Shown here: in pieces, positions 1 through 64,000 of the stretch
Layout of the letters: every line of letters starts with the position of its first letter
Position numbering within the stretch: position 1 is the stretch's first letter
Translations under genes and position numbers: made by a program
The notes under the pieces: model-generated
What the model saw: only the letters and a program-made list of their open reading frames with translations
What the model was told of the DNA's origin: nothing
Databases searched by the model: none
DNA from: Rhodobacterales bacterium
GTDB taxonomy: Bacteria; Pseudomonadota; Alphaproteobacteria; Rhizobiales; Stappiaceae
DNA length: 64,000 nt
Assembly (NCBI GenBank): GCA_008107755.1
Contig: VIRH01000072.1
Location: forward strand, 186,001 to 250,000
Direction of reading: 5' to 3'

Positions 1-177
1 GAAATCCGCTGGCGACTTTCCCAGCGCGAGCAGGAAGATGGAAAACAGGACGCCGGAAACGATCAGCGCCAGGATCGGAATGACGACATATTCAGCCGAT
101 CTCCGGAACCTGTCCTGAAGCTCGGCCAGCAGTCCGGTCTGCATTGCCAGAGCGGGAGTTTCGGTGGTGTCCGTCAT
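1..177 (-). CDS. BMP-family ABC transporter permease (partial, N-terminus only)
   Basis: Only the first 59 codons lie in the window; the gene continues past position 1. The protein starts MTDTTETPALAMQTGLLAEL, and a hydrophobic helix (YVVIPILALIVSGVLFSIFL) begins about 30 residues in. This fits the N-terminus of a YufP/NupP-like inner-membrane permease that works with BMP-type binding proteins to import nucleosides or related N-heterocycles. The gene lies 116 bp downstream of a BMP-family binding-protein gene on the same strand, which is the main reason for the family call. The fragment alone would only support 'membrane protein'. Confidence 0.6.
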   Translation of the reverse strand, partial: MTDTTETPALAMQTGLLAELQDRFRRSAEYVVIPILALIVSGVLFSIFLLALGKSPADF

Positions 178-231
178 GCCGGTACCTGTCTATTACAAGG
201 GGTCAACGGATCGCGCACTGCGCGGGGAAGG

Positions 232-277
232 AGCCGCCCGGTGGCCTGGCTCCATGGAGAGCAGGCTTCGGGCGGCT
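232..277 (-). other. Intercistronic stem-loop between BMP binding-protein and permease genes
   Basis: Perfect 9-bp inverted repeat: AGCCGCCCG at 232-240 and CGGGCGGCT at 269-277. The 28-nt loop contains a smaller palindrome (CTCCATGGAG). It lies just after the binding-protein stop and before the permease start, with no U-run. It could stabilise the upstream message or attenuate read-through. Confidence 0.5.
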
Positions 278-293
278 GGAGTGTGATCCCGGA

Positions 294-1406
294 TCAGGTA
301 ATCGAACCGGAGACGCCTTCGATCAGGTAGTCGGTCTGGTCGAGAGCCGGCTCGTAGTTGTCGAAGCTTTCGCCCTCGGCGAGAAGCACCGAGCCGTCCT
401 GTTTCTTGATCGGCCCGACAAAGATCGGCGCGCCGCCCTTGACCTCTTCGCGAGCCGCATCGGCGACGGCAATTGCCTGCTCCGTCGCTCCGGCGCCATA
501 GGGCGTGTTCTGAACGAAGTCGACGTCGAAGCCGCCACCGGTGAAGTTCGGCAGGGGTTCTCCGGCAGCAAGGTCCGCGGCAAACATCTTGTAGATGGTT
601 TCCCACTTGTATTCCGCACCGGTGATGAAGCCGTTGGGCGCAAGCGGCGCCTGGGAGGCATTGTGGCCGCAGCACTTGATGCCGCGGGACTCGGCGGTCT
701 CGATCACCACCTTCGGTCCGTCAACATGACAGGTCAGCACGTCGCAGCCTGCGTCGACCAGAGCGTTGGCGGCTTCCGCCTCACGCACCGGCATCGACCA
801 TTCGCCGGTGAAGATCACCTGTACGGTCGCGTCCGGATTGACCTTGCGCGCGCCCAGCAAAAAGGAGTTGATGTTGCGCAGGACGGTGCCGATGGGTTTC
901 GCCGCGACGAAGCCGAGCTTGTTGGACGTGGTGGAAAGACCCGCGGCAATGCCGTCGATGTAGTGGGCCTGGTCGAGGTAGCCGAAGTAACTGCCCGCAT
1001 TCTTCGGATCGCCTTCGGTCCACAGCGGCGCGGCATGTCGAAACTCCACGTCCGGATATTTTGCGGCCAGATCCAGAACGAACGGCTTGTAGTAGCCGAA
1101 GGAGGTCGCGAAGATCATGTTGGCGCCGTCGAGATTGATCATCGACTCCATCGACTTCTCGACCGCGATGGTTTCGGGAACATTCTCTTCCTCGACGACG
1201 GTCACGCCGGGCACTTCTTTCAGGGCGGCGGCTGCAACCGCATGCGCCTGGTTCCAGCCGAAGTCGTCGCGCGGACCGACATAGACGATACCGACGGTCA
1301 GATCGGACGCATGAGCCAGTCGGGAGAGACCAGTACCCGAAAGCAGGGTGAGACCCGCAGCAGACGATTTCAGCAGGGTACGGCGAGAGAAATCAAGCTT
1401 AGACAT
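294..1406 (-). CDS. BMP-family ABC transporter substrate-binding protein
   Basis: A 370-residue periplasmic binding protein of the BmpA/Med (PnrA-like) family, which captures purine nucleosides or similar ligands for an ABC importer. Start chosen at 1406 (MSKLDFSRRTLLK) because GGAGG sits 5 nt upstream; an in-frame ATG 12 nt earlier lacks such a site. The N-terminus has a twin-arginine motif (SRRTLLK) and a hydrophobic stretch ending near AHA, so Tat export is likely. The mature part opens LTVGIVYVGPRDDFGWNQAH, typical of the family, and carries GCDVLTCHVDGP. It resembles the protein at 10042-11142 along its whole length. The permease gene follows. The 264 bp upstream (1407-1670) hold no gene and presumably a promoter. 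Confidence 0.88.
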   Translation of the reverse strand: MSKLDFSRRTLLKSSAAGLTLLSGTGLSRLAHASDLTVGIVYVGPRDDFGWNQAHAVAAAALKEVPGVTVVEEENVPETIAVEKSMESMINLDGANMIFATSFGYYKPFVLDLAAKYPDVEFRHAAPLWTEGDPKNAGSYFGYLDQAHYIDGIAAGLSTTSNKLGFVAAKPIGTVLRNINSFLLGARKVNPDATVQVIFTGEWSMPVREAEAANALVDAGCDVLTCHVDGPKVVIETAESRGIKCCGHNASQAPLAPNGFITGAEYKWETIYKMFAADLAAGEPLPNFTGGGFDVDFVQNTPYGAGATEQAIAVADAAREEVKGGAPIFVGPIKKQDGSVLLAEGESFDNYEPALDQTDYLIEGVSGSIT

Positions 1407-1670
1407 TCCGTCCTCCATTATTAAGACGAAGGCGCGCCGTCTCCGGCCGCTTCGACTGGCCTCCTCGCTCTTCGGAGCAAGGCTTGTGCCAAAAGGTTTG
1501 TGGCGAACTTCCTTGGGTGTTCCTCTTTCAGGCTGATGGATACGTGCAATCGCGTGCCGGTTTCCTCACTCTGCGGCGAGGTCGCGTTGGGAATCTGCTG
1601 TGCAGGCCACCCGGCTTTGCTTAGCTTTTAATCAGAACTCCATATGATCAACTGACAGTCATTTTCCCGA

Positions 1671-2639
1671 TCAGGCACGTTTCGCCTTCACCGGCTCGTA
1701 GCTTGCGTCCAGTTTGTATTTCAGATAGTCGGCCCCGCTGATCGGCGGGTATTTCGCTGGCCGCGCCGCATCCATGCAGCCCGGCAGACAGGCGACGTCC
1801 GCATCCGGGTTCGGATCCAGGAAGAAGGCGATCGAGTAGCGCTCGCGTCCACTGGAATTGACAACGCGGTGCGGGGTCGAAACGTAGATATCGTTGGTCC
1901 AGCGCATCAGGCAGTCGCCGATGTTGCAGACGAAGGCCCCTTCGATCTTCGGCGCCTTCAGCCAGACCCCGTCCCTGCGCCGCACCTCCAGCCCGCCAAC
2001 CTCGTCGGGCAGCAGGATGGTGATGTTGCCGTAATCCGTATGTGTCCCGGCACCGATCTGCCCCTCCTCTGCGCCGGCGGGCTGAGGCGGGTAGTGCAGA
2101 AGGCGCAGCGTCGCAAGCGGTGCGTCCAGCTTGTCCTCGAAGAAGTCCTGCCCGGCGCCCAGATCGACAGCGATCGCCTGATGCATCTGGCGCCCGAGCT
2201 TCCAGACCGCGTTGAAATAGGCGAGAACCGTATCCTTCCAGCCTGCAATATCCGGCCACTGGTTGATCGCCCGGAACGGCTCGCCGTTCAGGATACGGGG
2301 ATCGTCCGCCTGAAGGTCCAAACCGATATTGAACGCCTCCTTGAGGTCGGATGGCTTGGTCGGGTCGAGATTTTCCCCCTTCATCGGCACGTAGCCGCGA
2401 TTGGTTTTGAAGAAATCCCGCGTCAGCTCCATCTTGGCATCAAGCGGTTCGGCAAAGAGCTGGTGAGAGGCTGCGAAGTTCGCCTTGATCAGCGCGGCAT
2501 CGACACCGTGGTTCTTCACATAGAAAAAGCCTATATCGCGCGCCGCGCGCCCCAGGTCCCCGGCCACCCTGGCCACGCCGTCCGGCTCGCCGGAAATGAG
2601 GGGCGCAAGATCGATGACGGGAAGGTCCGGTTCGGACAT
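1671..2639 (-). CDS. Isopenicillin N synthase-like 2-oxoglutarate/Fe(II) oxygenase
   Basis: A 322-residue soluble enzyme of the isopenicillin-N-synthase-like dioxygenase family. The N-terminal DIOX_N part includes DIGFFYVKNHGV (about residues 35-46). The double-stranded beta-helix core carries the iron triad His200 and Asp202 (GTHTDYGN) and His257 (STPHRVVN), plus the co-substrate pair RYS at 267-269. Members oxidise or hydroxylate small molecules using O2 and usually 2-oxoglutarate. It is 21 bp downstream of allophanate hydrolase and upstream of a BMP-type transporter, so the substrate may be an imported N-heterocycle that is later broken down to a urea derivative. The substrate cannot be read from sequence. 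Confidence 0.85.
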   Translation of the reverse strand: MSEPDLPVIDLAPLISGEPDGVARVAGDLGRAARDIGFFYVKNHGVDAALIKANFAASHQLFAEPLDAKMELTRDFFKTNRGYVPMKGENLDPTKPSDLKEAFNIGLDLQADDPRILNGEPFRAINQWPDIAGWKDTVLAYFNAVWKLGRQMHQAIAVDLGAGQDFFEDKLDAPLATLRLLHYPPQPAGAEEGQIGAGTHTDYGNITILLPDEVGGLEVRRRDGVWLKAPKIEGAFVCNIGDCLMRWTNDIYVSTPHRVVNSSGRERYSIAFFLDPNPDADVACLPGCMDAARPAKYPPISGADYLKYKLDASYEPVKAKRA

Positions 2640-2660
2640 CTGCTGAGCTCCTGTAATCTT

Positions 2661-4484
2661 CTATTCCGCAGCCGCCGTCGTGGACCCGGCGGCGCGTGCC
2701 GCGACATAAGCGCGCCAGCTTCCAAGCTCGGTGATGGTTTCGCCGCCTTCGGCGCCCACCGCCTCGCAGATGAAACCGGTCACCGTTCGCCCGTCGGAAA
2801 GTTCCACGGTTCCCAGACCAAGCGGTGCCGGTATCCCTGCAAGAAACCCGCCAACTTCCGACAACGGCATGGCCCAGAGCTCCAGCTCGATCGGAGCTCC
2901 CGAACCGGCGGCACCCCTGACCAGGCCCGGGCGCTTGGGCGGTCCTCCCGCCAACGCGTAGAAGGAATAGGCATCGCTTGTGCGCGCCGTCTCCAGAAAG
3001 CGCGCGCCCCGTGAAACCAGCTCGGTATTAAGCGCCATGCCGGACATATGCGCGCCGCACACGGCGAGGGAGATCTCACCAGCCCCCGCGGCCGACCGCA
3101 GCTGTTTAAGTTCAGGCAACGACCAGCCCGTGCCGCCAAGCGTGTGCGGAGCGAGATGCTCCAGCCGGCGGCCCAGCGCCCCCAGGAACCCGTCGCGGCC
3201 GGCCTTTGCCAGAAGCGTGACGCTTCCCGGACGATTGTCCGACCGCGGCGCCACCGGAACCGAAAGGCCGCTCATGTCGAGCAGGTTGACGAAATTGGTG
3301 TAGGTGCCGTTTCGCGAGTTCGGACCGATGGGATCCGCTTCCAGATCGGCGACGCTATAGAAGGTCGGCATGGTCGGCACACAGAAAAGATCGAGACCAT
3401 CGATCACTGGCTCGGTCCGGCGCGCCAGTTCCTTGAGCCGGTAGATGCCGCGGAACGCATCCGTCGCCGAAAGGTCCAGCGCTGCCCCGACGACCTGGCG
3501 GGTGACGGGGTGAACGGCTTCCGGGTCATCCCGCATGAGGTCCTCGATGACCGTATGACGCTCGGCGACCCAGGCGCCCTCGTACAGCATCTCGGCAACG
3601 TCGTAGAACGGCGTGAAATCCACCTCGACGATCTCGTGGCCCTCGGCCTTCAGAAGTTCGAGAGTGTCCTCGAAGGATTTCTTCTGAAAATCGTCCCCGT
3701 CGAACTGGATGGTGGCGGCATCAGGAACACCGATCCGCAAACGCTCCGGAAGGCCGGGGAGGTTCTGAACAGGGAACTTCCTCGACCAGGCATCGGCCTC
3801 GTCATAACCGGCGGCCGCCTGATACGCCGCATAGGCATCATCGACCGTGAGCGCAAAGATCGAGACCGTATCGAGCGTGCGACAGGCAGGAACGACGCCT
3901 GTCGCGGAAAGCGTGCCGAGCGTCGGTTTCAGGCCAACGATGTTGTTGAGCGCGCCCGGCACCCGGCCGGAACCGGCCGTATCCGTCCCGAGCGAGAAAC
4001 TGACGATCCCGTGGCCAACTGCGACCGCCGCCCCGGACGACGAGCCGCCCGGTACGATGGCCGGGTCGACAGCATTCTTCGGCGGTTGGAAAGGCGAGCG
4101 GACGCCGACGAGACCGGTGGCGAACTGGTCCAGATTGGTCTTGCCGATCGGCAGGGCCCCGGCCGCCTTCAGCCGTGCAATGACGAACGCATCCGTTTTG
4201 GCGGTATAGGCATAGGCCGGGCAGGCGGCCGTCGTCGGCTTGCCGGCGACATCGATATTGTCCTTCACCGCAAAGGGCAGCCCCCAGAGCGGCTTGTCCG
4301 GATCGTAGTCGCCAAGCGCCCGAGCCGCCGCCAGCACCTCTTCCTTTTCGAACAGGCAGATGAAGATGCCGGGATCCCCGATGGCCTCGATCCGCCGATA
4401 GACTTCCTCGACCACCGCTTCCGGGCTGAGGCCCTCCCGATAGGCGGCTTCAAGGGATGAAAAGGTGAAGGGCAGATCGAACAT
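2661..4484 (-). CDS. atzF: Allophanate hydrolase
   Basis: A 607-residue cytosolic enzyme that hydrolyses allophanate to ammonia and CO2. The N-terminal two-thirds is an amidase-signature domain: the catalytic Lys is in AVKDNIDVAGKPTT, the cis-Ser region in PGGSSSGAAVAVG, and the nucleophile region in GTDTAGSGRVPG. The C-terminal part, from about residue 470, matches the small second domain of AtzF-type enzymes (CGAHMSGMALN near its start). The length is normal for the family. Start at 4484 with AGAGGA upstream. The gene leads the operon and is divergent from a LysR gene. No urea carboxylase is present here, so allophanate must come from a carboxylase elsewhere or from a biuret- or triazine-like route. 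Confidence 0.93.
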   Translation of the reverse strand: MFDLPFTFSSLEAAYREGLSPEAVVEEVYRRIEAIGDPGIFICLFEKEEVLAAARALGDYDPDKPLWGLPFAVKDNIDVAGKPTTAACPAYAYTAKTDAFVIARLKAAGALPIGKTNLDQFATGLVGVRSPFQPPKNAVDPAIVPGGSSSGAAVAVGHGIVSFSLGTDTAGSGRVPGALNNIVGLKPTLGTLSATGVVPACRTLDTVSIFALTVDDAYAAYQAAAGYDEADAWSRKFPVQNLPGLPERLRIGVPDAATIQFDGDDFQKKSFEDTLELLKAEGHEIVEVDFTPFYDVAEMLYEGAWVAERHTVIEDLMRDDPEAVHPVTRQVVGAALDLSATDAFRGIYRLKELARRTEPVIDGLDLFCVPTMPTFYSVADLEADPIGPNSRNGTYTNFVNLLDMSGLSVPVAPRSDNRPGSVTLLAKAGRDGFLGALGRRLEHLAPHTLGGTGWSLPELKQLRSAAGAGEISLAVCGAHMSGMALNTELVSRGARFLETARTSDAYSFYALAGGPPKRPGLVRGAAGSGAPIELELWAMPLSEVGGFLAGIPAPLGLGTVELSDGRTVTGFICEAVGAEGGETITELGSWRAYVAARAAGSTTAAAE

Positions 4485-4649
4485 CTTGGTCCTCTGACTG
4501 CGGTCAATCCGTGTGTTTTCCGGGCAAGACCAGAACCCTGAAAGCCCCGGCCGGGCGCTGGCGCCCTGTCGAGAAATACCTTGCGCTCAAAGCGTGAGTA
4601 CTTCTATTGCTATCTTTGCAGCTTTTCGCTTCATTTTTTGCAGCGCTCG

Positions 4650-4665
4650 TTTCAAGGCATTGAAA
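4650..4665. promoter_or_regulatory. Palindrome TTTCAA-N4-TTGAAA at the LysR gene start
   Basis: A perfect 6-bp inverted repeat directly abuts the chosen LysR start codon in the 181-bp divergent gap with atzF. LysR proteins often bind interrupted palindromes in such gaps, so this may be an autoregulatory site. The AAGG ribosome-binding site lies inside it, so binding could also affect translation initiation. No binding evidence. Confidence 0.35.
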
Positions 4666-5562
4666 ATGCGTCACCTTCGGACACTCCGCCTCATCGAGGC
4701 TGTTTCAAAAGCAGGCTCAATTCGCAAGGCGGCGGAGGATATGAACATCACCTCCTCTGCGCTGAACCGGCGTATCCAGAATTTTGAGGAGGAGTTCGGC
4801 GCTCCTGTCTTCGAACGGCTGCCGCGAGGGGTACGGCTCAATCCGGCCGGCGAATTGCTGATCCAGCACATTCGCAGCCAGATGGCGGAGCTGGACCGGG
4901 TGCGCAGCCAGGTCGCGGACCTCTCGGGTCTTCGCCGGGGTCACGTCACCATCGCCTGCTCGCAGGCGCTGCAGCCCTATTTCATGCCTGCGCAGATCGC
5001 AGCCTATCGTGCCGAGCATCCGGGCGTTTCCTTCACCGTTCACGTGCGCGATCGCGAGGCGGCGGAAGAGGATCTCAGAGCGTTCGACAGCGATCTGGCG
5101 CTTGTCTTCGAGCCCGTTCATCTCGGCGACTTCGATGTGCTGCTGACCGTGGAACAGCCGACCTATGCGGTCATGGCGCGGGATCATCCGCTTGCCGAAA
5201 AGGATAAACTCCGCCTCAGGGATTGCCTCGCCTATCCGCATGTCGTCCCGCCCAAGCGCATCGGCATCCGCTACCTGCTGGACCTTGCCGTCGCCAGAAT
5301 GTCCCAGAAACTGGAACCGATCGCGGAGGCGGATTCCTTCGAATTCATGCGCCACTATGTCCAGAACGAGAGGGCCGTCGGCTTCCAGTTTCCCATCGGC
5401 CTCAATATCGGAAAGGATGACCGGCTCGTCTTCCGCCCGCTGCCCAAGACAGACGTCGCCCATGGCAACCTGACGCTGATGCAGATGAAGGGCCGAACGC
5501 TTTCCGTAGCATCAGCTCGCTTCGCCAATCAGCTGGCCATGGCCCTGTCTGGATCCTGGTAA
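4666..5562 (+). CDS. LysR-family transcriptional regulator
   Basis: A 298-residue regulator with an N-terminal winged helix-turn-helix (MRHLRTLRLIEAVSKAGSIR, then AAEDMNITSSALNRRI) and a C-terminal effector-binding domain of the periplasmic-binding-protein fold. Start chosen at ATG 4666, preceded by AAGG 8 nt away, because it gives normal LysR length; 51 upstream in-frame codons look unlike protein. It is divergent from the atzF operon with a 181-bp gap and is its likely activator. Its 3' end is 8 bp from the convergent amidohydrolase gene. The inducer is unknown. Confidence 0.9.
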   Translation: MRHLRTLRLIEAVSKAGSIRKAAEDMNITSSALNRRIQNFEEEFGAPVFERLPRGVRLNPAGELLIQHIRSQMAELDRVRSQVADLSGLRRGHVTIACSQALQPYFMPAQIAAYRAEHPGVSFTVHVRDREAAEEDLRAFDSDLALVFEPVHLGDFDVLLTVEQPTYAVMARDHPLAEKDKLRLRDCLAYPHVVPPKRIGIRYLLDLAVARMSQKLEPIAEADSFEFMRHYVQNERAVGFQFPIGLNIGKDDRLVFRPLPKTDVAHGNLTLMQMKGRTLSVASARFANQLAMALSGSW

Positions 5563-5570
5563 CGCAATAC

Positions 5571-7133
5571 TCAGGTCTGCCCTGCAATCGTGTTGAACCG
5601 GTAGCGGTGCTTCGGACCATCGGGATAGGCCCTGTCGAACCAGTCCGACATGTGCTCGAGAAGCGTTTCCGTCCGGCTCCGCGCTTCCCGCTCGGCATCG
5701 CTCAGTTCGCTGTTCACGATCTCGGCAATCTCCGCCAGAACGGCCTCCCTGTCGATCGAGGTCACCTTGCCGCCGGAAACCACTTTCCTGCCGCCGACGA
5801 AGACCGTCTCAGCCGGGAACTGCCGGGCGCGCTGCAACAGCGCATCGACAAGGGGTATGCGGTCGTCGATGAAAGGCCGTGCGATCTCGTCCCAGTCCAC
5901 CAGTACGATATCCGCCGCCCTTCCCGGCTCCAGGCGACCGATCCGTCCCTCGAAACCCGTGCTGGCCGCACCGTGTTCCGTCGCCATCTTGAAGACATGA
6001 CCGGCTGTCGGACGGAGGGATTTGAGGCCGGGCTCGCGGTGCAGGGCCCAGACAAGGCGCATTTCCTGCAGCATGTCGCGGTCGTCATTGATGCCCGCCT
6101 GATCGATACCGAGGCAGACCGGAATCCCCTTCCTCAGCATGGCATTGACCGGAGCGACGCCACTCGCAAGCCGAAGCCCTGAGCTGGCGTTGTGGCAGAT
6201 GCCGCAACCGCAGGCCCCGATCAGCTCCAGATCCTCGTCATCCACCCAGATGCCGTGGCCGAGTGTCAGGTGGTCGCCGAGGCAGCCGAGATCGTGAAGA
6301 TGCCGGACCGCCGATTTGCCGTAGGTCCGCTGCGCGAATTCCGCCTGAAGATGTGTTTCGACCAGGTGCATGTGCACCTTTGATCCCGTCCGCCTTGCCG
6401 TGTCGAAGATGGCCGTCAGGCAATCGTCGCTGCACCAATGCAGGTTCGCGGGCGCCAGCTGCCAGGAGACACCGTTCGGATCCTTCGTCCGCCACGCCGC
6501 CTTCTGCGCTTCGAACCATGACATGTAGTCACCGATCGGCGCTTTGCTGCTCGCCAGCTTCGGGCGCCAGTATGCAGCCTCTTCTTCCGGCAGTTTCCCC
6601 AGGAACGGCTCGTCGTCCTCATGAACCAGCTGGTTGCGGTCGCGGATCATGAAGGAGAACGACGCCCGCATGCCGATGTCGCGATACGCGGTCAGAACGC
6701 TGTCAGAAAGCTCGGTCCAGTTCTCCGGATCGCCGACAAGAGCGGGATGGATATGCTGCACCGTCGTCGTGCCGCTCTCCAGCATTTCGATTGCCGAATA
6801 GAGCGTGTCCAGCCGGTGACCGACATAGCGCATGCCCCGGAACTGCGGCAGCCAGAGTTCGAGCGGCCCATAGGGCACACCGAGCTGAAACGGTGTCAGC
6901 CCGGAATGATGGTGCCCGTTGACAAGGCCGGGAAAGGCAATGGCATTCGCGCCGCCTTCGACCGGCAGATCGGGATGCGTCTTGCGAAGCTCTTCGAACG
7001 ATCGTGTTGCGGCCACCAGCCCGTCGCGGACATGGATACCGCCACCGTCGAGCACCTCGCCCGCAAGGGTCTCATCGACACCGCACAGCAGCTGGCGCGT
7101 TCGGACCAGAAATTCTGCCGGCGCCCCGTTCAT
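5571..7133 (-). CDS. Amidohydrolase, ATZ/TRZ-like (chlorohydrolase/deaminase group)
   Basis: A 520-residue metal-dependent hydrolase of the amidohydrolase superfamily. The metal motif HxH is in VNGHHHSGLT (His74-His76). Further signals are MHLVETH, GHGIWVDDED, and the barrel-closing GIDQAGINDD with the conserved Asp. This group includes triazine hydrolases, guanine and 8-oxoguanine deaminases and SsnA-like proteins. Start at 7133: the ATG overlaps the DUF1989 stop as ATGA, so the two are translationally coupled. Earlier in-frame codons lie inside that gene. It probably deaminates or dechlorinates a ring N-compound. The exact substrate is unknown. Confidence 0.87.
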   Translation of the reverse strand: MNGAPAEFLVRTRQLLCGVDETLAGEVLDGGGIHVRDGLVAATRSFEELRKTHPDLPVEGGANAIAFPGLVNGHHHSGLTPFQLGVPYGPLELWLPQFRGMRYVGHRLDTLYSAIEMLESGTTTVQHIHPALVGDPENWTELSDSVLTAYRDIGMRASFSFMIRDRNQLVHEDDEPFLGKLPEEEAAYWRPKLASSKAPIGDYMSWFEAQKAAWRTKDPNGVSWQLAPANLHWCSDDCLTAIFDTARRTGSKVHMHLVETHLQAEFAQRTYGKSAVRHLHDLGCLGDHLTLGHGIWVDDEDLELIGACGCGICHNASSGLRLASGVAPVNAMLRKGIPVCLGIDQAGINDDRDMLQEMRLVWALHREPGLKSLRPTAGHVFKMATEHGAASTGFEGRIGRLEPGRAADIVLVDWDEIARPFIDDRIPLVDALLQRARQFPAETVFVGGRKVVSGGKVTSIDREAVLAEIAEIVNSELSDAEREARSRTETLLEHMSDWFDRAYPDGPKHRYRFNTIAGQT

Positions 7134-8080
7134 GTCGCTTTTCCAGAGGCCGTCGATGGCGCACCGCTGTGGGCGTTCAGGAACCGCTCTTCCCACCAAG
7201 TGAAGAAAATGTCGCGGAACGCGGCCCCGTCGTCGTCGCCGTAAAGATCCCGCCGCGCGTGGTCCTCGAAGAGTGCCCGCTCCGCGGCATCCAGTTCGAT
7301 GACGATCTCTTCCTCGACAATGGGTGTATTCGCAAACTCCGGCACATAGCCCGGGTCGGCTGTCAGCTCACGGGTCGCCTTGATTGTCGCGTTGCGGAAC
7401 TGCGACGGAACCCGCTGGCTCTTCATGCGCGGAACGTCAGGAACGGCGGCAAGATCTTCCTCGGTTGCCTCGAAGATGCTGATCTTCACCGGCTTCAGGG
7501 CGAAGTTGCTGGTGCGCATGACATCGGCACCGCAGACATTGGGGATCGCGAGCACGTCCATCATCGCCAGCAGGTCGACATGATCGCCCGCTTTGGTGTT
7601 CTGGCGCGTGATTGTTGCACGACCGTCCATCGCCACTTCCGTGCACATGAAGAAGTTGAAACTGTCGTGCACATCATCCGGCGTCAGCCCGTATTCTCGC
7701 TGCGCCTCGGCCTGGATGTCGTGGCAATTGGTGTGCACGTCGAAGCCGTAGGCGCTCTCGTAGAGAAAGGCGCTGCAGCGGGGAAAGAGCACGTCGTTGC
7801 GTTTGACTGTATCCTTGAGGATATAGAGCATGGCGTTTTCGCGCGGCGGGGCGGACCAGAGGAAGTCCCCCTCGGTCGGATTGAAACCATGCACCGTGCG
7901 TGTCCTGCCGCAATGCATGAACTCCTTGTAGTCATGCAGGTTGAAGCAGTTGAAGTCGACGCACTGATTGCCGGACGCCTGCTCGATCCGCAGGATCTGT
8001 CCTTTTCGAACTTCAAGAGCCTTGCCGGTTCCCGGTTGAAGGATGCGTTCTTCGACCAGCTTGCGATCCATCTCAGCCAC
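7130..8080 (-). CDS. DUF1989 (urea carboxylase-associated family) protein
   Basis: A 316-residue protein of the DUF1989 family. Recognisable blocks are ASGNQCVDFNCFNLHDYKEF, SAPPRENAMLYIL and the Cys/His-rich DVHTNCHDIQAEAQ. The family accompanies urea carboxylase genes, and some members (CgdA/CgdB) are reported as carboxyguanidine deiminases. Here it is a single, longer protein with a roughly 70-residue acidic C-terminal extension, and its partner is an amidohydrolase rather than a carboxylase. It overlaps the upstream RHH gene by 8 bp and the downstream amidohydrolase by 4 bp. An internal ATG three codons in is an alternative start. A deiminase-type role on a guanidino or amidino compound is inference. 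Confidence 0.8.
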   Translation of the reverse strand: MAEMDRKLVEERILQPGTGKALEVRKGQILRIEQASGNQCVDFNCFNLHDYKEFMHCGRTRTVHGFNPTEGDFLWSAPPRENAMLYILKDTVKRNDVLFPRCSAFLYESAYGFDVHTNCHDIQAEAQREYGLTPDDVHDSFNFFMCTEVAMDGRATITRQNTKAGDHVDLLAMMDVLAIPNVCGADVMRTSNFALKPVKISIFEATEEDLAAVPDVPRMKSQRVPSQFRNATIKATRELTADPGYVPEFANTPIVEEEIVIELDAAERALFEDHARRDLYGDDDGAAFRDIFFTWWEERFLNAHSGAPSTASGKAT

Positions 8081-8243
8081 GGGCGGCTCCTTCCCGCTTG
8101 GCAGCGTATTCCTTCAAGGCCAGATGCAGGAGTTCTTCCCGGCTTTCCGCCAGACCGCCTTTCAGCGTCCGGTCGATCAGCTCAAGCTGCTGCTGGTTCA
8201 GGCGGATCGAAATCCTCGACTTGGCGGCATCCATGGAACTCAT
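8073..8243 (-). CDS. Small ribbon-helix-helix (CopG-like) protein
   Basis: A 56-residue protein with a ribbon-helix-helix pattern: beta strand SRISIRL (residues 9-15), helix 1 QQQLELIDRTLKGG, and helix 2 SREELLHLALKEYA. Such proteins dimerise and bind DNA. Start chosen at 8243 (MSSMDAAK) with a GGGGATGG-type site upstream; the frame stays open further but looks non-coding. It overlaps the DUF1989 gene by 8 bp, so it is the first gene of that operon and may autoregulate it. No toxin partner is visible, so an antitoxin role is less likely. Confidence 0.65.
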   Translation of the reverse strand: MSSMDAAKSRISIRLNQQQLELIDRTLKGGLAESREELLHLALKEYAAKREGAARG

Positions 8244-8256
8244 AACCATCCCCGAT

Positions 8257-8453
8257 CGTGTATACGTGAAAGACACAGCATAAGCACACAAGAGACCACA
8301 TCCGGATTGCTGCCAGGACATGAACCTGAGCGTATGGCGTGCATTCACTCAAGGTAATCCGAGATTTTCCGACGATAAAAGCAAAAAGATTAGGCATTCA
8401 TCGCCCGAAATTAGATCATTTCGTATACTTGCCTTGTCTATTTTTGCATACTT
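8257..8453. promoter_or_regulatory. Divergent control region with three (T/C)G(T/C)ATAC sites
   Basis: The 240-bp gap between the RHH gene and the GntR gene holds related sites: CGTGTATACGTG at 8257-8268, TCGTATACTT at 8421-8430 and TTGCATACTT at 8444-8453. They resemble the TTGCATACAA palindromes near the second FCD-GntR gene (17554-17589). They are likely operators for the adjacent GntR protein; binding is inferred. Confidence 0.4.
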
Positions 8454-8483
8454 AAGATGAGGCTACCTTGAACGAGAGCCGAG

Positions 8484-9230
8484 ATGACGAAACTCACCCG
8501 CGCAGAAATAGCCTATCGCTCGCTTAGACAGGCAATCACCGAGCAGGATCTTGCTCCCGGCACCAAGCTGCCGGAAGACGAGATCGGCGCCCCGCTCGGC
8601 ATCAGCCGCACGCTGGTGAGGCAGGCGCTGGCACGGCTGCAGGCGGACGGGCTGGTGGAAACAGGCGGCAAGAAGACAGCAACCGTTGCCCGGCCAACGC
8701 TGGAGGAATCCAAGGATGTCTTCCGGGTCCGCCGCGCGCTGGAACGCGAGGTCATCCGGATCGTCTGTGAAAACTGGTCGCCGTCGCACGGCGCCATTCT
8801 GGAAGGGCATATCCGCAAGGAGGAAGCTGCACGAAAGGCCGGCAACGAGCGCATTTCCGTGCGTCTTGCCGCCGGCTTTCACCTGCTTCTGGCCGATCTG
8901 ACGGAGAACCCCGTCCTTCAGGGATACATCAACCAGCTTGTTTCGCGTTGCTCGCTCATCCTCGCGCTTTACGGCAAGCCGCATTCAACGGATTGCGCGG
9001 TCAACGAACACCGCGACGTCGTCGTTGCTCTTCGCGAAGGAAACGTCGAAGAGGCTGTCCAGCTGATGGATCATCACGTCAGCCTGGTGGAATCGCGCGC
9101 CCTGAATGACGAGGACCGCGACGGCCCGGGCCTCTCCGACATCCTGAGCCGGCATGCGGGAGAGATCGAGGCCGACCTTGCGCCCGATGCCATTGCCTTC
9201 GAACCAAGAAACGGGACCTCCGGCACATGA
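8484..9230 (+). CDS. GntR-family transcriptional regulator, FCD type
   Basis: A 248-residue regulator. An N-terminal winged helix (AITEQDLAPGTKLPEDEIG, then GISRTLVRQALARL) is followed by an all-helical FCD ligand domain that usually binds a metal and a carboxylate (NEHRDVVVALREGNVEEAV). It shares the rare block LALYxxPHSTDC with the regulator at 18135-18824, so the two are close paralogues. It is divergent from the RHH-DUF1989-amidohydrolase operon and overlaps the next gene by 4 bp (ATGA). It probably controls both sides. The ligand is unknown. Confidence 0.9.
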   Translation: MTKLTRAEIAYRSLRQAITEQDLAPGTKLPEDEIGAPLGISRTLVRQALARLQADGLVETGGKKTATVARPTLEESKDVFRVRRALEREVIRIVCENWSPSHGAILEGHIRKEEAARKAGNERISVRLAAGFHLLLADLTENPVLQGYINQLVSRCSLILALYGKPHSTDCAVNEHRDVVVALREGNVEEAVQLMDHHVSLVESRALNDEDRDGPGLSDILSRHAGEIEADLAPDAIAFEPRNGTSGT

Positions 9231-9892
9231 CGATTGATGGCTACAAGAGGTTCGACTTTGCGGACCTGAGCGCGCGCGACAGATACAAGCTGCTGATCGG
9301 CACGGTCGTGCCGCGCCCGATCGCCCTGATCACCACGGTGAGCCCGGACGGTGTCTACAACGCGGCCCCCTATTCCTTCTTCAACTGCCTCTCCGCAGAC
9401 CCGGCCATTCTTGCGGTCGGCGTCGAAAACCACGCGGACATGAGCTTCAAGGACACGGCCTACAACATCCGCATGACCGAGGAGTTCACCGTCAACATCG
9501 TCGACGATGCCATGGCGGAAGCAATGAACGTCTGTGCCGTCGCCTTTCCGCAAGGGACTGACGAGCTGGCAGAAGCCGGACTCACGGCCATTCCCGGGTC
9601 CTTCGTCTCCTCGCCGCGCATCGCCGAAGCGCCTGCGGCCTTTGAATGTCGGCGACACATGACGCTCGAACTCGGAAAGAGCCGCGAAATCATCCTGGGC
9701 GAGGTCAAGGGCGTCTACATCCGCGACAGCCTCGTCGACAGCGACACGAAATATGTCGACCAGATCGCGCTGGACGCCGTCGGTCGGATGGGTGGCCACG
9801 GCTATGCCCGGACCCGGGACCAGTTCGATCTGAAGACACCCAGTTTGGCCGAGTGGCAACAGAACACGCAGCCCACCGCCGAAACCGGCTGA
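9227..9892 (+). CDS. Flavin reductase-like (FMN-binding split-barrel) protein
   Basis: A 221-residue protein of the flavin-reductase-like domain family. Family signals are VVPRPIALITTVSPDGVYNA and APYSFFNCLSADPAILAVGV near the N-terminus, and GRMGGHGYARTRD near the end. Members bind FMN and use NAD(P)H to supply reduced flavin or to reduce small substrates. No partner monooxygenase is next to it. It is translationally coupled to the GntR gene and lies 149 bp upstream of a BMP binding-protein gene. A role in oxidising the imported compound, or in a stand-alone reductive step, is inference. Confidence 0.82.
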   Translation: MTIDGYKRFDFADLSARDRYKLLIGTVVPRPIALITTVSPDGVYNAAPYSFFNCLSADPAILAVGVENHADMSFKDTAYNIRMTEEFTVNIVDDAMAEAMNVCAVAFPQGTDELAEAGLTAIPGSFVSSPRIAEAPAAFECRRHMTLELGKSREIILGEVKGVYIRDSLVDSDTKYVDQIALDAVGRMGGHGYARTRDQFDLKTPSLAEWQQNTQPTAETG

Positions 9893-10041
9893 GCGGAAAC
9901 CGCCGGCCGCAAAGAAGCCGCTTCAAGCGGACGCTCACGGACATGTTTGGAGCAGATCTTCCAGGAGACTGCGCACCCGCCGGGTATCGCCCGGAGGAGG
10001 AGGGTGCCGTTGTGCCTGAAAAGGACAGAAAGGGGAACGGA

Positions 10042-11142
10042 ATGACACATCTCAAAGTGAACCGCCGGACATTCATGGCAGGCACGGGCGCCCTGGCGCT
10101 TGCAGGCGCGACCGGAAACTTCGCCCGGGCAGCAACCACGACCATCGGCATGATCTACGTCGGTCCGAAGGATGACTACGGCTGGAACCAGGCCCACGCG
10201 GTCGCGGCACAGGCCCTAAAGGATATTTCGGACGTGACCGTCGTCGAAGAGGAGAACGTGCCTGAGACCAATGCCGTCTCCAAGTCCATGGAATCCATGA
10301 TCGAGCTGGACGGAGCCTCCCTGCTGTTCCCGACCAGTTTTGGCTATTTCGATCCCTTCATGATCGACACCGCGAAGAAATACCCGGATGTCGAATTCCG
10401 CCATCCGACCTCGCTCTGGAGCGCGGACAAGCATCCGTCCAATCTCGGCGGCTATTTCTGCTATCTGGATCAGGCGCATTATGTGAACGGGATCGCGGCA
10501 GGCCTGTCCACGAAGACCAACAAGATCGGCTTCATCGCCGCCAAGCCGATCGCACTTGTCCTGCGCAACGTCAACGCCTTCACGCTCGGCGCGAAGAAGG
10601 TCAACCCGGACGTCAAGATCCAGCTCATCATCACCGGCGAATGGTCCCTGCCCGTGCGCGAGGCGGAAGCGGCCAACGCGCTTGTCGATGCGGGCTGCGA
10701 TGTCATCGCCTGCCATGTCGACAGCCCCAAGGTCATCATCGAAACCGCCGAGGCACGCGGCGTGAAGAGCTGCGGCCACAACGCGGACCAGTCCCCTCTC
10801 GCGCCCAACGGCTTCGTCACCGGGGCAGAACTCAAGTGGGGCACGGTCTACACCGCTTACGCTGGCCTCATCCAGAAGGGCGAAAAGCTGCCGAACCTGA
10901 ACGAAGGCGGTTACGACAAGGACATGGTCGCGTCATCCCCCTTCGGCGCCGGCGCGACGGAAGAGGCCAAAACGGCCGCTCTTGCCGCCATCGACGAGCT
11001 CAAGGGCGGCGCCCCGATCTTCGTCGGCCCGCTGAAGGACAACAAGGGCAACACCGTCATCGAGGGCACCCTCGGCCTTTACGACGGCGCGCTCTGGGGC
11101 ACCGATTTTCTCATCGAAGGCGTCGACGGCTCGATCACCTGA
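10042..11142 (+). CDS. BMP-family ABC transporter substrate-binding protein (second copy)
   Basis: A 366-residue BMP-family periplasmic binding protein. Start at 10042 (MTHLKVNRRTFMAGTGALAL) with AAAGGGGAA upstream; further upstream in-frame codons overlap the flavin reductase gene in another frame. The leader has a twin-arginine motif (NRRTFMA) and probably ends near FARAA. The mature part (TTIGMIYVGPKDDYGWNQAH) matches the protein at 294-1406 at most positions, including TGEWS and PVREAEAANALVDAGCDV. No permease or ATPase gene follows, so it may share the transporter whose permease begins at 177, or supply another system. Confidence 0.88.
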   Translation: MTHLKVNRRTFMAGTGALALAGATGNFARAATTTIGMIYVGPKDDYGWNQAHAVAAQALKDISDVTVVEEENVPETNAVSKSMESMIELDGASLLFPTSFGYFDPFMIDTAKKYPDVEFRHPTSLWSADKHPSNLGGYFCYLDQAHYVNGIAAGLSTKTNKIGFIAAKPIALVLRNVNAFTLGAKKVNPDVKIQLIITGEWSLPVREAEAANALVDAGCDVIACHVDSPKVIIETAEARGVKSCGHNADQSPLAPNGFVTGAELKWGTVYTAYAGLIQKGEKLPNLNEGGYDKDMVASSPFGAGATEEAKTAALAAIDELKGGAPIFVGPLKDNKGNTVIEGTLGLYDGALWGTDFLIEGVDGSIT

Positions 11143-11159
11143 TCGTCCACGGCCAGACT

Positions 11160-11180
11160 CCCTCTCCCATCGGGAGAGGG
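11160..11180 (+). terminator. CCCTCTCCC palindrome, probable terminator
   Basis: Perfect 9-bp stem (CCCTCTCCC / GGGAGAGGG) with a 3-nt loop, followed by TTT, 18 bp after the BMP binding-protein stop. The same palindrome type is widely dispersed in proteobacterial intergenic regions. Probably ends the GntR-flavin reductase-BMP operon. Confidence 0.6.
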
Positions 11181-11361
11181 TTTGGGTGAGGGACCAAATC
11201 TATCGGGGATACGCATGCGTTTGCTCCCTCGCCGGAACCTGCGGTTCGACATCTCCCGTAGGAAGAGGCAACTGTTGCCAGTCGTCACTGTTGTGGATCG
11301 AATGCGTTGTCCAAGCTTCCCGACTCAGGTTCCATGAGGCAAAATCCGAATACCATGAGAT

Positions 11362-11494
11362 CGTCTTCCCGGACGAAGCGAAGCGGAGATCCGGGATCGG
11401 TGGGCCCCGGCGATTGATTTGATATTTGCCCTGAGAAACAGAGGCTTCGGGCTCACCGATCCCGGATCTGCGCCAAGGCTTGGCCGGGATGACG
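11362..11494. repeat. Nested palindromic intergenic repeat
   Basis: Two nested arm pairs. The outer pair is CGTCTTCCCGG (from 11362) and CCGGGATGACG (to 11494), 10 of 11 positions complementary. The inner pair is 11387-11407 and 11449-11469, 20 of 21 complementary, built around ATCCGGGATCGGTG. With the hairpin at 11160 it fills the 379-bp gap 11143-11521, where I find no credible gene. It looks like a dispersed, MITE-like or REP-like element; no transposase is nearby. Confidence 0.6.
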
Positions 11495-11521
11495 ACCGAG
11501 AAATGAGTGCCTTCCGGGCCC

Positions 11522-12745
11522 CTACCCCGGCGAATAAAGCTTTGCCGCCGGTTGCTCGAAGCTCATGCGGCCGCGCTTCATGCCCCAGGCTGGGCGGGTG
11601 ATTTCGGCAACCGCCTGCTGGCCGCTTGTGGCCGGCAGCGCGATGAAGGTGGCTTCCGCGCCGACTTCCAGGCGCCGCCCCGGACCGATGAGACGGCGCG
11701 GCGCGCTGGTGACCATGTCGAAACAGGCCTCAAGCTCTTTATCGGTGCTGAGCTGATGGACGTTGGCGTAAAGGTTCGCCATGCGCGTCAGCGAACAGTC
11801 GCCATAGGGTGTGAACGGATTGAGCACGTTGTTGGTCGCCATGGTGCAGCAGACGCCGTGCTGGTGGAAGACATGTGCCGGTGCGACGCCGCGTGGCACG
11901 AGATGATCATGGCCCCGTCCCATCAGGAAGAGATCTGTCGCAGGCAGCACCGTCAGCGCCACTCCGGCATCCTTCATCAGGGCAACCGTTTCCATCAAGT
12001 CCGCACGCGGCAGCGCCGAGAGCTTGGTGACATGGCCGATGGCAACCCGGCCCTGCCAGCCAAACGCAATCGTCTGGCGGGCAACCTCATCGAGATGCCG
12101 CCAGCCAGTCTCCAGATCGAAATCGACATGAAAATCCAGATCGACATCGAACCTGTGCGCCAGCTCGAACAGAAGCCGGATCTGTTCGTTCGGATCAGTA
12201 TCGGTATAGGGACACCCGCCCAGAAGGTCGGCGCCCTTGAGCAGCGCTTCCTCCAGCAATTCGGCCGTTCCAGGATAATTCGTAAGCCCTTCCTGCGGGA
12301 AGACGCAGATCTGCAGATCGAGCGCCCAGGCGAAATCCTGCTTCAGTTTCACGATCGCATCGAAACTCGTCAGGCCTATGCCGGGATCGATCTCGACATG
12401 GGTTCTCATGGCGTTGGTGCCCTGGACGATTGCCTTTTCAAGCACGCGCCGCCCCCGCGCATAGACATCTTCGGCGGTAAAGCTCTTCTTGGCGACCCCG
12501 ACCGAGGCGATCGCCCCATCCAGCGTTCCCGTCTCGTTGTGGCAGCGGTCGAGGATGCAGGCCTTGTCCAGGTGAATATGGCTTTCCACGAAACCGGTCG
12601 TCAGCAGCGCCCCATCGCCCCCCAGCTCAGCGGCATCGACGGCCAGTGAGGGACCGATGGCCACAATGACGCCGTGCTTCACGAGAATGTCCGAGACGGT
12701 GTCATGTCCGGGAAGCCGAACATCGCGAATGACGAGGTCACTCAT
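11522..12745 (-). CDS. Cytosine deaminase-like amidohydrolase family protein
   Basis: A 407-residue protein of the cytosine deaminase/AtzC branch of the amidohydrolase superfamily. The first metal motif is intact (GFVESHIHLDKA, His56-His58), and THVEID and DFHVDFD match the next metal and catalytic stretches. Where E. coli cytosine deaminase has GHDDVFDP with the catalytic Asp, this protein reads ATNNVLNP, so the usual Asp pair is replaced by Asn-Asn. It may use a nearby Asp (PYGDCS) or have a changed activity. The start overlaps the stop of the fused Liv transporter gene (ATGA), so it is the last gene of the Liv operon and probably acts on the imported compound. Confidence 0.78.
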   Translation of the reverse strand: MSDLVIRDVRLPGHDTVSDILVKHGVIVAIGPSLAVDAAELGGDGALLTTGFVESHIHLDKACILDRCHNETGTLDGAIASVGVAKKSFTAEDVYARGRRVLEKAIVQGTNAMRTHVEIDPGIGLTSFDAIVKLKQDFAWALDLQICVFPQEGLTNYPGTAELLEEALLKGADLLGGCPYTDTDPNEQIRLLFELAHRFDVDLDFHVDFDLETGWRHLDEVARQTIAFGWQGRVAIGHVTKLSALPRADLMETVALMKDAGVALTVLPATDLFLMGRGHDHLVPRGVAPAHVFHQHGVCCTMATNNVLNPFTPYGDCSLTRMANLYANVHQLSTDKELEACFDMVTSAPRRLIGPGRRLEVGAEATFIALPATSGQQAVAEITRPAWGMKRGRMSFEQPAAKLYSPG

Positions 12746-15261
12746 TCCCCCGCCTCCATCGTGGCCTGCTCTTCCTCCGCGCCGCCGAGATAAGCTGCCG
12801 TGAGACGCGGGTCGGAGGCAAGCTCGGCCGCAACCCCCTCGACAACGATCCGCCCCTGCTCCAGCACATAGGCATAGTCGGCGACTGAAAGCGCCATGGT
12901 TGCCATCTGATCGACCAGCAAGATGGTCCGGCCTTCGTCTCTGAGCTCCGCGAGGATGGCATAAAGCTCGTCCACCATCGACGGCGCCAGACCGAGAGAC
13001 GGTTCATCCAGAAGCAGGATGTCAGGTTTCGACATCAGCCCGCGCGCGATCGCCATCATCTGCTGCTCGCCGCCGGACAGAAGCCCCGCGCGGCTCGTCA
13101 GCCGGTCTCTCAGCCGCGGGAAGCGATCCAGATGTGCTGCGATTTCGTCCCCCGACATGTCGGCGCGACGTTTGTAGGCGCCCAGTTCGATGTTTTCCAG
13201 GACGGTGAGTTCCGGAAAGACCTGCCGCCCTTCGGGCACCAGCACCAGACCGCGCCGCACCAGATCATGCGGCATGAGGTCGTGAACGGCTTCATCCTTC
13301 AAAATGATGCGCCCCTCGACCGGCCGGTGCACACCGGCAAGCGCAGACAGGAAGGTGGACTTTCCGGCGCCGTTCGCCCCCAGCAGCGCGACCATCTCGC
13401 CGGGCCGAACCCTGATCGAGACGTCTTTCAGCACCGGCGCCGCGCCATAGCCTGCCGTCAGCTTCACGGTGGACAGAACCGGCGTCTGTTCGGTCGCCAG
13501 CGGCGTGCGACGCGCCTTCGCCGACGCCCCACCATCTCCCAGATAGGCAGCAATCACCGTTTCGTCCGCCTGGATCTCTGCCGGAGATCCGAAGGCGATC
13601 GGCTTGCCGGCATCGACTGCCTGGATCCGGTCCGAAATGCCCATGACCAGCTCCATGTCATGCTCCACCAGCACAACAGCGAGACCAAGATCGGCGATCT
13701 GACGAAGCAATCTTGCAAGACTGTCCTTGTCCGCCCGCATCAAGCCTGCAGCCGGTTCATCCAGCAGCAGGAACTGCGGCCGCATCGCAAGCGCCCGGGC
13801 GATCTCAACGAGACGCCGGTCGACATGTGGTAGATCGCCGGCCCTTTTTTCGAGATCGCCCTGATAGCCGCAATAGCGCAACAGTCCTGCGGCGAGCGAC
13901 AGATTTTCCGGCGATTGAATGTCCGACCAGGGATTGCCCATGCGTCCGCGCGCAAGGCCGGCGACGACATTGGCGACGACGCTCAGGTTCTCGAACAGCT
14001 TGGTCGTCTGATAGGTGCGGGCGATCCCTTCACGCGCGACCGCATGCGCCGGCAGACCGGCAATGTTCTTTCCGCGCAGCACGATATCGCCCTCCGTCGG
14101 AGGGTAGAACCCGCTGACCATGTTGAGCACCGTCGTCTTGCCGGCACCGTTCGGGCCGATGATCGATGTCACGTCTCCGGGTCGGATCGACAGCGAGACC
14201 CCGTCGACCGCCCTCACCCCGCCAAAGGAAATGCCCAGATCCCGGATTTCCAGCGTCTCCGTCTGCGCCGCATCCTTCAGCAGAGCCTCGACCGTTTCTG
14301 CCTTTGCCGGTGTGATCTTGCGGCTCGGGGCGGGAAGGAGCTTCGACAGGGTTCCGACGAGACCACGCGGTGCGATCAGAAGAACGCCGACCAGAAGACC
14401 ACCGAAGAACAGCAGCCTGTATTCGGCCAGATCCGACAGGAATTCCGGCAACAGCACTGTGACGAGCGCGCCAGCCAGCGGGCCGAGCACAGTACCCGCG
14501 CCGCCGATCAGGATCGCGAACAGGAAGAGGATCGACTGCGAGAAGGGAAAGTTGCTCGGCGCAATGAACATCATGAGCGGCGTGAACAGGCCTCCGGCAA
14601 GACCCGCCATGGCGGCGGCAATGGCGAAGGCAGCGGCCTTGACGAAAAAGGGCCGATAGCCAAGCGACGAGGCCGCGACTTCCGCATCGCGGATACCGGT
14701 CATCGCCATGCCCCAGCCGCTGTCGGCAAGCCGGCGAAACAGGTAGAGCGAGAGGCCGGCAAGACCGATCGACAGCAGCACGAGGTCCCTCTCGGAAAAT
14801 ACGTAGCCGGCTAACTCTGGCATCGGAAAGCCCATCAGTCCGTTCTGCCCGCCGGTGACCGACCGCCACTCCACGGCACCGTGTTCAACGATGAAGGCAA
14901 AGGCAATGGTGACCATGGCAAGGAAAGGACCGGCCATCCGAACCGCAGGAACGGCGAGCAGGACCCCGGCAATGCCCGCGACGACAGCCGCAAGCGGCAG
15001 GGCGATCCAGAAGCTCAGCCCGGCCAGCGTCGCGACGCCCGCAGTGTAGGCCCCGATGGCATAGAACCCGACCTGACCGAGGGAAACGAGCCCGGTCAGG
15101 CCATAGAGTACGTTGAGGCCGACCCCAAGTATGGTGGTCAGGGCAACAAGGCCGATGACGAACTGGATATACCCCCCGGTCACGGCAATTGCCGCGCAGC
15201 CACCCAGGGTGATCACCAGGAGAAGCAGGTCCGTACCGGCTCGAAAACTGCGAAACGACAT
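12742..15261 (-). CDS. Fused branched-chain-type ABC transporter: LivM permease + LivG + LivF ATPases
   Basis: A single 839-residue chain joins three normally separate proteins. Residues 1-310 are a LivM-like permease (NVLYGLTGLVSLGQVGFYAI). Residues 335-575 are a LivG-like ATPase (Walker A GPNGAGKT at 369-376, Walker B LLLDEP near 498-503). Residues 595-835 are a LivF-like ATPase (GANGAGKST at 628-636, signature LLSGGEQQM). The LivG half has LPHVDRR where LPYGQQR is usual, so its ABC signature is degenerate. It lies 10 bp after livH and overlaps the deaminase-like gene. Liv-type systems also import amides, urea and purine-like compounds, so branched amino acids are not implied. Confidence 0.92.
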   Translation of the reverse strand: MSFRSFRAGTDLLLLVITLGGCAAIAVTGGYIQFVIGLVALTTILGVGLNVLYGLTGLVSLGQVGFYAIGAYTAGVATLAGLSFWIALPLAAVVAGIAGVLLAVPAVRMAGPFLAMVTIAFAFIVEHGAVEWRSVTGGQNGLMGFPMPELAGYVFSERDLVLLSIGLAGLSLYLFRRLADSGWGMAMTGIRDAEVAASSLGYRPFFVKAAAFAIAAAMAGLAGGLFTPLMMFIAPSNFPFSQSILFLFAILIGGAGTVLGPLAGALVTVLLPEFLSDLAEYRLLFFGGLLVGVLLIAPRGLVGTLSKLLPAPSRKITPAKAETVEALLKDAAQTETLEIRDLGISFGGVRAVDGVSLSIRPGDVTSIIGPNGAGKTTVLNMVSGFYPPTEGDIVLRGKNIAGLPAHAVAREGIARTYQTTKLFENLSVVANVVAGLARGRMGNPWSDIQSPENLSLAAGLLRYCGYQGDLEKRAGDLPHVDRRLVEIARALAMRPQFLLLDEPAAGLMRADKDSLARLLRQIADLGLAVVLVEHDMELVMGISDRIQAVDAGKPIAFGSPAEIQADETVIAAYLGDGGASAKARRTPLATEQTPVLSTVKLTAGYGAAPVLKDVSIRVRPGEMVALLGANGAGKSTFLSALAGVHRPVEGRIILKDEAVHDLMPHDLVRRGLVLVPEGRQVFPELTVLENIELGAYKRRADMSGDEIAAHLDRFPRLRDRLTSRAGLLSGGEQQMMAIARGLMSKPDILLLDEPSLGLAPSMVDELYAILAELRDEGRTILLVDQMATMALSVADYAYVLEQGRIVVEGVAAELASDPRLTAAYLGGAEEEQATMEAGE

Positions 15262-15271
15262 TCCCCGCCCC

Positions 15272-16147
15272 TCAGACTTTCTTGACCGCCGGCCGGCCGA
15301 ACAGGCCGTCGGGCTTGAGCGTCAGCGCAAGGATGACAAGGGCGAAGACGGTAATATGGGTTGAGGACGACCCGAGATAGGCGGTCACCAGCGCTTCGGT
15401 GACGCCGTAGATGAAGCCGGCGATCATCACGCCGGACGCGGAAGTCATTCCGCCGAGAATGGCAACCGCGAAGGCCTTGAGGCCGAAGAGCGTGCCCATG
15501 TCGGAATGGACGGAAAACAGCGGCGCGATCAGCAGACCGGCGAAGCCTGCGAGCATCGCCGAAATGGCGAAGGAGCCGGAGATCATCTGGCGGGTGTTGA
15601 TGCCCATCAGCCGGGCCGCCTGCGTATTCTGGACGACCGCCAGAAGTGCGCGCCCCTGCAGGGTCTTGCGAAAGAGGAAATGAAGCGCGAGCGCCGCACC
15701 GATCGCCGCGAGCGGGATCAGCACCTGCTGCGGATAGATGCCCGTTCCTGCGAATTGCCAGGTCGACTCCGTCAGAAAGGAGGAAAGCGTGCGCGGCTCG
15801 TTGCCGAAAGAAAACAGAACCGCATTGTCCAGGAAGATCCCGCCGGCAACCGTCGCCATCAGCCAGGCTTCCGATCCCCGTTCGACAAAGGGACGCACCA
15901 GCAGCACCTCGACGAACATTCCGAAAAGACCGCAGCACAGGATGGCCAGCGGATAGGCCAGCATCCAGTTCAGCCCGAGACGCTCGGTGAAGACGAAACC
16001 AAGCACCGCGCCCAGCATCACGACACTGCCCTGCGCGAAGTTGACCGTCGACGAGACGGAATAGGTGATCTGAAAGCCTAGGGCGATGAGGCCATACATG
16101 CTTCCAAGGCCGATGCCGGTAACCAGCGCAGCGATCATGAGGGTCAT
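15272..16147 (-). CDS. Branched-chain-type ABC transporter permease, LivH-like
   Basis: A 291-residue inner-membrane permease of the LivH family with about eight hydrophobic helices. Family landmarks are YGLIALGFQITYSVSSTVNF near the start and the loop ISGSFAISAMLAGFAG. It pairs with the LivM half of the fused protein encoded 10 bp downstream. It follows the binding-protein gene after 71 bp of very GC-rich sequence that can form several 5-bp stems but no clear terminator. Start at 16147 with GGGAAGC upstream. Confidence 0.9.
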   Translation of the reverse strand: MTLMIAALVTGIGLGSMYGLIALGFQITYSVSSTVNFAQGSVVMLGAVLGFVFTERLGLNWMLAYPLAILCCGLFGMFVEVLLVRPFVERGSEAWLMATVAGGIFLDNAVLFSFGNEPRTLSSFLTESTWQFAGTGIYPQQVLIPLAAIGAALALHFLFRKTLQGRALLAVVQNTQAARLMGINTRQMISGSFAISAMLAGFAGLLIAPLFSVHSDMGTLFGLKAFAVAILGGMTSASGVMIAGFIYGVTEALVTAYLGSSSTHITVFALVILALTLKPDGLFGRPAVKKV

Positions 16148-16218
16148 TGGAGCTTCCCGAAGAATGAGGAGAGCCCCCCGCCGCCGGCGACCCCGGGGCG
16201 GAAGGCATATGATGAGGA

Positions 16219-17406
16219 TCAGTCCTTGATCGGAATGATTTCGCCTTCGACGAACTGGGCGAAGATGTAGTCTTCCGGACCGATCGCATCCTGATCGTCC
16301 GGCGCGAACGGCTTCTCGTAGGTCTTGATCAGGCCTTCGATGTTTTCGATCTCATACATGGCCTGGCGAATGGCCGGACCGTCGGTGGAACCGGCCTTTT
16401 CGATCGCGGCCGCCAGAAGCAGCATGGCGTCATAGGCGTTGGCGATGCCCGTTGCGGGCGTCACGTCGGCCATCGTCTCGATTTCCGGATACTTTTCCTG
16501 AAGCCGCGCAAACATGGCTTCGCCTTTCTCGTCACCCTCGGTGAAGAGATAGGTCTGGATGAAGTGAAGCTTCTCGCCGCTTTTGCCGGCAAGTTCGGTG
16601 AAGCGCCCACCGGACGGACCCCAGTGAGACGCCATCGGCACGTCCCAGCCCATGCGGTCGAGAGATTTGACCACCTGTGCTGTCGGCGCGACGTTGGCGA
16701 CGACGAAGAGACCGTCGGCCCCGTTCTCCTTGAGACGCGTGAGCTGCGGCACGACGTCGACATCATTGCTTTCGAATTTCTCGATGCCGGCATGCTCCAT
16801 GCCACGCTTTTCCAGCGCCTTGATCAGCCCCTTTTCATTGGACTCGCCCCAGGGGTTGTTGATGAGGATCATGCCCGGCTTCTTGGAGCCGTAGTTGGAA
16901 ACGAGATATTCGGTGATCGCCTCGTCGACATATTCGTCCACGGCCGACACGCGAAACACGTAATTTTCTTCCGCGCCATTCTTGGTGATGCCAGTGCCTG
17001 CTGCCCACGGACCGACGAAAGGCACCTTGGCCTGGTTGGCGAAGGGAACGATGGCAAAGGAGACCGGCGTGTCCAGACCGCCGATGAGCGCCGCAACACC
17101 CTCGCGCTGGACCAGTTCGCGCGCCGCCACAAGACCCTTGCCGGGATTGCTTTCGTCGTCGCGGCTGACCAGCTCCAGCGGCTTGCCGAGAACACCGCCC
17201 TCGGCGTTGATTTCGTCGATGGCCAACGTCAGGCCGCGTGTGATCGCCTGACCGGATTTTGCGGACTGGCCACTCAGCGCGGCGACAAGACCGATCTTGA
17301 CCGTATCTGCGGCGAACGCCGGCAGGCTGGAGGCGACCGCAAGGCCGACGACACCTGACATCAGGACGCGGCGGGTCACCTTCGGAAGAATGTTCACGGA
17401 TTTCAT
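16219..17406 (-). CDS. Branched-chain-type ABC transporter substrate-binding protein, LivK-like
   Basis: A 395-residue periplasmic binding protein of the LivJ/LivK (Peripla_BP_6) type. Start chosen at 17406 (MKSVNILPKVTRRVLMSGVV) with AGAGGAG upstream; 18 upstream in-frame codons look non-coding. The leader (TRRVLMSG, cleavage near FAA) is compatible with Tat or Sec export. The mature protein opens DTVKIGLVAALSGQSAKSGQ and continues with EINAEGGVLGKPLEL, typical of the family. It is the first gene of the Liv operon and faces three phased palindromes in the 236-bp divergent gap upstream, so it is probably repressed by the nearby GntR protein. Confidence 0.9.
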   Translation of the reverse strand: MKSVNILPKVTRRVLMSGVVGLAVASSLPAFAADTVKIGLVAALSGQSAKSGQAITRGLTLAIDEINAEGGVLGKPLELVSRDDESNPGKGLVAARELVQREGVAALIGGLDTPVSFAIVPFANQAKVPFVGPWAAGTGITKNGAEENYVFRVSAVDEYVDEAITEYLVSNYGSKKPGMILINNPWGESNEKGLIKALEKRGMEHAGIEKFESNDVDVVPQLTRLKENGADGLFVVANVAPTAQVVKSLDRMGWDVPMASHWGPSGGRFTELAGKSGEKLHFIQTYLFTEGDEKGEAMFARLQEKYPEIETMADVTPATGIANAYDAMLLLAAAIEKAGSTDGPAIRQAMYEIENIEGLIKTYEKPFAPDDQDAIGPEDYIFAQFVEGEIIPIKD

Positions 17407-17553
17407 CTCTGGCTCCTCTGGTAGTCCGAACGTCAGGTCCGAACGCTCTTTCAACAGCAAGTCAGATGCCAGAAACCAGATAGCAAAATATATCAGAGAC
17501 TTAGAGAACGAGGCGCGACGCAGCCCCTCTCAACAAAAGCGAAATCGCCTAAA

Positions 17554-17589
17554 TTGCATGCAATTTTTGCATACAAAACTTGCATGCAA
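17554..17589. promoter_or_regulatory. Triple GntR-type operator: three TTGCATRCAA boxes phased by 13 bp
   Basis: Three near-identical 10-bp palindromes lie in a row: TTGCATGCAA at 17554-17563, TTGCATACAA at 17567-17576 and TTGCATGCAA at 17580-17589. Each starts exactly 13 bp after the last. They sit between the Liv binding-protein gene (minus) and the SnoaL-like gene (plus). Short palindromes of this kind are typical FCD-GntR operators, and such a gene lies at 18135-18824. Confidence 0.7.
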
Positions 17590-17642
17590 ACACTTCCAGG
17601 CGGCTCTATCCTCGACGTGCCAGCAGATGAAAGAGTGTGACC

Positions 17643-18062
17643 ATGACTGATACCGCCCCCAATGATGCGCTCCTGACAGCCGAAGCCCGCATTGTGCGCG
17701 ACTACCTCGACGCCTCCATGAAACCGGACCCGGAACTCGCGGCAACATTCGTCGCGGACAATGTCGTCATCACCTTCACCGGCGGGCGGAAGTTCGATCA
17801 CCCGTCCGGCCCGACCGGATTCAATGCCGGCCGTTACAAGTGGGTCAAGAAACGGATGGACCGGTTCGACGTCGCGACCGGACCGGAGGGCACCGTCGTC
17901 TATTCCGTTGGCACGCTCTACGGCGAATGGCCAGACGGCACGCCGTTCGAGGGCAACCGCTACATTGACCGCTTCGAGGTCGAGAATGGCAAGATCGTCA
18001 AGATGGACGTCTGGAATGACAGCGCCGAACGCATTCTGACGAAAATGGGGATAGACGCCTGA
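17643..18062 (+). CDS. SnoaL/NTF2-like protein
   Basis: A 139-residue protein of the nuclear-transport-factor-2/SnoaL fold. The helix-rich N-terminus (EARIVRDYLDASMKPDPELA) is followed by beta strands with FVADNVVITFTGGRKF and WPDGTPFEGNRYIDRFEVEN, the usual pattern. Such small cone-shaped proteins are isomerases, hydrolases, dehydratases or ligand carriers. ATG 17643 is preferred because AAAGAG lies 7 nt upstream; a GTG at 17637 is too close to that site. It is divergent from the Liv binding-protein gene and shares the GntR-type operator, so it probably serves the same pathway. The reaction is unknown. Confidence 0.8.
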   Translation: MTDTAPNDALLTAEARIVRDYLDASMKPDPELAATFVADNVVITFTGGRKFDHPSGPTGFNAGRYKWVKKRMDRFDVATGPEGTVVYSVGTLYGEWPDGTPFEGNRYIDRFEVENGKIVKMDVWNDSAERILTKMGIDA

Positions 18063-18111
18063 GGATCATCCCCTCCGGGAGGTGCCGCCTACGAGCCCCA
18101 TCAGGAGCACA

Positions 18112-18132
18112 AGCGGCCAGGCTGGTGCCGCT
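18112..18132. terminator. Small hairpin between convergent genes
   Basis: AGCGGC (18112-18117) and GCCGCT (18127-18132) form a 6-bp stem in the 72-bp gap between the convergent SnoaL-like and GntR genes. There is no U-run, so it is only a weak terminator candidate. Confidence 0.3.
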
Positions 18133-18134
18133 GG

Positions 18135-18824
18135 CTACTTCTCTTCCCGCACCGCCCGGGCATACGGTTCCAGCGCATCGAGATAAAGCGACCGGCCTTC
18201 CTTTTCAGGCTTGATCAGCGCCCGGTCGGCGACAGCGCCCAGATGATGCCGCATCAGGTCGCGGGCACGCGCCTCGTCCTTGTTCGACAAGGCCTCGATG
18301 ATCTCGCGATGTTCCTGAATGCCGCAATCGGTGGAATGCGGGCGGGAGTAGAGCGCGAGCGTCAGTCCGCAGCGATAGCCGACATCCTCGACGTAGCGGA
18401 TGAGAACGGGACTTTCCGTAAGCCGCGCCATCAGGATATGAAATTCGGTCGCAAGCCGGATCGAGACGGGCTCGGGACCGTTCTCCGCTTCTATTTCCTT
18501 TGCGACATGGGCATTGAGAGCCTCCAGATCGCTCTTGCTGAGCTTGGCGACCAGGCGACTGACCACCAGATCCTCGATCTGGCTGCGCAGATCGAAGAGA
18601 TCCCGCGCCTCCTCAAGGCTCGGCGTCGCCACCACTGCCCCGCGGTTTCGGCGCAGCTCCACAAGCCCCTCCGCCGCCAGCCGCTCCAGCGCCTGACGCA
18701 CGATGGTACGGCTCGAGCCGAACCGCTCGCCGAGAGAATCCTCCGGAAGCTTCATGCCCGGCAGCAAGGCACGTTCAAGGATGGCGGTGCGCAGAGCAGC
18801 GCAGATTTGTTCGGATCGGTTCAT
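18135..18824 (-). CDS. GntR-family transcriptional regulator, FCD type (second copy)
   Basis: A 229-residue FCD-type GntR regulator. Start chosen at 18824 (MNRSEQICAALRTAILERAL); the open frame continues upstream without protein-like sequence. The winged helix includes ERFGSSRTIVRQALERLAAE. The FCD domain includes TEFHILMARLTESPVLIRYV and EHREIIEALSNKDEARARDL. It shares LALYxxPHSTDC with the regulator at 8484-9230. It is convergent with the SnoaL-like gene and close to the triple TTGCATRCAA operator, its likely target. It probably represses the Liv/deaminase operon and the SnoaL gene until an imported metabolite binds. Confidence 0.9.
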   Translation of the reverse strand: MNRSEQICAALRTAILERALLPGMKLPEDSLGERFGSSRTIVRQALERLAAEGLVELRRNRGAVVATPSLEEARDLFDLRSQIEDLVVSRLVAKLSKSDLEALNAHVAKEIEAENGPEPVSIRLATEFHILMARLTESPVLIRYVEDVGYRCGLTLALYSRPHSTDCGIQEHREIIEALSNKDEARARDLMRHHLGAVADRALIKPEKEGRSLYLDALEPYARAVREEK

Positions 18825-18962
18825 GAAGTCGGCATGGCCTGAGAACGAGACCCGACCACCAAACCAAATCCGCAGCGATTTGCCAAGTATGAGAGTGACT
18901 TGCAAAGCCAGTTGGGCGTCGTTCCGGAGGGACGCACGGAACTGACATTTCAACGGGGCACC

Positions 18963-19072
18963 ACCTCATCCTGAGGAGCAAGCATCGCGCGCGTCTCGAA
19001 GGATGGGCCGCTTGCTCCTGCGCTTGACGCCCATCCTTCGAGACAGCGCTTCGCGCTTCCTCAGGATGAGGT
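18963..19072. repeat. Nested palindromic repeat, copy 1
   Basis: 110-bp element with outer arms ACCTCATCCTGAGG (18963-18976) and CCTCAGGATGAGGT (19059-19072), and perfect 16-bp inner arms (18993-19008 and 19029-19044, core CTCGAAGGATGGGC). The type is familiar as a dispersed intergenic repeat in Hyphomicrobiales. A second copy in the same orientation is at 21013-21120. It lies in the 293-bp gap 18825-19117, which otherwise holds the GntR promoter region. Confidence 0.8.
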
Positions 19073-19117
19073 CCTGGGTGAGCTGACTGTGAAAGCGTCT
19101 GCCTGAAGGTCTTCCGC

Positions 19118-20908
19118 TCAGACGCTCTCCGCCACCAGATGCCGTTCACCGACATCCGTATAGCGCACGCGCTGGACGGTTCCTCCAATTGGCACGACGG
19201 GAGACGGAATATCGCCCATCGGCACTTCGAACATCTCGCGGCGGCGTGCAGGATCCGGGATCGGGACGGCGCGCATCAGCTTCTTCGTATAGGCGTGCTG
19301 TGGATTTTCGAAGATCTGCCGGCGGGTGCCCATTTCAACGATCTGGCCGAGATACATGACCGCAACCCGGTGCGACACCTGTTCGACGACTGCCATATCG
19401 TGGGAGATGAACAGATAGGCGAGCCCCATCTCGTCCTGCAATTCCTTCAGAAGATCCAGCACCTGGGCCTGCACCGACACATCGAGCGCAGAGACACTTT
19501 CATCGGCAATGATTGCCTTGGGTGCGAGCGCGAGCGCCCGGGCGATGCAGATGCGCTGGCGCTGGCCACCTGAAAACTCGTGCGGATGCCGTTTCATCTG
19601 GTCCGGGGTCAACCCCACCCTGCGGAAAAGTCCGGCAACCCGGTCCTGCAGGTCCTGCCCTTTCGCGATGCCGTGGATGATCAGAGGTTCACCGACCAGT
19701 TCGCCGACCGTCATGCGCGGATCGAGAGAGGCATAGGGGTCCTGGAAGACCATCTGGAGATCACGCCGAAAGGCCTTGTCACTCTGTGCGGTTCGGCTGT
19801 GCATGATGTGATGGCCGCCAACACGGATGGAGCCTTCCCAGGGGACGAGGTTCATCAGCGCCTTGCCGATCGTCGACTTGCCACAGCCGCTTTCGCCGAC
19901 AAGACCCAGGGTTTCGCCGCGCGACAGCTCGAAGGACACGCCTTCAACAGCATGAACGCGCGAGACCACCCGGTTGAGCGCGCCGCCCTTGAGGTCGAAG
20001 CGCACGGTCAGGTCATCAACTTCCAGCACCTTGGTGCCCGCACCGTCCGTCAGATGCGCATTGGCAGGATCTTTCCCCGCCATCGCCCCAAGCTTGGGAA
20101 CGGCCGCAAGCAGCTCTGCGGTGTAAGGATCGCGCGGCGCTGCGAACAGCGGCTTGACGGCATTGTCCTCCACGATCTTGCCCTGCTGCATGACGATCAC
20201 CCTGTCCGCCATCTCGGCAACGACACCCATGTCATGGGTGATCAGGATGATGGCCGTGCCGGTTTCCTTCTGCAGGTCACGCATCAGCTGCAGGATCTGC
20301 GCCTGGATCGTCACATCGAGTGCGGTGGTCGGTTCGTCGGCAATCAGCACCTTCGGGTGACAGGCCAGTGCCATGGCGATCATCACCCGCTGGCGCATAC
20401 CGCCGGAAAGCTCGTGCGGGTATTGCTTCAGTCGCCGTTCCGGCTCGGACAGCCGCACGGCCCGCATCGCCTCCAGAACGCGCTGCTGCGCCACACCGCG
20501 CGAGACAGGTTCATGCGCCAGCACGGCTTCGCGAAGCTGGCGACCGATGGTCAGAACCGGGTTGAGCGAGGTCATCGGCTCCTGGAATATCATGGCGATG
20601 TCGTCGCCGCGCACCGAACGCATCTCGCGTTCGCCGATCTTCGTCAGGTCACGATCGTCAAGGGTGATCTCGCCTTCGGCAACCTTCGCCATGGGTTCCG
20701 GCAGCAGCCCCATGATCGAGAGCGCCGTCATCGACTTGCCCGACCCGGACTCGCCCGCAATGCAGAGCGTCTCGCCTTCGTGCAGATCGAAACTCAGCCC
20801 GTCGACGACGAGCTTCTGCCCCTGCGGCGTCGCAACGGCTGTCTTCAGGTCGCGCACGCTGAGGACGGCCTTTCTGGTTGTGTCAAAATCTGGAGACGCA
20901 TCGATCAT
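19118..20908 (-). CDS. Fused dipeptide-type ABC transporter ATPase (DppD-DppF)
   Basis: A 596-residue cytoplasmic ATPase with two complete ABC domains. The first (about residues 15-260) has Walker [10 protein letters not shown], signature [10 protein letters not shown] and Walker [13 protein letters not shown]. The second (about 310-560) has [19 protein letters not shown] and [11 protein letters not shown]. GsiA-type fusions have this layout and drive DppB/DppC-type permeases. Start chosen at 20908 ([13 protein letters not shown]) because the further upstream frame runs into a palindromic repeat. It is the last gene of the amide operon, 246 bp after the formamidase gene with a repeat between, so co-transcription is plausible but not certain. 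Confidence 0.92.
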
Positions 20909-21012
20909 GCCGGACGAACCTTCGTAACTCTCAATTTCCACGCGTTTGGTCTTTCGCGCAGATCCCATTTTTGGAAAAAATGCCGTTCCGGTTTGCTCGA
21001 TTTGCACACACC

Positions 21013-21120
21013 ACCTCATCCTGAGGTGCGCAGCGAAGCGAAGCCTCGAAGGATGGGCGGCGAACTCGGTCGCGGCCGCCCAACCTTCGAGACAGGCCTT
21101 CGGCTTTCCTCAAGATGAGG
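21013..21120. repeat. Nested palindromic repeat, copy 2
   Basis: 108-bp copy of the element at 18963, in the same orientation. Outer arms are ACCTCATCCTGAGG (21013-21026) and CCTCAAGATGAGG (21108-21120). Inner arms are built on CTCGAAGGATGGGC near 21045 and GCCCAACCTTCGAG near 21078. The two copies bracket the dppDF gene. The right arms have drifted by single changes, so this copy is slightly less perfect. Confidence 0.8.
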
Positions 21121-21154
21121 AAAGCATTGGTCACAGGCGCAGCGCCCGCCCGGA

Positions 21155-22105
21155 TCAGTTCAGCACCACCTTCGGGAAGTAGAAGGACACCACCCAGTTC
21201 GGCTGATCGACGATTTCAGAAATCCTGAGATCGCCGCAGACCGAGCAGAGCATGTAAGCTTCCACAGCGCTGTAGTTGTGCCGCGCGCACAGGAGATCGA
21301 TCATGCCGGAGACCGCATCGCGCGCGCCCTCGAACAGATCCGTTCCAATGCCCGTGGTGACTTCGTAACCCATTTCGTCCAGATGCCGGGTCACCGGTCC
21401 GGGGGTCTCGAAGCGCGGCATCTTCAGGTTCGCACCCTTGATCAGGTCGAGTTCGACCACCGTGTTCATCGGGCTTTCGATCGCCGTGCCACAGACTTCG
21501 CCATCGCCCTGTGCCGCATGGGTATCGCCGATGGAGAACAGCGCACCCGCCACTTCGACAGGAAGATAGAGCGTCGTGCCCGCGGCAAGGTCCCGGATAT
21601 CGAGGTTGCCGCCGACCCGCCGGGGCGGAACGATGGAGTGCAGACCCGCTTCCGCCGGCGCAACGCCGATGGTGCCCGCGAAGGGCTTCAGCGGCACCTT
21701 GCCGAAGGGTGCGAAGGCGGACGTGCCGAGCGTGTCCTTGTCGTAGGACCAGACATGCAGCGCCGGCTCCTTGAACTGGTCCGCCAGCAATCCGAAACCG
21801 GGAATGTTCGCGGTCCAGCCGAAGCCGGAAGGCTTGAACTCGTGGATCTTGACCACGAGCGCGTCCCCCGGCTCGGCCCCATCCACGTAGATGGGACCGT
21901 TGACCGGATTGATCTTGCCGAAATCCATGTCGGCAACATCCTGAACCGTGCTCTCGGGGGTCAGCTGACCCGCGGAACTGTCAAGACATTCGAATTCCAG
22001 GATTGTACCCGGAGCCACCGTCTCGGTCGGGGCAAACGAGTTGTCCCAACCGAAATGGTGCTGTGCCGCATGGATGGTGTATGCGGCTTCGCACTTACTG
22101 CACAT
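21155..22105 (-). CDS. fmdA: Formamidase/acetamidase family protein
   Basis: A 316-residue cytosolic hydrolase of the FmdA/AmdA family, which releases ammonia from formamide, acetamide or similar short amides. Family motifs are FGKINPVNGPIYVDGAEPGD (about residues 61-80) and GDTHAAQGDGEVCGTAIE. Start chosen at 22105 (MCSKCEAAYTIHAAQHHFGW), which overlaps the binding-protein stop by 11 bp, so the two are translationally coupled. The longer in-frame extension lies wholly inside the upstream gene. AmiC/AmiR regulators and a Dpp-type importer in the same operon support an amide substrate taken up from outside. The exact amide is unproven. Confidence 0.88.
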   Translation of the reverse strand: MCSKCEAAYTIHAAQHHFGWDNSFAPTETVAPGTILEFECLDSSAGQLTPESTVQDVADMDFGKINPVNGPIYVDGAEPGDALVVKIHEFKPSGFGWTANIPGFGLLADQFKEPALHVWSYDKDTLGTSAFAPFGKVPLKPFAGTIGVAPAEAGLHSIVPPRRVGGNLDIRDLAAGTTLYLPVEVAGALFSIGDTHAAQGDGEVCGTAIESPMNTVVELDLIKGANLKMPRFETPGPVTRHLDEMGYEVTTGIGTDLFEGARDAVSGMIDLLCARHNYSAVEAYMLCSVCGDLRISEIVDQPNWVVSFYFPKVVLN

Positions 22106-23729
22106 CTTTCGCCCAAACGTAGTCGTAGTTGACGGGAATGTGGACCGGGTCGACGAAGATGGCATCGGGGCCACCCAGCCGGTCGGACCGCATGGTGAAA
22201 CGCTGTTCGTGGAAGACCGGCGCCCAGGCAGCATCGTCCATGACCGAGATGAAGATCTTGCGCCAGGCTTCCTCGCGCTCTTCCTTCTGGGCCGGGTCGG
22301 TCATGCTGTCTGCGGCAGTTGCCTGCTTGTCCAGCTCCTCGTTGCAGTACCAGGACCAGTTCCAGCCGCCCTTGACCGCGCCGTCGCAGCCGAGGATCGG
22401 GCCGTAGAAGTTTGACGGATCCGGGAAATCGGCGATCCACGCCATACCGCCGGACCAGATCATGGGAGCCTGGTCGGGCTCGCCGCCGGCGGCGATCACG
22501 TTGGCCTGAGCAAGCGACTTGATATCGGCCTTGATACCGATTTCGGCGAGATCGGCCTGGATGGACTGGGCGATACGCGGGTTCGGATCGGTGTTGTAGA
22601 CGTAGAGTTCGGTTTCGAACCCGTCGCCGAGACCCGCTTCCTCAAGCAGCTTCTTCGCCGCTTCCGGATCGTAGGGATAGCCTTCGTAGTCGTTGTCGTA
22701 GCCCGGCATGGACGGCGGCAGCGGCTGGTTCGCCGGAACCGCGCGACCGTTGATGATGCGCACGATACGGTCCTTGTTGATCGCCATGTTGACCGCCTTG
22801 CGGACTTCGAGCTTGTCGAAGGGCGGCATCTTGACGTTCATGGTGACATAACCGGTGTGCAGCTGACCACCCTCGATGATCATGTCCTTGTACTGCGGAT
22901 CCTTGGTCACCTCGAGGAACTTCGCCGGCGGAATGCCGTCGCCCGGAATGTCGGCCTCACCGCGCTGCAGACGCAGAAGGGCGACCACCGGCTCCTGACC
23001 GACCTCGAAGGTGATCTGGTCGAGCTTCGGCACGCCGTCACGCCAATAGTCTTCGTTGCGCGTGAAGATCAGGTGCTGACCGAGGGTCCAGTCCTCCAGC
23101 TCGAACGCACCGGTACCGACAGGGTGCTTGCCGAAATCGGCGCCCCATTCCTCGACAGCTTCCTTCGGCACGATGGAAGAGAAGTTGATGGCCATGACAT
23201 GAAGGAAGGTCGCGTCCGGACGGGACAGCTCGATCTTCACCGTGTAGGGGTCGACGACCGTCACGCCCTCAAGCGTTTCGCTCTCGCCGGAAGCGACGGC
23301 ATCATAGCCCTTGATGGAACCGAAGAAACCGGCCCCCGGGCTCTGGGTCTTCGGATTGGTCACGCGCTCCAGCGAATATTTCACGTCATCGGCCGTCATT
23401 TCCCGGCCGTTGTGAAACTTCACGCCTTCGCGCAGCTTGAAGGTGAAGGTCTTGCCGTCGTCGGAGATCGTGTAGTCCTCGGCAAGATCGTTCATCAGGT
23501 TCGTGGTGCCGGGCTCATAATCCATCAGGCCGTCGAACAGGCTCTTGATCATCGACCAGTTCTGCCAGTCGTAACCGATGGCCGGGTCGAGGGTGGAGAC
23601 GTCATCCTTGTAGGTGACGATCATCGAGCCACCCTGCTTGATGTCATCCGCGAGCGCGGGAACGACCATGGTCGCGAGCGCCGTTGCGCCAAGAAGGGCC
23701 GCTGCCCCTGCCAATACTGTCTTCTTCAT
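22095..23729 (-). CDS. Dipeptide/oligopeptide-type ABC transporter substrate-binding protein
   Basis: A 544-residue periplasmic protein of the SBP_bac_5 (DppA/OppA) family. Start chosen at 23729 (MKKTVLAGAAALLGATALAT) with GGAGG upstream; it has a classical Sec signal peptide cleaved near ALA. Family landmarks are DVSTLDPAIGYDW, KFHNGREMTADDVKYSLERV and PYTVKIELSRPDATFLHVMA. It lies between the permease dppB (74 bp upstream, with a stem-loop in the gap) and the formamidase gene (overlapping). Its ligand is probably an amide or an amide-containing compound rather than a peptide, judged from the operon. Confidence 0.9.
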   Translation of the reverse strand: MKKTVLAGAAALLGATALATMVVPALADDIKQGGSMIVTYKDDVSTLDPAIGYDWQNWSMIKSLFDGLMDYEPGTTNLMNDLAEDYTISDDGKTFTFKLREGVKFHNGREMTADDVKYSLERVTNPKTQSPGAGFFGSIKGYDAVASGESETLEGVTVVDPYTVKIELSRPDATFLHVMAINFSSIVPKEAVEEWGADFGKHPVGTGAFELEDWTLGQHLIFTRNEDYWRDGVPKLDQITFEVGQEPVVALLRLQRGEADIPGDGIPPAKFLEVTKDPQYKDMIIEGGQLHTGYVTMNVKMPPFDKLEVRKAVNMAINKDRIVRIINGRAVPANQPLPPSMPGYDNDYEGYPYDPEAAKKLLEEAGLGDGFETELYVYNTDPNPRIAQSIQADLAEIGIKADIKSLAQANVIAAGGEPDQAPMIWSGGMAWIADFPDPSNFYGPILGCDGAVKGGWNWSWYCNEELDKQATAADSMTDPAQKEEREEAWRKIFISVMDDAAWAPVFHEQRFTMRSDRLGGPDAIFVDPVHIPVNYDYVWAKDVQ

Positions 23730-23771
23730 TGCTAAAACCTCCGGTTCAGGTGTGATTGCCGGGATGCTCTG

Positions 23772-23800
23772 GCGGCATCTTGGTCCGGTACAGATGCCGC
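23772..23800 (-). other. Intercistronic stem-loop between dppB and binding-protein genes
   Basis: Perfect 9-bp stem GCGGCATCT (23772-23780) / AGATGCCGC (23792-23800) with an 11-nt loop, inside the 74-bp gap. It could protect or define the 5' end of a processed binding-protein message. No U-run follows. Confidence 0.5.
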
Positions 23801-23803
23801 GCA

Positions 23804-24724
23804 TCAACGCAGCTTGATCCTGGGATCAATGAGGGGGGCGATCATGTCGGCCAGAAAGTTGCCGAGCACGATCGCGAAGGCGGACACGAGCGTGACGCCC
23901 ATGATGATGGGAATGTCGACCCGCTGGATGGCCTGCCAGGCAAGCTGGCCGATACCCGGCCAGCCAAAGACGCTCTCCACCACGACGATGCCGCTCATGA
24001 AGAGGCCGATATCGATCCCGATCATGGCGATGATGGGCAGCAGGGCGTTCGGCATGGCATGCCCGAACAGGACCTGCCAACGCTTGAGACCCTTGGCTCT
24101 TGCCGTGCGGATGAAGTCCTGACGCAGCACATCGATCATCGACGAGCGCATCATGCGCGAATACCAGCCCGCCCCGAGAAACCCGAGTGTCAGCGACGGC
24201 AGCACCATGTGCATGAAGGTGCCGTAGCCGCCGATCGGGAACCAGCCGAGCTGCACGGAAAAGACGTAGAGCAGCAGAATGCCGATCACGAACTGGGGCG
24301 ACGATACGCCGACGAAGGACAGCACCATCAGGCTGGTGTCGGTCGCCGAGTTGCGCCGCAGGGCAGCGACCAGCCCCATTGTCAGGCCGAGAACAAGCTC
24401 GCAGACGATCGCCCCCAGCATGAGCAGAAGCGTCGCCGGCAGCCGTGACGCGATCAGCGCGCCGACTTCCGTCTTCTGCAGGTAGGAGCGGCCGAGGTCT
24501 CCCTGGATCAACCCGGTGAGATAGCGGAAATACTGCTGATAGAACGGCAGGTTCAGACCCAGCTGTTCGCGGATGTTCTCGACTGTCTGGACGGTCGCGC
24601 TGCGGCCGGCGATCTGCCGTGCAGGGTCGGCCGGGATCAGGTAGAGCAGAACAAAGGTCAGGAAGGAGATGCCGATGAGGATCAGCACCGACTGCAACAC
24701 GCGGCGCACTACATAGCTGCCCAT
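23804..24724 (-). CDS. Dipeptide-type ABC transporter permease DppB-like
   Basis: A 306-residue inner-membrane permease. It begins with the family-typical MGSYVVRRVLQSVLILIGIS, followed by FVLLYLIPADPARQIAG. The coupling loop is DFIRTARAKGLKRWQVLFGH, the EAA motif that docks onto the ATPase. Six hydrophobic helices fit the family. It lies 3 bp after dppC and precedes the binding-protein gene. Gene order dppC-dppB is reversed from the usual dppB-dppC. Confidence 0.92.
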   Translation of the reverse strand: MGSYVVRRVLQSVLILIGISFLTFVLLYLIPADPARQIAGRSATVQTVENIREQLGLNLPFYQQYFRYLTGLIQGDLGRSYLQKTEVGALIASRLPATLLLMLGAIVCELVLGLTMGLVAALRRNSATDTSLMVLSFVGVSSPQFVIGILLLYVFSVQLGWFPIGGYGTFMHMVLPSLTLGFLGAGWYSRMMRSSMIDVLRQDFIRTARAKGLKRWQVLFGHAMPNALLPIIAMIGIDIGLFMSGIVVVESVFGWPGIGQLAWQAIQRVDIPIIMGVTLVSAFAIVLGNFLADMIAPLIDPRIKLR

Positions 24725-24727
24725 GGC

Positions 24728-25627
24728 TCAGTGCCTCCCCTTCTGCGTCGGATCGAGAACCTCGCGCAAGGCATCCCCCAGGAGATTGAAGCCGAGCGCG
24801 AGCGCGATGATGGCAACGCCGGGAAAGAACACCAGCCAAGGCGCCGACGTGAAATAGGTCTGGTTCTCGTAGATGATGTTGCCCCAGGACGGGGTCGGCG
24901 GCTGGACGCCGATGCCGAGATAGCTGAGCGTCGCCTCCAGCAGGACCGTCGTCGAAATGCCGAGCGTGCCGAACACGAGGATCGAGGACAGGAGATGCGG
25001 CAGAATGTGCTTGACGAGGATGCGCGGCGTGCTCGCCCCCATGGAGCGCTCGGCCGTGATGAACTCCCGCTCCGACAGCGACCTTGTTTCCGTATAGACG
25101 ACGCGCGCCATCTGCACCCAGTTCACCATGGCAATCACCATGGCGACGATCCAGAGCGACGGCCGGAACAGTGCCGCCAGCGTGATCGCCAGAAGAAGCG
25201 CGGGAAACGCCATCATCAGGTCCGTGAAGCGCATCAGCACCGTTTCGACCCAGCCCCGGAAAAACCCGGCGAGCGTTCCGACCAGGGCCCCGAAGACGGC
25301 CGCGACACCGTTGGCGACGACGCCGATCACGAGCGATGTCTGGGCACCGTAGATGAGCCGCGACAGGAGATCCCGTCCGAGCAGATCCGTGCCCAGCCAG
25401 AAGTGCGGCCCGGGCGGCAGCGGCGCGCCTTCCAGGGTCAGCCCGTCGAAGAACTGTTCGTTCGGGTCGAACGGAGCCACGAGCGGCGCCAGCAGGGCGG
25501 CACCCACGATCATGGTGATGAGCACGAGCGCAAACAGCGCCAGCTTTCGCTCCAGAAGTCGCCTCAGGGCGCCCTTGTCGACAGCGACGGGTTCGGCCCG
25601 TTCCACGAGGGGATCAGTCACACTCAT
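24728..25627 (-). CDS. Dipeptide-type ABC transporter permease DppC-like
   Basis: A 299-residue permease with the N-terminal OppC_N region (LLERKLALFALVLITMIVGA). The family mark is HFWLGTDLLGRDLLSRLIYG and the EAA loop is REFITAERSMGASTPRILVK. It ends LGFNLLGDALREVLDPTQKG, typical of DppC. The start overlaps the amiR stop as ATGA, which ties the sensor/antiterminator pair to the transporter in one transcript. It forms the membrane channel with DppB. Confidence 0.92.
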   Translation of the reverse strand: MSVTDPLVERAEPVAVDKGALRRLLERKLALFALVLITMIVGAALLAPLVAPFDPNEQFFDGLTLEGAPLPPGPHFWLGTDLLGRDLLSRLIYGAQTSLVIGVVANGVAAVFGALVGTLAGFFRGWVETVLMRFTDLMMAFPALLLAITLAALFRPSLWIVAMVIAMVNWVQMARVVYTETRSLSEREFITAERSMGASTPRILVKHILPHLLSSILVFGTLGISTTVLLEATLSYLGIGVQPPTPSWGNIIYENQTYFTSAPWLVFFPGVAIIALALGFNLLGDALREVLDPTQKGRH

Positions 25628-26235
25628 TCTCTTCCCTGTTTACGCTCAGGGGTCTGGCCGCCGATCTGCGCCACAAGCGCATCGGCGGCATCTTCGACCG
25701 ACACACGCCCGGTCATGGCAAGCGAACGCAGATGCCCGTAAGCCTCGCCGGAAGTGCATTTGTGCAGGTCCATCAGCAACACCACGGCTTCCACGACATT
25801 GGGCCGGCGGGCGAGACGGGATTCCAGATCGGCAATCCGGTCTGTCGCGGCTCGGCTGGTCTGGAACGAGCGAACCGCAACGACCAGCGCGCCGAAAACC
25901 CCGGTCGAACCAATCGGTTTTCCAAGATGCGCGCCCGCACCTCGCTGGATGGCCCACTCGACCCGGCCCGGCGCTTCCGAACCGATGAGTGCAACCATCG
26001 GCATTGGCTGGTCGCTCTGGGGCCAGGGAAACTGTTCCTCATGCCCCATGTCAGCGTCGAACAGGATGATGTCGGAGCTACGATGCTCTGCGGACAGCTC
26101 CGGCCAGACGCACTCGACCTCCATGCCGAACCGCTCAAGCTGACGCGTCAGCCGATCGAGATCCGGATGCGGTCGATGCAGGACGACCGCTTTCCAGCCT
26201 CTGAAGTTCGGGGTCTGGAACGACTTCAGCCTCAT
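25624..26235 (-). CDS. amiR: AmiR-like ANTAR-domain antiterminator
   Basis: A 203-residue protein with a degenerate receiver-like N-terminal domain (WKAVVLHRPHPDLDRLTRQL, DIILFDADMG) and a C-terminal ANTAR RNA-binding domain. The ANTAR part shows VVEAVVLLMDLHKCTSGEAY followed by GHLRSLAM. ANTAR proteins bind twin-hairpin RNA motifs and stop formation of leader terminators. The gene overlaps amiC (4 bp) and dppC (4 bp). By analogy with the Pseudomonas amidase operon, AmiC would hold AmiR inactive until an amide binds. A candidate target leader is at 27479-27556. Confidence 0.85.
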   Translation of the reverse strand: MRLKSFQTPNFRGWKAVVLHRPHPDLDRLTRQLERFGMEVECVWPELSAEHRSSDIILFDADMGHEEQFPWPQSDQPMPMVALIGSEAPGRVEWAIQRGAGAHLGKPIGSTGVFGALVVAVRSFQTSRAATDRIADLESRLARRPNVVEAVVLLMDLHKCTSGEAYGHLRSLAMTGRVSVEDAADALVAQIGGQTPERKQGRE

Positions 26236-27425
26236 TTGACCACCCTCAAAAAGCCGTGATCACGCGGCCGAGGTCCTTTCGCGGACCGGTCGCTGTTCAG
26301 ATTGACGAGATAGGGATCGGGTGCCAGCCGGTGCGCCTGCGGGTTCAGGATGCGAAACTGCGGTTGGCGCGGCTCGCCATTGGCCACTCCCTCCACGACA
26401 CCGATGAAGGGCGTCAGGGTGGCGTGCTGCGTGTTGCGGTCGATCAGCAATTCGCCGGCCGGCGTCGGCACCCCTGTGGTGGTCAGGAAATCGCGCACCG
26501 CGTCGGGCTCATCGGTGCCGCAGGCCTCGATCGCCAGCGCCAGTGCCCAGACGGCCTGATAAGGGCCGGTGAACATGGCCGAAACACCGACATCCCTGCC
26601 GCGCACGTCGTGCATGCGCCTGACGAGATCCGAATTGCCCGGAAAATCTGCCGTTTCGAAATAGGAGGCGGTGGAAATCACGCCATTGGCCGCGGTGCCG
26701 ATGATCGGCAGCTCCGCCTCGGTCAGATTGCAGCTCAGGACAGGCATGACCTCGGGCCGGAAATCCGGCTCTGCGAGCGCGAGGTCCCTGAGCGCCCGCA
26801 AAAAGGCATAGCTGCTGACGCCGATGAGATTGTTGAAGATGAAATCGGGACGCGTCGTCCGGATCTCGTTGATCAGATGGCCGATCTCGACATCGCCCAG
26901 AGCGACGTATCGTTCGCCGAGGACCGCGCCGTCCTCGGCTGCCAGAAGCTCGCGGGCGATCCGGTTCATCTCCCAGCCCCAGATATAGTTGGACCCGAGC
27001 AGAAAGGCGCGCTTGCCGTATTCGGGAATGATCTTGTGAAACAGCGGCACGACGTTCTGGTTCGGGCAGGCGCCCGAATAGATGACGCGGTCGTGGCTTT
27101 CAAAGCCCTCATAGGGGATCGCATACCAGAGCAGCCCCTGGTGTCGTTCGAGGACGGGAAGAAGTTCCTTGCGGCTCCAGGATGTCTGACAGCCGACGAT
27201 ATGCCGGCAGCCGGCTTCCGCCATCATCTGCTGGGCAAGGACCGCATATTGCTCCGCCTTGCCGGCCGGGTCTGCAGGAACCGCCCGGAGCTGGAAGTCG
27301 AACCGGTCGGAAGCATTGACTTCCTGAATGGCAATGGTGGCACCGTCCAGGGACTCGCGCCCTATTACCGAGTAGGAACCGGTATTCGAATAAAGCACGC
27401 CAATCGGATGCTCCATCTTCGCCAT
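26232..27425 (-). CDS. amiC: AmiC-like amide-sensing negative regulator
   Basis: A 397-residue protein with the Liv-type periplasmic-binding fold but no signal peptide, so it should stay in the cytoplasm like Pseudomonas AmiC (about 385 residues). It begins MAKMEHPIGVLYSNTGSYSV; other family-like blocks are QTSWSRKELLPVLERHQGLL and GSNYIWGWEMNRIARELL. An ATG nine bases in (27416) is an alternative start. It overlaps amiR by 4 bp and heads the operon. It probably binds a short amide and releases AmiR. A ligand-binding FmdD/UrtA-like role is less likely without a leader peptide. Confidence 0.85.
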   Translation of the reverse strand: MAKMEHPIGVLYSNTGSYSVIGRESLDGATIAIQEVNASDRFDFQLRAVPADPAGKAEQYAVLAQQMMAEAGCRHIVGCQTSWSRKELLPVLERHQGLLWYAIPYEGFESHDRVIYSGACPNQNVVPLFHKIIPEYGKRAFLLGSNYIWGWEMNRIARELLAAEDGAVLGERYVALGDVEIGHLINEIRTTRPDFIFNNLIGVSSYAFLRALRDLALAEPDFRPEVMPVLSCNLTEAELPIIGTAANGVISTASYFETADFPGNSDLVRRMHDVRGRDVGVSAMFTGPYQAVWALALAIEACGTDEPDAVRDFLTTTGVPTPAGELLIDRNTQHATLTPFIGVVEGVANGEPRQPQFRILNPQAHRLAPDPYLVNLNSDRSAKGPRPRDHGFLRVVK

Positions 27426-27478
27426 TCTCGACTGTCCAGTCCTGTTCGCCAACGCTGCCGCTTTCAGCGCGGGGCCAT

Positions 27479-27556
27479 AAAAAAACCCCGACCTGCGGCC
27501 AGCTGTGGGCACACAATGGATCGGGGCGCATTTGCCGTGCGGCTATCGGTTGCCGC
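27479..27556 (-). promoter_or_regulatory. Candidate ANTAR-type antitermination leader with intrinsic terminator
   Basis: Read on the minus strand, hairpin 1 is GCGGC-N8-GCCGC (27556-27539; loop AACCGAUA). Hairpin 2 is GGC-AAAUGC-GCC (27536-27525). A terminator then has stem CCCCGA (27526-27521) / UCGGGG (27491-27486) followed by seven U (27485-27479). The 3' side of hairpin 2 overlaps the 5' side of the terminator stem, so the two exclude each other. The U-run ends 53 nt before the amiC start. This geometry matches ANTAR leaders. The loop consensus (A1, G4) is only partly met, and hairpin 2 is short. Confidence 0.55.
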
Positions 27557-27564
27557 TATGTCGA

Positions 27565-27598
27565 CTATTAGGATTGCCGAAGATAAAATCCTTGTCAA
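27565..27598 (-). promoter_or_regulatory. Possible amiC operon promoter
   Basis: On the minus strand TTGACA (27598-27593) is a perfect -35 box. The -10 is poor: AATCCT at 17-bp spacing, or TAATAG at 22 bp. Transcription from here would begin just before hairpin 1 of the leader. Confidence 0.35.
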
Positions 27599-28082
27599 CC
27601 GCGCCAGCGCACAAAGATCCAGCACGCACAATTCCTCATCATCTGGATGGACAAAGCAAGTCCACGTCGCCTGAACACGCCGGTGACACATGAAAGCGCC
27701 GGACGCAACCGAGAGACCACTCGGCAACAGAATTGAATTCGTTGAGCCTTTTCCGGACGGCTTTTGCCGACATCGGGACTTTCCCGGGACATCTGCAACC
27801 GAGAACTCCGCTCTTTGAAAAGCGGATCTTTAAGGGAACCGATTAAAATTTGTTCCCTTGCCCAAATTTGAGCCAGACGTTCCTTTTCGGCATAGTATCC
27901 CTTCCCGAAGGAAGGTGACGCATAGAAAAATAATCAATAACAATCATGTGCTTAAGGAAACACTCCGGCGCTCCACCGTGCCGTGACTCTGCCTCTCAAC
28001 CACCGGATCCGACGGCAGCACGCGGACAAAAATTCCTCAACTGCCCGACTTGCGGTGCGCAAAATAGGTATCCAATAATGGG
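27599..28082. other. Long divergent intergenic region, AT-richer, with inverted repeats
   Basis: No credible gene. The stretch is clearly richer in A+T than its neighbours from about 27820 to 27950. It contains a perfect 8-bp inverted repeat AAGGGAAC (27832-27839) / GTTCCCTT (27852-27859), and CTTCC-N4-GGAAG (27901-27914). It presumably holds promoter and upstream sites for the GntR-Dpp operon to the right, and part of the amiC control region to the left. Confidence 0.4.
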
Positions 28083-28108
28083 ACCAATCAGAATTGGTTC
28101 GAATTGGT
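28083..28108. promoter_or_regulatory. ATTGGT operator cluster before the GntR gene
   Basis: ACCAAT (28083-28088) and ATTGGT (28093-28098) form a perfect inverted repeat, and AATTGGT recurs at 28102-28108, exactly 10 bp after the first AATTGGT (28092-28098). FadR-type regulators such as PdhR and LldR recognise ATTGGT half-sites. The cluster touches the start codon, so autoregulation is likely. Confidence 0.55.
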
Positions 28109-28820
28109 ATGCTCATGATAGAAACCGAGAAGCCATCGCAGCGGAATTCGAGCCTGGCGCTGGAGCGCCTTCGGATCATCGTCGACCAGCTCTCGGCGGA
28201 AGGTGTCGACCAGCTTCCAACGGAACGCGAACTCTCCGAAACCATCGGCGTCGGTCGGCGGGCGGTTCGGCGCGCGCTGGAAGTCCTTGAAGCCGAAGAC
28301 AAGATCTGGCGCCGTCAGGGCGCCGGCACCTTCATCGGCAGCGCGCCTTCCCGGCCGGATCAGCAGCTTCTTTCCCTTCATGAAAACTCCAACATGCTGG
28401 AGGTCATGGAAGTCCGCCTGCAGTTGGAACCGGCGCTCGCCCGGCTCGCCGCGCTGCGCGCCACGTCGTCGGATATCGCTTCCATGCGCGATCTGGCTGC
28501 CAAGGTGGCGAAGGCCGGCGACATGGACAGCCGCGAGCTGTGGGACAGCGCCCTGCACCGCTCCATCGCCCGCGCGGCCAAGAACGCGCTTTATCTTGCC
28601 CTTTTCGATGTGGTTGACCGGGTCCGACAGGACTCCGCCTGGCGGCATGTGCGCGAGGCCGTGCGCACCAGGGACGCGATCAAGCTCTACCGGTCGCAGC
28701 ATGTCGACATCATCACCGCCATCGAGACCCGCGATCCGCTGAAGGCGGAACGGGCCATGCGCGCGCACCTGATGGCCCTCCAGGAGCGCCTTCTCTATCA
28801 CAGCGAGAGCGAGACCAGCG

Positions 28821-28831
<11 letters not shown>
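28109..28831 (+). CDS. GntR-family transcriptional regulator, FadR/FCD type (third copy)
   Basis: A 240-residue regulator. The winged helix is GVDQLPTERELSETIGVGRR followed by AVRRALEVLEAED, and RRQGAGTFIG is the wing. The C-terminal part is an FCD helical domain ending AIETRDPLKAERAMRAHLMA. Start at ATG 28109, with ATG 28115 an alternative; both follow the ATTGGT operator cluster. It overlaps the dppD gene by 11 bp and leads that operon. It is less similar to the other two GntR proteins, which share the PHSTDC block that this one lacks. Confidence 0.88.
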
Positions 28832-29830
<999 letters not shown>

Positions 29831-29834
<4 letters not shown>

Positions 29835-30931
29835 GAATTCCGACCGCAGACCGGATCATCGAAACCCGTTCGCTCACCCGCCGCTTCGCAGGCAAGACCG
29901 GCCTTTTCCGGGCGACGACCTTCGTCAGCGCGGTAAACGAGGTGTCGCTCGAAATCCGCCGCGGCGAAACCTTTTCCATCGTTGGGGAAAGCGGATGCGG
30001 AAAGTCGACCCTTGCCCGCCTGCTGGTGCGTCTGCTGCAGCCGAGCGAAGGCTCGGTCCTCTATGAGGGCAACGACATCTCGACCCTTTCGGAAGGGGAC
30101 GTCCGGCGCCTGCGCAAGGATCTTCAGTTCGTCTTCCAGGATCCCTTTTCCTCCCTCAACCCGCGCATGACGGTCGGGGCCCTGATCGAGGAACCGATGA
30201 GGGTGCACACCAGACTTTCGCGCACCGAACGCCGGCGCAAGGTTGCCGAGCTTCTGTCGAAGGTCGGTCTGCGCCCGGCCTTCGCCAACCGGTATCCGCA
30301 TGAGTTCTCCGGTGGTCAGCGCCAGCGCATCGGCATCGCCCGCGCGCTTGCCAGCGGCCCGAAGATAATCGTCGGCGACGAGCCGGTCTCCGCCCTTGAT
30401 GTTTCGGTTCAGGCCCAGGTGATCAACCTGCTGGAAGACCTGAAGTCCGAATTCGATCTCACCCTGATCCTGATCGCACACGATCTGGCGGTCATCCGCC
30501 ACATGAGCGACCGCGTGGCGGTGATGTATCTGGGGGAAATCGTCGAACTCGCGCCCAATGACGCGCTGTTCGACAAGCCGCTTCATCCCTACACCCGAGC
30601 CCTGATGCGCGCGATCCCGATCGCCTCACCCCACGGCCGGACGATGGACGCAACGCTGACCGGCGATGTTCCTTCGCCCCTTGCACCACCATCAGGCTGC
30701 CGCTTTCACCCGCGCTGCCCTCACGCGACCGATCTGTGCAGCGCGCAGAAACCGGCAGCGACGGAGGCCGGGGATGGCCGAATGGTCGCCTGCCACCACT
30801 GGCAGAAGATTGCAGAAATCCCGGAGGTCTTCGCCCAGGAGCCTCCGCGCAACCAGACTGCGGCAAAGCGCTTCGCGCTTTTCCGCGAGCGAAGTCAACA
30901 AAAAGAGCCGACCACGGCCGCCAGCAAATGA
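29831..30931 (+). CDS. Dipeptide-type ABC transporter ATPase DppF-like
   Basis: A 366-residue ATPase. The start at 29831 (MRIPTADRIIETRSLTRRFA) overlaps the dppD stop as ATGA. Motifs are Walker [10 protein letters not shown], signature [10 protein letters not shown] and Walker [13 protein letters not shown], with a C-terminal Cys motif SGCRFHPRCPHATDLC. It pairs with the upstream DppD-like protein. About 50 residues beyond the Cys motif are rich in Pro, Arg and Lys and probably disordered. The binding-protein gene follows after 26 bp. Confidence 0.93.
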
Positions 30932-30957
30932 AGACCATTCTCAGAGGAGCAAACAGA

Positions 30958-32463
30958 ATGCGAACCAAACTCCTGACCGCGCTACTACTCGGCGCGTCGA
31001 CCCTCGCATCGGCGGCAAGCGCCGCGGACCTGCGCATCGGCCTTCAGGACGATGCAGACGTACTCGATCCCGATCAGTCCCGGACCTTTGTCGGCCGCAT
31101 CGTCTACACGTCCCTGTGTGACAAGCTCGTCGACATCACGCCCGACCTTGAGATCATCCCGCAGCTCGCCACCGGCTGGACCTGGTCGGAAGACGGCAAG
31201 ACCCTGACCATGGACCTGCGTGAGGGCGTCACCTTCCATGACGGAACGCCCTTCGACGCGGAAGCGGTAAAGGCCAACATTGAGCGGTCCAAGACACTTC
31301 CGGAAAGCCGTCGCAAGAGCGAAGTCAAATCCATCGACACCGTCGAGGTGACCGGCCCGCTGCAGGTCAAGATGACATTGACCGGACCGGATGCGACCCT
31401 TCTGGCCCAGTTCGCCGATCGCGCTGGCATGATGATTTCGCCGACAGCCGCCGAGGAAGCCGGCGTGGATTTTGGCGCCAAGCCGGTCTGCTCGGGTCCG
31501 TTCAAGTTCGTCGAGCGCGTCCAGCAGGACCGGATCGTGCTTGAGAAGTTCCCCGAATACTGGAATGCGGATGCGATCAATTTCGACACCGTGACCTTCC
31601 TGCCGATCCCGGACACAACCGTGCGCCTCGCCAACCTTCGCTCGGGCGACATCGACATGCTGGAACGTCTGGCGGCAACGGACGTCTCCTCCGTCAAGGG
31701 TGACGACAGTCTGGGATATGCAGAAGCCGTCAGCCTCGGTTACCAGGGCATCACCGTGAACCTCAACAACGGCGAGCGCGGTGACAATCCCTTCGGAAAC
31801 GACCCGAAGATCCGTCAGGCCTTCAACCTGTCGATCGATCGCGATGCCATCAACCAGGTGGTCTTCGAAGGGGCTTTTGCACCCGGCAACCAGCCTTTCC
31901 CGCCGACCAGCCCCTGGTACGACAAGGACCATCCGGTCCCGGCTCGCGATGTCGAAAAGGCCAAGGCTCTCCTGAAGGAAGCCGGCTATGACAGCCTCGA
32001 CGTCGAGGTTCAGGTCGCGAACAACCCGGTCCAGACCCAGATGATGCAGGTCGTGCAGTCCATGGCGGCTGAAGCCGGCTTCAATGTCAAACTGAAGGCC
32101 ATGGAATTCGCCAGCCTTCTGGCGGACCAGAGCGCCGGCAACTATACCGCCAGCCAGGTTGGTTGGTCCGGCCGTGTCGACCCGGACGGCAACATCCACC
32201 AGTTCATGACCTGCAAGGGCGGTATCAACGACAGCAAGGTCTGCATTCCGGAAGTCGACAAGCTTCTGGACGAAGCCCGCCAGAGCAACGATACCGCGAC
32301 CCGCAAGGAAAAATACGACGCGGCAAGGGATATCCTGATCGAGCAACTGCCGATCATCTATCTCTACCACCCGACCTGGATCTGGGCGTTGTCCGGTGAA
32401 CTGGAAGGGTTCACGCCCTACCCGGACGGCATGATCCGCCTGGAAAACGTCAAGCTCAAGTAA
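30958..32463 (+). CDS. Dipeptide/oligopeptide-type ABC transporter substrate-binding protein
   Basis: A 501-residue SBP_bac_5 protein with a Sec signal peptide (MRTKLLTALLLGASTLASAA, cleavage near SAA). Start at 30958 with AGAGGAG upstream. Landmarks are DDADVLDPDQSRTFVGRIVY, TFHDGTPFDAEAVKANIERS and IDRDAINQVVFEGAFAPGNQ. Two Cys residues late in the protein (FMTCKGGINDSKVCIP) may form a disulfide. It lies between dppF and the permeases. The ligand may be a gamma-glutamyl compound or other small amide, given the GGT-family gene at the operon end. Confidence 0.92.
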   Translation: MRTKLLTALLLGASTLASAASAADLRIGLQDDADVLDPDQSRTFVGRIVYTSLCDKLVDITPDLEIIPQLATGWTWSEDGKTLTMDLREGVTFHDGTPFDAEAVKANIERSKTLPESRRKSEVKSIDTVEVTGPLQVKMTLTGPDATLLAQFADRAGMMISPTAAEEAGVDFGAKPVCSGPFKFVERVQQDRIVLEKFPEYWNADAINFDTVTFLPIPDTTVRLANLRSGDIDMLERLAATDVSSVKGDDSLGYAEAVSLGYQGITVNLNNGERGDNPFGNDPKIRQAFNLSIDRDAINQVVFEGAFAPGNQPFPPTSPWYDKDHPVPARDVEKAKALLKEAGYDSLDVEVQVANNPVQTQMMQVVQSMAAEAGFNVKLKAMEFASLLADQSAGNYTASQVGWSGRVDPDGNIHQFMTCKGGINDSKVCIPEVDKLLDEARQSNDTATRKEKYDAARDILIEQLPIIYLYHPTWIWALSGELEGFTPYPDGMIRLENVKLK

Positions 32464-32475
32464 GCCACATCGACA

Positions 32476-32503
32476 GCGGGGTCCGGCATCAGCCGGGCTC
32501 CGC
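32476..32503 (+). other. Intercistronic stem-loop after binding-protein gene
   Basis: 12-bp stem GCGGGGTCCGGC (32476-32487) / GCCGGGCTCCGC (32492-32503), fully paired if two G-U pairs are allowed, with loop ATCA. It sits 12 bp after the binding-protein stop and before dppB, with no U-run. Confidence 0.6.
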
Positions 32504-32524
32504 GCCAGATCGGATATCGCCAGA

Positions 32525-33472
32525 ATGCTGTCCTATATCGCGCGCCGGCTCCTGATCGCCGTACCCACGCTTATCCTCGTCTCGATCTTCGTGTTCGTGC
32601 TGCAGAAGCTGCTGCCCGGCGACCCCGCGCTCGTGCTTGCGGGCGAAGAAAGGGATCCGGAGATGCTGGAGTTCATCCGCGAAAAGTACCGTCTCAACGA
32701 CCCGATCATCTATCAGTACGTCTACTGGGTGAAGGCAATGCTGCAGGGCGACCTCGGCGTTTCGCTGCGCACCGGCCAGCCGGTCACACAGCTGATTGCC
32801 GACAAGCTGCCCGTCACCATCCAGCTTGCCTTCATGGCCATGATCATCGCCTTCGTGGTCGGCATTCCCGCCGGCATCCTCTCCGCCGTCCGCAAGGGTA
32901 CGGCCGTCGATTATGTCGCCAACTTCGTTGCGCTGTCCGGCCTTTCGATTCCCAATTTCTGGCTCGGCATCATGCTGATCATGCTGGTCTCGGTTCACCT
33001 CGGCTGGCTGCCCGCCTCGGGCTACGAGAGCCCGTTCGTTGATCCGGTGCGCTCCTTCGAGACCATGATCATGCCCGCTTTCGTCCTGGGCACAGCACTT
33101 GCCGCAACCCTGATGCGGCACACCCGCTCAGCCATGCTCGGCGTCATGAAGGCCGACTACGTGCGCACGGCCAGGGCCAAGGGCCTGCTGGAGCATGTGG
33201 TTGTGCTCAAACACGCATTTCGCAATGCCCTGCTACCCATCGTCACGCTCAGCGCGCTGCTCTTCGGCGAGCTCCTGGCAGGCGCGGTCCTGACCGAACA
33301 GATCTTCACCATCCCCGGCTTCGGCAAGCTGATCGTCGATGCGGTCTTCACCCGTGACTATGCCGTGGTACAGGGGATCGTCCTTTGCACGGCAGCCGGC
33401 TTCATCCTGATGAATCTCATCGCCGACATCCTTTACTTCCTTCTCAATCCCCGCATGAGGAGCAGCCTGTGA
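32525..33472 (+). CDS. Dipeptide-type ABC transporter permease DppB-like
   Basis: A 315-residue permease starting MLSYIARRLLIAVPTLILVS, with FVLQKLLPGDPALVLAG typical of DppB. The EAA loop is DYVRTARAKGLLEHVVVLKH. It ends with a helix and a short basic tail (NPRMRSSL). It lies 61 bp after the binding-protein gene, with a strong stem-loop in the gap, and overlaps dppC (GTGA). Confidence 0.93.
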   Translation: MLSYIARRLLIAVPTLILVSIFVFVLQKLLPGDPALVLAGEERDPEMLEFIREKYRLNDPIIYQYVYWVKAMLQGDLGVSLRTGQPVTQLIADKLPVTIQLAFMAMIIAFVVGIPAGILSAVRKGTAVDYVANFVALSGLSIPNFWLGIMLIMLVSVHLGWLPASGYESPFVDPVRSFETMIMPAFVLGTALAATLMRHTRSAMLGVMKADYVRTARAKGLLEHVVVLKHAFRNALLPIVTLSALLFGELLAGAVLTEQIFTIPGFGKLIVDAVFTRDYAVVQGIVLCTAAGFILMNLIADILYFLLNPRMRSSL

Positions 33473-34347
33473 GCGCCGCGACCACCGCCGCCGAGCCGGC
33501 AGAAGACATCATCCAGCACGAAAGCCGCGCCTGGAAGAAACTGAAGACTAACAAGAGCGCCCTGTTCGGTTTCGTCATCGTCATCTTCTTCATCGTCATC
33601 GCCATCGCCGCGCCGATCCTGCCGATACCCGATCCCGCCGCCACGGACTGGGGCGCGGTGCGCAAGCCCCCGTCCGCCGCCCATTGGCTCGGCACGGACG
33701 AGATCGGCCGGGATATCCTGTCGAGGATGATCTGGGGGGCGCAGGCGTCATTGCTGGCAGGTGTCGTATCCGTCTTCATCGCCGTCCTGATCGGCGTGCC
33801 CTTCGGGCTCCTCTCAGGCTACTTCGGCGGCTGGACGGATCAGGCGATCTCCCGCGTCACGGACGCCCTGCTGGCAACGCCCTTCCTGATCCTGGCGATC
33901 GCCCTCGCCGCCTTTCTCGGACCGAGCCTCACGAATGCGATGCTCGCCATCGGCCTGTCGGCGATGCCCATTTTTGTCCGTCTCACTCGCGGGCAGGTGC
34001 TTGCGGTCAAGACGGAGGACTACGTCGAAGGCGCGCGCGCCGTCGGTCTGACCCATGTCGCGATCATGGCCCGATATATCCTGCCCAACGTCTTTGCTCC
34101 CGTTCTGGTTCAGGCGACGCTGACCGTCGCCACCGCGATCATTGCGGAAGCCAGCCTTTCCTTTCTCGGCCTCGGCCAGCAACCTCCGGCGCCAAGCTGG
34201 GGGTCGATGCTGAACGTCGCCAAGAACTTCATGGAACAGGCACCCTGGATGGCATGGTGGCCGGGGGCCGCGATCTTCCTGGTCGTACTCGGTTTCAACC
34301 TTCTCGGCGACGGCCTGCGCGACGCGCTCGACCCGCATGAAAGCTGA
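33469..34347 (+). CDS. Dipeptide-type ABC transporter permease DppC-like
   Basis: A 292-residue permease. The likely start is GTG 33469 (VSAATTAAEPAEDIIQHESR), which overlaps the dppB stop as GTGA; an upstream in-frame ATG lies inside dppB. Family marks are HWLGTDEIGRDILSRMIWG, EDYVEGARAVGLTHVAIMAR and the end LGFNLLGDGLRDALDPHES. It forms the channel with the DppB-like protein upstream. Confidence 0.92.
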   Translation: MSAATTAAEPAEDIIQHESRAWKKLKTNKSALFGFVIVIFFIVIAIAAPILPIPDPAATDWGAVRKPPSAAHWLGTDEIGRDILSRMIWGAQASLLAGVVSVFIAVLIGVPFGLLSGYFGGWTDQAISRVTDALLATPFLILAIALAAFLGPSLTNAMLAIGLSAMPIFVRLTRGQVLAVKTEDYVEGARAVGLTHVAIMARYILPNVFAPVLVQATLTVATAIIAEASLSFLGLGQQPPAPSWGSMLNVAKNFMEQAPWMAWWPGAAIFLVVLGFNLLGDGLRDALDPHES

Positions 34348-34372
34348 CCTTTCTCAACAACACGAGTTTCCA

Positions 34373-36160
34373 ATGGCTACCTTCACCACCCGCCCCGAAA
34401 TCAAAGGCTCATTCGGCGTCGTTGCCTCCACCCACTGGATCGCCAGCGCCGTCGGCATGAGCATTCTGGAAAAGGGCGGCAACGCCTTCGACGCGGCCGT
34501 CGCAACCGGCCTTGTGCTGCAGGTTCTCGAACCACACCTGAACGGTCCGGCCGGCGACCTTCCGGTGATTTTCCACGACGCCGGCAAGAACGAGACGAAG
34601 GTCGTCTGCGGGCAGGGCCCGGCACCCGCAGCCGCGACGCTCGCCCATTACAAGTCCGAAGGTCTGGATCTCATTCCCGGCAACGGGCTTCTCTCCACCG
34701 TCATTCCAGGCGCCTTCGACGGCTGGATGCTGATGCTGCGCGACCATGGCACCATGAGCGTGCGCGACGTGCTGGAGCCGTCAATCTATTATGCCGAAAA
34801 CGGGCAGCCGACCCTTCCGGGCGTCCACTCGACCATCAGCGGCCTGAAGGATTTCTTCGAAAAGGAATGGCCGACCTCCTATGAGGCATGGGTCCCCGGT
34901 GGCAATGTTCCAGAGACCGGCGAGATGTTCAGGAACCCGGTTCTTGCTGAGACCTGGAAGCGCCTCCTGAAAGAGATCGAGGGCGCAGGCAGCCGCGAGG
35001 CGCAGATCGATGCCGCCCGAGACTGCTTCTACCGCGGCTTCATCGCCGAGGAGATCGGCAAGTTTCTTGAAACCACTGAAGTGATGGACGGCTCCGGCAG
35101 TCGTCACAAGGGTGTGCTGACCGCCGACGACATGGCCGGCTGGAGCGCAACGCTCGAAGACCCGCTGACCGACGACTATCATGACTGGACGGTCGCCAAG
35201 ACCGGGCCATGGGGCCAGGGTCCGGTTCTGTTGCAGTCGCTCGCGCTGCTGCGTGGTTTCGACATCGGCGCGATGGAGCCGGCCGGTCCCGATTTCGTTC
35301 ATCACGTCACCGAGGCCATGAAGCTCGCCTACGCGGACCGCGAGGTCTATTACGGCGATCCGACCTTCATCGACGTGCCGATGGATCGCCTTCTGTCTGA
35401 AGACTACAACGCGGCCCGCCGCGCCCTGATCGGTGATCGGGCGTCCTTTGAGCTTCGCCCGGGCGTCCTTCCGGGTTACGAAGCGCAGGTCGACGCCAGC
35501 ATGGCGATGATCGAGAAGGCCGGCATTGCCAACACCGGCATCTACGAGCCGACGATGGCGCATCTGTCCGAGCGGCGCGGCGACACGGTGCATCTCGACA
35601 TCATCGACCGGTGGGGCAACATGGTCGCGGCGACGCCTTCCGGCGGCTGGCTGCAGTCCTCCCCGATGATCCCGTCCCTCGGCTTCTGCCTCAATTCGCG
35701 GGCGCAGATGTTCTGGCTGGAAGAAGGCCTTGCGACCACGCTGGCACCGGGCAAACGCCCGCGCACCACGTTGACGCCCAGCCTCGCCTTTCATGAGGGG
35801 CGACCGACGCTTGCATTCGGAACCCCCGGCGGCGACCAGCAGGACCAGTGGCAGCTTTCCCTGTTCCTGCGGCTCGTGCACCACGGCGTCAATCTGCAGG
35901 AAGGGATCGACATGCCGCTCTTCCACACGACCCACTTCCCGACGTCCTTCCACCCGCGCCAGCGCCAGCCGGGCCACGTCATGGTCGAGGGGAATTTCAG
36001 CCCCGAGACGATCGACGGGCTCAAGGCACGCGGTCACTCGCTGGAGGTTTCCGGCCAATGGACCATCGGCCGGCTGACAGCGGCAAAACGCGAAGCCGAC
36101 GGCCTGTTGAAGGCCGGCGCAACACCGCGCCTGATGCAGGCCTACGCGGTCGGACGCTGA
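34373..36160 (+). CDS. Gamma-glutamyltransferase-family protein
   Basis: A 595-residue Ntn-hydrolase of the GGT family, normally cut in two by the conserved Thr that becomes the nucleophile. That Thr is at about residue 405 (GDTVHLDIIDRWGN). Other family signals are SILEKGGNAFDAAVATGLVL and LGFCLNSRAQMF near the substrate site. Start ATG 34373 is preferred; one at 34337 overlaps the dppC end. There is no signal peptide, so unlike classical GGT it should be cytoplasmic. It could hydrolyse an imported gamma-glutamyl compound. An oxamate-amidohydrolase (HpxW)-like role is another possibility within this family. Confidence 0.85.
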   Translation: MATFTTRPEIKGSFGVVASTHWIASAVGMSILEKGGNAFDAAVATGLVLQVLEPHLNGPAGDLPVIFHDAGKNETKVVCGQGPAPAAATLAHYKSEGLDLIPGNGLLSTVIPGAFDGWMLMLRDHGTMSVRDVLEPSIYYAENGQPTLPGVHSTISGLKDFFEKEWPTSYEAWVPGGNVPETGEMFRNPVLAETWKRLLKEIEGAGSREAQIDAARDCFYRGFIAEEIGKFLETTEVMDGSGSRHKGVLTADDMAGWSATLEDPLTDDYHDWTVAKTGPWGQGPVLLQSLALLRGFDIGAMEPAGPDFVHHVTEAMKLAYADREVYYGDPTFIDVPMDRLLSEDYNAARRALIGDRASFELRPGVLPGYEAQVDASMAMIEKAGIANTGIYEPTMAHLSERRGDTVHLDIIDRWGNMVAATPSGGWLQSSPMIPSLGFCLNSRAQMFWLEEGLATTLAPGKRPRTTLTPSLAFHEGRPTLAFGTPGGDQQDQWQLSLFLRLVHHGVNLQEGIDMPLFHTTHFPTSFHPRQRQPGHVMVEGNFSPETIDGLKARGHSLEVSGQWTIGRLTAAKREADGLLKAGATPRLMQAYAVGR

Positions 36161-36179
36161 GTTCGGCACTCTGCCCCGA

Positions 36180-36219
36180 TTGCCTGAACGCGGCCCCGCA
36201 AGCGCCAGCGTTCAGGCGA
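36180..36219. terminator. Bidirectional terminator-like hairpin
   Basis: GCCTGAACGC (36182-36191) and GCGTTCAGGC (36208-36217) form a perfect 10-bp stem that extends by a U-G and a U-A pair. It lies between the convergent GGT-family and hydrolase genes and includes the hydrolase stop codon. It probably ends both operons. Confidence 0.6.
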
Positions 36220-36931
36220 CGGCCGGTTCCTCGACCGACTGGAACCAGTCACTCAGCACATGGAAGAGCTCGTCCGGACACTCCAGCGGCGGACAGTGGC
36301 CGCAGTTTTCAAATTCCAGATAGCGTGCAGACGGCAGGAGACGGTGCATCTCTCGAGAGTGTTCCGGCGGGATGATCTCGTCGTTGCGGCCGACGGCGAT
36401 CATCACCGGACAGGGGCAGCGGGCAAGGTCCGGCCGGGAGTCCGGCCGCGCCATGATCGCTTGTGTCTGATGTTCCAGCGCTGAAAAACCAAGGGCCTCG
36501 GACGATTGGATGAGCGTCTCGATCACGCCCGGATCTGCGCCTTTCGGATAGAACAGGCATTTTTCCATGTTGGCTGTCTGGTAGCTGCGCATGCCGTCCG
36601 CACGCGCCCGCTCCAGTGCTTCCAGCCGCCGCGGCCGCGCGTCATCCGGTTCCGGAGCGGCCGTCGTCGCGATCAGCGTCAGGCTGAGCAGCCGCTCCGG
36701 CCAGCGGCGGAGTATCTCGAAGGCGATGTAGCCGCCCATGGACCAGCCGACGAGGTGAAAGCGTGGCGGCAGCTGACTGACGATCCGCTGGGACATGCCA
36801 GCAACCGAGTTCTCGTACTGATGGCCGCGCGGGACTGTCACCGGATACTGGCGCGCCAACCGGTGCAGCAGGCTGAGCCACGAGGTGCCATCGGCCTGCA
36901 GACCGGGGATGAGAACGACGGAATTACCCAT
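36212..36931 (-). CDS. Alpha/beta hydrolase
   Basis: A 239-residue alpha/beta hydrolase-fold enzyme starting [20 protein letters not shown]. The catalytic triad is visible: Ser in the nucleophile elbow GWSMGG, Asp in AVGRNDEIIPPEH and His in ENCGHCPPLE. It has no signal peptide. The start at 36931 lies within the last codons of the upstream ATPase gene (8-bp overlap), so it is the last gene of the LacI-controlled Dpp operon. It probably cleaves an ester, amide or lactone in the imported compound. Confidence 0.85.
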   Translation of the reverse strand: MGNSVVLIPGLQADGTSWLSLLHRLARQYPVTVPRGHQYENSVAGMSQRIVSQLPPRFHLVGWSMGGYIAFEILRRWPERLLSLTLIATTAAPEPDDARPRRLEALERARADGMRSYQTANMEKCLFYPKGADPGVIETLIQSSEALGFSALEHQTQAIMARPDSRPDLARCPCPVMIAVGRNDEIIPPEHSREMHRLLPSARYLEFENCGHCPPLECPDELFHVLSDWFQSVEEPAVA

Positions 36932-37922
36932 TGAGCCGGTCCCTTCCGGTTTCCTCACCAAGTCGCAGACAGGCTGCCCGGTGGACAGCCCCCACAGGAC
37001 CGCAGACCGGCACCTCGACAGCACATGTTTCGATGGCGATCGGACAGCGCGTGCGGAAGTGACATCCGGACGGCGGCGACAGCGGGCTCGGCAGCTCACC
37101 CCGCACCTCCGGTTTTCGGTGCCGCGCGGCCGGCAGCGGATGCGGCACGGAGTTGAGCAGCATCTGCGTGTAGGGATGCTGCGGATCAGAAAAAACCTGT
37201 TCGCTCGGCCCGGTTTCGACGATCCGTCCGAGATACATGACGGCCGTGCGGTCGGCGACGTGTCTGACCACCGAAAGATCATGGGACACGAAGACCATTG
37301 CCAGCCCCATCCGCTGCTTGATGTCGAGCAGAAGGTTCAGGATCTGCGCCTGAATGGAGACGTCCAGCGCCGACACAGGTTCATCGGCGATCAGCACATC
37401 GGGCTCCGCAGCAATTGCGCGGGCGATCCCGACCCTCTGGCACTGGCCTCCGGAAAGCTCGTGCGCAAAACGGTCGAGATGATGATCCGACAGGCCGACC
37501 TGGGCGGCGAGTTCCGCCACCCGAAGCGCGATCGCATGGCGATTCAGGCCGGAAAAGTTGATCAGCGGCTCAGCGATGCAGGCCCTTGCGGTCATGCGCG
37601 GATTGAGTGAGGCAACCGGGTCCTGAAAGATCATCTGGATGCGCCCGCGACGGGACTTCAGCTCCCTTGCCGTGAGCCCGGACCAGGGCGCTCCGCCGAA
37701 ACGCACCGCACCGCGTGTCGGGTGATCGAGCGCCATCATGATGCGCGCAAGCGTGGACTTGCCGCAGCCGGATTCCCCGACAAGGCCAAGCGTCTCGCCG
37801 GGGGCCAGCGACAGGTCGACCCCGTCGACGGCCCGAACGAGATGGCGGGGCTGTCCGGTGGCATGGCGGCCGACGGGAAATTCCCTCGAAACTCCGTCGA
37901 TCTGCAGCAAGGCTTCCATCAT
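36924..37922 (-). CDS. Dipeptide-type ABC transporter ATPase DppF-like
   Basis: A 332-residue ATPase with Walker [10 protein letters not shown], signature [10 protein letters not shown] and Walker [13 protein letters not shown]. The C-terminal Cys motif is [16 protein letters not shown]. The start at 37922 ([20 protein letters not shown]) overlaps the dppD stop as ATGA; a longer open frame upstream lies inside dppD. It pairs with the DppD-like ATPase encoded just before it. Confidence 0.92.
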
Positions 37923-38962
37923 TGCCACGCCCTCACGATATCGTTGTCCGCCAGATCGGCGAAGACGGCGGAATGTTCGAAACAGCGCGCCGCATGACCG
38001 CCGCCGAGATCGGTCGGCAACGGCACTTCCGCAGCACATCTCGGTTTTGCAAAGACACATCGCGGTGCGAAGGCGCAATTGGGTGCCGCCTCGCCGAGGC
38101 GGGGAACGCTGCCGGGGATCTCCTGCAAGCGACCCTGATGCACCTGACCGTCTAAGGGGAGCGAGCGCATCAAGCCGGCCGTATAGCCGTGGGACGGACG
38201 CCGGAAGACCTGCTCCACCGGACCTTCCTCCACGATCCGGCCTGCGTACATGACAGCAACCCGGTCGGCCGTCGCGGCCACCACGCCCAGATCATGCGTG
38301 ATCAGAACGACGCTCATGCCCATCTCCACTCTCAGCTCATCAACCAGCGCCATGATCTGCGCCTGAACCGTGACGTCGAGCGCCGTGGTCGGTTCGTCGG
38401 CGATCAGGAGTTCCGGCTCGCAAACGAGCGCCATGGCGATCATCACCCTTTGCCGCATGCCGCCGGAAAGTTCGTGTGGATAGGCATCCAGCCGCCGGGC
38501 CGGATCAGGAATGCGCACGAGATCCAGCATGCGCAGGGCCTGATGGCGCGCCTCGGCGCGGCTCGCGCCACGATGCTCTCGCACGGCCTCGCCGATCTGG
38601 AAGCCCACCGTGTGGACCGGGTTGAGCGACGTCATCGGGTCCTGGAAGATCATGCCGATGCGGTTGCCACGAATCCGGCGCAGTTGCCGCTGGCTTGCCC
38701 CCGCCAGGTCCGTTTCCCCGAGCCGGATCGCGTCTGCTCTCACAGTCGCGGCCCGCTTCGGCAAAAGCCCCAGGATCGCCATCATGGTGGCGCTCTTGCC
38801 GCAGCCGGATTCCCCGACCAGCGACAGGATCTCGCCCTGCTGCACGCTCAGGCTGACATGGTCGAGGGCATGCAGTGCATTGTCGCCGCGCCCGAACGTG
38901 AGGTTGAGATTGCGGACGTCGAGGACCGTCTTTCCGGTCTGCATCCGGAGGGTGTCCGTCAT
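37919..38962 (-). CDS. Dipeptide-type ABC transporter ATPase DppD-like
   Basis: A 347-residue ATPase. Start at 38962 ([20 protein letters not shown]) because AAGGAG lies 8 nt upstream. Motifs are Walker [10 protein letters not shown], signature [10 protein letters not shown] and Walker [13 protein letters not shown], with a Cys cluster ([15 protein letters not shown]) in the C-terminal extension. It is adjacent to dppC (1-bp gap) and overlaps dppF. Confidence 0.93.
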
Positions 38963-38963
38963 G

Positions 38964-39863
38964 TCAGATGCTCCTTGCAATCTTGCGCGGATCGAGCGCG
39001 TCGGAGAGGCGATCGCCGAGGACGTTGGTGACCAGGACCAGCAGGGACAGCAATGCGCCCGGATAGACCATCAGCATGGGATAGAACTGGAAGAACTTTC
39101 GGGCATCCGCCATCATGCCGCCCCAGCTCGGAACGTCGGGCGGCGTCCCGACGCCGAGGAAGCTCAACACTGCCGAGGCGATGATCGCCGAGGCCGCCGC
39201 ATAGGTTGCCTGCACGATGACCGGCGCGATGGTGTTCGGCAGGATGTGGCGCCGGACCAGCGCGAAGCCACCGGTGCCGACGGACACTGCGGCATCCACA
39301 TAGGGCTGCTCGCGCACCGACAGGACCACGGAGCGAACCAGACGGACCATGCGCGGGATCTCGGGAATTGAAATCGCGATGATCAGCGTCAGCAATCCTG
39401 GCTGCAGCAGCGCCGCCAGCGCGATGGCGAGCAGCACTGCGGGAATGGCCATCATCGCATCGATCACCCGCATGACCAGCGCACCGCCCGTCCGGTTCAT
39501 GGCTGCGAAGATGCCGATGGCGACACCTGGAATGGCTGAGAGCAGCGCCACGGCGACACCGACCGTCAGCGACATGCGCGCCCCGTTCATGGCGCGGGCA
39601 AAGACGTCGCGTCCCAGATGATCGGTTCCCCAGATCATCTCGAGCGACGGCGGTTTCAGCCGGTACGCCGGATTGATGGCGAGCGGATCGCCGGCCAGCA
39701 TCGGCGACAGCACCGCCATTGCAAGGAAGCCGAGCAGGATCAAGACACAGATGATCGTCCAGGGTTCGCGCGCCGCCTGGGCAAGCGACTCAAGCGTCGG
39801 ATTGCGGCGCCGGGACCGGGTGCCGTGAGCCTGAATTTTGGTTTCGGTCTCGGTCAAGGCCAT
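38964..39863 (-). CDS. Dipeptide-type ABC transporter permease DppC-like
   Basis: A 299-residue permease. A basic N-terminus (HGTRSRRRNPTLESLAQAAR) is followed by a helix (PWTIICVLILLGFLAMAVLS). Family marks are MIWGTDHLGRDVFARAMNG, QPYVDAAVSVGTGGFALVRR and the end VTNVLGDRLSDALDPRK. It lies 1 bp after the dppB stop. Confidence 0.93.
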   Translation of the reverse strand: MALTETETKIQAHGTRSRRRNPTLESLAQAAREPWTIICVLILLGFLAMAVLSPMLAGDPLAINPAYRLKPPSLEMIWGTDHLGRDVFARAMNGARMSLTVGVAVALLSAIPGVAIGIFAAMNRTGGALVMRVIDAMMAIPAVLLAIALAALLQPGLLTLIIAISIPEIPRMVRLVRSVVLSVREQPYVDAAVSVGTGGFALVRRHILPNTIAPVIVQATYAAASAIIASAVLSFLGVGTPPDVPSWGGMMADARKFFQFYPMLMVYPGALLSLLVLVTNVLGDRLSDALDPRKIARSI

Positions 39864-39864
39864 T

Positions 39865-40806
39865 TCATTCCCTTATTCTCGGATCTATGAACGCATAGCT
39901 GAGGTCGACAAGCAGGTTGATGAGAATGAGCGAGGCGGAAAAGAACAGGATCACACCCTGAATGACCGGATAGTCGCGCCGCGTCACGGCATCGACGGTC
40001 AGGCGGCCGATGCCCGGAATGTTGAAGACGGACTCCGTCACCACAACGCCGCCAACCAGCGTGGCCAGCCCGATACCGATCACCGTGACCACCGGCACGC
40101 CGACGCTCTTCAGCGCGTGGATGAAAAGGATGCGGCTCGGCCCAAGTCCCTTGGCCCGCGCGGTGCGGATGTAGTTCTCGCCGAGCGCGTCCAGAACGGA
40201 AGCGCGCGTCACCCGAGCGATCAGCGCGGAGAAGACGAAGGCAAGCGCGATCGACGGCAGCGTCACGCTGTTCAATGTCGTCAGCCAGCCGTCCGCGAGC
40301 CACTTGTAGCCCTGGACCGGAAAGAGCCGCATCTTCACGGCGAAGAAATAGACCAGCAGATAGGCGATGACGAAAACGGGAATGGAAAATCCCGCCACCG
40401 CAACTCCCATGGAAATCCGGTCGACGATGCTGTTGGCCTTCCAGGCCGAGATCGCCCCGAGCGGTACGGCGATCAGAACGGTCAGCACAAGCGTGACGAG
40501 GCTGAGCACGAGGGTGGGCTCGATCCGCTGCGCGATGAGTTCCGTAACCGGCTTGCCGGAATAAATGGAATTGCCGAGATCGAACTGCAGAGCGTCGCCC
40601 AGCCAGATGCCGAATTGCTGCCAGAGCGGCAGGTCGAGATGCAGGCGCGAGCGGATTTCCTCCACCTGCGCCGGTGTCGCGTTGTCACCGGCCAGAAGCA
40701 CCGCCGGGTCGCCCGGCGTGACATGGGCCAGCGAGAAGATGAAGATCGAAACCAGGAGCAAGGTCGGAATGCCGGCCAGAACACGGCCGGCAGCATAGCG
40801 GAGCAT
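39865..40806 (-). CDS. Dipeptide-type ABC transporter permease DppB-like
   Basis: A 313-residue permease starting MLRYAAGRVLAGIPTLLLVS, with FSLAHVTPGDPAVLLAG typical of DppB. The EAA loop is NYIRTARAKGLGPSRILFIH. It follows the binding-protein gene after a 71-bp gap with a perfect hairpin, and precedes dppC. Confidence 0.93.
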   Translation of the reverse strand: MLRYAAGRVLAGIPTLLLVSIFIFSLAHVTPGDPAVLLAGDNATPAQVEEIRSRLHLDLPLWQQFGIWLGDALQFDLGNSIYSGKPVTELIAQRIEPTLVLSLVTLVLTVLIAVPLGAISAWKANSIVDRISMGVAVAGFSIPVFVIAYLLVYFFAVKMRLFPVQGYKWLADGWLTTLNSVTLPSIALAFVFSALIARVTRASVLDALGENYIRTARAKGLGPSRILFIHALKSVGVPVVTVIGIGLATLVGGVVVTESVFNIPGIGRLTVDAVTRRDYPVIQGVILFFSASLILINLLVDLSYAFIDPRIRE

Positions 40807-40840
40807 CGCTCAATTCCTGTCAAGAAGCCGAAGGAAAGGA

Positions 40841-40871
40841 TGCGGACCGCGTCTTCCCGACCCGGTCCGCA
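40841..40871 (-). other. Intercistronic stem-loop after binding-protein gene
   Basis: Perfect 9-bp stem TGCGGACCG (40841-40849) / CGGTCCGCA (40863-40871) with a 13-nt loop, starting 6 bp after the binding-protein stop in transcript direction. No U-run follows, so message protection or partial attenuation is likelier than full termination. Confidence 0.6.
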
Positions 40872-40877
40872 CATAGT

Positions 40878-42452
40878 CTAGTTCACGCGTTCCAGATTCC
40901 AGAAGAAGGGAACCGGACCGTCGATGTACCCCTTCAGATCGGTCGCGATGCCGACGGAGGGAAAGGCCTGGCCGAGCGGCACGTAGCTGACGAGATCGTG
41001 GGTAATCTCCTGCATCTCGGTCGCCAGCTTCTTTTTCTCCTCGTCGCTGGTCGCGACGGCGAACTGCTTGCGCAGTTCCTGCAACCTCTCCGAACAGGCC
41101 CAGCCGAACCAGGCATTGTCGCAGTCGCCTGAAACGTAGACGTTGGTCATCGGATTGGACTGGTCGACAAAGCCCCATCCCGTGAAGAAGACGTTCCAGC
41201 CGCCGTTCTCGACGGATTCCTTGCTGGCCCGGCGCGTCGCGACCGTCGCCCAGTCGGTCGGCTGCACATCGACATTGAAGCCCGCATCCTTCAGCATCGG
41301 CTCCAGAACCGAATAGAAGTTGTCCTGGGAGGCGATATCGGTGACGTGCAGGATTGTGACCGGCGTGCCGTCATAGCCGGCTTCCTCGAGCAGCTTCTTC
41401 GCCGCTTCCGGCTCGCGCTTCAGGACGCGGTCGGTATTGACGTCGGTGGCATAGGTCGTGTCGCAGAAGAAAACGGCCGCGCATTCCAGATAGGTGTCGG
41501 TCGCATCGCCGAAAGCTGCCTGCATGAAGGGCGTCTGCTCAACGGCAAGCTGAAGCGCGTGGCGGATCTTCGGATTGTCGAACGGCGGGTTGAGGTGGTT
41601 GACCACGAGCTGGGCCGAGTTGCCCGACTGCTTCGCCGCAACTGTCTTGGCCGTCTCGACCCCGTCGAAGAACATCAGCATGTCGGCCGGCACTTCCTCG
41701 ATCCAGTCGATCTCGCCGGCAATCAGGGCGTTGATCGCGGTCGCGGTATCGGGAATGTACTGGATCTCGACCCGGTCGAAATGCGCGACCTTGCCGCCGG
41801 CGGCAAGGCTGGCCGGTTCATCGCGCGGTACGTAATCCTCGAATTTCTCGAGAACGACAACGCTGCCGGGAACCCATTCGTCCGGCAGCAGCTTGTAGGG
41901 CCCGGAGCCGATCGGATTGTTCACGGCCTCGCTGGCCGGCTGAGCAGCCTGCTCGGCTGGCATGATGACCGGGACGTTGGAAGAGATCTTGCCGAGCGCA
42001 TCGAGCACGAGACCCCAGGGCTCGCTTAGCGTAATGACGAATGTCTTGTCGTCACGCGCTTCGATGCTTTTCGTCTTCGAGAAGAGAATCTTGCCCAGGC
42101 CGTCGACCGCGCCCCAGCGCTTGATCGAAACGACGGCGTCTTCCGCAGTCACCTCGGAGCCATCGTGAAACTTCAGGCCATCGCGAAGGGTGATCGTATA
42201 GACCAGCCCGTCGTCCGAGACCTCGGCCCCTTCCGCCATCTGCGGCTGGACCTTGTAGGTCTCGTCCATCGCGAACAGCGTGTCGAACATGAGATACGAC
42301 GCATTGCGGATGGTGAAATTGGTCGTCGAAATGGGGTCGAGAACATTCACATCGCCGTTCATGCGAAGGCGTAACGTTTCTTCAGCCGAAGCTGTGGATG
42401 CAGTCGCCACAAGCACTGCCAGCCCGAGGGCGCGAATAAGATTGCGCGGCAC
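40878..42452 (-). CDS. Dipeptide/oligopeptide-type ABC transporter substrate-binding protein
   Basis: A 524-residue SBP_bac_5 protein. The likely start is GTG 42452 (VPRNLIRALGLAVLVATAST), with GGGAGG 8 nt upstream; ten earlier in-frame codons from an ATG have no good site. The Sec signal is cleaved near ASA. Landmarks are GDVNVLDPISTTNFTIRNAS and KFHDGSEVTAEDAVVSIKRW. Cys pairs (ECAAVFFCD and DCDNAWFGWAC) could form disulfides. First gene of the operon divergent from lacI-type regulation, with one operator 93 bp upstream. A sugar-containing ligand is suggested by the LacI regulator but unproven. Confidence 0.92.
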   Translation of the reverse strand: MPRNLIRALGLAVLVATASTASAEETLRLRMNGDVNVLDPISTTNFTIRNASYLMFDTLFAMDETYKVQPQMAEGAEVSDDGLVYTITLRDGLKFHDGSEVTAEDAVVSIKRWGAVDGLGKILFSKTKSIEARDDKTFVITLSEPWGLVLDALGKISSNVPVIMPAEQAAQPASEAVNNPIGSGPYKLLPDEWVPGSVVVLEKFEDYVPRDEPASLAAGGKVAHFDRVEIQYIPDTATAINALIAGEIDWIEEVPADMLMFFDGVETAKTVAAKQSGNSAQLVVNHLNPPFDNPKIRHALQLAVEQTPFMQAAFGDATDTYLECAAVFFCDTTYATDVNTDRVLKREPEAAKKLLEEAGYDGTPVTILHVTDIASQDNFYSVLEPMLKDAGFNVDVQPTDWATVATRRASKESVENGGWNVFFTGWGFVDQSNPMTNVYVSGDCDNAWFGWACSERLQELRKQFAVATSDEEKKKLATEMQEITHDLVSYVPLGQAFPSVGIATDLKGYIDGPVPFFWNLERVN

Positions 42453-42544
42453 TTCACTATCCTCCCTGAAAAGTGTCCACAAATCGTTTCGCGCAGCGAG
42501 CTCCCTTTGTTTTCCAGTGTAATGACGAAAAACTTCTCACTGAC

Positions 42545-42558
42545 GCGTAACGATACGC
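42545..42558. promoter_or_regulatory. LacI-type operator, copy 1 (GCGTAACGATACGC)
   Basis: 14-bp imperfect palindrome with arms GCGTA and TACGC around ACGA. It is identical to the copy at 42643-42656 and lies 93 bp upstream of the binding-protein start. LacI-family sites typically have a central CG, as here. Confidence 0.75.
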
Positions 42559-42642
42559 ATGATATCGCAGCTGAAACCGAATGCAACCGCTTTTCAGGCG
42601 ACTTTTTCCATTTGATCCGGTAATTTGAGCGCAAACACGTAC

Positions 42643-42656
42643 GCGTAACGATACGC
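42643..42656. promoter_or_regulatory. LacI-type operator, copy 2 (GCGTAACGATACGC)
   Basis: Identical to the site at 42545-42558 and 98 bp from it, start to start. It lies 36 bp upstream of the LacI-family gene, so autoregulation and DNA looping between the two sites are plausible. Confidence 0.75.
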
Positions 42657-42691
42657 AGAAGGGTCAAGACCCTAGATATAAAAGAGAGAAG

Positions 42692-43702
42692 ATGGCTACG
42701 ATCCGCGACGTCGCGCGCCTTGCCAATGTGTCCCCAACCACCGTCTCCGCAACGCTCACCGGCTCCGCGCCAGTCAGTGAAGAACTGAAGAAACGCGTCT
42801 GGGAAGCTGTCGAGAAGGCAAAGTACCGACCCGACCCCTTTGCACGCAATCTGCGCAAAGGCATTTCAACGACGATCGGCTTCGTGGCTCCCGATATTGC
42901 GGCGCCCTGGGTTTCGCATCTTGCCAAGGCCGTGCAGCGCTCAATCGCCGAGCGCGGCTACAACATGCTTCTCGCGAGCAACGAGGACGATCCGGACAGG
43001 GAGCTTGAGGACATTGCCCTGATGATCAATCACAGGGTCGCCGGTCTGATCATAGCGCCGACCAGCCTGGGCGATGGCTATGCAGAAAAATTCGCTTCCG
43101 CCATCTCCTGCCCGGCCGTCCTGGTCGACCGTATCGTGGCCCCTGACCGTTTCGACGTGGTGGCCGATGACAACGAGCTCGGCGGCACACTTATCGCCGA
43201 ATATCTGGTGCGGCTCGGCCACAGCCGCGCGGCGATGCTTGTCGGCCGACCAGGCATTTCCGCATCCTTTGAACGCTTCGATGCTGTTGAGGCGGCTTTT
43301 GCCAAGGCGGGGCGTCCTCTTGATGAACGCTTTATCTGTCACTCGGTGCACACGCAGGATCTCGCCTACTCGGAAGTTCAGCGACTGATGACCCAGCCTG
43401 AGCGACCGACAGTGATCATCTGTATTTCAAACCCGCAGGTTCAGGGCACCATGGCAGGGCTGAAGAATATGGGCCTGCGCGTTCCTGACGATGTCTCGGT
43501 GATCAGTTTCGACGGCTTCAATCCGACGGAGGGCTGGTATCCGTCGATCACCTGTCTGGTTCAAGACACCGATACGCTGAGCAATCGGGCCGTGGACCGG
43601 CTTCTCGCTCGCATAGACGACAAGAGCGAACTGGACCGGGAGGTCATGCGCATTCGCCCGCGCCTGCGCATCGGCGATTCCTGCGCTCCGCCGACACAGT
43701 GA
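42692..43702 (+). CDS. LacI-family transcriptional regulator
   Basis: A 336-residue repressor. The N-terminal helix-turn-helix TIRDVARLANVSPTTVSATL (residues 3-22) is followed by a hinge and a periplasmic-binding-type core (TIGFVAPDIAAPWVSHLAKA, RLGHSRAAMLVGRPG, DVSVISFDGFNP). It is divergent from the third Dpp operon across a 239-bp gap holding two identical operators. It probably represses that operon until a sugar-like ligand binds. LacI control of a Dpp-type importer is less usual than GntR or LysR control. Confidence 0.93.
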   Translation: MATIRDVARLANVSPTTVSATLTGSAPVSEELKKRVWEAVEKAKYRPDPFARNLRKGISTTIGFVAPDIAAPWVSHLAKAVQRSIAERGYNMLLASNEDDPDRELEDIALMINHRVAGLIIAPTSLGDGYAEKFASAISCPAVLVDRIVAPDRFDVVADDNELGGTLIAEYLVRLGHSRAAMLVGRPGISASFERFDAVEAAFAKAGRPLDERFICHSVHTQDLAYSEVQRLMTQPERPTVIICISNPQVQGTMAGLKNMGLRVPDDVSVISFDGFNPTEGWYPSITCLVQDTDTLSNRAVDRLLARIDDKSELDREVMRIRPRLRIGDSCAPPTQ

Positions 43703-43830
43703 GACGGCCGCCTTGCAGCGCTGCTTCCCGTAATACGCAAACGGCCAGGCTTCGGCAACAAGCCGACGAGATATTGTGACGCCCTTGCCTGGCAGTGGGC
43801 GAGCCTCCGCTTGCTCCCAACCGCGCCGTC

Positions 43831-43863
43831 GGACGGGTCCGGGCGTGAAGCCGGGACCCGTCC
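43831..43863. terminator. Strong hairpin between convergent genes
   Basis: GGACGGGTCCGG (43831-43842) pairs with CCGGGACCCGTCC (43851-43863) with a one-base bulge and an 8-nt loop. It lies in the 177-bp gap between the LacI-type gene and the ridA-like gene. No clear U-run, but very stable; probably a bidirectional terminator. Confidence 0.55.
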
Positions 43864-43879
43864 TGCGAAGATACTGGCC

Positions 43880-44227
43880 TCAGGCGGCGGCGACCACGAT
43901 GATCTCGACCTTGAATTCCGGTGTTGCCAGGCGGGATTCACCGCAAGCACGTGCCGGCGGGTTGGCCGGATCGACCCAGGCATCCCAGACCGCGTTCATT
44001 TCGGCGAAGTCATCCATGCTTTCCAGCCAGATCGTTGCCTGAAGCAGTTTGGACTTGTCGGTGCCGGAACGCTCCAGAAGGCTGTCGATTTTGGCAAGGA
44101 TGGTCTTGGTCTGCTCGGTAACATTGTCACCCGCAGTGCCAACCTGGCCGGCCAGCCAGACCAGCCCGCCATGTGCGACCGACTGGCTCATCCGGGGACC
44201 GCTATCCAATCTTTTGATGTCCGACAT
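43880..44227 (-). CDS. RidA-family (YjgF/YER057c/UK114) protein
   Basis: A 115-residue protein of the Rid family, which hydrolyses reactive enamine/imine intermediates to keto acids. Family features are VAHGGLVWLAGQVG, EQTKTILAKIDSLLERSGTD, ATIWLESMDDFAEMNAVWDA, the Arg-bearing PPARACGESRL and the C-terminal VEIIVVAA. It lies 41 bp after the DauA-like dehydrogenase gene and is the last gene of the operon. The pairing is logical because FAD amino-acid dehydrogenases release imines. Confidence 0.88.
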   Translation of the reverse strand: MSDIKRLDSGPRMSQSVAHGGLVWLAGQVGTAGDNVTEQTKTILAKIDSLLERSGTDKSKLLQATIWLESMDDFAEMNAVWDAWVDPANPPARACGESRLATPEFKVEIIVVAAA

Positions 44228-44268
44228 TTTTCATTTCCATACGTTCGAGAAAAATCTGCAAGACCCGG

Positions 44269-45369
44269 CTAGAGGAGTCGCGCCGGGTCGAGTGCACTGA
44301 CGACATGTGCCGGAAGTTCGCTGGAAAGTCCAAGGCAAAGATCTGCCGTCAGGCGCGAAAGCGCCGGTGCGGTCTGAACGCCGTAACCGCCCTGCCCCGC
44401 AAGCCAGAAAAACCCTTCGGCATCCGGAGCGAACCCGACCACCGGCGTGCGGTCGCGTACAAAACTGCGAAGGCCCGCCCAGCTTCGCTCGACCCGTGTC
44501 ACGGGCATGGTGACCGCCTGTTCGAAGCGGTGCAGCCCTTCGGCCAGCACCATGTCATCGGGCCAGGCGTCATGCGGCTCGACCGGATCCTCATCCGCCG
44601 GCGAGACCATCAGCTTGCCTGCATCTGGCTTGGCGTACCAGCTTTCAGATGCACTGGCGACAAGAGGCCAGCCTGTGACGTCGACGCCCTCTGGTGGCGG
44701 CAGGATTGCCGCGGACCGCCGCATCGGCACAAGGCCGACCTTGGCAACGCCTGCACGTTCCGCAATCACGTCCGCCCAGGCACCCGCAGCGTTGACGATC
44801 ACCGGCGCCTCGAATGTGCCGGCGGGCGTCTCGACCCGCCAGACACCACCGGTGCGGCTGATCGTCTGAGCCTGCGCGTTCGTGACGAAGCGGGCCCCGT
44901 TGCGCCGCGCGAGGCGCGCGAAGCCCTGAAGCAGCCTGTCGACGTCGATATCCTGCGCCGCTCGTTCGATGGCCGCCGCCAAGATGGTCTCCCGGCGCAG
45001 CAGCGGAAACAACTCCACGGCCTGATCAGGTGTCAGCACCTCCATGCCGTCCGCCCCTTTCAGATAGGCGTTGAAGGCATCGAGTTCCGTTTCCTCCGCA
45101 ATCAGCATTTCGCCGCGCGGCGTCAGCAGGCTTTCCTCGCAGATCCCTTCGGGATGACGCAGCACCGGCTCAGAGGCCGCATTCAGCGTCCGCAGGGTCT
45201 CGTTTCCATAGTTGCGGATGTAGATGGCCGCCGACCGTCCGGTCGCGTGCCTCCCGAGCGCATCTTCCGCTTCCAGGACGATGACGGACCCCGCCGACGA
45301 GAGCCGCGCCGCCGCGCCGGTGCCGGCGATACCGCCGCCAATGATCAAGAAATCGGCGCTGCCGCTCAT
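44269..45369 (-). CDS. FAD-dependent D-amino-acid dehydrogenase, DauA-like
   Basis: A 366-residue flavoenzyme of the DAO family. The dinucleotide motif is DFLIIGGGIAGTGAAARL at the N-terminus. As I recall the family, its overall pattern, including HATGRSAAIYIRNYG, WAGLRSFVRDRTPVVGF and FFWLAGQGGYGVQTAPA, resembles Pseudomonas D-arginine dehydrogenase (DauA, about 375 residues). It should oxidise a D-amino acid or amine to an imine. The start overlaps the upstream amidohydrolase stop (ATGA), and ridA follows. Substrate choice (D-Arg, D-Lys or other) is inference. Confidence 0.82.
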   Translation of the reverse strand: MSGSADFLIIGGGIAGTGAAARLSSAGSVIVLEAEDALGRHATGRSAAIYIRNYGNETLRTLNAASEPVLRHPEGICEESLLTPRGEMLIAEETELDAFNAYLKGADGMEVLTPDQAVELFPLLRRETILAAAIERAAQDIDVDRLLQGFARLARRNGARFVTNAQAQTISRTGGVWRVETPAGTFEAPVIVNAAGAWADVIAERAGVAKVGLVPMRRSAAILPPPEGVDVTGWPLVASASESWYAKPDAGKLMVSPADEDPVEPHDAWPDDMVLAEGLHRFEQAVTMPVTRVERSWAGLRSFVRDRTPVVGFAPDAEGFFWLAGQGGYGVQTAPALSRLTADLCLGLSSELPAHVVSALDPARLL

Positions 45370-46388
45370 GCGCTTTGGTATCCGTTCAGAATGCTCGTCA
45401 GGTTTCGGCCGAGATCATCGGACAGATAGCCGCCCTCCTGCACGAAGAGAACCGGCACCCCGAAGCGCGCGATCGCTTCACCGATACGGGCAAAGCCGGG
45501 CGTCGTCACCGCGAGCCCCTTAAACGGATCGTTTTCATGAGCATCGAGGCCCAGCGCAACCACCAGCACGTCTGCTCCAAAAGCCCGTACATGAGAAAGA
45601 GCGGTCGCAAGTGTCTTCAGATAATCCTCATCCCCGGTTCCACGCGGCAGGGGCAGGTTCAGATTGTAGCCCCGCCCGGCCCCTTCGCCGCGCTCATGCG
45701 CATGCCCCCAGAAGAAAGGGTAGAACCGCGCCGGATCTGCATGGATCGACACCGTCAGCACGTCGCCGCGCTCATAGAAGATCCCTTGCGTTCCGTTGCC
45801 ATGATGGACGTCGATATCGAGGATCGCGGGTCTGTGACCCGCAGCGAGCAGTCTTTCGGCGGCAATTCCGGAGTTGTTGAAAAAGCAGAACCCGCCGGCG
45901 AGATCGCCGAAGGCATGGTGCCCGGGTGGTCGGCTCAGCACATAAAGCGCCTGCTCGCCATCGTGCAGCCTGTCCACGCCCTCGATCGCGCTCTGCGCCG
46001 ACCAGTAGGCGGCCTCCCATGTTCCGGCGGAGATGGGGCAGGAGGTATCGGCCTGATGAAAGCCGGCCTGCCCGACTGCGGACCGCGGATAGCTTGCCGT
46101 GCGCCGGTCGGGATGAACATTCGGGATGACCTCGTCGGCCGAACCTTCAATGTGTTTCCAGCGCGCGTGGATGGTTTCCAGAAACACCAGATATTCGGCG
46201 GTATGAAGCGCAGCGATCGGGCCGAGGCCATGATCCACGGGGGCGTCGAACGAGCACCCCGCCGTCTCCGCCCCTTGCCTCAGAACGTCGATCCTCTTCG
46301 GCTGTTCCGGGTTGGGGTAGAGCGTTCCGTTTGCCATGAAGTGCTTGGGGTCGTGCACCCGCTGGCGCTCATCGAATATGGCTTTCAT
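45366..46388 (-). CDS. Acetylpolyamine amidohydrolase-like (histone deacetylase family) enzyme
   Basis: A 340-residue zinc deacetylase, the same size as the acetylpolyamine amidohydrolase of Mycoplana. The catalytic His pair is in RPPGHHAFGD (157-158), the zinc ligands are Asp193 and His195 (DIDVHHGNGT) and Asp282 (GLDAHENDP), and the transition-state Tyr is in EGGY (321). All key residues are present. It begins MKAIFDERQRVHDPKHFMAN, as bacterial APAHs do. It overlaps the GNAT gene and the DauA-like gene by 4 bp each. It probably removes acetyl groups from imported N-acetylpolyamines. Confidence 0.88.
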   Translation of the reverse strand: MKAIFDERQRVHDPKHFMANGTLYPNPEQPKRIDVLRQGAETAGCSFDAPVDHGLGPIAALHTAEYLVFLETIHARWKHIEGSADEVIPNVHPDRRTASYPRSAVGQAGFHQADTSCPISAGTWEAAYWSAQSAIEGVDRLHDGEQALYVLSRPPGHHAFGDLAGGFCFFNNSGIAAERLLAAGHRPAILDIDVHHGNGTQGIFYERGDVLTVSIHADPARFYPFFWGHAHERGEGAGRGYNLNLPLPRGTGDEDYLKTLATALSHVRAFGADVLVVALGLDAHENDPFKGLAVTTPGFARIGEAIARFGVPVLFVQEGGYLSDDLGRNLTSILNGYQSA

Positions 46389-46876
46389 GGAAGTTCCTTC
46401 ACGGCAGTCAGGGGGGCTCCGGCAAGGGTGAGCCAGGTCTCGCCGGGGTTGCTGATGAAGCCGAGCCGGTCATAGACGGCTCGTGCAGCGGGGTTGCTTT
46501 CGTAGACGGCAAGCCGGAGAAACCCAATACTCCAGCCCGTTGGCATGTGGTTGATGGCGGCCGACAGCAGGCGCTTTCCAAGACCTTTTCCCCGCGCGTC
46601 CGTCGAGACCCAGAGGTCGGAGACATAGAGCCCCGACGCCGCGCGTGTGGTCGAGAACACCGGCGAACAGACGATTGCACCGACCACCGCCCCTGTTGCT
46701 TCCTCTTCGGCGAGGAGCGCACGAAAGGCCGCTTCCGGTCCGAAGCCATGCCTCAGAAGATCTTCGGCAGTTGCCCCGTGCCGGTCGCCGAGTTCCTCCG
46801 ACAGAGAGGTCAGAGCGTCGTTCAGCCTCTTGGCGTCCGCGCGCTCAGCGCGCCGGATTCTGATTGCGCCGGTCAT
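46385..46876 (-). CDS. GNAT-family N-acetyltransferase
   Basis: A 163-residue GNAT enzyme. The acetyl-CoA motif is VSTDARGKGLGKRLLSAAIN (Q/RxxGxG/A form), preceded by the beta strand LYVSDLWV, followed by AVYESNPAARAVYDRLGF. The layout is that of small diamine/polyamine acetyltransferases (SSAT-like), but similar GNATs act on many amines. It is adjacent to BKACE (0-bp gap) and overlaps the deacetylase gene. A transferase and a deacetylase side by side suggest either two branches or a cycle on one amine. Confidence 0.83.
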   Translation of the reverse strand: MTGAIRIRRAERADAKRLNDALTSLSEELGDRHGATAEDLLRHGFGPEAAFRALLAEEEATGAVVGAIVCSPVFSTTRAASGLYVSDLWVSTDARGKGLGKRLLSAAINHMPTGWSIGFLRLAVYESNPAARAVYDRLGFISNPGETWLTLAGAPLTAVKELP

Positions 46877-47806
46877 CTAGAAGGCCGTCCTGTCCGCGCC
46901 CTTCAGACCCAGCATCTGCCGTGCCTCGTCCGGCGCCGCAACAGAGCGGCCGAGCCGCTCGACAATCTCGCGGATGCGCGTGACCTGCTGCGCGTTCGAA
47001 TGCGCCAGCGTGCCCTTGTCGATATAGAGACTGTCTTCCAGCCCGACACGCACATGCCCGCCCATCGCCGCCGCGAGTGTCGCAAACGGGATCTGCTGGC
47101 GACCGGCGGCAAGAACGGAGAACATGTAGTCATCGCCGAACAGCTTGTCCGCCATACGCTTCATGTGCTGCAGATTTTCCGGGTCGGCGCCGATGCCACC
47201 GAGAACGCCGAAGACGAACTGGATGAAGAACGGCGCCTTGACCAAGCCCCGATCGGCAAAGTGGCGCAGCATGTAGAGGTGGCCGACATCGTAGCATTCG
47301 AACTCGAAACGCGCACCGCGATCTCGCCCGAGCCGCGTCAGCACCTCGCCGATATCGCGCGGCGTGTTCTTGAAGACGAGGTCGTCGGAAGTCTCCAGAA
47401 ACGACTTTTCCCAGTCGTGTTTCCAGTCGCTGTATCGGGTCGCCATCGGATAGAGCGCGAAATTCATCGTGCCCATGTTGAGGGAGCACATTTCCGGTTC
47501 GGCCGCCTCCGGCGCCGCGAGACGCTCGTCCAGTGTCATGATCGCGCTGCCGCCGGTGCTGATGTTGACCACCGCGCTCGTCGCCTGCTTGATGACCGGC
47601 AGAAAGCCCATGAAATGTTCCGGGCGCGCCGAGGGGTGCCCGGTCTGCGGATCGCGGGCATGCAGGTGCAGGATGGCGGCTCCCGCATCGGCAGCCCCGA
47701 TGGCCCCGTCCGCGATCTCCTGCGCAGTCACGGGCAGATGCGGCGACATGGTCGGCGTATGAATGGAGCCGGTGACGGCACAGGTGATGATGATCTTGTC
47801 GGTCAT
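46877..47806 (-). CDS. BKACE family (beta-keto acid cleavage enzyme, DUF849)
   Basis: A 309-residue TIM-barrel enzyme of the BKACE family, which uses acetyl-CoA to cleave a beta-keto acid into acetoacetate and a new CoA ester. Start at 47806 (MTDKIIITCAVTGSIHTPTM); upstream in-frame codons lie in the aminotransferase gene. Metal ligands are in ILHLHARDPQTGHPSARPEH (His47, His49), and the family Glu region is RFEFECYDVGHLYM. Known members act on 3-keto-5-aminohexanoate or dehydrocarnitine. Here the beta-keto acid could come from the adjacent aminotransferase. Confidence 0.9.
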   Translation of the reverse strand: MTDKIIITCAVTGSIHTPTMSPHLPVTAQEIADGAIGAADAGAAILHLHARDPQTGHPSARPEHFMGFLPVIKQATSAVVNISTGGSAIMTLDERLAAPEAAEPEMCSLNMGTMNFALYPMATRYSDWKHDWEKSFLETSDDLVFKNTPRDIGEVLTRLGRDRGARFEFECYDVGHLYMLRHFADRGLVKAPFFIQFVFGVLGGIGADPENLQHMKRMADKLFGDDYMFSVLAAGRQQIPFATLAAAMGGHVRVGLEDSLYIDKGTLAHSNAQQVTRIREIVERLGRSVAAPDEARQMLGLKGADRTAF

Positions 47807-47829
47807 GTTCTTGTTGTTCCCAGCCTGTG

Positions 47830-49182
47830 TCAGCCGGCCTTCCGTTGCCCTGCCATCGTGCTCGCGAAGGCGGCGAGAGACGCGTCCAGAACCTCCAGGA
47901 TTTCCGAGACATGGGTCGACGTCGCGATCATCGGCGGGCACACCAGGAAATGATCGCCCTCGTATCCGCCGCGTGTGCGGCGCGAATAGATGATCAGCCC
48001 CCGGTCGTAGGCAATGTCCACGAGCGCATTGTAGGCGTTGAGTTCGCGTGGAAGAGGCGCGAGCGTTTCGCGGTCGCTGACGAGTTCGAACGCAAGCAGA
48101 AGCCCCTTGCCGCGCACATCACCGACGATCGCGTGTTTCGCCATCAGGCCTTCCAGCCCGGACTTCAGCTCCGCGCCGATCCCGTCCGCATTCGCCACCA
48201 TGCCTTCGCGCTCGATCTCTTCCAGAACGGCAAGGCCGGCCGCGCAGGCAAGCGGGTTTCCGGCATAGGTGAACCCGTGCAGGAAGCCGCCGTCGTTGAG
48301 GACATTCTCCACGATGTCGTTATGGGCGACCATGGCGCCAAGCGGCGCGTAGCCAGCGGCAAAGCCCTTGGAGATGACGAGAATATCGGGCTCGACGTCC
48401 CAGTGCTCGGCGGCGAAGAATTTTCCCGTGCGGCCGCCACCCGACATCACCTCGTCGTGTATGAGAAGCACGCCGTATCGGCTGCAGATCTCGCGGATGC
48501 GCTTCATGTATCCAGCGGGCGGCACCAGGGCGCCGGTTGACGCGCCGCCGACCGGTTCGACGATAAACGCCAGAACCGTCTCGGGCCCCTCGGCGAGAAT
48601 ACGCTCCTCCAGCATGTCGGCATAATGAAGCCCCGTCGCCTCGTCGTCCGGGTCGAGACCGTCGAGATAGGCGCGCGGTGCCGGGATTTTCGGCATGGCG
48701 CGCATCATCGGGTCGAAGGCGGCGGTCAGCGGCGCGTAGCCGGTGAGCGCAAGAGCGCCGAGCGTGCAACCGTGATAGCTTGGATATCGGGAGATCACCT
48801 TCCAGCGCTGTGCCTCACCGATGGCGATGGCATTCTGGCGCGCAAGCTTGATGGCGCTTTCCACCGCTTCCGATCCGCCGGAAACAAAGAAAACCTTTTC
48901 CATGCCGTCCGGCGCGAGAGCCGCGGTCTTCGCCGCCAGCTTCTCCGCCGGCTCTGTCTCGAAGTGAAGTCGGTAGCCGAAGGTGGATTTCTCCATCTGG
49001 CGACGCATCGCCTCCAGCACATTCTGGTTGGAATGACCAATGTTGCAGACCATCGCGCCCGACGAACCGTCGAGATAGCGCTTGCCGTCGACATCCCACA
49101 TGTAGACGCCGTGCGCCTGATCCAGGGTCGGCCTGCGCAGACGGCTTTGATAGAAGAGATGGGATTTGGCAGGTTTGCTCAT
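47830..49182 (-). CDS. Class III (omega/aspartate-family) aminotransferase
   Basis: A 450-residue PLP enzyme. The PLP Lys is in ILVISKGFAAGYAPLGAM, the Asp/Glu stretch is LLIHDEVMSGGGRTG and the phosphate-binding part is FFVSGGSEAVESAIKLAR. Class III enzymes transfer terminal amino groups (putrescine, beta-alanine, 4-aminobutyrate). It lies between the Pot ATPase gene (ATGA overlap) and BKACE (23-bp gap). Deaminating a beta-amino acid would give the beta-keto acid that BKACE needs, a coherent two-step link that remains inference. Confidence 0.9.
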   Translation of the reverse strand: MSKPAKSHLFYQSRLRRPTLDQAHGVYMWDVDGKRYLDGSSGAMVCNIGHSNQNVLEAMRRQMEKSTFGYRLHFETEPAEKLAAKTAALAPDGMEKVFFVSGGSEAVESAIKLARQNAIAIGEAQRWKVISRYPSYHGCTLGALALTGYAPLTAAFDPMMRAMPKIPAPRAYLDGLDPDDEATGLHYADMLEERILAEGPETVLAFIVEPVGGASTGALVPPAGYMKRIREICSRYGVLLIHDEVMSGGGRTGKFFAAEHWDVEPDILVISKGFAAGYAPLGAMVAHNDIVENVLNDGGFLHGFTYAGNPLACAAGLAVLEEIEREGMVANADGIGAELKSGLEGLMAKHAIVGDVRGKGLLLAFELVSDRETLAPLPRELNAYNALVDIAYDRGLIIYSRRTRGGYEGDHFLVCPPMIATSTHVSEILEVLDASLAAFASTMAGQRKAG

Positions 49183-50264
49183 CTTGTCTTTTCCGGAAGC
49201 GCCGCGCAGTCACGCGGACGAAAGCGCAGGCTGACGGTCTGCCCCTCGCCGAAGGGCCGCTCGTCGATCATGTTGATGGCTTGAAAACGGACGTCCCCAC
49301 TGCGCAGGAAATAGCGTGCGGCCTGGCCCTGATAGTCGACGGCCTCGACCACGCCCTCCAGCGAGACCCTTTCATCTGTTGGCGCATCGCCAGCAACGAC
49401 GATCAGCTTTTCCGCTCTCAGAACGAATTTCGCGGCACCTTCCCCGTCAAGGTGAGGCGTCTTTTCCCGCGGCACCTCGACATCACCTATGCCGGCGACG
49501 GCGAGCCGTGCGGTGGTCTGGTCCAGCCCCGTGCAGCGGGCATCGAGAATGTTGGACGTTCCGAGAAACCTGGCGACGAATTCACTTGCCGGTGTGTTGT
49601 AGACGTCTTCCGGCGTCCCGACCTGCTCGACCCGCCCGTTCGACATCACCACCAGCCGATCCGACATCGCGAGGGCCTCTGACTGGTCGTGGGTGACGAA
49701 CACCGTCGTGACGCCGATCTGGTGCTGGATACGCTTCAGTTCCACGCGCATGTCCTCGCGCAGGTTTGCGTCCAGCGCCGACAGTGGCTCGTCCAGAAGC
49801 AGGACGTCAGGCTCGATCACGATGGCCCGTGCCAGCGCGATCCTCTGCTGCTGGCCGCCGGACAGTTCGCGCGGATAGCGGCTGCCGACCTGCGGCAGCT
49901 GCACCAGGTCCAGCGCGCTCTTCACCTTCTTGTCCATATCCGCCCGCGAGACGTCCCGATATTTCAGCCCGAAGGCGACGTTTTCCGCTACCGTCTTGTG
50001 GGGGAACAGAGCGTAGTTCTGGAACACCAGCCCGAGATTGCGCTTATGGATCGGCACATCGTTGACGCGTTTGCCCCGGATCGTGATGTCGCCTTCGCTC
50101 GGGTCGAGCAGGCCGGCGATCATCCGCAAGGTGGTGGTCTTGCCGCAGCCGGACGGGCCGAGCAGCGTCACGAAGCTGCCATCGGGAATCTCCATCGACA
50201 TGCGGTGCACCGCCGTCACCGCGCCGAAGCGTTTCACGATATTGCTCAGGTTTACAGCACTCAC
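49179..50264 (-). CDS. Spermidine/putrescine-type ABC transporter ATPase, PotA-like
   Basis: A 361-residue ATPase. The likely start is GTG 50264 (VSAVNLSNIVKRFGAVTAVH) with GGCGGAG upstream; the frame further upstream crosses a terminator. Motifs are Walker A GPSGCGKTT, signature ELSGGQQQRI and Walker B VLLLDEPLSALD. A C-terminal TOBE domain (FVLRAEKLIVV, VSLEGVVEAVDYQGQAARYF) is as in PotA. It comes after a terminator-like hairpin that separates it from the binding-protein gene. Confidence 0.92.
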   Translation of the reverse strand: MSAVNLSNIVKRFGAVTAVHRMSMEIPDGSFVTLLGPSGCGKTTTLRMIAGLLDPSEGDITIRGKRVNDVPIHKRNLGLVFQNYALFPHKTVAENVAFGLKYRDVSRADMDKKVKSALDLVQLPQVGSRYPRELSGGQQQRIALARAIVIEPDVLLLDEPLSALDANLREDMRVELKRIQHQIGVTTVFVTHDQSEALAMSDRLVVMSNGRVEQVGTPEDVYNTPASEFVARFLGTSNILDARCTGLDQTTARLAVAGIGDVEVPREKTPHLDGEGAAKFVLRAEKLIVVAGDAPTDERVSLEGVVEAVDYQGQAARYFLRSGDVRFQAINMIDERPFGEGQTVSLRFRPRDCAALPEKTR

Positions 50265-50286
50265 ACGCGTACTCCGCCGTGTGTTG

Positions 50287-50330
50287 AAAAAAAATGCGGC
50301 CTCCCGCTCACCGCGGCAAACGGGAGGCGC
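50287..50330 (-). terminator. Intrinsic terminator between PotD-like and PotA-like genes
   Basis: On the minus strand GCGCCTCCCG (50330-50321) pairs with CGGGAGGCCGC (50306-50296) with a one-base bulge, followed by A and eight U (50294-50287). A classical rho-independent terminator 14 bp after the binding-protein stop. Partial read-through would express potA and the catabolic genes at a lower level. Confidence 0.8.
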
Positions 50331-50344
50331 AGCTGATGGGCGGC

Positions 50345-51484
50345 CTAGTAGCCTTTCTGGATCCGGCCGAACATTTTCGACCATTCCTGCTCATGGCCGT
50401 TCCAGTAGGTCGGATCGGCAAAGGTGAGCCCGTCCAGAGTGCCAGTCGGATCGAAGGCCGGCAGTTTCGGGATCTTCTCGCCAAGGTTCACCTTGGTCGG
50501 ATCAAGTGCCGGCGGATAGCTCTGGCCTTCCGCGACCGCGATGGAGGTTTCCGGCGCGAGCATGAAGTTGAGGAGTTCCTCGCAAGCCGCCATCGGCGAC
50601 CCCTTGATGACGAACAGGCATTCCTGCCAGCCGAAACCGTTGGGCGGATCGATGTAGCCGATATCGTGCCCCTGCTCCTGCAGCGCATAGATGCGTCCCG
50701 ACCAGCCTTCGGTCACATAGATTTCCTCCTCGGCGAGAAGGCTCATCAGCTCCGCCCCAGAGGTCCAGTATTTCAGCAGGAGATCGCGGTTGGTGCGGAT
50801 CGCATTCCAGACGGCTTCCATGTCGGTCGCATTGTTGGGGTCCTGATCCGTCTGCAGCGAGCCGTACCAGATCCGGGTACGCCAGTCCGCCCAGCCGCCG
50901 ATCTTGCCCTTGTAGGCTTCGTCGATCAGCAGCTTCGCACCCTTCTCCTTCGCTTCCTCGTCGGAGATGTATTTCCTGTTATAGGCGATGCCGGTGGTGC
51001 CATAATCATAAGGCACGCACGACAGCGACCCGTCCGTTACCTTCCGGAAGACATCGGTCAGTTTCGGAATGACGAACTGCAGGTTCGGGATCTTGCTTTC
51101 GTCCAGCTCGGAATTCAGCCCGAGCCCCGCATAGCGGGCATAATCGAAGACGCCGGAAAGGTGGGCGATGTTGTATTCGCCCGGCTGGCTCGCCTTGACG
51201 CGCGACAGATATTCGTCGCCGCCACCGAACGTTCCGTCGACGACGGTGATGCCCGTTTTTTCGGTGAAGGGATCAAAGGCGTACTTGCGGAAGGCCTCCG
51301 AAACCACACCGCCCCAGCCGTCGAAGCGCACCTGCTCGGTAGCCGCGAAGGCGTACCGGGCGAATGGCGTCTGGAGGCCGTATGCCAGCCCCGCCGCCCC
51401 GATCAGTCCCAGAAACTTTCGTCGGTCGAGATCGCCGTTCAGATAACGTTCGCGCAGCCGTTCGTATCGTTTGGTATCGTCCAT
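50345..51484 (-). CDS. Spermidine/putrescine-type ABC substrate-binding protein, PotD-like
   Basis: A 379-residue periplasmic binding protein of the PotD/PotF type. Start at 51484 (MDDTKRYERLRERYLNGDLD); an ATG 12 bp earlier is possible. The twin-arginine motif DRRKFLGLIGAAGLAYG indicates Tat export. The mature protein has RFDGWGGVVSEAFRKYAFDP, EYNIAHLSGVFDYARYAGLG and VPYDYGTTGIAYNRKYIS, typical of polyamine binding proteins. It is third in the operon after the permeases and is followed by a strong terminator. Confidence 0.88.
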   Translation of the reverse strand: MDDTKRYERLRERYLNGDLDRRKFLGLIGAAGLAYGLQTPFARYAFAATEQVRFDGWGGVVSEAFRKYAFDPFTEKTGITVVDGTFGGGDEYLSRVKASQPGEYNIAHLSGVFDYARYAGLGLNSELDESKIPNLQFVIPKLTDVFRKVTDGSLSCVPYDYGTTGIAYNRKYISDEEAKEKGAKLLIDEAYKGKIGGWADWRTRIWYGSLQTDQDPNNATDMEAVWNAIRTNRDLLLKYWTSGAELMSLLAEEEIYVTEGWSGRIYALQEQGHDIGYIDPPNGFGWQECLFVIKGSPMAACEELLNFMLAPETSIAVAEGQSYPPALDPTKVNLGEKIPKLPAFDPTGTLDGLTFADPTYWNGHEQEWSKMFGRIQKGY

Positions 51485-51531
51485 CTCATTCCCCAATTCC
51501 GGTTGGTTTCATCTTAGTGATTGGCGCGGTT

Positions 51532-52317
51532 CTATTTGCCGCGCTGCATTGCCATGCGCCGTGCGACTGCCATGCCGAGCAAGGGCAGCCCCACGGTCAA
51601 AAGGATCATCACGGTGCCGAGCGCGTTGATCTCCGGCGAGATCGAGTTGCGCAACATGGCGAAAATCTGGGTCGGAACGGTCTCGACGCCTCCCGGCTTC
51701 CAGAACAGCGTCCCGGTGATGTCGTCGAAGCTGATGGTGAAAGCGAACAGCATGCCGGCGAAGACGGCTGGCGCGAGCAGCGGCAGGGTGATCTGGAAGA
51801 ACGCCTGGACCGGGTTCGCACCGAGACTGATCGCCGCTTCCTCGTAGTCGCGGCGAATGCCGACGAGACGGGCCTGCACCACCAGGATCACGAAGGGCAG
51901 CGTGAAGATCACATGCCCCATCAGGAGCAGAAGGAAGCTCTTGTTGATGGAAAGGGCGTTGAGAAACAGGAGAAGCGCGACGGCCAGCACGACTTCCGGC
52001 ACCAGAATCGGCGCGATCAGGAAGGTCGAGATCAGGTTGCGGCCGGCAACGTTGTAGCGCACCAGGGCAAGGCTCGCGAGAACACCAAGCGTCGTGGAGA
52101 TGACGGCCGTCAGCGCCCCGAGAATGACCGACGTCCTGAAGGCCCGCAGGATGGCGTCGTTACCGGCCAGCTCCACGAACCAGCGGAAGGAAAAACCGGT
52201 CATTGGAAAATTGCCGAACTGGCTGGCATTGAAGCTCAGCAGAACGACCACCGCCACGGGCAGAAACATGAAGAGATAGACGAGCAGCGTCCAGCCGCGC
52301 ACAAGTTGCCACCCCAT
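51532..52317 (-). CDS. Spermidine/putrescine-type ABC permease, PotC-like
   Basis: A 261-residue permease. The start at 52317 (MGWQLVRGWTLLVYLFMFLP) shares one base with the upstream stop (TGATG). The EAA loop is RRDYEEAAISLGANPVQAFF, and FTISFDDITGTLFW is typical of PotC/PotI. Six hydrophobic helices. It forms a heterodimeric channel with the PotB-like protein. Confidence 0.92.
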   Translation of the reverse strand: MGWQLVRGWTLLVYLFMFLPVAVVVLLSFNASQFGNFPMTGFSFRWFVELAGNDAILRAFRTSVILGALTAVISTTLGVLASLALVRYNVAGRNLISTFLIAPILVPEVVLAVALLLFLNALSINKSFLLLLMGHVIFTLPFVILVVQARLVGIRRDYEEAAISLGANPVQAFFQITLPLLAPAVFAGMLFAFTISFDDITGTLFWKPGGVETVPTQIFAMLRNSISPEINALGTVMILLTVGLPLLGMAVARRMAMQRGK

Positions 52318-53183
52318 CAGCCGAGCCCCTTCATCAGTTGCCCCATGCCGAGGAAATGGTTGTAGATGAGCACAAGGCTCCCGAGGATGGCGAGCAGCAT
52401 CAGCGACAGCGCCGAGCCGAGCGGCCAGTTGAGCTGGGTGATGACCGCCTCGAAGACGAGGTTCGCGAACATCGCGTCGCGCGGACCACCCAGCACCAGC
52501 GGGGTGATGTAGGTGCCCGCGCTGAGCACGAAACACAGGAGGCCACCGGCGGCCAGGCCGGGCAGTGACAACGGAAGTGTCACCTCGCGAAACGCCTGCC
52601 AGCGCGTCGACCCCAGCGAGCACGCTGCGTCTTCCAGCGAAACGTCGATCCCTTCCAGCGCCACATAGACATTGAGGATCATGAAGGGCAGCAGGAAATG
52701 GACAAGTCCAAGGATGACGGTGGTCTCGTTGTAGAGCATCTGCACCGGCTCATCGACGAAGCCGATGGTTTGCAACAGCCAGTTGAGCGCGCCGGAAACG
52801 CCGAGGATGTTGATCCAGGACATCGTTCTGATGATGTAGCTGATCCAGAACGGCAGCATCAGAAGAAGAAGAAGGATCGCCTTGTTGCCGCGGGAGCGCG
52901 CGATGAAATAGGCGGCCGGATAACCGACCAGCGCGCAGACCACCGTCGTGATCGCGGCGATGCGCAACGTCGAAAGCAGAATGTCGCGGTAGAAGGCATC
53001 GCCGAGCGCCTCACGCCAGTTGTCGAGGTAGAACCCCGCCTGGTCGGCACCGGTGGCCGTGCGCAGCCAGAACGAATAGACGACGATGAAGGCAAGCGGA
53101 ACAAAGAGAAGCAGTGTCACCGCCGTTAGTGCCGGTGACAGCAAGATCCATGGCTGACGCGCCTGGCGTGCTTCTATGCCCAT
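52317..53183 (-). CDS. Spermidine/putrescine-type ABC permease, PotB-like
   Basis: A 288-residue permease, first gene of the operon. Start ATG 53183 (MGIEARQARQPWILLSPALT) with GAGGGG upstream. The EAA loop is DVSLEDAACSLGSTRWQAFR and SYIIRTMSWINILG is typical of PotB/PotH. It is divergent from a LysR gene; a perfect 7-bp interrupted palindrome lies 75 bp upstream. Confidence 0.92.
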   Translation of the reverse strand: MGIEARQARQPWILLSPALTAVTLLLFVPLAFIVVYSFWLRTATGADQAGFYLDNWREALGDAFYRDILLSTLRIAAITTVVCALVGYPAAYFIARSRGNKAILLLLLMLPFWISYIIRTMSWINILGVSGALNWLLQTIGFVDEPVQMLYNETTVILGLVHFLLPFMILNVYVALEGIDVSLEDAACSLGSTRWQAFREVTLPLSLPGLAAGGLLCFVLSAGTYITPLVLGGPRDAMFANLVFEAVITQLNWPLGSALSLMLLAILGSLVLIYNHFLGMGQLMKGLG

Positions 53184-53257
53184 CAAGGTCCCCTCGTTAG
53201 GGCGAGTGCCCGAAATGCCCTTGACGGAAGCGTCGCAAGAGTTGCTTCATAGAACAA

Positions 53258-53281
53258 ATAGTTATTGGAAATTCTAACTAT
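53258..53281. promoter_or_regulatory. LysR-type operator ATAGTTA-N10-TAACTAT
   Basis: Perfect 7-bp inverted repeat with a 10-bp spacer, 24 bp in total, in the 135-bp divergent gap between the PotB-like gene and a LysR gene. Its position 37 bp before the LysR start suits an autoregulatory and activating LysR box. Confidence 0.65.
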
Positions 53282-53318
53282 AGATCTGGTTTATGAAGGC
53301 CCGAGAGTTTCGCCGCCC

Positions 53319-54278
53319 ATGAGAAACGATCTCGACCCGGAACGCCTCGCCCGCGATCTGGACTGGAACCTGCTGCGCACCTTCATCGTCCTCGCCCAAT
53401 CCTCCAGCGTGACGCAGGCGGCCGACCGGCTGCGCCTCAAGCAACCCACCGTTTCAAGCGCGCTGAAGCGCCTGGAGGACAGGATCGGCAAGCGGCTCAT
53501 CAACCGGTCGCCCGGCCATTTCGAACTGACGGAGGCCGGGCAGCTTCTGCACCGGGAGGCCGTCGAAATCCGCGGATCCATTTTGCGCCTCGGCACGATC
53601 ATGCGCGATGTCGCCGACGAGGTGCGCGGTCATGTGGAGATCGCTATGGCAAGCCACGTCGTCAGCCCGCTTTTCGACGACACGCTGCGCCGCTTCCATG
53701 AGAGACATCCGGCGGCAACGCTGACGATCAACGTTTCGGCCAGCCGGGATGCGCTGGAAGCCGTCATGGCACGCCGGGCATCCATGGCCGTGTGCCTCGT
53801 GCGCAACCGCAATCCGAAGCTGGAGTATATCCGTCTCTTCCGCGAGTTCTTCGGTCTTTTCTGTGGCCCCTCGCACGCGCTTTTCGGGCGCACTGACCTG
53901 ACCAAGGCGGACCTCAAGGGACAATCCTCCGTCAGCTTCGTCACCGACCGGCTCGAGGATGCGCTTCGGCCGGTTACCCTCATGCGTGCGGATGCCGATC
54001 TGGAAGACCGCGTGGTCGGAACGTCGGCGAACCTGGAAGAAGTCCGCCGCCTGATCATGGCCGGCCTCGGCATCGGCCCGCTGCCGGTCCACGTCGTGCG
54101 GCGCGACGTGCAGGACGGCATGCTCTGGCAATTGCCGCCCTATGCCAGTCTGCCGGCCATCGACGTGCATGTGGTCTGGAACCCGAAGGCAAAGATGAAC
54201 AGGGCCGAGATGGCCCTTCGCGACATGCTGATCGAGGGCATTCGCGCAACCCCGATCGAGGACCGCACATACGTGTGA
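53319..54278 (+). CDS. LysR-family transcriptional regulator
   Basis: A 319-residue regulator. Start at ATG 53319 (MRNDLDPERLARDLDWNLLR). The helix-turn-helix is SSSVTQAADRLRLKQPTVSS followed by ALKRLEDRIGKRL. The effector domain includes VEIAMASHVVSPLFDDTLRR and IMAGLGIGPLPVHVVRRDV. It is divergent from the Pot-aminotransferase operon across the ATAGTTA palindrome and is its likely activator. It is convergent with the GMC oxidoreductase gene, 24 bp apart, with only a weak CCGCGG-based stem between. Confidence 0.92.
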   Translation: MRNDLDPERLARDLDWNLLRTFIVLAQSSSVTQAADRLRLKQPTVSSALKRLEDRIGKRLINRSPGHFELTEAGQLLHREAVEIRGSILRLGTIMRDVADEVRGHVEIAMASHVVSPLFDDTLRRFHERHPAATLTINVSASRDALEAVMARRASMAVCLVRNRNPKLEYIRLFREFFGLFCGPSHALFGRTDLTKADLKGQSSVSFVTDRLEDALRPVTLMRADADLEDRVVGTSANLEEVRRLIMAGLGIGPLPVHVVRRDVQDGMLWQLPPYASLPAIDVHVVWNPKAKMNRAEMALRDMLIEGIRATPIEDRTYV

Positions 54279-54302
54279 GCGCGGGCCGCGGTCGCTTCCC
54301 TG

Positions 54303-55922
54303 TCAGCCGCGGGCGTCCGCCCGGATCATGTCCGCAGCCTTTTCCGCAATCATGATGACGGGCGAAGCCGTGTTTCCGGAAACGATCTTCGGCATGACGG
54401 AGGCATCGATCACGCGCAGGCCCTCAAGGCCCTTCAGCCGAAGCTGCGGATCGAGCACCGCCTCGGCGTCGCTCCCCATCCGGCACGTCCCGACCGGATG
54501 GAAGATCGTCGTTGCGATATCGCCGACCTTTTCCAGAAGCGCTTCGTCGCTGGCCACCTCCGGCCCGGGCAGGATCTCCTCGGGCTGGTAACGCTGCAAC
54601 GCCTTCGCCGTCATGATCGTGCGCGCCTGACGAACCGACTGAACGGCAATCTGCCTGTCCTTTTCGGCCGAAAGATAATTGAGCCGGATGTCCGGCTGGA
54701 CCACATGATCGGCGGAGGCAATATGCGTTGACCCGACACTTTCCGGCCGAAGATTGCACACCGACATGGTTATCGCGGGAAACGCATGCAGCGGATCGCC
54801 CAGCTTGTCGGTCGAAAGCGGCTGGACGTGATATTCGAGGTCGGGCGTTTCAAGCGACGGATCGGACTTGGTGAAGATGCCGAACTGGCTCGGCGCCATG
54901 GACATCGGTCCGGACCGCATCAGGCCGTACTGAAGCGCGATGGACGCCTTGCCGAAAAGGCTGTTCGCCATCGTGTTCAGCGTCTTCGCGTTGGTGACCT
55001 TGTAGACCGTGCGGATCTGCAGATGGTCCTGCAGGTTCTCGCCAACACCGGTGCGCTCGTGGACAACGTCGATGCCTTGAGCGGACAGCACCGCGCCATT
55101 GCCGATGCCGGACAATTCCAGGATCTTGGGCGAATTGATCGCCCCGGCGGCCAGCAGCACCTCGCGCCCGGCGCGAGCGATCCGCTCTTCCCCGCCTTGA
55201 CGGAAGACGACGCCGACTGCCTTCTTGCCCTCCAGCAGGACGGATCTCGTTTCCGCATTGGTGACAACCCGAAGGTTGCCCCGCTTCATGGCCGGACGCA
55301 GGAACCCTTTTGCGGTGTTCCAGCGCACGCCGCCCTTCTGGTTCACCTCGAAGAACCCACTGCCCTCGTTGTTGCCGTCGTTGAAATCCGCGCGCGGTGC
55401 GATACCGAATTCCTTCGCGCCCTCCTGAACGGCCTTGAGGATGTCCCACTTCAGACGTTGTTTGGAGACCCGCCATTCGCCACCGCTGCCATGGAGCGAA
55501 CTTCCGCCGCCGTGGTGATCCTCCGACTTCAGGAAATAGGGCAGCACGTCGTCCCAGCCCCAGCCGGTGTTGCCGAGCTGGCGCCAGTGGTCATAATCCG
55601 CCGCCTGGCCACGCATGTAGATCATGCCGTTGACGGAGCTGCAGCCGCCCAGCACCTTGCCCCTCGGATAGACCAGACTGCGGCCGTTGAGCCCCGGCTC
55701 GCTGGCGGTCTTCATCATCCAGTCGGTGCGGGGATTGCCGATACAGAAGAGATACCCGACCGGAATATGAACCCAGTGGTAATTGTCGGAGCCGCCAGCC
55801 TCAAGCAGCAGCACGCGAACCGCCGGGTCTTCCGTCAGCCGGTTGGCCAGAACGCACCCGGCCGTGCCGGCCCCGACGATCACGTAGTCATAGGTTCCTT
55901 CCAGCGCGCTCGCCAGGCTCAT
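54303..55922 (-). CDS. GMC-family alcohol/choline-type oxidoreductase
   Basis: A 539-residue FAD enzyme. The Rossmann motif is DYVIVGAGTAGCVLANRL (about residues 12-29), GMC signature 1 is GKVLGGCSSVNGMIYMRGQA, signature 2 is GAINSPKILELSGIG, and the catalytic His is in FHPVGTCRMG near the end, followed by SGNTASPVIMIAEKAADMI. It oxidises an alcohol to an aldehyde or ketone. Start at 55922 (MSLASALEGTYDYVIVGAGT); the long upstream extension lies in the gap and the kinase gene. It is 140 bp downstream of the kinase gene, so it may be part of that operon or separate. Confidence 0.9.
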   Translation of the reverse strand: MSLASALEGTYDYVIVGAGTAGCVLANRLTEDPAVRVLLLEAGGSDNYHWVHIPVGYLFCIGNPRTDWMMKTASEPGLNGRSLVYPRGKVLGGCSSVNGMIYMRGQAADYDHWRQLGNTGWGWDDVLPYFLKSEDHHGGGSSLHGSGGEWRVSKQRLKWDILKAVQEGAKEFGIAPRADFNDGNNEGSGFFEVNQKGGVRWNTAKGFLRPAMKRGNLRVVTNAETRSVLLEGKKAVGVVFRQGGEERIARAGREVLLAAGAINSPKILELSGIGNGAVLSAQGIDVVHERTGVGENLQDHLQIRTVYKVTNAKTLNTMANSLFGKASIALQYGLMRSGPMSMAPSQFGIFTKSDPSLETPDLEYHVQPLSTDKLGDPLHAFPAITMSVCNLRPESVGSTHIASADHVVQPDIRLNYLSAEKDRQIAVQSVRQARTIMTAKALQRYQPEEILPGPEVASDEALLEKVGDIATTIFHPVGTCRMGSDAEAVLDPQLRLKGLEGLRVIDASVMPKIVSGNTASPVIMIAEKAADMIRADARG

Positions 55923-56062
55923 GTCGTTTCCGTTCCCTTGTTCGTCATCGACGGAGTTTGCCTCTGCCGCGCGTCTTCTTTTCTGGTGATCATTCAGGAT
56001 CGACCCGATGACCGCACACCAGCCTATGGTGTCCGGACGAAACCGCAAACTCCCCTTTTGGG

Positions 56063-57562
56063 CTAGTCCGATACCGCCTTGATATCCTGCCAGAACGACC
56101 TCATCGTCTCCGCCAGCCTGAGATAAAGGCGATAGCGCCGGTCGTAGTGCGCCTTCATGGCGGACACGGGCTGATAGGTATGCCGCGCGCGGGTCATCGT
56201 GCCGACAGCGTCCTCGTAGGATGAAAACAGCCCTGCCCCGAGCCCGGCGCCAATCGCCGCGCCCAGCGCCCCGGTCTCGCGTGCTGCGGCAACGGTAATC
56301 GGCACCCCGAGGCAGTCGGCAAACATCTGCGGCCAGACAGGGCTGCGCGCGCCGCCCCCGGACAGGATGGCCCGTTCGATGCTGACCTCCGACGATGCCA
56401 GAACCTCGATGTGCCGGCGATGTTCGAAAAGCACACCCTCGAAGAGCGCCCTCAGGAGATGCCCCTCCGTATGCCACCCGGCTATACCGTAGAAACCCGC
56501 CCGGAAATCGGCGCCGAGCCGTGAGCCGTGGAGATAGGGATGAAAGAACGGATCATCCGAGGACGGACTGACTTCGCTTATCCGGTCGTTGCAGTATCCG
56601 AAGGGATCGTCGTGATGCCCGCCCCGTTCGACGAATTCGCGCACATACCATTCCAGGTTCGCGGCCGAGGTTGCGCTGGATTCGATGTTCACGAAGCGAT
56701 CCGCCGCAAAGCCCGAGGCCATGAAGACCTTGCGGTCGTTGACGGGGCTATCGGAAAACACCTGGTTGATACTCCAGGTGCCTGCGATGATCGAGACGTC
56801 GCCAGAGTTGACGACACCTGACCCGAGCGCGCTGGCAATCACATCGAAATAGCCGCCGACTACCGGCGTTCCGGCGGTAAGTCCGGTCAGCTCCGCCGTC
56901 TTTTCGCTCACTCGGCCGGCAATGTCGGCCGGCTCGATCAGGCGCGGAAGAAGCTCGATCGCATCCTCCAGACCGTAGAGCGCCATGAGATCCGCGTCAT
57001 AGGCGCACTCCGGCAATCGGGTAAGCCCGCATCCGGACATGTCGGACAGGTCGCTGACCCGCTCGCCGGTAAGCTTGTACGTGATGAAATCCTTGCACAG
57101 CAGAACGGTACCCGCGCGCCGGTACAGCTCCGGACGGCTCTGTTTCAGCCAGGCCAGCAGGACCGGCGTTTGCGACGGCCAGGGTTCCTGCCGGCAAAGC
57201 GCGTGAAGCGCCTCCCCGTTTCGCTGCTTCAGATCCGCCGCAAGATCGGCCGCGCGCGAGTCGAGTGACTGAATGCCGACGAGCGGTTCGCCGCTCCTGT
57301 CCAGCAGATAGAGCCCGTTGCCATGCCCGGCGCAGCCGATGGCGGCGATCGAAGCCGGATCGACTCCGGCGGTTTCCACGCACCGTCGGATGGCAAGCGC
57401 AGCATTCTCCCAGAGTTCGCCGAGGTCCCGTTCCACGAAACCGGGACGGGGTGTCGAGGATCGGCCGTCCAGCGCGTGCATGGCGACCTGCCGTCCCTCA
57501 AGGTCGAAGAGCACCGCCTTGATAACGGTGTTGCCGGCATCGAGCCCCAGCAGATAAGTCAT
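56063..57562 (-). CDS. FGGY-family carbohydrate kinase
   Basis: A 499-residue sugar kinase with two actin-like lobes. Start at 57562 (MTYLLGLDAGNTVIKAVLFD), with the phosphate loop GLDAGNTVIKA. Other features are CAGHGNGLYLLD, the catalytic-Asp region GGYFDVIASALGSG and the second FGGY block around ILSGGGARSPVWPQMFADCL. By eye the pattern is close to LyxK and EryA-type kinases. It lies 4 bp after the aldolase gene. It probably phosphorylates the imported polyol or ketose. Confidence 0.88.
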   Translation of the reverse strand: MTYLLGLDAGNTVIKAVLFDLEGRQVAMHALDGRSSTPRPGFVERDLGELWENAALAIRRCVETAGVDPASIAAIGCAGHGNGLYLLDRSGEPLVGIQSLDSRAADLAADLKQRNGEALHALCRQEPWPSQTPVLLAWLKQSRPELYRRAGTVLLCKDFITYKLTGERVSDLSDMSGCGLTRLPECAYDADLMALYGLEDAIELLPRLIEPADIAGRVSEKTAELTGLTAGTPVVGGYFDVIASALGSGVVNSGDVSIIAGTWSINQVFSDSPVNDRKVFMASGFAADRFVNIESSATSAANLEWYVREFVERGGHHDDPFGYCNDRISEVSPSSDDPFFHPYLHGSRLGADFRAGFYGIAGWHTEGHLLRALFEGVLFEHRRHIEVLASSEVSIERAILSGGGARSPVWPQMFADCLGVPITVAAARETGALGAAIGAGLGAGLFSSYEDAVGTMTRARHTYQPVSAMKAHYDRRYRLYLRLAETMRSFWQDIKAVSD

Positions 57563-57566
57563 TCCG

Positions 57567-58409
57567 TCAGCCCCGGTTGTAGATGTCCCACGCCTCGTCG
57601 CCGTCTGCGCCATCATGGATCATGGCCATGAGCGCGGCGACAACGGCTTTCGGATTCTCATGCTGATAGATGTTGCGGCCATAGACCATCCCCTTGGCTC
57701 CCTGTGCCATCAGCGCGGCGGATTTTTTCAGGACGGACTTCAGGTCCTCCTTGCCGCCGCCCCGCACCAGAACCGGAACGCGCGCAGCCTCCACCACCCG
57801 GTGGAAGTCCTCGGGATTGTCTGTCGGATCGGCCTTGATGATGTCGGCGCCCATCTCGCCAGCAAGGCGCACCAGTGTGACGATCTTGTCCGCATCGCCA
57901 TCGACCTGATAGCCGCCGCGAATGTCGTTCGGCAGCATGACCAGCGGTTCGATCATCAACGGCATGCCGTATTTTTGGCAGTCCGCGCGGACGCGCGAGA
58001 TATTATCGACGCATTGCCGGAAGAGCTCTGGCTCGTCCGGCAGCATGAACAGGTTCACCACCACGCAGGCCGCATCCATTTCCAGCGCGCCGATGATCGG
58101 CTCGTTGGTATTTTGCAGCATCGACCACATCTCCCGATGACGCCGGTCGTTGTAGGGATTGCCCATGTCGATCCGCATGACGAGCGCAGGCTTGTCCTCT
58201 TCCGGCCGGGACTGCAGCAGATCCGCCTGGCCGTAGGCCATCTGGATCGCATCCGGTCTTGCGCCGATCAGGGTGTCGATCACCCGGGGCATATCTTCCA
58301 GACCAACCATGAAACTCGGCTCGTTGCAGACCCCATGGTCGACGGCAACGTCGAGACAGCCGCCGTTGGTGAACATGCGATTCATGCGGGCTTTCGGGCT
58401 CACACGCAT
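57567..58409 (-). CDS. DhnA/LsrF-type class I aldolase
   Basis: A 280-residue TIM-barrel aldolase. Schiff-base Lys in AGEMGADIIKADPT. Other family blocks are GGCLDVAVDHGVCNEPSF near the N-terminus and VPVLVRGGGKEDL, then GAKGMVYGRNIYQHENP, near the end. Relatives include class I fructose-bisphosphate aldolases and LsrF. Start at 58409 with GAGGAG upstream; it overlaps the GlpD-like gene by 10 bp. It probably cleaves, or thiolyses, the phosphorylated keto-sugar made by the kinase and dehydrogenase. Confidence 0.87.
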   Translation of the reverse strand: MRVSPKARMNRMFTNGGCLDVAVDHGVCNEPSFMVGLEDMPRVIDTLIGARPDAIQMAYGQADLLQSRPEEDKPALVMRIDMGNPYNDRRHREMWSMLQNTNEPIIGALEMDAACVVVNLFMLPDEPELFRQCVDNISRVRADCQKYGMPLMIEPLVMLPNDIRGGYQVDGDADKIVTLVRLAGEMGADIIKADPTDNPEDFHRVVEAARVPVLVRGGGKEDLKSVLKKSAALMAQGAKGMVYGRNIYQHENPKAVVAALMAMIHDGADGDEAWDIYNRG

Positions 58410-60127
58410 TTTTTACTCCTCACGTGGTTTCGGTCTTCCAGCATGGCGCCGGTGACATGATGATAGTCGTCAATCTCGGCCAGAAGCGCTGCCCGCTGGC
58501 GCGCAAGTTCCTGGCTGCCGGGATCGCGTTCCGTACGCAGCACGGTCTCGAACCCGTCGATCGCGTCGGCCGACAACCGGCCATCAATCGCAAGGGAGGT
58601 GCGCCGCAGGACGAGATCGGACAACGTCTCGACGAACTCTTGCCGAATGAGCCAGGCCGCCTCCGCGAAGGTGATCTCCAACCCCTCGGCGATCGGCATG
58701 TCGTCCTGCCGCTCGGAACAGAATTCCAGAAGCGCGCTTGCCCGCGTGCCATAGACCCGCACCAGATAGGCCGCCCTTTCCGCTGCAATGCCGAACCGCT
58801 CGACAAGCGTCTTTTCCAGGAGCGCAGGCGTGGCCGGAAAGTCGCGTCCGCCTCCGATCGGGAGACCGAGCGTGTCGGTGGTTCGCTCCGCCTCCAGCTC
58901 CTTCAGGATCTCGTTGCCGGCCTGTTCCGCGAAGGCGCGAAAGGTCGTCCATTTGCCGCCGATCATGCAGATTTGCGGAACCGTCCCATCAATGCGACGG
59001 GTAAAGTGGCCCCGCGATATCCGCCCGGTGAAATCATGATCGCTTTTCGGCAGCGGCCGGATGCCGGCGTAGCTGAACACCACATCGGACGGGCCGATCG
59101 CAATCTCCGGAAAGATGAGCTTGAGCGACTCCAGGATATAACTCTGCTCCTCGTCGGAGCAGGCGACGCGGCCGGCCGACTTGACGCGAATGTCCGTCGC
59201 GCCCGCCAGCACCTTGCCGAGATAGGGAAAGACAATACAGACGCGGCCGTCCGAGTTTTCGAAATAGGCCATGTGCCCGGCCAGCGCTTTCTCCAGCTCC
59301 GGATTGTCCAGCACGAGATGGGATCCCTTGGTACCGGAGACGAGCGGCTCACGCTCCTTGCCGCCACCGATCTGCGCGATGGTCTCGTCAAGCCAGGCAC
59401 CGGTCGCATTGACGATCAGGCGGGTCGTCACCGGAAAGGTCTCGCCGGACCGACGATCGGTGACTGCGTAACCGCCGTCCTGCGGACCGAATTCGCAATG
59501 GTTGAGCGCAACGCACTGCGGCGCATCCCGTTCGACATCGCCCAGCAACTCGATCCCGAGCCTTTCGGGATGGCTGATCCAGGCATCATGATAGATGGCC
59601 GAGAACTTCAGCCCCGGCATCAGCTTCGGCCATTTCCGGCGCGTTGCCGTCTTGCTCAGGAACCTGTGGCGCGGCAGGAGCCGTCGGGAACGGGTGACCC
59701 AGTCATAAAGCGACAGGCCGATCTTGATCGGCACCGCGCCCCGGCTGGACGGTTTGCCGGAAAAGCCGAAGAAACCGGTCGCCGAGTTCAGCAGCCCGGA
59801 AAAAAGCGAATTGATCGGAATGACCGTCGGCAGAGGATGCACCAGATGCGCCGCGTTCTTCAGCAGGGCATCACGTTCGCGCAAGGATTCCCGGACGAGG
59901 TCGAATTCGCCGTTTTCCAGGTACCTGAGGCCGCCGTGGATCATGCGCGACGGCGCGGCGCTGCACCCGGAGCAGAAGTCGTTGCGCTCCACGAGCAGCA
60001 CGCGCACCCCCTGCAGCGCCAGCTCCCGGTAGACGCCGATGCCGTTGATGCCTCCGCCGACGACGATGACGTCAAACGTCCCGTCGCGGCGCAGGTTCTC
60101 CCGGTTTTTCTGCCTTTGTTCGGACAT
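58400..60127 (-). CDS. Glycerol-3-phosphate dehydrogenase-like (GlpD/EryB-type) FAD enzyme
   Basis: A 575-residue flavoprotein dehydrogenase. FAD motif is FDVIVVGGGINGIGVYRELA, GlpD block is HGGLRYLENGEFDLVRESLR, second block is IRPLPKSDHDFTGRISRG, and the C-terminal helical DAO_C domain starts about residue 400. GlpD homologues next to kinases oxidise other phospho-polyols, for example erythritol 4-phosphate (EryB). No other glp gene is present, so glycerol is not implied. It lies 59 bp after the aldo/keto reductase gene and overlaps the aldolase gene. Confidence 0.88.
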   Translation of the reverse strand: MSEQRQKNRENLRRDGTFDVIVVGGGINGIGVYRELALQGVRVLLVERNDFCSGCSAAPSRMIHGGLRYLENGEFDLVRESLRERDALLKNAAHLVHPLPTVIPINSLFSGLLNSATGFFGFSGKPSSRGAVPIKIGLSLYDWVTRSRRLLPRHRFLSKTATRRKWPKLMPGLKFSAIYHDAWISHPERLGIELLGDVERDAPQCVALNHCEFGPQDGGYAVTDRRSGETFPVTTRLIVNATGAWLDETIAQIGGGKEREPLVSGTKGSHLVLDNPELEKALAGHMAYFENSDGRVCIVFPYLGKVLAGATDIRVKSAGRVACSDEEQSYILESLKLIFPEIAIGPSDVVFSYAGIRPLPKSDHDFTGRISRGHFTRRIDGTVPQICMIGGKWTTFRAFAEQAGNEILKELEAERTTDTLGLPIGGGRDFPATPALLEKTLVERFGIAAERAAYLVRVYGTRASALLEFCSERQDDMPIAEGLEITFAEAAWLIRQEFVETLSDLVLRRTSLAIDGRLSADAIDGFETVLRTERDPGSQELARQRAALLAEIDDYHHVTGAMLEDRNHVRSKKCV

Positions 60128-60186
60128 GGCTCAACCGTTCGCCGAAACGTGTTCCGACGTCCTTTCGATCAGATTGTGGCGACAGG

Positions 60187-61182
60187 CTACGCCGCGAGTT
60201 GGGTCAAATGGGCTTCCGCTGCAGTGCTGATGGCTTCAAGGTCGGCGGAGGACAATCGCAGTCGTCCTGCTTTTGCGTTTTCCATGGCCTGCTCGGGCGA
60301 GCGTGCGCCGCACAGGGAGAAGGTGATACCCGGTTGCTGCAGCGTCCATGCGATGACGATCTGGGCCCGCGTCGCCCCGTGGGCATCGGCGATCGGATCG
60401 ATCTCGCTCATCAGCCTTGCGACCTTCCTGCGGTTTTCCTGCGAGAAACGCGGATTGTCCTTGCGCTGATCGTCACCGCTGAACGTCCGGTCCGGCCCGA
60501 TCTTTCCGGTCAAGAGCCCAAGTGCCAGGGACGAATAGCTCAGTACGGACACGTTGTTTTCCAGGCAGAGCGGTACCAGCGTCGTTTCGATGTCGCGCTT
60601 GACCATGCTGTATTCTTCCTGGATCGCATCAAGCTGGCCCGCAGCCACATAGGCCCTGACATCTTCCGGGTCGGTATTGCTTGCGCCGATGGAGCGGATC
60701 TTGCCCTGACGCTTGAGCTGCTCCAGCGCTTCCATCGTCTCCTCGACCGGGGTCGTCGGGTCCTGCCAATGGGTGATGTAATGATCGATACGGTCGGTGC
60801 CGAGCCGTTTCAGGCTCTGCTCGATTTCATGGATAATGCCGTCCTTGCCGAGATACCGATGCACCGGCTTGCCGTCATAGTCGAAAAAATGATTGCCCTT
60901 CTGCGTGTGCCAGACCAGACCGCATTTGGTCGCCAGGACGACGTCATCCCGACGCCCCTTGATGGCCTTTCCGACAATTTCCTCCGCCAGTCCCTGACCG
61001 TATGCGGGTGCGGTATCGATCAGGCTGACACCGGCATCGATCGAGGATTGAATGGCGTTGATCGACCGGCTTTGGTCGGTTCCGCCCCACATCCAGCCGC
61101 CGATGGCCCAGGTACCGAGCCCGATCGCCGAAGCCTCGATACCCGAGCTGCCGATTTCGCGGTTCAGCATGTCATGCAACAT
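60187..61182 (-). CDS. Aldo/keto reductase
   Basis: A 331-residue NAD(P)-dependent TIM-barrel oxidoreductase. The tetrad is visible: Asp and Tyr in LIDTAPAYGQG, Lys in LATKCGL and His in YITHWQDP. The start at 61182 has GGAGGG 8 nt upstream and overlaps the SorC gene end by 11 bp; an ATG 12 bp later (61170) is weaker. It may reduce a sugar aldehyde or oxidise the imported polyol before phosphorylation. Confidence 0.9.
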   Translation of the reverse strand: MLHDMLNREIGSSGIEASAIGLGTWAIGGWMWGGTDQSRSINAIQSSIDAGVSLIDTAPAYGQGLAEEIVGKAIKGRRDDVVLATKCGLVWHTQKGNHFFDYDGKPVHRYLGKDGIIHEIEQSLKRLGTDRIDHYITHWQDPTTPVEETMEALEQLKRQGKIRSIGASNTDPEDVRAYVAAGQLDAIQEEYSMVKRDIETTLVPLCLENNVSVLSYSSLALGLLTGKIGPDRTFSGDDQRKDNPRFSQENRRKVARLMSEIDPIADAHGATRAQIVIAWTLQQPGITFSLCGARSPEQAMENAKAGRLRLSSADLEAISTAAEAHLTQLAA

Positions 61183-62152
61183 CTTGTGCGCCCTCCATGG
61201 TGTTCAGCACCGCTCCCGCGGTGTCTTCATCCAGTATGAGTGAATTGAGATATTTTCCGTTCAGGACCGCCTGGATCGGCAGCACCTTTTCCTGCCCCGC
61301 AACAACGCCGATGACCCGGCTGCACTGTTTCAGCTCCTCCGGCTGAAGCGAAACCAGCCGGGAATTGAGGGCATAGTCGGCGACGGTGCCGTTCGGCCGG
61401 ATCAGATGCGCCAGAAATTCGGCAACGACGCCGGAGCCGACCAGCATCTTGCGGTCGCTGTCGGGCATCGGATGCAGGTCGTAATAACTGGAGCCCGGGG
61501 TCTGGATCGAGCCGACGCCAACCAGCGCGACGGTCGCCTTGCGGGCAATGTCGAAGACCTGCCGGATCGAGCCGACCTCCATCAGCATGTCGCGCTGCTC
61601 GCGGCTTTCCGCAAAAAGCGGGGCATGCACCAGCATGGCTTCGCCGCCGAGCTTTTCAGCAAGCTGCGTCGCCAGATGGTTCACGTCGGTGAAATACTTG
61701 CCCTGCACCCCGCCGGTCAGCGGCACGACGGTCACGTCGAACGTGCGGTCCGTCTCGATATTCTGGATCACCGCGCCGACCGCCTTGCCGCCGGTTATTG
61801 CAATGACGTCGCCGTCGCGCACCGTTTCCACCAAGTGATTGGCCGCCGCCAGCCCGACCTGTTTAAGTGTGGTTGCGGGACTTCCGGGCACCGATGACGT
61901 CACCAGCGCCCTTGAGAGCGAAGCGGTTTCCTGCAGCAGGTCTTCCAGATCACTCAGACGCTGGAACGGGTTTTCGATATCAATCCTGACCATCCCGAGC
62001 TTGCGGCCCTGGGTGATCAGCCGGTTCACCTTGGATGTCGACAGGTTCAGAACCTCGGCGATCTCGGACTGCTTCCTGCCCTCCAGAAAATGAAGCACGA
62101 GCACGGTGTGCATCTGGCGCATCATCTCGATATCGGTCTTCTTGTCCGCCAT
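61172..62152 (-). CDS. SorC-family (DeoR-like) transcriptional regulator
   Basis: A 326-residue sugar-responsive regulator. The N-terminal helix-turn-helix is EGRKQSEIAEVLNLSTSKVN followed by RLITQGRKLGMVRI. The C-terminal sugar-phosphate-binding domain includes GDVIAITGGKAVGAVIQNIE, VALVGVGSIQTPG and CSRVIGVVAGQEKVLPIQAV. LsrR and EryD are in this family. It lies inside the operon between the permease and the aldo/keto reductase genes, so it is probably autoregulated and induced by the phosphorylated substrate. Confidence 0.92.
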   Translation of the reverse strand: MADKKTDIEMMRQMHTVLVLHFLEGRKQSEIAEVLNLSTSKVNRLITQGRKLGMVRIDIENPFQRLSDLEDLLQETASLSRALVTSSVPGSPATTLKQVGLAAANHLVETVRDGDVIAITGGKAVGAVIQNIETDRTFDVTVVPLTGGVQGKYFTDVNHLATQLAEKLGGEAMLVHAPLFAESREQRDMLMEVGSIRQVFDIARKATVALVGVGSIQTPGSSYYDLHPMPDSDRKMLVGSGVVAEFLAHLIRPNGTVADYALNSRLVSLQPEELKQCSRVIGVVAGQEKVLPIQAVLNGKYLNSLILDEDTAGAVLNTMEGAQDVA

Positions 62153-62179
62153 GGATCTGTCTCCGGGTTTCCTGCCGCT

Positions 62180-63181
62180 TCAGCCGCGCTTCTTGACCAG
62201 ATAATGGTCGATGGAAACGGCTGCCAGAAGAATGGAGCCGCGGATGATGTCCTGCCAGTAGACCGACACATCCAGCAGCGCGAGCGAACTGGAGACCACC
62301 GATAGAAGCACCGCCCCGAGGATGGCACCGAAGATCGTTCCCGAACCGCCGGAAAGGCTCGCTCCGCCGATGACCGCCGCCGCGATGACGTTGAGTTCCA
62401 TGCCGATGCCGAAGGTCGGCTGGGCGGACCCGAAGCGCGCCATGTAAATGATACCGGCAACACCGCAGAGCGCCGAACACAGCGTCGTGGTGAAGAACAC
62501 CACCTTCTTGGTCCGGATACCGGAATAGGCGGCCGCCTTTTCGTTGCTTCCCGTGTAGAAGACTTTCCGAAAGAGGGTCGACCGGCGCAGCATGAAGTCG
62601 AAGCCGAGCACGATCACCAGAAACAGGATGATCACGATGGGGATCGGGCCGATGGACCCCTGGCCGATAAACTTAAACTCCGGCGGCAGGGTGAAGAGAC
62701 CGAGCGGGCGTCCGCCCGTGCCCAGCAGGCAGATGCCGCGAGCGATCACCATGATTGCCAGCGAAACGATGAAATGATGCAGGCCGACGCGGGTGACGAA
62801 GAAGCCCATGGTCGCCCCGATGCAGGTGCAGGCGGCGATGGAGATCGCGGAGGCGACCCAGGGATCGACGCCTGCCAGAAACAGCCATCCGGCAATGACC
62901 ATCGAAAGCGCCGTCACCGAGCCCACCGAGAGATCGATGCCTCCGGAAATCAAAAGGATCGTCATGCCGACCACCACGATGCCTTCGACGGCGAAGGCCA
63001 TCACCATCGCACGCATGTTCACCCAGGTCAGGAAATAGGGTGAGGCGAAGGACATGACGATGAAAAGCGCCAGAATGATCGCGATCAAGCCGGTCTCGCG
63101 CATGCGCAGAATGCGCCTGATCAGCGAGACGTTTGCGTTCGCGTGCGCTGGCGCATCCGCCAGGGAAGCAGCGTCGTTCAT
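62180..63181 (-). CDS. Ribose-type sugar ABC transporter permease, RbsC-like
   Basis: A 333-residue permease with about eight to ten hydrophobic helices. Start at 63181 (MNDAASLADAPAHANANVSL) with GGGAGG upstream. Family marks are ISGGIDLSVGSVTALSMVIA near residue 80, GSNEKAAAYSGIRTKKVVFF, and AAAVIGGASLSGGSGTIFGA near the end. It lies 14 bp after the ATPase gene. Only one permease gene is present, as in ribose-type systems, which use a homodimer. Confidence 0.93.
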   Translation of the reverse strand: MNDAASLADAPAHANANVSLIRRILRMRETGLIAIILALFIVMSFASPYFLTWVNMRAMVMAFAVEGIVVVGMTILLISGGIDLSVGSVTALSMVIAGWLFLAGVDPWVASAISIAACTCIGATMGFFVTRVGLHHFIVSLAIMVIARGICLLGTGGRPLGLFTLPPEFKFIGQGSIGPIPIVIILFLVIVLGFDFMLRRSTLFRKVFYTGSNEKAAAYSGIRTKKVVFFTTTLCSALCGVAGIIYMARFGSAQPTFGIGMELNVIAAAVIGGASLSGGSGTIFGAILGAVLLSVVSSSLALLDVSVYWQDIIRGSILLAAVSIDHYLVKKRG

Positions 63182-63195
63182 GTTTCCTCCCACTC

Positions 63196-64000
63196 TCAAT
63201 GCAGTGCCGCTGCCGTGGCGCCGCCGCCCGACGCCAGGTGCATGATGTTCTTTTCCGTCATCTCGTCCCCGCTCACCTCCCCGGCGATCCGGCCTTCGCA
63301 GACGACCAGAACCCGGTCGCAGACGCCGATCAGCTCGGGCAACTCGGACGAGATGACGACGATGCCGACGCCCGACCGGGCAAGATTTCGCAAGATGCGG
63401 TGAATTTCCGCCTTGGCGCCGACATCGACACCACGGGTCGGTTCGTCGAGGAAGATCAGCTTGGGATTGACCGACAGCATCTTGGCGATGGCCACCTTCT
63501 GCTGGTTGCCGCCTGAGAGCGACGACACCGGGTCGAACAGCGATCCGCATTTCAGGTTGAGCCTGTCGCCGAGATCCCTTGCCTGACGCTCCTCGCGGCC
63601 GCGCTGAATGAGGCCGGCGCCGTTGGAGACCTGTTCAAGATCAAGCGCGGAGATATTCGCGGCGATCGGCATGTCCAGAAAGACGCCTTCGCCCTTTCTG
63701 TCTTCCGACAGATAGACGATGCCTTCGTCGATACTGTCCCTGTAGGACTTCAGATCGAGCGTCCGTCCGTTGAGCGTGACCTCCCCGGTGACGTCACCTT
63801 CGAGACGGCAGATACCCTTGACGATCTCGCTGCGCCCAGCGCCGATCAGCCCCGCGATACCGAGGATTTCGCCCTTGCGCAGGTCGAAGGAGACGTGCCG
63901 GAAACGGGTCTTCTCGCTGAGATTGCCCACTGACAGGATGATCTCGTCGCATTTTTCCGCCTCGGTCTGCTTCCTTGGGTACAGATCATCGATCACACGC
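63196..64000 (-). CDS. Ribose-type sugar ABC transporter ATPase, RbsA-like (partial, C-terminal part)
   Basis: The window ends inside this gene; about 268 C-terminal residues are visible and the gene runs past 64000. The visible part is the second ABC domain of a two-domain RbsA protein. The linker [18 protein letters not shown] is followed by a Walker-A region that is altered, as is usual in RbsA second domains ([17 protein letters not shown]), then signature [16 protein letters not shown] and Walker [19 protein letters not shown] near the edge is internal, not the start. The binding-protein gene is not in the window. Confidence 0.92.

Follow-up and report, generated by a model that had tools for sequence, protein, structure and literature searches.

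The minus strand of the window (the whole 64,000-nt stretch of DNA analysed) carries an operon that opens with a homologue of the amide-sensing regulator AmiC and contains the following genes:

26232..27425, minus strand: amiC, homologue of the amide-sensing regulator AmiC (Peripla_BP_5, 8.8e-96; solved AmiC 1pea, 3.5e-48)
25624..26235, minus strand: amiR, ANTAR antiterminator (AmiR_N, 7.8e-14; ANTAR, 6.7e-11; solved AmiR 1qo0, 5.4e-9)
24728..25627, minus strand: Opp/Dpp-type ABC permease, OppC-like (Pfam)
23804..24724, minus strand: Opp/Dpp-type ABC permease, OppB-like (Pfam)
22095..23807, minus strand: SBP_bac_5 substrate-binding protein, start codon provisional (Pfam)
21155..22234, minus strand: FmdA_AmdA formamidase/acetamidase, start codon provisional (Pfam, 3.1e-59)
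19118..21019, minus strand: double ABC ATPase, OppDF-like (Pfam)

The start codon of amiC is the ATG at 27425. An initial annotation of this DNA stated that the operon encodes its own AmiR-like ANTAR protein, and the domains bear this out: a protein with an AmiR_N pseudo-receiver and an ANTAR domain is encoded next to the AmiC homologue, as in an AmiR-AmiC pair. Judging from AmiC and the FmdA-type enzyme, the signal for the operon would be an amide. Outside the window's family, too, amiC is followed by amiR, two permeases and SBP_bac_5, according to the ORF layout of 11 loci and Pfam matches for nine proteins of five loci. The genome itself belongs to the Stappiaceae and is most likely a Roseibium, since the amiC loci of three genomes of its genus show identity values equal to those of the R. 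aggregatum, R. limicola and R. aestuarii records. Beside the ami operon, at 28094-34347 of the window, a divergent gene for an FCD-type GntR regulator heads a second Opp-type transporter cluster, whose ATPases, substrate-binding protein and permeases were assigned by reading, without Pfam.

Upstream of amiC lies a 120-nt leader (27598-27479) with these elements:

27593..27598, minus strand: -35 box TTGACA (read from the sequence; TTGAC in relatives)
27570..27575, minus strand: weak -10 element AATCCT, 17-nt spacer after TTGACA (sequence and inference)
27539..27556, minus strand: hairpin P1, GCGGC[AACCGATA]GCCGC, with arms GCGGC (27556-27552) and GCCGC (27543-27539) and loop AACCGATA (folds; covariation in 30 leaders)
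between P1 and P2, minus strand: linker AC, 2 nt (sequence)
27525..27536, minus strand: hairpin P2, the candidate antiterminator, GGC[AAATGC]GCC, with arms GGC (27536-27534) and GCC (27527-27525) and loop AAATGC (fold of the shortened transcript; conservation)
27486..27526, minus strand: intrinsic terminator hairpin, with arms CCCCGATC (27526-27519) and GGTCGGGG (27493-27486) (folds; covariation)
27479..27485, minus strand: seven T (U in RNA) of the terminator (sequence)

The U run ends about 53 nt upstream of amiC, and transcription would start near 27563. The initial annotation had described a TTGACA box, two hairpins and a terminator with seven U, and every one of these is in place. It had also proposed that the second hairpin and the terminator exclude each other; bases 27526-27525 are indeed common to the 3′ arm of P2 and the 5′ arm of the terminator, so the two structures are mutually exclusive. 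The -10 element is poor. A consensus promoter scan does not report the leader promoter, a consensus terminator scan reports one site at the leader versus 1.1 expected in shuffles, and neither scan of the leader region gives an excess over shuffles.

The full leader folds as P1 followed by the terminator (z -2.15; 4 of 200 shuffles equally good), as does an 82-nt form (-34.4 kcal/mol, z -2.29). A transcript that ends before the 3′ arm of the terminator folds instead as P1 and P2, with a further short helix closing the structure (-14.7 kcal/mol). The whole and the shortened leader thus have alternative predicted folds, which makes a co-transcriptional switch plausible. Taken by parts, the terminator region reaches z -2.73 (equalled by 1 of 200 shuffles), and P1+P2 by themselves reach z -0.86 (46 of 200), which does not set them apart from shuffles. 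By itself, the single leader sequence is only modestly unusual. An alternative pairing for P2, CGCA/TGCG, was judged by eye and discarded, since relatives such as L005 and L095 disrupt it and retain GGC/GCC. A scan of the 64-kb window against Rfam brings no family to its gathering score; a permissive scan gives an NsiR1 match to the leader that stays below threshold (E 0.014; 23.8 bits where 39 are required), which we attribute to chance and which comes from the terminator.

The case for the leader being more than a chance arrangement is comparative and comes from conservation, covariation and the TTGAC box. The comparison set consisted of 80 loci with an amiC homologue together with the amiR loci of 87 genomes of the family (39 with a match), from which we cut 104 upstream regions, species duplicates among them. 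The motif GGC-A-N5-GCC is present in 98 of these 104 regions versus 3.2% of 5050 dinucleotide-preserving shuffles, and P2 overlapping a terminator in 95 of the 104 versus 0.08% of these shuffles. In 92 of 99 leaders P2 is preceded, at a distance of 30-90 nt, by a TTGAC, and amiR adjoins amiC at all 100 loci examined. For a loop census, L103 to L107 were dropped from the 104 and 47 non-redundant leaders were taken out of the remaining 99; a fixed rule finds P1 in 32 of the 47, and the 15 without it are mostly from Rhodobacter relatives. The absence of a conserved hairpin pair in related genomes, which the initial annotation had named as the outcome that would count against it, did not occur, given the 95 regions with P2 and terminator and the 32 leaders with P1.

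The nine regions in which the overlapping terminator was missed are of several kinds. L007 and L103 come from Breoghania, and the L103 region is also too short. L075, L077 and L083 have the GGC-A-N5-GCC motif, with the terminator rule unsatisfied; L104 has amiC and amiR, yet no such leader was found there; and L105-L107 have another AmiR type, with leaders downstream of amiR. As a separate observation, both Breoghania loci show an in-frame stop in amiR, a fragmented amiC match and a degenerate leader terminator; this copy of the ami locus is apparently decaying.

Covariation was measured in an alignment of 30 leaders chosen for having P2. P1 and P2 jointly show 22 double-change cells versus 6.4 in shuffles, and their covariation score is 0.225 versus 0.062; none of 500 shuffles was as high on either count, and slid versions of the pairing score at most 0.101. 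All of this covariation is supplied by P1, each of whose five pairs changes on both sides somewhere in the 30 leaders. For the terminator, 25 double-change cells were found versus 10.2 in shuffles (0/500 as high), with five of eight pairs changed on both sides, although the count of pair types is no better than in shuffles (334/500). The three pairs of P2 are invariant. Because these pairs do not vary and the leaders were chosen by P2, the alignment is unable to prove P2 pairing. One compensatory case comes from L179, a leader found by covariance model, in which P2 is AGC/GCT and not the usual GGC/GCC; covariation backs the predicted P2 hairpin through this case only.

A covariance model built from the 30 leaders (R1) has one significant match in the window's genome, which is the window leader, itself a training sequence (2.4e-15; next match 0.48). 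R1 has matches at 0.01 or better in 32 of 297 genomes of the order, and the 13 best matches all lie directly upstream of amiC. Thirty R1 loci were examined: 18 matches are upstream of amiC, some of them being training sequences or near-copies (e.g., L157, L162, L169), four are upstream of flgE, and eight are without assignment. As a stand-in for the published ANTAR model we built a second model (R2) from 12 of 15 dual-hairpin leaders belonging to other AmiR types and NasT, leaving out L148, L151 and the second leader of L106, which were misaligned. R2 found a non-training leader at L147 (7.9e-7), in the same genome as the training leader L124, and its insignificant matches overlap the leaders of L008 (E 1.6) and L019 (E 4.3). 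It missed the window leader. R2 is a narrow model that failed, too, on the leaders of L151 and L148 kept out of its training, so that its silence on the window leader is weak evidence; this silence agrees with the possibility that the leader is a variant motif.

The published definition of an ANTAR target, as excerpted from PMC3369931 and PMC8164766, calls for two hexaloops with A1 and G4 in each, and the linker is set at 2-25 nt in the latter. The window leader has two stem-loops of at least 3 bp (P1 5 bp, P2 3 bp), a linker of 2 nt and a distal stem that overlaps the intrinsic terminator at 27525-27526. Its P2 loop has six nucleotides and its P1 loop eight, and neither AACCGATA nor AAATGC shows the A1/G4 pattern. 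As the definition demands two A1/G4 hexaloops, the window leader falls outside it despite the equal architecture. The initial annotation had cautioned that the loop match was incomplete; that caution was right, and the mismatch is systematic. Across the 47 non-redundant leaders, the P2 loop has A1 in all (in L050, L075 and L089 the A was demanded by the search), G4 in none and G5 in 36. Among the 18 amiC-linked model matches, A1 is present in 17 (L167 has T) and G4 again in none. In the 32 leaders with P1, its loop measures 4-9 nt, most commonly seven and exactly six in four leaders, with G4 in 15 and A1 in 10; the linker is 2 nt in 27. The P1 of L011 (CGAA/TTCG) is weak. The comparison gives good support to a leader of the AmiR antitermination type, one that departs from the published ANTAR RNA definition.

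Leaders without P1 were compared with ten leaders that have it by fitting promoters, with starts inferred, to the 15 P1-less leaders and L080. In L080, P1 (GATA/TATC) overlaps the inferred -10; the census includes this hairpin among its 32 of 47, and the promoter fit and the tree treat it as absent. For these 16 leaders the distance from the fitted start to P2 is 7-22 nt (at most 15 nt in seven, 17-22 nt in nine); for the ten with P1 it is 18-26 nt, and P1 sits close to the very 5′ end. The stretch transcribed before P2 has no predicted pairing in 13 of the 16 and weak pairing in three. That P1 was lost because transcription starts too near P2 fits seven of the 16; the other nine have as much room as some leaders with P1. 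P1 may therefore lack room in some leaders and be simply gone in others, a reading that is a lead and not proof because the promoter positions are inferred. On a tree of AmiC for 45 of the 47 leaders (L081 and L007 left out), P1 absence needs five changes versus 12.9 in shuffles. A single branch of 20 rows, made up of Rhodobacter relatives, holds 13 of the 15 P1-less rows together with seven rows that have P1 by the rule; the other two P1-less rows (L100, L020) lie outside it.

A more far-reaching proposal, to which we give somewhat less than an even chance, is that this clade of AmiR proteins recognises another loop code, with A1 and G5 in P2 in place of A1/G4, and that many Rhodobacter-type leaders antiterminate by a single hairpin, P1 being absent. 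If this were true, neither the dual hairpin nor A1/G4 would be general for ANTAR proteins. According to one structural study, a single hexaloop is the minimal ANTAR binding motif (PMC8934654), and the same source claims that the ANTAR dimer must contact each hexaloop in turn to prevent termination (PMC8934654). The leaders described here form a natural series for one regulator type (32 of 47 with P1, 15 without, and the loop G moved by one place), which makes the dual-hexaloop requirement directly testable. They also suggest that such targets would escape searches that rely on A1/G4 hexaloops.

The window's genome encodes three ANTAR proteins. A second AmiC-AmiR system (L150) has its leader downstream of amiR and in front of a carbon-nitrogen hydrolase gene; its P1 is GCGGC[AGGGGT]GCCGC and its P2 loop AGGTTC. 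The third is a NasS-NasT system (L151), in which a receiver-ANTAR protein is accompanied by NMT1-type neighbours, a nitrate ABC ATPase and NirB, and whose leader has P1 loop ATTGCC and P2 loop AAAGCC. Both leaders resemble that of the window in having a dual hairpin, an overlapping terminator and a GGC/GCC core in P2. Unlike the window loops, the two P1 loops and the NasT P2 loop fit A1/G4; the L150 P2 loop has A1 but not G4. Canonical A1/G4 loops and shifted loops coexist in this genome, and loop sequence may keep its ANTAR systems apart.

Further leaders were seen elsewhere. At L106 (2051-2248) and L107 (2025-2228), two tandem leaders, each with dual hairpin and terminator, follow the amiR of another AmiR type. 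At L147 (1354-1430), urease genes directly follow a dual-hairpin leader of the second AmiR type, an arrangement that suggests AmiC-AmiR control of urease there.

A look-alike leader occurs upstream of the flagellar hook gene flgE in a Bradyrhizobium-like genus, g11 (L174, L176, L178, L190, L196-L214). At most of these loci GGC-AATTGTT-GCC is followed by GGC-A.....-GCC overlapping a terminator. A model match is present somewhere in 69 of 98 g11 genomes, and flgE is downstream at all 23 g11 loci checked, 21 of them at 111-121 nt, with L203 and L214 cut by contig ends; the flgE genes are of two types, about 60% alike. Four g11 genomes were searched for ANTAR proteins, and three have one each and the fourth two. 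Linkage to amiC was not detected for the g11 look-alike, so such hairpins are not exclusive to AmiR. Among the matches listed in the open-access literature, neither an alphaproteobacterial amiC leader nor this flgE leader is described.

The main guess of the initial annotation, an AmiR-type antitermination leader, is supported by the comparison through the AmiR and AmiC domains, the overlap of P2 with the terminator, and conservation. On sequence comparison we put the probability at roughly 0.88 that the window leader is an AmiR-controlled antitermination leader of the amide-uptake/formamidase operon. A plain attenuator is improbable; here the 5′ UTR would contain a terminator that is constitutive or lets some transcription through, and its hairpins would stabilise the RNA without AmiR binding. 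The poor match of the loops to the ANTAR rule speaks for it, as does single-sequence folding just modestly better than shuffles, but such an attenuator would need neither a GGC-A-N5-GCC hairpin whose 5′ GGC lies outside the terminator, a motif that 98 of the 104 regions contain but just 3.2% of shuffles, nor the linked amiR that adjoins amiC in 100 of 100 loci.

That the leader is read by a metabolite-binding riboswitch or by another RNA-binding protein, such as NasT or the second AmiR of the genome, is very improbable. The genome does have three ANTAR proteins, with the GGC/GCC core shared by the P2 stems of the other two leaders, and a similar hairpin pair precedes flgE in the Bradyrhizobium-like genus; against this, the window has no Rfam match at gathering score, the best R1 matches are tied to amiC-amiR loci, and loop sequences differ among the three systems of the genome. 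Ribosome-mediated attenuation, in which translation of a short ORF would choose between hairpins, is hardly credible: an ORF does begin at the ATG in the P2 loop (27531), but many P2 loops have no ATG (e.g., ATTCGC, AACCGC, AATTGC) and keep the hairpin, and we reject the leader peptide because this ATG is not conserved.

Under AmiR-controlled antitermination, RNA polymerase would by default start near 27563, P1 and then the terminator would form, and transcription would stop at the U run. Following the precedent of Pseudomonas aeruginosa, an amide or related ligand would bind AmiC and AmiR would be released. The freed AmiR would meet P1 at the 5′ end and hold P2 (GGC-A.....-GCC) closed, presumably by binding the loops. 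Because P2 occupies two bases of the terminator 5′ arm, the terminator would be unable to form, and the operon would be transcribed, amiC and amiR included, with positive feedback as the result.

One of the closest known systems is the amiE leader of P. aeruginosa. As described in PMC3369936 and PMC3369931, it shares with the window leader an AmiC-AmiR pair, P1, P2, a terminator overlapped by P2 and an amide operon. The P. aeruginosa leader precedes the amidase gene amiE, whereas that of the window precedes amiC, in an operon that also encodes an Opp-type transporter and an FmdA-type enzyme; A1 and G4 are described for both hairpin loops of the P. aeruginosa leader (PMC3369936), in contrast to those of the window. 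The eutP leader of Enterococcus faecalis, with EutV, likewise has a dual hairpin whose P2 stem overlaps the terminator, according to excerpts of PMC3369931 and PMC8934654. The eut leaders are described there with linkers of 5-12 nt and A1/G4 hexaloops, compared with a 2-nt linker, an 8-nt P1 loop and G5 in P2 in the window. On the protein side, Y166 and M174 of the window's AmiR align with a tyrosine and a methionine in 6wsh, a solved chain of EutV type, and would correspond to Tyr164 and Met172 of the EutV paper if, as we assume, the 6wsh chain is numbered two higher.
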